From a virus, in the IMG/VR virus record IMGVR_UViG_3300047551_000415, positions 1 through 24,510 of that record: a stretch of DNA of 24,510 nucleotides. One strand, 5' to 3'. Every line of letters begins with the position of its first letter. Position 1 is the stretch's first letter. Positions 1 through 24,510 of this stretch are shown here, one piece after another. The notes below the pieces were generated by a model that worked only from the letters and a program-made list of their open reading frames with translations, had not been told where the DNA came from and made no database searches. A program made the position numbers and the translations under genes.

Positions 1-3000
1 CCAGATCCTGACGCCAAGTTCACAGACGGGGTGTAGCTTGTCGCAACCGTTCCAAAGCTTGTGACGTAACTGATGTCCCAAGCGTCTTGATTTGCTGCGC
101 TTGTCGCTGATCTAAAGCCGACGCTAAATTCAGCGACCGCGACTTGAAGGTACGACCAGCCCGAGTTCGTTTCTCCAATCCAAACGCAGTCGTAAGAGCC
201 GTCGTTACCCCAACGAACAGTAAGTGGAGAGGCGCCGCCCGTGCAAATACAGCTCGCCGCGCTGTTATACCCGCCAGCGGAATACGCATAGTTTCCGATG
301 TGATATTCCCACATCGTGTTACCGCTGTAGTTGTAGATGTAGACCTTCATGCGCCACATCGAATCGTTGGCGCGAAATGGAAGTCGAATCTTTATCGCGC
401 CGGTCTGGTTTCCATCCCACGAAGCGGCTGCGCCTTTCGGGCTTACCCAACGTGTTGTTCCGTTCCCCGTCGATGCTCCCCACGCGGTGCTACCAATGAC
501 TCCCGTCGTCGTAAGACCACCAGAGCTGGCGAGGAACAGACGTTCCGTCCCGTCAAACTGAAACGACAGACCAGTTTCGGCGCCGCGCGAATTAATTATG
601 TGCGTCGCGCCGTTCGCGTCGAGATCAATCGAGTCCCAATCTGCCGTGCCATTTTGCACCCGGATAATTCCGCGAGCGACCAAATCAGAGGTCGCAGTTA
701 CGCTTCCCGATACGGTTCCTCCAGAGAGCGGCAGCGCGTAGGAGCTGTAGTTGCCGCTGTGCAGCACTTGCTGGTTGTTTACGTACAGCTCTTGGTTCAA
801 ATAGAACGCTTGAGAACCGTAGATGTGGCACCACGAGCTGTTCGCTGGGCCGAGCTGAATCCATCCGTACGGCGTGGTATTTCGCAGACCCCAGTCGCCC
901 ATTCCTATGTAATAGCCAGAAGCAAGCGTAACTGCGGTGGTGCTGTTTTGAAGAGTTAAACCCCCACTCAATGTTCCGCCGGTTAATGGGAGAGCGTAAG
1001 AGCTGTAGTTACTTGTCGTGAGACCGCCGCTAACAGATCCGGCGGTGTCTGCGTAGCCGGCGCTTATTTTTTGCCAAGATCCCCACGACCCGCCCTCGCG
1101 AACACGAGTCGAAAGGTATTTGTCTGTCGTATTGTACCGAGGGATAGCAAGTTGCAGCGCGTAACTGCTGTATGCGTAGTCATTGCCAAGACCTAACGCT
1201 AGACCGTAGAACTGCGACGATCCAGTTCCCGGCCCTTGACCAGTACCCTGTATGAAAAACGGGCCAAAATTTGTAACGCTGTCAAATCCTGATCCGAACC
1301 CGCTGTGCGCGACTCCCATATTGTTAAACAGTTGAGTCGATGACAGGCCGTTGAGCTGCGCGGCAGATCCGCTGATCGAAATTGCCCAAGTGCCGGACGC
1401 GCCGCTGCCAGTAAGTGACGGTGAGTAGCTGGTGTAGTTACCGGCGTGGAGGACGCGATTTCCGTTTACGAGCGGTGCGTTGTTGAATGACGCGCCGCCA
1501 GCGTAGATATGCGAAGAGGCAATCGATTGGTCGCCGTAGAACTTAAACTCGCCACCGTATCCGACGCCGTCTATCGTCGGGTTCGCATCGGTGACTTCCA
1601 TGTAACAGTCGATCGGCCCATCGAGAATGCCAAACTTTGGCGCGATCATCTCGGTGCCAGAAACTCTCCCGCTGAAGCTGGAATACCCGCTGTAGTTGCC
1701 AGCGTGGAGGATAAAGTCGCCGTTAATTCGGAGACCGCTATTATCACGCACTTCGATTGTGTGAGAGCTAACCCCTGCGCGGTGGAACGCAAGCGCGACG
1801 GTTCCTCCGTCTGTATTTTTTAGCTCAAGCTGCGAGTTGTTCCAACTGCCAGCAGTTGATCCGATATTCCCGCCGATGGCATTAAGAGATGATCGCCCAA
1901 GTCCTCCAACGGTGAGATTTGGTGCATACAATTCGCCGGTCAGCGTTCCGCCGCTTAATGGGAGGGCGTAGCTGCTGTAGTTGCCAGCGTGGAGGACTTG
2001 GTTTCCGCCTTGGGTAAGTGCGCCGCGAACAATGTTGGTATTGCCAGCGTGATCGATAGCGATCGCCGTCTTTGCGCCGGTCGCAAAGCTGTCGGTCGTC
2101 GCGAAATACATCTTGGTGCCGTATGCACCAGACGACTGGACATAGATGCCAGCCTGCGCGGACCCCGCTGACCAGCTCCATGTAATTCCTTGCGCGTAGT
2201 CGGCGCTAGACGCGCCAGCAAAGTTGAACCCGTACAGGGTCGTCCCCGGCGTTGTTACATTGATCGCGGCAGGGGCTAACGAGCTGGTAATCGCTCCACT
2301 AACGGTGCCGCCAGCATTCGAAAACGGGGTAAACCCAAGCGCGGTCGTCACGTTGCTCGAGGTGATCTCGCCGCGAATCGTCGCCGAGCTTTTGTTCTCG
2401 ACGTTACCGAGACCGACGTCGCTCGATGTGAGCGTGACAGCTCCGGTGCGACCGGCGACGGAAGTGACCGCGTCGGTGAAGGACATCACACCAGTCGAGC
2501 TGTTGTAGCTCAATGAACCAGAGGCGGAGATCGCTGAACGCGCACCAGCGGTTGTAACGTAGCCAGAGTCATTCGTAAACGCGCTGACATTCGTCGGCTG
2601 CGTATACGAGAACACGCCAGTCGATGAGTTATACGAAAGCGACCCGGTCGCGCTTACGGCTGAACGCGCACGGGCGTTCGTGAAGTACAGGTTCGTGCTG
2701 CCTTCAGGAACTGCATCTGTGCTTCCGGGGGAGGCAGAGATCTCAACGTACGCAGAGCCAGACCAGCGATAGGTCTTATTGGTGTCGAGCGTAACGTAGA
2801 TCTTGCCTGTTTCCCCCGTACCAGGAAGCGCAGCGAGGTTAGCCCCTTCGACGACGTCGTCAACGTAGGACGGCAGCTGTGTAGACGGCACTTTCCCGCT
2901 TCCGTCGAGCGAAGCGTAGCCGTTGGCCACGCCTTTGTTCGAGGCGGACTCTTTCTGACCTAGCTCGGTGTTGATGTTCGTGAAGTTGCTATCAACCTCA

Positions 3001-3050
3001 CTGTTAGTCAACGGCGAGCCTTTGCCAGCGCGGGTAGTGATCGTTGCCAT
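1..3050 (-). CDS. Tail fibre / receptor-binding protein, 3' end outside the window
   Basis: The minus-strand frame is open from an ATG at 3050 to the left edge with no stop, giving about 1,016 residues of an incomplete protein. The N-terminus reads MATITTRAGKGSPLTNSEVD, a common opening of phage fibres that would dock on the tail. The shaft carries five NYSSY-type units (HAGNYSSY, HSGNYSSY and variants) near 1991, 1706, 1448, 1010 and 761, several followed by YALPLSGGT. This is the familiar side-fibre repeat. A segment near 1080-1130 reads WGSWQKI, also typical of fibre tips. A Shine-Dalgarno-like GGGAAG lies just upstream. It is the last gene seen and probably encodes host adsorption. The C-terminal tip or chaperone is not visible. 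Fibre role is confident from repeats and position; the receptor is unknown. Confidence 0.88.
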   Translation of the reverse strand, partial: MATITTRAGKGSPLTNSEVDSNFTNINTELGQKESASNKGVANGYASLDGSGKVPSTQLPSYVDDVVEGANLAALPGTGETGKIYVTLDTNKTYRWSGSAYVEISASPGSTDAVPEGSTNLYFTNARARSAVSATGSLSYNSSTGVFSYTQPTNVSAFTNDSGYVTTAGARSAISASGSLSYNSSTGVMSFTDAVTSVAGRTGAVTLTSSDVGLGNVENKSSATIRGEITSSNVTTALGFTPFSNAGGTVSGAITSSLAPAAINVTTPGTTLYGFNFAGASSADYAQGITWSWSAGSAQAGIYVQSSGAYGTKMYFATTDSFATGAKTAIAIDHAGNTNIVRGALTQGGNQVLHAGNYSSYALPLSGGTLTGELYAPNLTVGGLGRSSLNAIGGNIGSTAGSWNNSQLELKNTDGGTVALAFHRAGVSSHTIEVRDNSGLRINGDFILHAGNYSGYSSFSGRVSGTEMIAPKFGILDGPIDCYMEVTDANPTIDGVGYGGEFKFYGDQSIASSHIYAGGASFNNAPLVNGNRVLHAGNYTSYSPSLTGSGASGTWAISISGSAAQLNGLSSTQLFNNMGVAHSGFGSGFDSVTNFGPFFIQGTGQGPGTGSSQFYGLALGLGNDYAYSSYALQLAIPRYNTTDKYLSTRVREGGSWGSWQKISAGYADTAGSVSGGLTTSNYSSYALPLTGGTLSGGLTLQNSTTAVTLASGYYIGMGDWGLRNTTPYGWIQLGPANSSWCHIYGSQAFYLNQELYVNNQQVLHSGNYSSYALPLSGGTVSGSVTATSDLVARGIIRVQNGTADWDSIDLDANGATHIINSRGAETGLSFQFDGTERLFLASSGGLTTTGVIGSTAWGASTGNGTTRWVSPKGAAASWDGNQTGAIKIRLPFRANDSMWRMKVYIYNYSGNTMWEYHIGNYAYSAGGYNSAASCICTGGASPLTVRWGNDGSYDCVWIGETNSGWSYLQVAVAEFSVGFRSATSAANQDAWDISYVTSFGTVATSYTPSVNLASGS

Positions 3051-3083
3051 GCTGCTTCCCTAACGACTAGTGACGGAAAGGAT

Positions 3084-3102
3084 GGGCGTGAGAGACACGC
3101 CC
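3084..3102 (-). terminator. Hairpin between small structural gene and tail fibre
   Basis: A perfect 7-bp stem GGGCGTG / CACGCCC with loop TCTCT (minus strand) starts 5 bases after the TAA of the upstream gene. It is followed by ATCCTTTCC, not a clean U-run. It may be a weak terminator or an RNA-processing/stability hairpin that separates fibre expression from the upstream operon. Confidence 0.45.
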
Positions 3103-3107
3103 TCCTA

Positions 3108-3569
3108 TTAGACTGCGGACAGAGTGATCGTCCACGTCACCGTCATAGCGTCGTCTGCGGCCTTGTTTACAACTGCGAACACTGTACGGCAGAGCATGTC
3201 GCCAGCAGACGAATCGTTGAAGATCCCCGCTTCGGTAACAGCGCCAGTCGCATCGCCCGGCTCGAACGAAGCCACATACACGACCTTCTCGTTGTTCGAG
3301 CCGGAGATCGTGGTCGAGTCGAGGGCTTCACGCGAGCCCAGAAGGCTTACGAGATCCGTCTGACCCGCAGCAGCAGCAGTCGTGCCCGCGCCGAGTGCCA
3401 TATGCGACATGACAGACTTGGCCGTGCCGACCATGCGGCTGATGATGTAGGCAAGGCCAGCGTTGACCACGAGGTTATCGACCTCGCGCTCATCTTTGAC
3501 GTTGCCGTCCTTGTCGCGCAGAACGATGTTCAGGCGACCCTTCACTTTCAAGTCTTCGAGAGTTTTCAC
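3108..3569 (-). CDS. Small phage structural protein, tail-fibre-linked
   Basis: This 153-residue protein starts at GTG (3569), with GAGG eight bases upstream. It contains VDNLVVNAGLAYIISRM and MSHMALGAGTTAAAAGQT, a pattern I recognise from conserved small proteins next to fibre genes in many tailed phages. The second half is beta-rich and ends TVTWTITLSAV, suggesting a compact beta-sandwich. It sits between the repeat protein and the fibre, so a role in the distal tail or fibre base is likely. No enzymatic motif, signal peptide or membrane segment is visible. The molecular role is not known to me; the structural assignment rests on neighbourhood and family resemblance. Confidence 0.7.
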   Translation of the reverse strand: MKTLEDLKVKGRLNIVLRDKDGNVKDEREVDNLVVNAGLAYIISRMVGTAKSVMSHMALGAGTTAAAAGQTDLVSLLGSREALDSTTISGSNNEKVVYVASFEPGDATGAVTEAGIFNDSSAGDMLCRTVFAVVNKAADDAMTVTWTITLSAV

Positions 3570-3584
3570 CGTGAGGTCCTCATA

Positions 3585-5441
3585 TCAGGTAAATGAACGG
3601 GAAGCGCCAACATAGTCCTCTGCGAAGTACGAAAACTCGCAGTACCCCTGAGAGCGCAGCGTTCCCGAACTCGCTACACCCGCAGAATCCGTTTTTCCAA
3701 GACCAGCCGTTCTGAACGACGAGTCAGATACGCTCATCGCGTCAGAGGTGGGCTTGGAAATCCCTAATGCACGTGCATCGGCAACACCGAGCGATTCAGT
3801 CGGGTTTCGTAGGAATACGAGAACTCGATAGATCACGTCGCTGAACGTAGCCGTGTCAGATACAGCCTTGCTTACCGTGAGACTGTCCGTATCGGACAGC
3901 GAAGCTGCATCTGAAACTGGCTTGCTCAGGTCGTGTGCAGCGGCGTCTGATGCGCCTGCAGCGTCAGCCGACGGCTTGCTCATATCCTTGCGAGCAATAA
4001 CGTCCTGTGCCCCCGCGATCTCAAAAATGTTCTTGGCCGCGCTAAGGGCAGCGTCGTCCGCAAGCATGGCGCTGTCCGCGCTCGGCTTGTCGATGAACTT
4101 GGCAGATATGTCCTGCGCAGCCATGGCATCGGAGAGCGGCTTGCTTGAATCTTTGGCGGCTTCGTCGTTGAACGAGAGCGATTCGTTCGTGAACTTGATG
4201 AAGCTCACTTCCTGGTCGTCTTCGATTGACGCCGCACCATCGATATCGTCGGTAGCGTTGACCAGGTCATCGAACTTGCGATCGAAGTTCACCTGTCGGC
4301 TGAACAGATCTTCCGCCGTGAACGCGTCCAAGATTGGCTTGCTCGCCAACAGAGCCGCCGCGTCGGAGAAGGTCGCCGTGTCGTCGGTGGCTTTCAGGAT
4401 GCCCCTGATCGCTGCGTCGAACGCTGCAGCACTGTCCTCGGACGCTTTCAAGAAGGCGAGGGTGCTGTCCTCAGATAACCCTGCGCTGTCGGCCAACGGC
4501 TTGGCGGCGTCGTAACGGGGGGCGTCTGCCAGCGAAGCCACGTCCGTGACGGGCTTGGACAGGTTCAGGTTGGAATCTTCGAGGACCTGCGCGGTCTCGA
4601 ACGACGCTTTGGTGAACGCGCTGACCAGGCTATCTAACAGCTCTCCAGCGTCTGCGAGAGACTTAACGGTCGCCAGTGTCGGAAAGTCGACAGCACCCGT
4701 GGCGTCATCGAACGCCCGGACATAGTTCACTTGGCGGTAGAAGAGATCGCTCGTGGTAGCGAGGTGTGTGGCCAGCTTGAAGAAGCCCATCTCTTGGTCG
4801 TCTTCAATCGTTGCCGCGCCGTCGATGTCATCGGTCGCACCGACTCCGTCTTCGAGCGGTTTTTGCAGTGCGTACGAGCTGGTGTCCGACAGAGCCGCCG
4901 CGTCACCCACCGCCTTGTAGAGCTCGGCAGTAGCCGCGTCGATGAGCGCACACATGTCGGCCACGCTCTTCTCGGTCGACAGGGTGGTGTCTTCCAAGAC
5001 GCTGGCCACATCGATAAGCGGCTTCTGGACGACGCTACGGAGCGCGTCACCAACGTGTGGGTTGTCCAGGAGGAGCTTTGCGAGGCTGTACGCGCGCTGG
5101 TCAGAGAAGCTAGCCGTTTCGGAGACGCCTTTGCTGACAGCTAGAACGTCGTCGTCGCCAATAGAAAGGACGTCCGAAAGCGGCTTCTCGACGAGGGCAA
5201 CGTAGCGATCGATCGCGCCAAAGGCATCCAGGAGCGTCTTGTTGAAGCTCTTATCAGCCGAGTCGCTCGTCTGGATCTCTTCAGTACGCTCAAGAAGGAG
5301 GAGGAACAGGCCAACCTCGTAGACGAGGTTGAATACCCGGGCCTTGACCTCCGCCGCCATGGCAGGGGCGGACGCAACGGCGGCGATGGTTCGCGCCGAT
5401 ACGAGGCCCTTAAGGATCTGCCAGGCAGCGGTCAGCTTCAC
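3585..5441 (-). CDS. Repeat-rich phage tail/virion structural protein
   Basis: This 618-residue protein starts at GTG, which overlaps the TGA of the upstream gene (GTGA), with AGAGG seven bases before it. After an N-terminal helix and a hydrophobic stretch (about residues 36-50), it is mostly degenerate repeats of the form SKPxSDAASLSDxxxL, each about 15-20 residues and rich in Asp, Ser and Ala. Two larger blocks recur: DDIDGA(A/S)IEDDQE near residues 204 and 398, and LF.RQVN near 230 and 378. The C-terminus has GYCEFSYFAEDYVGASRSF, an ending I associate with structural proteins of marine podoviruses. It lies between a baseplate-like gene and the fibre genes, so a tail-spike, fibre-adaptor or surface-decoration role is plausible. 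Exact function unknown. Confidence 0.72.
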   Translation of the reverse strand: MKLTAAWQILKGLVSARTIAAVASAPAMAAEVKARVFNLVYEVGLFLLLLERTEEIQTSDSADKSFNKTLLDAFGAIDRYVALVEKPLSDVLSIGDDDVLAVSKGVSETASFSDQRAYSLAKLLLDNPHVGDALRSVVQKPLIDVASVLEDTTLSTEKSVADMCALIDAATAELYKAVGDAAALSDTSSYALQKPLEDGVGATDDIDGAATIEDDQEMGFFKLATHLATTSDLFYRQVNYVRAFDDATGAVDFPTLATVKSLADAGELLDSLVSAFTKASFETAQVLEDSNLNLSKPVTDVASLADAPRYDAAKPLADSAGLSEDSTLAFLKASEDSAAAFDAAIRGILKATDDTATFSDAAALLASKPILDAFTAEDLFSRQVNFDRKFDDLVNATDDIDGAASIEDDQEVSFIKFTNESLSFNDEAAKDSSKPLSDAMAAQDISAKFIDKPSADSAMLADDAALSAAKNIFEIAGAQDVIARKDMSKPSADAAGASDAAAHDLSKPVSDAASLSDTDSLTVSKAVSDTATFSDVIYRVLVFLRNPTESLGVADARALGISKPTSDAMSVSDSSFRTAGLGKTDSAGVASSGTLRSQGYCEFSYFAEDYVGASRSFT

Positions 5442-5776
5442 GCAATGTCCTCTCGGACGCGGAACTTGAGCAGGTCATAGACGGTCTGGCGGGCCCCTGT
5501 TGAAGCCCAGTAAATCTCGACCTCGCCCTCGTAGTCTCCGGCGGCTACATTGAGGTCCCCCGACCCCCATGCAATGATTGCCTTACCCGTCGTGGCTTCC
5601 TGGGGGTTGATGTACATCAGCCTTGAGAAGAGGGCGGTCGTGCCGCCAACAGCCCGGAAATGGAGCGTAGCCGTAGCTCCGGTAAGGTCGATCGGGTCGC
5701 CCGTATTTTCGTCGGTGAGCGTGACACTAACTTGGGGGTAGGTGTCGCCCTGAACCAGTTTGATTCTCTCAGCCAT
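5438..5776 (-). CDS. BppU-like baseplate/fibre-anchoring protein
   Basis: This 112-residue protein begins MAERIKLVQGDTYPQVSVTL and continues with TDENTGDPIDLTGATATLHF. The pattern (a promise of range-limited values, then a beta-sandwich) matches the N-terminal domain of phage baseplate upper proteins (BppU, DUF2479 family), which attaches receptor-binding proteins to the tail. The ATG at 5776 is preceded by AGGGG, part of an inverted repeat. The stop overlaps the GTG of the 618-residue repeat protein by four bases, so the two are probably translationally coupled and may form one complex. Only the anchor domain is present, with no receptor-binding C-terminus, so that role may be supplied by the downstream gene. 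Confidence 0.65.
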   Translation of the reverse strand: MAERIKLVQGDTYPQVSVTLTDENTGDPIDLTGATATLHFRAVGGTTALFSRLMYINPQEATTGKAIIAWGSGDLNVAAGDYEGEVEIYWASTGARQTVYDLLKFRVREDIA

Positions 5777-5780
5777 CCTA

Positions 5781-5828
5781 ACCCCTGCTCGTATAGGTTG
5801 AGGTGCCCCGCTCGATATTAGCAGGGGT
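5781..5828 (-). promoter_or_regulatory. Inverted repeat overlapping the RBS of the BppU-like gene
   Basis: Arms ACCCCTGCT (5781-5789) and AGCAGGGGT (5820-5828) are perfectly complementary over 9 bp with a 30-base loop. On the minus strand the downstream arm contains AGGGG, the Shine-Dalgarno of the gene starting at 5776, so folding would hide it. An extended -10-like TGGTATATT lies just before the first arm. This may be a translational control hairpin, an internal promoter region, or both. Confidence 0.4.
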
Positions 5829-5851
5829 AATATACCATTGCACGGGTATGC

Positions 5852-6337
5852 TCATATACTGGTCAGGTACAGCGCCCGTTCGTCCTGGCGGCGCTTGACC
5901 AGCCCAGGCAGGACCCGACCCGCTGCCTTAGTCCACTTGTTAAACTCATCGGCGGCTTCCTCAAACTCCCCCCGGTTGGTCTTCATCCGCAGCCCACTTC
6001 GCTGCAGATTGCCGAGGCCCACGTTGAAACTGAAGGAAACCAGAGCGTCGAAGACGCCTTGGCGACCAACAGAAGCAGGGCAAAGTCGAAGAACCCCGCG
6101 CTCAAACCTCTCAAGGTCTTGAGCAAGGATAGCGTCCACCTCTCCCATGCTGAGGACCCGGTCCCAGCCAGTGGGTATCGGTAAACCGCGCCGCTCTTCA
6201 AAGGGTACCCTCCCGTGAGCTGGGTCGATGACATGGCCAACACCTACGGTCCACAACAAGGCGGGGCAGCGGTAAGGCTTCGTCCTCACCCCCTCGTGGT
6301 GCTTGATCATGCTGATGGCGGCGGGGGAGACTTTCAC
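5852..6337 (-). CDS. Endolysin, GH24 (T4-type) lysozyme
   Basis: This 161-residue enzyme hydrolyses the MurNAc-GlcNAc bond of peptidoglycan to lyse the host. The catalytic signature is clear: Glu15 in HHEG, Cys24 eight residues later, and Thr30 after a further five, within LLWTVGVGH. This matches the E-8-D/C-5-T triad of the GH24 family, with Cys in place of the more common Asp. Length is close to T4 lysozyme. The N-terminus has no signal or SAR segment, so release should depend on the holin upstream. The GTG start at 6337 is chosen because an in-frame TGA lies four codons upstream and no ATG precedes Glu15 at a useful distance. The start overlaps the stop of the 26-residue peptide. Confidence 0.93.
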   Translation of the reverse strand: MKVSPAAISMIKHHEGVRTKPYRCPALLWTVGVGHVIDPAHGRVPFEERRGLPIPTGWDRVLSMGEVDAILAQDLERFERGVLRLCPASVGRQGVFDALVSFSFNVGLGNLQRSGLRMKTNRGEFEEAADEFNKWTKAAGRVLPGLVKRRQDERALYLTSI

Positions 6338-6414
6338 TGCCAGTCTGCCTCATCGGGGTTTGACTCATGCCCGGTTACAAGCGCCCATATAAGAACGATG
6401 TACAGGTGAATCAT
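6334..6414 (-). CDS. 26-residue hydrophobic peptide in the lysis cassette
   Basis: A tiny frame starts at an ATG sharing bases with the holin stop (ATGA) and ends in a TGA sharing bases with the lysozyme start (GTGA). It encodes MIHLYIVLIWALVTG followed by a short acidic tail. Residues 2-14 are hydrophobic, long enough for a short membrane-inserted helix; there is no lipobox cysteine. There is no strong Shine-Dalgarno, so it would rely on coupling from the holin. The perfect bridging of two genes is the main evidence. It could be a lysis regulator, or simply a device that carries ribosomes to the lysozyme. Function unknown. Confidence 0.45.
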   Translation of the reverse strand: MIHLYIVLIWALVTGHESNPDEADWQ

Positions 6415-6896
6415 TTCTTGTTGAACGCCTGAGTACCGAACCAGAAGGCGATGATCGAGGACAGGATCAGCATCTCGTCGTCGCCAAACACATTCTCCAT
6501 AGCAACGGCGAACGGGACACCTTGGTGCCATGCGTACCAGATTCCGGTGATATTCAGCGCCACCAGCTCCAGAACAAAGATGTAGGTAACAACAGGTCTA
6601 ACGCTAGCCCGAAGGTTGATCATCCACTGGCTGGCGCCTTTTCCAATCTCGATATCATGCTGATAGAGCGCCTGCCGCTCCTCCCCAGCCGTCTGTGTTT
6701 GGATCTGATCGAGCTTGATTTCCTCAACTCTAGCCTGGGCCAGGAACCCCTTCTCAGCGAGAGCTAACTCTCGCTCTTTCTGAGCAGAGACCAGGGCGAG
6801 CTCATGCTTCTTATCCTGGCGATCTTGGAGGATTGTCAGAATCTTCGGGAGGCCCCCCGCAAGGAAAGAGAGAAAAGTTGAAACCATCGTCATCAT
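6411..6896 (-). CDS. Holin, 3-TM (GTA_holin_3TM-like)
   Basis: This 161-residue protein has an N-terminal hydrophobic stretch (residues 4-20), a long charged coiled coil (about 24-85, KKHELALVSAQKERELALAE), and two clear membrane segments (about 101-123 and 141-158, ILSSIIAFWFGTQAF). This layout and the final FWFGTQAFNKK resemble the 3-TM holin family first noted in gene-transfer agents. It would form inner-membrane lesions that release the adjacent lysozyme. It begins ATGATG four bases after the preceding gene's stop, in the recurring TAGGCCATG context, and its TGA overlaps the start of the 26-residue peptide. Confidence 0.85.
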   Translation of the reverse strand: MMTMVSTFLSFLAGGLPKILTILQDRQDKKHELALVSAQKERELALAEKGFLAQARVEEIKLDQIQTQTAGEERQALYQHDIEIGKGASQWMINLRASVRPVVTYIFVLELVALNITGIWYAWHQGVPFAVAMENVFGDDEMLILSSIIAFWFGTQAFNKK

Positions 6897-6912
6897 GGCC
6901 TAGTTACCCCGC
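6894..6912 (-). repeat. Gene-junction repeat, copy A
   Basis: GCGGGGTAACTAGGCCATG spans the end of the 50-residue peptide gene and the ATG of the holin. A near-identical copy, one base shorter, sits at 17303-17320, and the last nine bases (TAGGCCATG) recur at 18011-18019. All three are at gene starts. Confidence 0.6.
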
Positions 6913-7052
6913 TTGTTAATGAGGTCAAACAGCGTACGGACTTTTTCCTCCAGTACGGCTACGCGGAGGTCGAGCTTTGAAAGCACGATGATCAAAGTGA
7001 TAAGGGCAAGGACCACTGGCCATGCTCTTACGAATATTTCAAATGCGTCCAC
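6900..7052 (-). CDS. 50-residue membrane peptide, likely lysis-associated
   Basis: A GTG at 7052, preceded by GAGGGGGG at a five-base spacing, opens a 50-residue frame beginning MDAFEIFVRAWPVVLALITL. Residues 12-24 are hydrophobic (one membrane helix), followed by a short amphipathic, coiled-coil-like tail ending LFDLINKRGN. There is no cysteine. It lies between the 1,822-residue virion gene and the holin, so it is probably a lysis accessory: a second small holin, antiholin or membrane-anchored regulator. It resembles many unnamed phage membrane peptides with one TM and one coil. No recognisable Rz/Rz1 spanin pair is seen nearby. Confidence 0.72.
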   Translation of the reverse strand: MDAFEIFVRAWPVVLALITLIIVLSKLDLRVAVLEEKVRTLFDLINKRGN

Positions 7053-7067
7053 GGATGCCCCCCTCTA

Positions 7068-10000
7068 TTACAACTGGTTATAGATGGGCAGTAGCCGGTC
7101 CTTAATTGTCCGGTCAACGCGCCAGCCATTCGAAAACGCTTCGTCAACGGTCTCGGCTGTTGGGCCAAGAAGCGTGAACACAGGGCTATTGCCAAAGTCA
7201 GAGGCTTGACCGGCCATCATTGGGATCGCCATAGCCCCATGGAAACCAGAGCGGTCGTAGATTTCAGTTACATACTCCGGCCAATCCATTCGGTCGGATC
7301 GGAAGTATTTTGGGCCAGACTCAACGCCAGGTAGCAGCCAAGCTAGACCGTTTTTAGCAAACTCACGAAGCTCAAGCCCAAGCATTGCAAGTGGCATGGT
7401 TGCTACGGCAGTAAGCGCAAAAATGCCTACCGTTGCTCTGATCGGCGTGTTCGGCGATTCCATTAATCTGGCAAGCGCCTCACGCTTGATGCCGCCCAAA
7501 ATAACTTTCTGGTAGGAATAGAAGTACTGCTTCAACTGCCATACCAAGGCCCAATGCGGATCGGACGCCCATATGGGTCGTTCTGCTGCATTCGGACGGA
7601 GGATTGAGGACTCAACAAATCGCTGGAGGCCTTGCTTGACCTTCTGCCCTTCGGGCGTTGTCATGCGCCGCCCGCTCTGTATCCAGGTCAGCACATCTTC
7701 TCTCGTGAGCCCAAGCTCGCGCAGATACCGTTCCGATCTGGGGTTGTTGAACTCGTTGCGTGCATGCTTAGTAATGAACTGCACGCCCATTCCGGCTGCG
7801 AATTCGCGACTGAAGTTCGTAAAAAAGTTCAAGCCGATGACTCTGAAGTACGCGTCCGACATCTTGCGTACTTTCGGGTCCATGTAGTCCTGCTCTGCTT
7901 CAGTGACCCAGGCATTTGCAACGGTCTCGTTGGTCACAATGCCTATGTCACGAGCAAACTGCGCTGCCTCCTGTCGATTCTTGATAGTCGCAGCGAGCTG
8001 CTTGAATCCGTCTGTTATAGACCCAAACTCCTTTGAATTAATGATCGGTCCAGCTAGGTCAGTCAATGACGCAAGCGTTGCAAAAGGCAGAATCGTGATG
8101 AACTGGATGAACTGCCCCCAGCTGTTTAGCTTGCGCCAGAATGGGCTCAGGGGCTTGGACTGATAGCCAAGATAAGTAGCAATAATCTCTTCCGCTACGC
8201 TTCGGTCCTCTTGGTTTAAGCGGGCAAGAGCCGCATCCAACGCGCTATTGCCGTCCACATCCTTGGTATGGCGATCAAACTCGACCCGCTTTACAACATG
8301 TCGTATGTAGTTGATGAAGGCTTCATTAGGCTCCTGCAAGAAGCCAGCTTGCTGCAAACGCTCACGCGGAACGCCTTTGGTCAGCTTAATCGCTTGGACA
8401 ACATCCGACGCGGGGTTCGTGGGGTCTATGTTGATCGGTCGATCATCAAGTACTGCCTGCTGAACTCGGAGCAGCTTGTTCACGGAGGTAGTAGCTACCG
8501 AACGTGATACCCCGTTTGCCACGAGCAGATCTATGAACTCCTCAGCGCGCCCGTAAACCTCCATCAAATTGAGCGCCACAGGGAAATAGTCTGCTTGCCG
8601 ATTGATATCCGTGTTGGACGGCGCGATGTAGTCGTCGTACAAACTGTCGAGAAAAGCGCGAATCTGGCGAGCCTTTCCGGTCAATTGAGCAGTCGGCGTC
8701 GAGGTGGCCGCCTCGCGCATACCGGCTATTACCGCCGGGTCGTCCATAGCGCCGATCTCTCGGGCAAACTTATTTTGAAGCTCGTTGTTCTTTAGCGCCG
8801 CTGCTCGAAGCATGCCAAGACGCCCTTGTGCACCATCCTCTTGAGAACGTACATAGAACATGTTCGCGATTTCGTCGCCAGCGTACATACGAAGCACGCC
8901 ATCCGCCGTACGAACGATCCTCATAAGAGGGCGAATGTTTGGGTTCTTTAGTATCTGATTGAGCTTACCTTTCCAGTGCGCCGCCAACGCCGCGCCACCG
9001 TTCTGAATAGCCATGTCGTTTAGTTCGTAGGAGAACATCTTCTCGGTAAAACCAAGGCCATTTTCATTGACCTGGTTACGACGAGACTCCAGAACTGCAT
9101 CCATAAATGTTTCGAAGTCTTGGCTAACGCCGTCCTTCAGACGGTTCCTAGTTGACTCGCTCAGTGAACGGTATAGCTGCCGCAATCTGGCAACAAAGTC
9201 TTTGAAGAACTTCTCGACCATGTTTTTTGCGTTGCGCTGCTTGTAGCGAGCGTTAGCCCACAGCGCTACCTGGTCAGAGAACCACTCTTCGAAGCCCAAG
9301 TCGAAGCCATACTGATCGCTGAGCTGTTTGTAGGAAGACGAACGCTTATACGCGTTGATTAGACGTTCCCGCAGAGCCTTGTTAGATAGCGCGCGGTCGC
9401 GCTCTTCCTTGTAGAGGCTATGCCCAATCTCATGCGCGACAACGATCGCGTCTTGAAGCTCGTTGCCGCTCTCCTTGTAAATGATGATCTTTCGGCCATT
9501 AGGGCCGGAAATATGCTTACCAACCACCGAGCTGCTTTGCATTGAGTCAAGAGCTCGGATCACAGCTTCGGCCTCAGCTGCGATGGGAAACGACTCTGCA
9601 ATCTCTTGTGGAGTAAGGTTGCGTAAAGAAGTAAACGTAAAGATCTGCGGTTGATTTTTGAATCTAAGGAGCGTCATCAGATCGTTGATGATCTCGCCAA
9701 CCATCCCACGGATTGCTAAATCCACAGGGTTCCTGTTCGAGCCAGCGGCTGGGCGGCGATCTATAGCCGACCGCGGGGTCTCGATGTTCATCCGCGTAGG
9801 AAGTTCGTCACCCTGTAGATTGCTCCCGGGGCCACGAGACTCATTCATGCGGTCTGACTCAGACTGCCCGTCTGCTACTTCAGTAGGACGGTCACCGGCG
9901 AGTGCTTCAGCAGTAAGCTGCCGTTGGCGGTCTTCCTCTGTCTGCTGCTTGAAGCGGGGTGAGCGGAACAGCGTGTTCAACGAAACGCGGTTAGTACCCA

Positions 10001-12536
10001 CAACGGCCGCTGTAACGTTCCCAAGCTGTTTCGGGATGCGTGCCTGGTTCTGAAGGATCGACTGCCCATCAATCTGGACGTCGTAACCTTCGATGGCCAG
10101 ATCGCCAAGGATCTCAAGCAGCCCCGCCCGAGCAGCTGCAGTCGGAGCAATTGATGTGTCCCCGGTTCTGCGGTCCCTACGGAGCATGAAGCCGGTGCCT
10201 TCTCGGCCCTCGATCAAACGCTGGCCAGCAGCGGTCAGATCGACCAGATTAACTGCCGACTTCTTACCGTCCGAACCAACGACCACGACGCGTGAGTTGC
10301 GGGCGTACTTGCTCCGCTTAGCTCGCTGAATAGCCGCCTGAAGGAACGACTGGACGTTGAGGCGGGTCTCGGTGCCGTCCGCGTTGATAGAGCGGAAGAG
10401 GTCGCCGAAGTCGTCGCGAACGAGCTGGAAGCCGCCGTCCGGCATGTCCTCGATCGATACTGCCGAGTCCGGGTTTGAGCGCTGCTCGTTGGCGGCGGCG
10501 TTCAAGAGGCTCTCGTTCATCGCCGCAAAGCGGGGGTCGCTCCAGTTCGTTTCGCCGAACACGCTCTCGAAGTTGGCGCGCGACTTAGCAGTGTTATCGA
10601 ACATGCGGTTTGGGTCAGACTTGCGTCCGTACGCGAAAACAATTGTCCGCTGCCCCTCGACGGCTTGGATGCCTTGGCCGAACTGATCTACTTCAGCCTC
10701 GTTCGGATCAATGTCGTCGATCTGGCCATCGTTGGACTGTTGACCTTGCGCGCGACGTAGCTCTTCCTGCTGATCAGGAGGGAGCGACTCAAACAGCTCA
10801 ATGTTTCGAACTTCAACCGATCGCTTACGGCGCTCCTCAAGTGCTTTCTCGACAGTGGTTTCGCCAATGCGACCACCAGCGGGAGTAAGCTTTCGAGCAG
10901 CTTCATATGCAGCGGCGACATTCTCTCTAGTTGTCACTTCCTCAGAGATAACACGGCCTTCTTTATCGAAAACCTGTACCACCGTGTCGCCGGGGTCGCT
11001 TGCGCTCTTTACTGCGCTATAGCCGAGCGCTATCTGCAGTGACTTGTCGCTGGCGCCAGCGGCAATGACCTCATTAACTATCCGGCGATCTGTCGAGACG
11101 ATAGTCCCGCGACCCGGAATAAAAGCCGCGAAGGCCAAATTGTTGTCGCCGCCTACGGTAACCTGCGTGGGTGCATTAGTTCTGGCTCTAAACTTCGGGG
11201 CATCGCCAGCGACCCAGACGGAATTCTTTCCGCTACTACTATCAACCATTGCCCGAAGTTGAGCTTCGATATCGCTCTCGGGCTCCGGAGTAGTATTACC
11301 GGAAAGAACATCGCCAAACTGCTCGCCATCTATACGCTGGTTGACCCGCTGCTCGCGGGCGGAGTCCAGCATGCGACGGGCCTGGTCATAGATATCAGCG
11401 ACTGCGACTAAGGCTCCGCGCCCACGCTCTTTGACGCTTTCTGGCGCATTTGCAGCAGCATCGAGTGCACCACCTACTGCGCCGCCTGCGGCACCTGGAG
11501 CGGCACCACTAAACCAGCCAGTGAAATACGCCTCAGACAACCGTAGCTTTGCATCTTCAGCAGTGAACAGCGGATCAAGATCAGCACGATTAGCTACGCT
11601 AATACCTTCTTGCGCAAGTTCAGTCGTGGACTCAATCAAACCGCCTTGCGCTGCGCCTTTCCCAACCTGTTTAGCAAAGTTGGCGAATAAACTCCCTTCA
11701 ACGGCGGAGCGCTTGAATGCTTGCTCGCCAAGAAGCTTAAGGAATGCGTACTCGCCGCCGACGCCTATTGCAGCTTGCGGAGCGGCGACCGCTGCGGCCC
11801 TAAGCGCACTTGACTCATCAAGCTGTTGCCCGGAATCCAAACCCTCAGCTAGGTTACTGCCAGCCATTGGCACGTACTCAGCGGCCAATGCTCCACCAAT
11901 CGCGCCGCGCTTAAGCGTATCGCGCATTGAGCCATAGGCTAGCTCGGCAATCTGCTGCTCAGTGGGGTCCGCTACGCCTCTAAACGTACGGTCCACAGAG
12001 TCTTTGATGAGCCGCTTACTTACTTCTCTAGAGGTACTGGATAAGATCCCACGGCCCACCCCCGCCACTAACGCCCCGGTACCCGCAGTCGCAATTGACA
12101 TGGCGGCAGAGGGAACTGCCTGGCCACTCTTGGCAACCTGGGTGAGAAACCCACTTAGTGTGGGTTCATCAATAAATTCCGCCCAGGTTTGAACGCCTTC
12201 CAGCGGGGCTGCGGCAAACTCTTCCCGCAGCCGTGCACTTTCAATTGCGTCAGCAGCGGCTTCTTTGTCGCCGGTAAGTGTGTTGAATAGCGCGCTGAAA
12301 TAATCGACATCGGCGCCAATATTCTCAGCCCCAGCTTGCACCGAGCGTTGAAAAGTCTCTCCAAACCCAGATAGGCCAGTATCTGGCACCGCGTTAGGTG
12401 TCAGACTCTGGTCTAGGATTGTCCGCTGGACATCCTGTCCTGCGTCAGCAGGACCTCGAGCATCAATCAACTCAGCGAAGTTATTCCGCTTCGTTGACCC
12501 TGGGCTAAAGAATGACTGGAACGGGTCTTGGGCCAC
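7068..12536 (-). CDS. Giant internal virion / DNA-ejection protein with metallopeptidase motif
   Basis: This 1,822-residue protein starts at GTG (12536, AGG eight bases upstream). Its place after three Ala/Gln-rich internal proteins and before lysis genes matches T7 gp16, which builds the ejection conduit. Visible parts are: Ala/Gly-rich hydrophobic stretches near residues 138-165 and 335-365; a central alpha/beta region; HEIGH at 1035-1039 with EEWFSDQ at 1083-1089, the layout of a gluzincin zinc peptidase (two His plus a downstream Glu); a long helical C-terminal half; and a hydrophobic segment near 1697-1722. The C-terminal half, with SSILRPNAAERPIWASDPHW, resembles regions seen in other very large phage virion proteins. 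No T7-type transglycosylase motif was recognised. It might cleave host or virion proteins on entry; activity is inference. Confidence 0.8.
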   Translation of the reverse strand: MAQDPFQSFFSPGSTKRNNFAELIDARGPADAGQDVQRTILDQSLTPNAVPDTGLSGFGETFQRSVQAGAENIGADVDYFSALFNTLTGDKEAAADAIESARLREEFAAAPLEGVQTWAEFIDEPTLSGFLTQVAKSGQAVPSAAMSIATAGTGALVAGVGRGILSSTSREVSKRLIKDSVDRTFRGVADPTEQQIAELAYGSMRDTLKRGAIGGALAAEYVPMAGSNLAEGLDSGQQLDESSALRAAAVAAPQAAIGVGGEYAFLKLLGEQAFKRSAVEGSLFANFAKQVGKGAAQGGLIESTTELAQEGISVANRADLDPLFTAEDAKLRLSEAYFTGWFSGAAPGAAGGAVGGALDAAANAPESVKERGRGALVAVADIYDQARRMLDSAREQRVNQRIDGEQFGDVLSGNTTPEPESDIEAQLRAMVDSSSGKNSVWVAGDAPKFRARTNAPTQVTVGGDNNLAFAAFIPGRGTIVSTDRRIVNEVIAAGASDKSLQIALGYSAVKSASDPGDTVVQVFDKEGRVISEEVTTRENVAAAYEAARKLTPAGGRIGETTVEKALEERRKRSVEVRNIELFESLPPDQQEELRRAQGQQSNDGQIDDIDPNEAEVDQFGQGIQAVEGQRTIVFAYGRKSDPNRMFDNTAKSRANFESVFGETNWSDPRFAAMNESLLNAAANEQRSNPDSAVSIEDMPDGGFQLVRDDFGDLFRSINADGTETRLNVQSFLQAAIQRAKRSKYARNSRVVVVGSDGKKSAVNLVDLTAAGQRLIEGREGTGFMLRRDRRTGDTSIAPTAAARAGLLEILGDLAIEGYDVQIDGQSILQNQARIPKQLGNVTAAVVGTNRVSLNTLFRSPRFKQQTEEDRQRQLTAEALAGDRPTEVADGQSESDRMNESRGPGSNLQGDELPTRMNIETPRSAIDRRPAAGSNRNPVDLAIRGMVGEIINDLMTLLRFKNQPQIFTFTSLRNLTPQEIAESFPIAAEAEAVIRALDSMQSSSVVGKHISGPNGRKIIIYKESGNELQDAIVVAHEIGHSLYKEERDRALSNKALRERLINAYKRSSSYKQLSDQYGFDLGFEEWFSDQVALWANARYKQRNAKNMVEKFFKDFVARLRQLYRSLSESTRNRLKDGVSQDFETFMDAVLESRRNQVNENGLGFTEKMFSYELNDMAIQNGGAALAAHWKGKLNQILKNPNIRPLMRIVRTADGVLRMYAGDEIANMFYVRSQEDGAQGRLGMLRAAALKNNELQNKFAREIGAMDDPAVIAGMREAATSTPTAQLTGKARQIRAFLDSLYDDYIAPSNTDINRQADYFPVALNLMEVYGRAEEFIDLLVANGVSRSVATTSVNKLLRVQQAVLDDRPINIDPTNPASDVVQAIKLTKGVPRERLQQAGFLQEPNEAFINYIRHVVKRVEFDRHTKDVDGNSALDAALARLNQEDRSVAEEIIATYLGYQSKPLSPFWRKLNSWGQFIQFITILPFATLASLTDLAGPIINSKEFGSITDGFKQLAATIKNRQEAAQFARDIGIVTNETVANAWVTEAEQDYMDPKVRKMSDAYFRVIGLNFFTNFSREFAAGMGVQFITKHARNEFNNPRSERYLRELGLTREDVLTWIQSGRRMTTPEGQKVKQGLQRFVESSILRPNAAERPIWASDPHWALVWQLKQYFYSYQKVILGGIKREALARLMESPNTPIRATVGIFALTAVATMPLAMLGLELREFAKNGLAWLLPGVESGPKYFRSDRMDWPEYVTEIYDRSGFHGAMAIPMMAGQASDFGNSPVFTLLGPTAETVDEAFSNGWRVDRTIKDRLLPIYNQL

Positions 12537-12545
12537 AGTTGTAAC

Positions 12546-14915
12546 CTATGGTCGGAGGGCCGATCTGTCATACGCAGCTCCGGCAGTCGCCCTTGCTGAT
12601 GTGCTCGGGTTGAAGTTCTGCTTGTTCTGGTTAACGTCAGCCGCCTTGATCAAAATCCGATAAAGGCTGTTGTCAGCTGATTGCACAACAGAAGCCGGAA
12701 TTCCTTCGTCCGCGACCAGCCCGTCATCGCTGAGGTAGAAGAACTTCTGCGGATTACCCTTACTGTCCTTCTGAACTCTAACGCGGGAGAGACTAAAATC
12801 GGTCATGCTGGCAACGTCTCCGGCGTCCGGTCTGAAGAAGCTAAGGACCGTCTCCATAGGCCCACCAATTTCCTCAGCGGCCAAACCAGCCAACGCCAGG
12901 CTGAGCCCCGGATTCATGGACAATAGCAGCGCATTTGCTTCCGCCGGATTCTTGTCCGCCAAAGTGGAGACCCGGTACATCATGTTGGGAGCGACCGTAC
13001 GCAAAAACTTCTTGGACGTCTCCGCGCTCAACATGAAATCGTTTGTCTCCGGATCCACGAACGTGGCCTTTGTCTTGTCAATGAAGGCGTTACCTTCTTT
13101 GGCGAGCTCGTCACGACGTGTGATGCCGTCTTTTTCCAGCCCACGCAAGAACTCGGACCGTCGTTGCGTCAGCTCCCCAAAACGAATCTGGTTCGCTTCC
13201 CTCGAGGTGATGGCGTTCATCCTGCTCGTTTGAGCATTGAACGCATTTATGCGGTTCGTCTCTCGACTAATATCCTGCGCATCGGACTCCTGACGGGTCA
13301 AACTTACCGAACCGGCGGGATTATCAAAGATGTTTGATATTTCTTGCGCTTTAGCAGCTCGAATTGTCTGGTCTTTCTCGACAGCAAGAATCACAGCGCG
13401 AGCAAGAGCGCGATCGCGATCATTCAAACGCGCGAGCTGTCTGATGTTAGTAATGCCCTTGCTCTGTAGGTCGCGCTGAACTGCAGCCGCAGTATCCGGG
13501 GTAACCTGAATCTCGCCGTTAGCAATCGCACGGTCGACGTCAGTCGTCGGACGTCCGTCGACCTGGGCAGCAACAGCACTGACGCCACCAGCAGGCGGCG
13601 CTTGATTGCCAGAAGCAGGCGCCTCTCCTCGAATGCGAGCTAGACGCTCGTCTCTGCTGCGTTGGGCGGTGTTTGCCGCGAGATCGCGTGACCGAGCAGC
13701 GGCTTCTTTCTCGACGTCGGCCTCAACCTTGGCTCTACGTCTACGGATATCAGCGTCCGCATAGCCACGGTTCAGCATCACGTCTTTAAGGTAGGCCGCG
13801 GTGTTTTCATCGCCGTTGCGGACAGCAATGTCGTAGACCCCAGCAACTTCCTCGTTAGAAAATGCCTTCGGATCTTTGAGAAGTGCGACGGTTTCGTTCG
13901 TTCCTGTATCACCCGCACCAACGATGTTCTTTGCACGGTTGCGAGTTATGCCTTCGAGCTCCGGAGCGAGGCGCTTGTACATGCCGTCGAGCTTCGGATC
14001 CACGGTAGGTGCTGCAGCGACGGGAGCGTCAGCTGCAGGAGCAGGCGCTGCTGGAGCCGCAGCGGCAGGCTGGCCAGAAGTAGACAAAGTGCCGCTTCGA
14101 TTAGCCCGGCGGCGACCAACAGGCCGCCCACTGGCTTCGTAGTCAGCTTCAACTTGATCCAAAAGTCTGTCTGTCGCCTGTGCGTCTCCTGACGCCGCGC
14201 CAAACGCATTTACAAGCGCGCGACGAGCGCCTGGGTCAGCAGTAGCTGCTAACACCTCATTGAGGCGGCCTACGCGATCAAACTCTTCGTTACGAGTGGC
14301 GTCTGCGTCGACCTGATTCTCATAAGCACGGAATACAGTTGGGTTGATGACGTCATTGTTTGCGAGGACTTTTGTCTTGAAATAGATGTTAGAGATGCCA
14401 GCAAGTCGGTCTGGCGTAAAATTCATTACCGTGGAGTCTGGGTTACTGGACCCATCAACGGTAACCGCTCCTTTAGAGCCATCTTTATTTCTGACTGTGA
14501 CTGCATAGTTCCCATCAGGCAGCACCTGAAGCGATTCCGCTACAGAGCCCGCCGGGAGTTCTCCGCTTTTATTTGCGATGTTCAAGGCGAGCTGAGTAGC
14601 AACCTGGTCGCCTTTACTAATGCCATCAGCAAGGCGCGCCGTATCAATGCCCATCCCGTCACGGGTCAGATAGCCAGAAGCGGCTGTCGCCTGAATGAAC
14701 GCACCGTTTTCTCTTCTAGTCCGCGTGTTTTCTGCTTCAGCGTTGAGGTTTGCCTGTTGCGCTTCTTGGGTGCTTACCTGGCGATCAAGAATACCTAGCC
14801 GACGCTCTTCCTGCGCCAACTGCCGCTGGGCGAGCTGATTACGGGAACGCTGGGCGCTCATCTGCTGGACCCCTTGGATCCCTGCAAGGATTGCGCTTCC
14901 GACATCTTGTGCCAT
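12546..14915 (-). CDS. Internal virion protein, 789 residues (T7 gp15-like role)
   Basis: This large, Ala/Arg/Asp-rich, mostly helical protein has no signal or membrane segment. The N-terminal 70 residues are a Gln/Arg-rich coiled coil (SQRSRNQLAQRQLAQEERR). A Pro/Ala linker sits near residues 275-302. The C-terminal half includes further coiled coil and a region around MYRVSTLADKNPAEANALLL. The ATG at 14915 has AGAGG at a good distance. By position, between two small internal proteins and the giant protein, it matches the middle ejection protein of the T7 set (gp14, gp15, gp16). There is no direct sequence evidence of homology that I can confirm by eye; role is inferred from order, size and composition. 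Confidence 0.65.
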   Translation of the reverse strand: MAQDVGSAILAGIQGVQQMSAQRSRNQLAQRQLAQEERRLGILDRQVSTQEAQQANLNAEAENTRTRRENGAFIQATAASGYLTRDGMGIDTARLADGISKGDQVATQLALNIANKSGELPAGSVAESLQVLPDGNYAVTVRNKDGSKGAVTVDGSSNPDSTVMNFTPDRLAGISNIYFKTKVLANNDVINPTVFRAYENQVDADATRNEEFDRVGRLNEVLAATADPGARRALVNAFGAASGDAQATDRLLDQVEADYEASGRPVGRRRANRSGTLSTSGQPAAAAPAAPAPAADAPVAAAPTVDPKLDGMYKRLAPELEGITRNRAKNIVGAGDTGTNETVALLKDPKAFSNEEVAGVYDIAVRNGDENTAAYLKDVMLNRGYADADIRRRRAKVEADVEKEAAARSRDLAANTAQRSRDERLARIRGEAPASGNQAPPAGGVSAVAAQVDGRPTTDVDRAIANGEIQVTPDTAAAVQRDLQSKGITNIRQLARLNDRDRALARAVILAVEKDQTIRAAKAQEISNIFDNPAGSVSLTRQESDAQDISRETNRINAFNAQTSRMNAITSREANQIRFGELTQRRSEFLRGLEKDGITRRDELAKEGNAFIDKTKATFVDPETNDFMLSAETSKKFLRTVAPNMMYRVSTLADKNPAEANALLLSMNPGLSLALAGLAAEEIGGPMETVLSFFRPDAGDVASMTDFSLSRVRVQKDSKGNPQKFFYLSDDGLVADEGIPASVVQSADNSLYRILIKAADVNQNKQNFNPSTSARATAGAAYDRSALRP

Positions 14916-14924
14916 GGTTAACCT

Positions 14925-15563
14925 CTAAATCGCAAAGGCCAAGATGGCCATCGAAGCAAGTGAACCGATAGTGCTGTACGTCTGCGCCTTCTGAGCAGCT
15001 TTAGCCTGGGTGTATTGATTGTTTCGCGCTGTTGCATCAGCGGCTGCTTGACCAAGCTGCTGCTGAGAGGAGCGATTTACGCCTTGACCGATGTTGATTA
15101 GATCAGACAGGAGTTTGGTGTTTGCTTCTCGCTGAGCGATCTTTGCATCATTCACGGCCTGAACGCCGCCAAGTGTGTTAGCTCGTTGGAGGCGGAGTTC
15201 CTGTTGCTGACGCATCTCTGGTGAAAGAGCCACGCCATAACGCTGCGCGTTACGCTCAGCAACTCCCTTCGACAGAGTGGATGCAAGCCCCACGTCCTTT
15301 CTGGCCGTGTCAATCAGTGTTCTGTCGGTCAGCGCTTTGTTGATTAGCTGTTCTTCGAAGGGGCGATAGTTGGCGACATAGTCCAAGTACTCTTGCCTCG
15401 TCAGCTCAGCAAATGCTTTCTCAGGATCACGAACACTTGTTAGGCCCGCCGAATAGGCGGTCGTACCAGTAGTTCCGTAAGTTGCCCCAGGATAGCCGCC
15501 ACCGAGCAAAGAGCCCCCGCGCATATAGCTATCCGGCATCACTGCTGTCGTCATCGTTTCCAT
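14925..15563 (-). CDS. Small internal virion protein, 212 residues
   Basis: The protein has a Gly/Tyr/Thr-rich N-terminus (GGGYPGATYGTTGTTAYSAG), then a helical Gln/Ala-rich body (QQLGQAAADATARNNQYTQA) and a hydrophobic C-terminus (GSLASMAILAFAI, the final 13 residues). A hydrophobic end on a small Ala/Gln-rich protein is reminiscent of T7 gp14, which inserts into the outer membrane at entry. The ATG at 15563 is used; an alternative ATG three codons in has GGAA close upstream. It lies 6 bases downstream of a similar gene, indicating one transcript. Function inferred from context. Confidence 0.62.
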   Translation of the reverse strand: METMTTAVMPDSYMRGGSLLGGGYPGATYGTTGTTAYSAGLTSVRDPEKAFAELTRQEYLDYVANYRPFEEQLINKALTDRTLIDTARKDVGLASTLSKGVAERNAQRYGVALSPEMRQQQELRLQRANTLGGVQAVNDAKIAQREANTKLLSDLINIGQGVNRSSQQQLGQAAADATARNNQYTQAKAAQKAQTYSTIGSLASMAILAFAI

Positions 15564-15569
15564 TGCTTT

Positions 15570-16223
15570 TTACCCGAAGAAGCTGGAGTACCCAAGGCGA
15601 TTTCTTACACCTTTGACCGGGGCGTATATCTCCTGTCCGCTCTTATTCATAACGCCAGTGCCGCCAACAGGCCGGAAAAAGCTGCCCTTGATCTCGTTTC
15701 CGTCGGCATCCACGCCCTTGGTTTTCATATTGTCGATGCCCTGAGCTGCGAAGGTTGTAGCAACCTGTGCTGCAGCAGCGAACTTAGCGGCTGCGACATC
15801 TTGTTTTGCTTGCGCCTTAGCAAGCGCTTCTGATGTCCCCAAGCGGCTCGCTATGCTCATCCCGCTTTGGGCGTCTGCTACTTGCCCACGAGCAGTTCCG
15901 AGCACGTTAGTTTGCTGGGTGTTCTGAACATCTTTAGCTGCGGTGTTCGCAACACCCATCTGCCCACTGACAGCCTGCGCAAGATCACCAGTCGCGTCAG
16001 AACGATTTATGGCTGTATAGCTGGTAGGAGAAAGCGCTTGCATCGTATCGGCATTGGCGCGCCCCCTCAGCCCAGACGCGATATCCTCGGTCAACGATTT
16101 ATCGCGCATATTCTGCAGAAGCGGGTCGTACTTCTGTTTGAAGTAGGCGTACTCAGCCGCCCCTACTTCAGCATTCGCTTTTTCAGCGTCGCTCGCCTCG
16201 GCCTTCTTTGCCTTGCTACCCAT
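15570..16223 (-). CDS. Small internal virion protein, 217 residues
   Basis: The protein has a charged N-terminus (MGSKAKKAEASDAEKANAEV), a long Ala/Gln-rich helical body (AKAQAKQDVAAAKFAAAAQV) and a Gly-rich, aromatic C-terminus ending LGYSSFFG. Its ATG directly abuts the TAG of the gp13-like gene (TAGATG), with GAGGG eight bases upstream. The composition and size match the internal or injection proteins of podoviruses, and it heads the internal-protein block of this window. No motif identifies a specific biochemical role. It could also be a tail-hub component. Confidence 0.6.
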   Translation of the reverse strand: MGSKAKKAEASDAEKANAEVGAAEYAYFKQKYDPLLQNMRDKSLTEDIASGLRGRANADTMQALSPTSYTAINRSDATGDLAQAVSGQMGVANTAAKDVQNTQQTNVLGTARGQVADAQSGMSIASRLGTSEALAKAQAKQDVAAAKFAAAAQVATTFAAQGIDNMKTKGVDADGNEIKGSFFRPVGGTGVMNKSGQEIYAPVKGVRNRLGYSSFFG

Positions 16224-16631
16224 CTATAACGCCCTCGTATATACGACGGTGTCTATCGTCCACCCATGACTTTCTAAGTGCTGCATCAGCCCGAGGTGCG
16301 GAGACCGGGTCTCCAAGTAGCTGTAGCCTGCCTCTGTTGCGACGCGCTCAAAAAATGTCTGGTACTTAGACACCAAGCTGTTACCCCGATCCTTAGCCCA
16401 TGCGAGCCAAAGAAACATCGTCTTCCGATCCGTGAAGGGATCGATCTCCGTGGTGGAGATAACGAACCCCTCACTCGTCGTCCACAGTACAGCCTGCTTG
16501 TTTATGCAGGCTGCGTAGACGTCCTCTGGCCGGTAGGTGAAGGTCCTCGCACTGCGAAGAATCTCCTCAACCCCGCGCCTTACCCAATCCCACTCCCTGC
16601 GGATATCAGAGACGACCGGCTCAACCGCCGT
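16224..16631 (-). CDS. T7 gp13-like / GNAT-like small virion protein with apparent ACG start
   Basis: The reading frame ends at TAG 16224-16226 and can be read as a coherent protein beginning [ACG]AVEPVVSDIRREWDWVRR, then EDVYAACINKQAVLWTTSEG, FVISTTEIDPFTDRKTMFLW, and ending HGWTIDTVVYTRAL (135 residues). This pattern is familiar from small gp13-like, acetyltransferase-fold virion proteins. No ATG, GTG or TTG lies between the ATG at 16418 and the upstream in-frame stop near 16747. Starting at 16418 would remove over half the conserved fold. GGAGAAAGG (16639-16647) lies exactly seven bases upstream of ACG (16629-16631), ideal for initiation. I therefore call ACG as the start, either real or an ATG-to-ACG variant/error. 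The gene overlaps the previous frame by 52 bases. Confidence 0.68.
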   Translation of the reverse strand, partial: TAVEPVVSDIRREWDWVRRGVEEILRSARTFTYRPEDVYAACINKQAVLWTTSEGFVISTTEIDPFTDRKTMFLWLAWAKDRGNSLVSKYQTFFERVATEAGYSYLETRSPHLGLMQHLESHGWTIDTVVYTRAL

Positions 16632-17305
16632 TGCCGTACCTTTCTCCGTCGCGAATATGGTGAATGGATTCCGCCATACGACACCTTCCTGGCGATGCCG
16701 ACGTCCGCGTGACGAGCACGCCGATCGGCGACTGCGATGCCTTCGTTAAACAATGACCCGTAAACCTGTGCACCCGAGTAGTCAGTCCATTCCTTACTCG
16801 GCAAACGCAACAAACGAAACAACGCGCCGTTGACGATAGTGTCGCGGTAGTCGGACATCAGCTCGTCGTCAGCGGAAAGAGACGTCTGCGTCGGCTTAAG
16901 CTGCACGCGCAGAATGGTGCTAGACACCTTCGTTGCGTTAGGAACTGGAACCAGCCAGAACAAGGACTGACTGGCTTTTACGAAGTACTCCGGCGTTCCA
17001 CGATTCGCGGCATCGCGCCAGCTGGGCTTTCGCTGCTCCAGTAGGTTCGTGCTGATCGGCTCGAGGTCTTTGCCATCGTGCACCACCCACATAATCTTGT
17101 GGACCACAGTGTCGGTCGGTGGCTCGAGGTCATACTCAAACGCGCCTACGCGTGTGGTCACTGGGTCGAGCTCAGCCTGGAGGACAGGTGCTTTCTCGCA
17201 CAGCTCGATAGCCGCTGATCGAAGATAGTTTTCGATCAACGTGTCAGGGCATCCCGGTACCATTGGGATGACCTCAGGCAACAGCGACTCGTAAAGAGTT
17301 GCCAT
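16580..17305 (-). CDS. Head-tail adaptor / tail tubular-like protein
   Basis: This 241-residue protein begins MATLYESLLPEVIPMVPGCP and contains VLRVQLKPTQTS, SDYRDTIVNGALFRLLRLP and ARKVSYGGIHS, features of the small ring proteins (tail tubular gp11-like or related adaptors) that sit under the portal. The ATG lies in a GGGGTAATAGGCCATG context just after the previous stop. The last roughly 25 residues (RRRKVRQRRLSRSS and on) are unusually basic and read through the start of the next gene in another frame. They look like out-of-frame extension rather than conserved protein, so a lost stop or indel near the end is possible. Role assigned from order and pattern. Confidence 0.66.
   Translation of the reverse strand: MATLYESLLPEVIPMVPGCPDTLIENYLRSAAIELCEKAPVLQAELDPVTTRVGAFEYDLEPPTDTVVHKIMWVVHDGKDLEPISTNLLEQRKPSWRDAANRGTPEYFVKASQSLFWLVPVPNATKVSSTILRVQLKPTQTSLSADDELMSDYRDTIVNGALFRLLRLPSKEWTDYSGAQVYGSLFNEGIAVADRRARHADVGIARKVSYGGIHSPYSRRRKVRQRRLSRSSLISAGSGIG
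16639..16647 (-). promoter_or_regulatory. Shine-Dalgarno that decides the ACG start
   Basis: GGAGAAAGG (minus strand) lies inside the upstream adaptor frame. It is followed after TACGGCA by ACG GCG GTT GAG. It has no ATG, GTG or TTG within range, so its natural partner is the ACG at 16629-16631. Confidence 0.6.
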
Positions 17306-17320
17306 GGCCTATTACCCCGC
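17303..17320 (-). repeat. Gene-junction repeat, copy B
   Basis: GCGGGGTAATAGGCCATG covers the stop of the 233-residue adaptor gene and the ATG of the next gene. It matches 6894-6912 except for one missing base. The TAGGCCATG core also appears at 18011-18019. Confidence 0.6.
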
Positions 17321-18013
17321 TGCCACTGCGATCGGGCGCTTGCTGTCGTAGTTTGGAGTCGTCATAGCGTCGACCTGGCCCTTGCCAGTGATAGACGCAG
17401 TGAAGAGCTGGTAGTGCGACGCGGCGCGCTGCTGATTACCGGCGTATTCGGCGTCCTTCATATAGGCCATGTACAGCACGTAGTTCATGACTGCGTTGGC
17501 GTAGATATCAGGAATGTCGAGGTTGCCATTCTGGGCAACCGTCGTCGGGTTCGCGGAGTAGATGATCTCTGCGAACGCAGTATTGGCAGTGGAAATGCCA
17601 GGATAGACGTAGAAGTTCCGGGGGTTCTGCTCGTCGTAAATGTAATGCTTAACAACAGTCCCGTGAGCAGCGTCACCGGTAACCGTAGGGTTGTGCCAGT
17701 CAGGGGTCTGCGCATCCAAAATATCGCGCTGGACGATACGGACCGCTCGACGGCCGAGCCCGTTGCTTGCAGCGGACATGTTCCGGACCACGCGCAGGAG
17801 TGCGTTCCCATCATTAGGGATTTCCTGTTTGGTCCCAGCAGCAAGTGTGATGGTCGTGTTCTTAGCGGAAGCATCCGGCTTCAGCAGAGCAATCTCACGC
17901 TGAGCGTCATTCACCCAAAGAACGAGTTCATCAACAACAGGCCAACGAACGCCAGTAGTGTCCTGGAGTGTCTTTTGGACCCGGTCGATTACGCTTTGTA
18001 CTGTAACGGCCAT
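17312..18013 (-). CDS. Phage adaptor protein (DUF6682-like)
   Basis: This 233-residue protein starts MAVTVQSVIDRVQKTLQDTT and includes WVNDAQREIALLKPDAS and LDIPDIYANAVMNYVLYMAY. The pattern, an N-terminal helical pair, a beta-rich middle (NFYVYPGI) and a C-terminal helical bundle ending near residue 210, matches a phage adaptor family that I recall as DUF6682. It would bind the portal after packaging and form the first connector ring. The ATG at 18013 is preceded by GAGG at a six-base spacing, in TAGGCCATG context. It is the second gene downstream of the capsid terminator, so its expression needs read-through or another promoter. Confidence 0.75.
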   Translation of the reverse strand: MAVTVQSVIDRVQKTLQDTTGVRWPVVDELVLWVNDAQREIALLKPDASAKNTTITLAAGTKQEIPNDGNALLRVVRNMSAASNGLGRRAVRIVQRDILDAQTPDWHNPTVTGDAAHGTVVKHYIYDEQNPRNFYVYPGISTANTAFAEIIYSANPTTVAQNGNLDIPDIYANAVMNYVLYMAYMKDAEYAGNQQRAASHYQLFTASITGKGQVDAMTTPNYDSKRPIAVAAG

Positions 18014-18021
18014 GGCCTACC

Positions 18022-18396
18022 TCACGATTTAATGAATAAGCCCCAAGCGGCTTCGCGGTCTTCAGGGCTTACATTTCGTCCAACTATGCGATTAATCGCG
18101 GACGCTTTAGGCGTTCCGTCTGCTTTGAAATCTTCCGGGTCGCCCTCTTCGCAGAGCTTTTCAATCCCAGTGACAACGTCATCGAGGTTCTTAACCTCTT
18201 CGATCTCATCGATCTGCGGGCTGTCTTTCAGCGGAGCAGGTGCTTGCTTCGTCTCAAAACCGACTTGCCGCGCACCAAATTGAAGTGCAAGCACTCCGAT
18301 CTCATCGGAGACCTCTCGCTCTTCGCCGGGGAAAAACAGAACCGCTGCGCCACTTAGCGTGGCTACTCGAATCTCTTTATCGGAGACAACCTTCAC
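18022..18396 (-). CDS. Conserved small phage protein between capsid and adaptors
   Basis: This 124-residue acidic protein starts at GTG (18396), with GAGGAG at a five-base spacing. It opens MKVVSDKEIRVATLSGAAVL and continues with FFPGEEREVSDEIGVLALQF, a small beta-domain I have seen in phage head modules. An acidic linker leads to a C-terminal segment, DGTPKASAINRIVGRNVSPE then REAAWGLFIKS, which looks like a HeH/LEM-type or winged-helix mini-domain. It might decorate the capsid or complete the neck, but no defined role is known to me. The GTG is the only start with a Shine-Dalgarno. Confidence 0.68.
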   Translation of the reverse strand: MKVVSDKEIRVATLSGAAVLFFPGEEREVSDEIGVLALQFGARQVGFETKQAPAPLKDSPQIDEIEEVKNLDDVVTGIEKLCEEGDPEDFKADGTPKASAINRIVGRNVSPEDREAAWGLFIKS

Positions 18397-18410
18397 GAGT
18401 GCTCCTCGTC

Positions 18411-18444
18411 AAAAGTGGGGGCCCCCTCCGAAGAGAGGGCCCCC
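18411..18444 (-). terminator. Strong intrinsic terminator after the capsid gene
   Basis: On the minus strand a 12-bp stem (GGGGGCCCTCTC / GAGGGGGCCCCC) closes a TTCG tetraloop and is followed by ACTTTT. One G-U pair replaces G-C only when read on this strand; on the other strand it would be a C-A mismatch, which fits minus-strand use. It starts eight bases after the capsid stop. It should reduce transcription downstream of the capsid gene and protect the capsid mRNA 3' end. Confidence 0.85.
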
Positions 18445-18452
18445 TAAGCGGC

Positions 18453-19595
18453 TTACTGCGCCGTGTCGAGAGCAATCACGCCGAAGTCCTGCGTGTTTGC
18501 GGTCACGTCGCTGTTGTACTTCGGCTTACGGAGACCGAAGATCTTGCCAATCGAAATACCAGACTGGTTCTGGTAATCGAAGGTGTCTTCGACGATCTCA
18601 GGGAGGCCGATGTCAGCCATGGCGAGAGCCTGCGCACCACAGAAGAGCGCACGCGCGCCAACCACGTTGGCGTTCGCACCCCACTTGTAGCCAGCAGCAC
18701 CCGCGTTAGCGGAAGCGCCCGTGGTCGCGCCAGAGGTGTTAAACACATGGCGGAACTCGTGCACCATCACACCGTCGACCATCAGCGAGCTCGAGCCAGC
18801 GAAGAGCTGGTTGCTCGGACCACGGATGCCAGCGTTACGGACGTTGGCAAGGAAGTCCGAATCAAGCTTGAGGGCGGCCATCTGCTGCGGAGTCACGAAG
18901 AGGTGGAACACCTCGTCGTTGCCAGCGCTGCGAACGCCACGGATGTACTGATCCTTGGCGTAAGCCTTGAGGTCGACAATGTGACGATACTTCAGCTTGT
19001 CCGTTGCCGTGATCGCGGTCGTGTCGCCAGCGACAATGTTGTCGCCAGAAACGCGGCGGTGGCGGGCAGCGGTCGGAGCCGAAACGTCAGACGCAAACTC
19101 GAGGTTCGACAGGTTCTGACCCGCGCTCAGGACCGAGCGCAGGGCGCCGTTGGTCTTGTGCGTGTAGGCCACACCAGCGAGGGTGAGAAACGCGAGCTGG
19201 TCGATGCGGTCAGCCATCGCATACGCGAGGGCATCACGGCTCTGCTCACGGAAGTTCACCACGCTCTTCTGATCCGCGAGGCGACCGGCAATGCGGTTCG
19301 CGAAGCGGAGCTGGTCGAGCTCGATGGTGATGTCGTAAGCGCGGAGCGCCTCTTCATTACCCTCGAGGGTGCTGTCGCCCGTCACGCCGTCGCCGGTCAT
19401 GTCGGCGAGCAGAGTGATCACGGCCTTCGTGCCCTTGTCGGACTTCGTCAGCTCGGTGACACGGGTGATCATCGCGTTCGAACCTGAACCAGCGAACTGA
19501 TTCACGAACGACATATTGCGCGCAACGCGCCAGAAATCGCGGCTCCAGGCAGTGAGCTGTTCACTGGTCAGTGCCGCAAAGTTAGTAAGAGCCAT
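18453..19595 (-). CDS. Major capsid protein (N4 gp56-like)
   Basis: This 380-residue protein begins MALTNFAALTSEQLTAWSRD and includes FRRNMSFVNQ-like and RFANRIAGRLADQKSVVNFR segments, then DRIDQLAFLTLAGVAYTHKT and FHLFVTPQQMAALKLDSDF. These are typical of the N4-gp56 family of HK97-fold capsid proteins (Phage_capsid_3/DUF4043). It should form the head shell. The ATG at 19595 has AAGGAG seven bases before it, among the best ribosome sites in the window. It is bracketed by a hairpin-rich leader and a strong terminator, consistent with the highest expression in the module. No insertion or truncation is evident. Confidence 0.9.
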   Translation of the reverse strand: MALTNFAALTSEQLTAWSRDFWRVARNMSFVNQFAGSGSNAMITRVTELTKSDKGTKAVITLLADMTGDGVTGDSTLEGNEEALRAYDITIELDQLRFANRIAGRLADQKSVVNFREQSRDALAYAMADRIDQLAFLTLAGVAYTHKTNGALRSVLSAGQNLSNLEFASDVSAPTAARHRRVSGDNIVAGDTTAITATDKLKYRHIVDLKAYAKDQYIRGVRSAGNDEVFHLFVTPQQMAALKLDSDFLANVRNAGIRGPSNQLFAGSSSLMVDGVMVHEFRHVFNTSGATTGASANAGAAGYKWGANANVVGARALFCGAQALAMADIGLPEIVEDTFDYQNQSGISIGKIFGLRKPKYNSDVTANTQDFGVIALDTAQ

Positions 19596-19629
19596 TTGGC
19601 TTCTCCTTTAAATTGCGTTAACCAAAACC

Positions 19630-19650
19630 CGTACTGCACCATGCAATACG
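19630..19650 (-). promoter_or_regulatory. 9-bp hairpin upstream of the capsid ribosome site
   Basis: CGTATTGCA and TGCAGTACG pair over nine positions, including one G-U pair, around a TGG loop. The hairpin lies about 35 bases before the capsid ATG and leaves the AAGGAG site outside the stem. It may be an RNase III-type processing or mRNA-stabilising hairpin. Confidence 0.4.
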
Positions 19651-19829
19651 AGCAACACAGCCGACTTCTTTGGTGCGGCTAACCCGTTCCCCCGTATCGT
19701 GGGGTCACGACTTAGCGCGTATTCACGAGACGCGACCTCGGCGGGTTTAACGCCTACGCAGGCGAAATCAACACGTTTTTAGCGTGTGCGACACGGCTGG
19801 ATATCGTTCCAACGGACGAGTTCAGTTGT

Positions 19830-19858
19830 AGATTAGCAACACTAATATAAGTTCGCAA
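19830..19858 (-). promoter_or_regulatory. Possible sigma70-like promoter for the capsid gene
   Basis: TTGCGA (19853-19858) and TAATCT (19830-19835) are separated by exactly 17 bases in an AT-richer patch at the start of the capsid leader. The -10 match is only moderate. A TATATT lies within the spacer. A phage-specific polymerase might use other signals. Confidence 0.3.
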
Positions 19859-19862
19859 CTAT

Positions 19863-19985
19863 TTAGTAAGCAGACTTGCGCTTAGCAGTCTTCTTGGCTG
19901 GCTTCTTACCGCCATGAGTTTTGCCGGGCATCATCGAGCCGTCCGGCATCCGATGCATCGGACCCTTACTTCCTTTCTTCTTCAT
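19863..19985 (-). CDS. 40-residue very basic protein
   Basis: This short frame encodes MKKKGSKGPMHRMPDGSMMP followed by GKTHGGKKPAKKTAKRKSAY. About one third of residues are Lys or Arg. Its ATG overlaps the TGA of the upstream 51-residue gene (TGATG). Short Lys/Gly/Met-rich frames like this are common in phage head modules just before the capsid gene. It may bind DNA or RNA or neutralise charge during packaging, but no fold or function is established to my knowledge. The capsid leader begins right after its TAA. Confidence 0.68.
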   Translation of the reverse strand: MKKKGSKGPMHRMPDGSMMPGKTHGGKKPAKKTAKRKSAY

Positions 19986-20140
19986 CACTTTTTGCCTCCT
20001 TTGGCAGTTTTTGCAGCCGCTCGGAAATTGGCTGCAGTTGGGGCTCCTTTGGAGCCGGGTTTACGCATCTTTTCGCCGCTGCCCGCAGCAATACGGGCCT
20101 TCTTGCGGCGGATATTTTCATACAAACCTGGCTTAGCCAT
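19985..20140 (-). CDS. 51-residue basic protein
   Basis: The frame begins MAKPGLYENIRRKKARIAAG and continues SGEKMRKPGSKGAPTAANFR, ending KTAKGGKK. I recognise the MAKPGLYxNI...SGEKMRKPG pattern as a recurring tiny phage gene near scaffold and capsid. It carries no cysteine or membrane segment and about 13 Lys/Arg. It starts at an ATG 14 bases inside neighbouring tight packing and overlaps the next gene by one base. Possible roles are nucleic-acid binding or a minor head protein; none is proven. Confidence 0.78.
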   Translation of the reverse strand: MAKPGLYENIRRKKARIAAGSGEKMRKPGSKGAPTAANFRAAAKTAKGGKK

Positions 20141-20424
20141 TACCACTTCACCTTGTCAGCCCAGTAGGCGGCCGACATCTTGCCTTTAGCGATGTTCTTA
20201 GCGTGGCGCGCCTTGAACGACTCTCGGCGATTGCGATACGCCTCAGACTCCCCCGTTTTACGGGGGGAGCCGCTGACGCCTTGCTGGCCAAACCGGATGG
20301 TTTTGACCTGTTCCCCGGCCTTTGCCACTACTACGTGGCTCTTGGTCGGGTGGCTAGGGGTCCGTTTCGGCTTGTTGTAGCCCGACACTCCGGCTCGGGA
20401 CAGCCGTGGATCACGCCCGGCCAT
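20140..20424 (-). CDS. 94-residue basic phage protein (DUF6321-like)
   Basis: The protein contains RTPSHPTKSHVVVAKAGEQV, KTIRFGQQGVSGSPRKTGES and ends RHAKNIAKGKMSAAYWADKV-KW. The block VKTIRFGQQGVSGS...NRRESFKARHAKNI...SAAYWA is strongly conserved among small proteins of podoviruses and cyanophages (I recall DUF6321). The ATG overlaps the scaffold gene's stop by one base (TGATG), and its own stop lies at the next ATG. It is basic, with a possible nucleic-acid contact, and is likely a head-morphogenesis or packaging accessory. Function not established. Confidence 0.78.
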   Translation of the reverse strand: MAGRDPRLSRAGVSGYNKPKRTPSHPTKSHVVVAKAGEQVKTIRFGQQGVSGSPRKTGESEAYRNRRESFKARHAKNIAKGKMSAAYWADKVKW

Positions 20425-21434
20425 CAGATGACATCCCCGCGCAGGCGCTTCAAGGTTGCGGCGGGGAGGGCGTTGAACTCCTCCTCGGTCAACGTCGAGA
20501 GGTCAAAGGCCTTCTCTCCGCGAGCCGCAGAACTCTCCCCAGGCATCTCGGGCGGCTGTGATTCAGCCACCTTCAGCTTGCGGGCGACCTCGGCTCGTTT
20601 TTTAGCGACCTCGTCCACTGTCTGCTTATGGGGGGCGGCGGGGGCAGCAAGCGTCGGCTCAGAAGTGGCACCCATATCGACCAGCCCATACTCGCGGATA
20701 ACGAATTTGGCTGCTTTGGAGAGCGCCGCGACCGGATTCTCGCCCTTCACAATGAATGCGTCCCGAAGGTCGATGACCTCCTGGGTGTATTTCTCATTGA
20801 AATCAACGCTTGATCGGTCGAAGACCGGAAAAGTCGTCTCGAGCTCAGCAGCTGCCTGCTGCAAAGCGGACATTTGCTGGCTCTGGGTGACTCTCTGCTC
20901 AACCTTCTGGGTCAATTCAAACTCAAGCTGCGCCCGTTCTGCCCTACGTATGTCTGCTCGGAGCGCGGCAGCCTTCTCATGCTGCCCGTCGAGCACCATG
21001 TTCTGGTACTCCATCTCTTTTGAGGCGAAATCGTAGGTCTCGGGCGCGGTTTCGAGCTGCGTCTTGGCCGCCATTAGGTCATCGAGCTGCTTTTGAAGCG
21101 CCTTTTGCTTAGCCAACACCTCGTCGAGGCGAGACTTAGGCACCATCTTCTGCTTAGGCTCGGGTTCCGGGGCCTTAAGTTCGGGTTCCGGGGCCTTAAG
21201 TTCGGATTCTTGCGACTTTGCTTCGCCTAAGTCCGTAACTTTTTCAGCTAAGTCCGTAACTTTCGCAATTTCCGGCTCCTCTGTGGCCGGTTCCGTGGCC
21301 GGTTCCGCCTGGACTTCGGCCTTCGGCTCTTCGCCAAGACCAAAATTGAAGTCAAAAGCCTGTTGCGGCGGGGCTTCAGCCGGGTCTGCCCCCGGCATCA
21401 CATCAAGAACGACGTCCTTCTTCTCGTCAGCCAT
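20424..21434 (-). CDS. Acidic scaffold-like head assembly protein
   Basis: This 336-residue protein sits between portal and capsid, the usual place of a scaffold. The N-terminal 95 residues are Glu/Pro/Ala-rich low-complexity sequence with short tandem repeats; then comes a Lys-rich stretch and a long helical region (VLAKQKALQKQLDDLMAAKT, then RADIRRAERAQLEFELTQKV); the C-terminus is acidic/helical. This acidic-then-coiled-coil layout is typical of scaffolds. ATG at 21434 is chosen because AGGAG lies seven bases upstream; the TTG at 21440 is only one base from that site. Scaffold is inferred; an internal protease domain is not seen. Confidence 0.72.
   Translation of the reverse strand: MADEKKDVVLDVMPGADPAEAPPQQAFDFNFGLGEEPKAEVQAEPATEPATEEPEIAKVTDLAEKVTDLGEAKSQESELKAPEPELKAPEPEPKQKMVPKSRLDEVLAKQKALQKQLDDLMAAKTQLETAPETYDFASKEMEYQNMVLDGQHEKAAALRADIRRAERAQLEFELTQKVEQRVTQSQQMSALQQAAAELETTFPVFDRSSVDFNEKYTQEVIDLRDAFIVKGENPVAALSKAAKFVIREYGLVDMGATSEPTLAAPAAPHKQTVDEVAKKRAEVARKLKVAESQPPEMPGESSAARGEKAFDLSTLTEEEFNALPAATLKRLRGDVI
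21159..21200 (-). repeat. 21-bp tandem repeat (LKAPEPE) in the scaffold-like gene
   Basis: Two almost identical 21-bp units encode LKAPEPE twice, followed by a partial third. The period is a multiple of three, so the frame is kept. Confidence 0.8.
21227..21263 (-). repeat. 16-bp direct repeat (KVTDL) at 21-bp spacing
   Basis: CTAAGTCCGTAACTTT (plus strand) occurs at 21227-21242 and 21248-21263, encoding KVTDL twice in the acidic N-terminal part of the scaffold-like protein. Confidence 0.8.
21284..21307 (-). repeat. 12-bp tandem repeat (ATEP) in the scaffold-like gene
   Basis: TGGCCGGTTCCG (plus strand) is repeated twice in tandem, encoding ATEPATEP around residues 43-50. Confidence 0.8.
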
Positions 21435-21444
21435 GCTCAATCTC

Positions 21445-23595
21445 CTATTGATCAGTCATCGGCCGCATATTTGGGATCGGGCGCGGCGTACCCTGGCTCT
21501 GCGTCTTCGCTGCGGTCTGCATGACCGTCGCTGCGATACGTGTTGCAGCGGCAGTTTGCTGCTGATTACGACGTGTTTCGTTGGTGAGCGACGCAAGTTC
21601 ACGCCGCAGCTCGAGCTCGCGTTCTTTGATCGCGATCTGAGTCTGCAACTCCTGCATCTTGAGCTGCGGTTGGACGTCGGCGACGTCCTGAACCTTGGCG
21701 ATGTTGACCGCTGCCTCGGTTTGCAGCTTCTGGACTTCCGCTTGCAGCTTGGCCAGGGTGAGCTGCACCTGCTGCATCGCGAGTTCTGCCTGCATCGCGT
21801 TGGCTTCCATCTGCTCCGGAGTCTGCTCGACACCAGTCGCCATACGAATGCGCTTGGCAAGCTCACCCTTACGGGCGAGGTGGCTGTACTCAATAATTGC
21901 GTCATCCGGGATAGCGACACCGGCCTGACGCAAGTTGATCGCCTCGGCGAACTGCATCTCGTCGAACGAGTCGCGCGCCGGAGCGGTCGCAACAATTACG
22001 TCGTACTCGCCCAGCGTCAAATCATTGATGACCCGTCCTTCCGGCGTCATTTGATTGACGACCATCGGCTCACGTGGCTTCATCGGGTCGTCTTCGTTAG
22101 TGATCTGAATGACGCGCTGTTCGGTGTAGAAGCGTTGAACCAGGTTCAACACCTTCTCTGCCAGGTACTGCCGCGTCTTACGTAAGTTGTCGAGCGGCAC
22201 CTGGATCATGATCGCGCCACGGTTCTGCTTCGCCTGAATGGCGATGCCAGAGACCTCGGCGCTATCTGACCCAAGCATCGAGTCATTAATGCCACTAATA
22301 GTTTTGATGTTGAGCGCAGCCTTTTGGCTGATGCGGTCAAGCCCCGTAGGAATCTGGTTTGGTTGAATCTTGAGCGGCGGCTGCGAGCCACGGTTGTACT
22401 CGAGCACCAGGCCCGTCTCTGCGCCGTGTTCCTCGAGGTCGTCCGCCGTCATGCCGACGAGCGAACCACTCTCAACCATCCAGCCGCTGTTGGCGGTTGT
22501 GTTGACGATGTGCAGCTCTTGGCTCGCAATCTTGTTCAGCTGCTCCTGCGGAGACAGCAGATTGCGCACCATGCCGAAGGGGCGCCCTCGGCGGAAGTAG
22601 GCGAAGTAGGGGACTAGCGTGAAGTCTTCGTACGGCGACCAGTCGTCATGAAGGACAATCTTGTCGCAGGTCACGGTCCAGCGAACTTTGCGCTTGATCT
22701 TGCTAATGATCCCAAGACCATACTGCTTGGCGAACTTCTTCGCCTTCTGCTCTGTCCAGTCTTCGGGAACCTCGCGCTGATCACCCGTGTTCGGATCAAC
22801 AAAGAAATCCGCACGGCCCATCTTGCGGTACTGCCGTTCAATGACGCGCAGCGCTTTGATGTTGCGGTAGTCGTCCTTGCCGGGGATCGCCGCGCCAAGG
22901 TAGTCCTGAGAGGTGTCAGTCTTGCCGTAGCGCGTCTCTTCGTATTCGATCGAGTCGCGTCCGAATCCGTTGCCATTCTCGGCGACGAACCGTAGCGCTT
23001 CGGCTTTGTCTTCGCCGTAAAGCTCCTCGATCTCGTCGAGGGTCATCCATTTAGTTTCGAAGACCTCGTTCCATGTCTTCGGATCGTACTCCTTGGCATC
23101 CGGGTCGACGAGGATGTCGATCGGATCTTTAGCCGTGATTCGTACTTCGCCCTCTACGTGGTCACTGAAGTCCATGCGTACGTCGAAGTAACCACGGCCA
23201 TCCATGATTAGGCCGTCGCTGAACACCTGCTGCTCGACCCAGTCGAGCTTGTTGTTATCGGCGATCTGCATGTACAGCTTAGTCAGGACCGTCGCTACGT
23301 CCTGGTCGCCACCACGGCGCGGCTTGAACTGAATGTCAGCGCGGCGCGTGGACTGTTCTCCGAGGACCGTGTTCACGGTCGGGAGAATAGTGTTAATGGT
23401 CAGTGCTGGACGGCCTTCGGCCTCGAGCTTAGCAAGGTCTGACTTGTCCCACTGGTCGCCGCGATAGAATGCGTCGCATTTCTTCGCCATCTCGACGTAC
23501 TGCAAGTGCCCGTTATCGCGGGCCCGGACGTACCGGTTCCACTGCTGATGGGCGAGCTGCTGGTCTTCGATCGACTGTGGTTTTAGCTTTGCCAT
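21445..23595 (-). CDS. Portal protein, P22-like
   Basis: This protein of about 716 residues forms the dodecameric DNA gateway at one capsid vertex and docks the terminase. The N-terminal region reads RYVRARDNGHLQYVEMAKKC then DAFYRGDQWDKSD and RPALTINTILPTVNTVLGEQ, typical of P22-type portals. The middle has WTVTCDKIVLHDDWSPYED and FTLVPYFAYFRRGRPFGMVR. From about residue 590 a long Gln/Ala-rich helix (QMEANAMQAELAMQQVQLTL) resembles the P22 portal barrel that projects into the head. I use ATG 23595 (MAKLKPQS); a GTG at 23604 would add three residues and overlap the terminase stop. No strong Shine-Dalgarno precedes either start, so coupling to the terminase is likely. Confidence 0.9.
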   Translation of the reverse strand: MAKLKPQSIEDQQLAHQQWNRYVRARDNGHLQYVEMAKKCDAFYRGDQWDKSDLAKLEAEGRPALTINTILPTVNTVLGEQSTRRADIQFKPRRGGDQDVATVLTKLYMQIADNNKLDWVEQQVFSDGLIMDGRGYFDVRMDFSDHVEGEVRITAKDPIDILVDPDAKEYDPKTWNEVFETKWMTLDEIEELYGEDKAEALRFVAENGNGFGRDSIEYEETRYGKTDTSQDYLGAAIPGKDDYRNIKALRVIERQYRKMGRADFFVDPNTGDQREVPEDWTEQKAKKFAKQYGLGIISKIKRKVRWTVTCDKIVLHDDWSPYEDFTLVPYFAYFRRGRPFGMVRNLLSPQEQLNKIASQELHIVNTTANSGWMVESGSLVGMTADDLEEHGAETGLVLEYNRGSQPPLKIQPNQIPTGLDRISQKAALNIKTISGINDSMLGSDSAEVSGIAIQAKQNRGAIMIQVPLDNLRKTRQYLAEKVLNLVQRFYTEQRVIQITNEDDPMKPREPMVVNQMTPEGRVINDLTLGEYDVIVATAPARDSFDEMQFAEAINLRQAGVAIPDDAIIEYSHLARKGELAKRIRMATGVEQTPEQMEANAMQAELAMQQVQLTLAKLQAEVQKLQTEAAVNIAKVQDVADVQPQLKMQELQTQIAIKERELELRRELASLTNETRRNQQQTAAATRIAATVMQTAAKTQSQGTPRPIPNMRPMTDQ

Positions 23596-23596
23596 G

Positions 23597-24510
23597 TTAT
23601 GCACTCATCGCGGATTTTTGGCGGGGTCCGCGAGCAAGAGAGAGGAGTTTGTCCCGCCAAGACGGTATGTGGACAACAGGGGCTTTGAAGGTAGAGAACT
23701 CAGTCATCATGAGACCGATCCACGACAACGCGTCGACCTGATCGTCATGCATGCCGTTCGGGAAACGCAGCAGTTCCGCGATTAACGGGCCTGAGAACGG
23801 TGCCTCCCGTGGGAAGTACACCATGCCCTGCTGCATGCGCCCCTGAATGGCTCGAGCACGCGCCTCCTTGTCACGCCGCCCCGTCTTCAGATCCTTGAAG
23901 TACGCCTCATAGAGCCCGCGCTCACGCACGCGCTTCTCGAGGAACGGCCCGAGCGCCATTTCGATGTGGCCCTTTTCGATACCAATGATCGAAGGTTTCC
24001 ACTGCTCATAGAGATCAAGTATCCGCTCGACGAGCTCGAAGCCATCGAAGCGGCCACGGACGCAGTCCATCACGTACATCTGATCCTGGTCGTCGATCCC
24101 GACCACGATGCCAACGCTATAGTCGTTGCGGTCGTTCTTACCGATGGCCAAGTCCCAGGCGCAGTAGTAACGCATCTCGGACTGGTTGATCTCATCGATG
24201 TCGAAGTACTTCACCATGCTACGGGTGAAGTACTGACCGTCGTCCGCGACAGGGTTCTGCTGATAAAGCGCCGACCAGTCGCGCGGTCCTACCGCTTTTT
24301 CGATGCGGCGGAGCGACTCGACGTCGTACCTTTCCGCGTGGAGCGCTTCTCCGGCTTTTCGGAATTCTTCGTCGGTTTCGGCGATGGCGGGGTATCGGAC
24401 GACTTCCCATCCGTCTCCCCCTTCCACACCCGCTTTAAGTAGTCGACCAGCCAAGTCATCATCATGCCACCTCGTTAAAATGACGAGCACGCCGCCACCA
24501 GGAGCGAGAC
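23597..24510 (-). CDS. terL: Terminase large subunit, C-terminal part (5' end outside the window)
   Basis: The frame is open to the right edge (…LAPGGG before VLVILTRWHDDDLAGRL), so the Walker A/B half lies outside the window and a GTG at 24490 is only an internal codon. LTRWHDDDLAGRLL is the coupling-motif region of the ATPase. The RNase H-like nuclease follows: WDLAIGKNDRND (Asp codon 24152-24154), IGIEKG (Glu near 23975) and HDDQVDALSW (Asp pair near 23740). All three acidic positions are kept, so the headful or cos nuclease looks intact. It cuts and pumps DNA into the prohead through the portal encoded next. The pattern fits the TIGR01630-type terminase C-terminal family. Confidence 0.92.
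   Translation of the reverse strand, partial: LAPGGGVLVILTRWHDDDLAGRLLKAGVEGGDGWEVVRYPAIAETDEEFRKAGEALHAERYDVESLRRIEKAVGPRDWSALYQQNPVADDGQYFTRSMVKYFDIDEINQSEMRYYCAWDLAIGKNDRNDYSVGIVVGIDDQDQMYVMDCVRGRFDGFELVERILDLYEQWKPSIIGIEKGHIEMALGPFLEKRVRERGLYEAYFKDLKTGRRDKEARARAIQGRMQQGMVYFPREAPFSGPLIAELLRFPNGMHDDQVDALSWIGLMMTEFSTFKAPVVHIPSWRDKLLSLARGPRQKSAMSA

Follow-up and report, generated by a model that had tools for sequence, protein, structure and literature searches.

Can a phage gene begin at ACG, or does a frame that lacks a conventional start codon betray something else in the record? The question is raised by a 135-codon frame (16631..16227, minus strand, with the end of its stop codon at 16224) in the window, i.e., the whole stretch of 24,510 nucleotides of viral DNA analysed here, in which the genes of this region are carried on the minus strand. 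A first-pass annotation had proposed that the frame is initiated at an ACG codon (16629..16631, minus strand) behind a textbook Shine-Dalgarno sequence, with low or regulated expression. The answer reached here is a different one: in all probability (about 95%, judged from sequence comparison), the apparent ACG start results from the absence of two bases from the record inside an overlap of two genes, the overlap itself being ordinary.

The frame and the proposed ACG start

As read from the sequence, the frame is open far above 16418, and in the ORF reading of the minus strand ATG 16418 is indeed, as had been claimed, its first ATG, GTG or TTG. The string GGAGAAAGG occupies positions 16647-16639 and is followed by TACGGCA and then, from 16631, by ACG-GCG-GTT-GAG, which confirms the reported spacing of seven bases. 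The portion above 16418 had been taken for genuine coding sequence, and this is borne out by a match to the phrog_610 profile (E 4.5e-7) and by 41 IMG/VR loci. A start at Met 16418 is ruled out: homologues were aligned and do not begin there, and the N-terminal half of the protein is present in the relatives.

The interpretation of the ACG codon as a start fares less well. In the relatives the same triplet is internal codon 17, encoding Thr or Ala: it reads ACG in the L002, L003 and L005 groups and GCG in L004 and L011-L015, and is thus not conserved as a start in homologues. The same finding disposes of the proposal that a single base change had converted an ATG at 16629-16631 into ACG. Furthermore, a Shine-Dalgarno tetramer core is found 5-16 nt upstream of 48 of the 535 ACG triplets (9%) on the same strand of the window. 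Because so many ACG triplets are similarly placed, and because the motif in question exists only through the two-base loss described below, its presence before the ACG codon constitutes weak evidence.

A conserved ATG within the preceding gene

The gene upstream of the frame (16580..17305, minus strand) encodes an SU10-type head-tail adaptor, as indicated by matches to PF24175 (2.7e-12; 48 bits against a cut-off of 27, which passes the Pfam threshold) and phrog_437 (9.6e-33). It is preceded on the same strand by a consecutive gene at 17312-18013 that also matches PF24175, the two forming an apparent tandem pair of adaptor paralogues. Elsewhere in the window, a gene at 7068-12536 (minus strand) encodes an 1822-residue virion protein with matches to phrog_30152 and phrog_6958 (head and packaging); it is possibly an ejected internal protein.

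In the two nearest relatives (L002 and L003, from IMG/VR contigs L127 and L128), the downstream gene starts at an ATG located 16 codons above the proposed ACG, overlapping the end of the adaptor gene and lying behind AGGAAGG. Its product, MAESIHHTRDGETGTA-TAVEPVVSD..., comprises 151 residues in total in both contigs. The same ATG, which is the start in other close relatives as well, is still present in the window at 16675..16677 (minus strand). The Shine-Dalgarno sequence AGGAAGG of the phrog_610 gene, read directly at 16684..16690 (minus strand), precedes it by 6 nt and lies within the adaptor gene. A usable canonical start is thus available upstream, now out of frame with the ACG codon, and initiation at ACG is left unsupported. 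In close relatives the downstream ATG stands 59 nt before the end of the adaptor gene (an overlap of ~60 nt), with its Shine-Dalgarno sequence within adaptor codons.

The ATG at 16677-16675 overlaps the conserved Tyr-Gly-Gly codons of the adaptor (TAT GGC GGA). Among the 37 distinct relative junctions, 29 have TAT as the Tyr codon and thereby form the ATG; the other 8 have TAC, each with another in-frame ATG fourteen codons later; an ATG in the downstream frame is present in 37/37. AGG followed by AAG, AAA or AGG is likewise found in all 37 distinct junctions, the later-starting ones included. Because later-starting relatives retain AGG AAG as well, the Shine-Dalgarno sequence lends support but does not decide the matter. 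The conservation of ATG 16677 in close relatives makes it the likely true start of the downstream gene.

A two-base loss inside the gene overlap

At 16641..16642 (minus strand), the window reads GGAGAAAGG where the relatives read GGAGAAACAGG, a net deletion of 2 nt. Across the wider junction, GGAGAAACAGGTACGG in the relatives stands against GGAGAAAGGTACGG in the window, which is two bases short next to 16641. Relative to near-identical relatives this is a single net indel of a length not divisible by three; both genes agree with the relatives on either side of the site, and the mismatch is confined to its surroundings. The first-pass annotation had noted that the adaptor reads through the site in another frame with a basic tail, and had remarked in passing that a nearby indel was possible. 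The tail is seen, with its end at 16580, and the remark proved correct. Up to residue 221 the window's adaptor is as in the relatives; residues 222-241 are read in a shifted frame. Of the complete adaptor relatives listed, 78 in all, each ends at 225-229 aa and none carries the tail of the window; their C-termini are of the RRNRYG.GG or SRKKYG type, the close group ending in RRNRYGNGG, RRNRYGSGG or similar. The ATG frame of the record encodes an 18-residue peptide, MAESIHHIRDGERYGNGG (16621..16677, minus strand), and ends at the stop used by the adaptor in the relatives. The start-less downstream frame and the odd basic tail of the adaptor thus both arise because of one net two-base loss next to 16641.

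The observed arrangement is best explained as follows. The genes for the SU10-like adaptor and the phrog_610/GNAT-like protein, both ordinary genes of a phage structural region, overlap, with the downstream start, ATG 16677 behind AGGAAGG, placed in the last codons of the adaptor. Loss of two bases from this overlap, next to 16641, disturbs the reading frames of the two genes simultaneously. The upstream ATG is hidden from the downstream frame, which then seems start-less, and the adaptor acquires a spurious basic tail. By joining GGAGAAA to GG, the loss also creates a Shine-Dalgarno-like string before an internal ACG codon.

The downstream protein

The rest of the downstream gene (16224..16631, minus strand; 135 codons plus the stop) belongs to the phrog_610 family, a profile that is also matched by 27 of 28 aligned relatives, and its product is predicted to adopt a GNAT-like acetyltransferase fold. 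The AlphaFold model has a mean pLDDT of 81.5, with residues 1-17 under 50 and the folded domain beginning at about residue 22. Foldseek places the model closest to GNAT acetyltransferases of the PDB (TM about 0.6, E about 1e-5) and also matches it to phage GNAT proteins, which points to a GNAT-like fold at the level of a predicted structure. The variable N-terminus would be the part encoded in the adaptor overlap, as expected where one frame constrains the other. No Pfam family is matched at a meaningful score by the window's frame, and the T7 gp13 family is absent from the matches of the 28 relatives as well. The label 'gp13-like' given earlier to the frame is left without sequence support, and identity with T7 gp13 is rejected on these grounds.

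Comparison with relatives

The window is 97.5% identical to L127 over 17,561 bp, and the 2-nt loss is the only net indel in these 17.56 kb; two 2-nt gaps near 17147-17152 offset one another. The 135 downstream residues are 100% identical (135/135) to those of the nearest relatives, L002/L003. Compared with L127, three codons of the downstream frame differ, all of them synonymously. Of the 35 codons that differ within adaptor codons 1-221, 4 alter the residue, whereas in codons 222-228 all seven differ. Such a pattern is consistent with both frames having been under selection up to a very recent time, with the reservation that the three differences of the downstream frame are a small number.

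The deletion is unique in the collections searched. It occurs in none of the 37 distinct relative junctions, and two IMG/VR pattern scans, even with ambiguity codes, retrieved the deleted junction from no other contig, although the IMG/VR searches may leave out records very near the window, so that other deleted copies could exist unseen. The intact junction was found by IMG/VR pattern scan in 9 contigs. The bacterial genome contigs searched hold no copy of the deleted junction, and among GenBank phage genomes there is no match to the 135-residue frame. A scan for promoters and terminators yielded nothing above chance. An origin of the deletion at a haplotype junction of a chimeric assembly is rejected, as few differences from L127 occur to either side of 16641 and no breakpoint is visible there.

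Differences from L127 are unevenly distributed elsewhere. At 16946-17165, in the adaptor gene, they are far denser than in the flanks and mostly synonymous, a pattern suggestive of a recombined stretch; another stretch of this kind is seen near 13100-14100. From about 16230 upwards L128 hardly differs from the window, but it has diverged strongly below that point (14900-16230). Judging from the sequence, the two genes that follow the phrog_610 gene look like an exchanged module.

Error, mutation or initiation at ACG

Two origins come into consideration for the missing bases: a mistake made in sequencing or assembly, or a mutation that arose recently in the sampled phage and was probably harmful to it. 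Where a 2-nt loss disrupts two conserved genes that overlap, and does so in a single metagenome contig, the simplest explanation is an error, with the genes of the phage itself intact, and this is considered the probable origin. In support of this assumption, the difference is a single-copy one that disrupts two genes otherwise under purifying selection, it is found in no other IMG/VR contig, and the long genes in the rest of the window have open frames. However, the lack of any other net indel in 17.56 kb implies good contig quality, and the site lies outside any homopolymer, the setting in which indel errors would be commonest. The otherwise indel-free alignment to L127 speaks instead for a real and recent deletion, by which the phrog_610 protein would be cut to 18 residues and the last 7 adaptor residues replaced by 20 others, a change either tolerated or residing in defective genomes. 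Such a mutation is conceivable, given that the adaptor is altered solely in its last residues and that the phage might do without the downstream protein, but the RRNRYG end of the adaptor is conserved across the close group and no second example was found; this origin is held to be possible, if somewhat doubtful. The weights attached to error, to real mutation and to a natural ACG start are judgements rather than computed values.

Initiation at ACG 16631, possibly as a rescue after a real deletion and with low expression, is very improbable. The placement of GGAGAAAGG is good, and a protein made from ACG would keep the whole folded domain of the model, in which residues 1-17 have pLDDT values under 50. 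There is also a precedent for a non-natural start: lambda cI carrying a frameshift is reported to function from ACA in E. coli (PMC6397469). On the other hand, no relative uses this codon as a start, an intact ATG with its Shine-Dalgarno sequence lies 46 nt upstream, and the drop in yield from AUG to ACA is cited as roughly 1200- to 5000-fold (PMC6397469). A rescue of this kind would, moreover, leave the end of the adaptor broken. The likeness to lambda cI consists in an early frameshift followed by an in-frame Thr codon at a plausible distance from a Shine-Dalgarno-like string. Whereas the rescue of lambda cI was demonstrated experimentally in E. coli, one at the present locus would be hypothetical, and the missing bases may themselves be an artefact of the record. 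By analogy, a weak non-AUG rescue would be possible in principle, but a reading in which the deletion is both real and fixed and the frame-shifted overlapping gene is naturally rescued at ACG 16631, with little GNAT-like protein made, is more improbable still. Programmed frameshifting, which would link the ATG frame to the downstream frame, has in its favour a GAA-AGG-T sequence at the junction, AGG being a rare codon in many bacteria. Yet the protein is encoded in one uninterrupted frame in the relatives, so that no conserved recoding site exists, and this most improbable of the explanations is rejected.

Relation to known systems and meaning

The preferred reading, a two-base loss from the record inside a gene overlap, places the locus among overlapping phage genes whose start lies inside the 3′ end of the previous gene, as exemplified by the relatives, where the downstream ATG and its Shine-Dalgarno sequence are found within adaptor codons. 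Nothing is unusual in the relatives; only in the record of the window are both frames broken by the 2-nt loss. The downstream gene likewise resembles small phrog_610/GNAT-like proteins encoded near phage head-tail genes, given that 27 of the 28 relatives match phrog_610 and the model matches GNAT, and differs in that the window's frame has no meaningful Pfam family, T7 gp13 included. The locus gives no pointer to unusual translation. Rather, its lesson is practical: a frame without a start, preceded by a gene with an odd tail, marks an indel in a gene overlap, and comparison with near-identical relatives can settle the matter. For the phages themselves, the comparison indicates that a phrog_610 gene with a predicted GNAT-like fold adjoins and overlaps the head-tail adaptor gene in a group of environmental phages.
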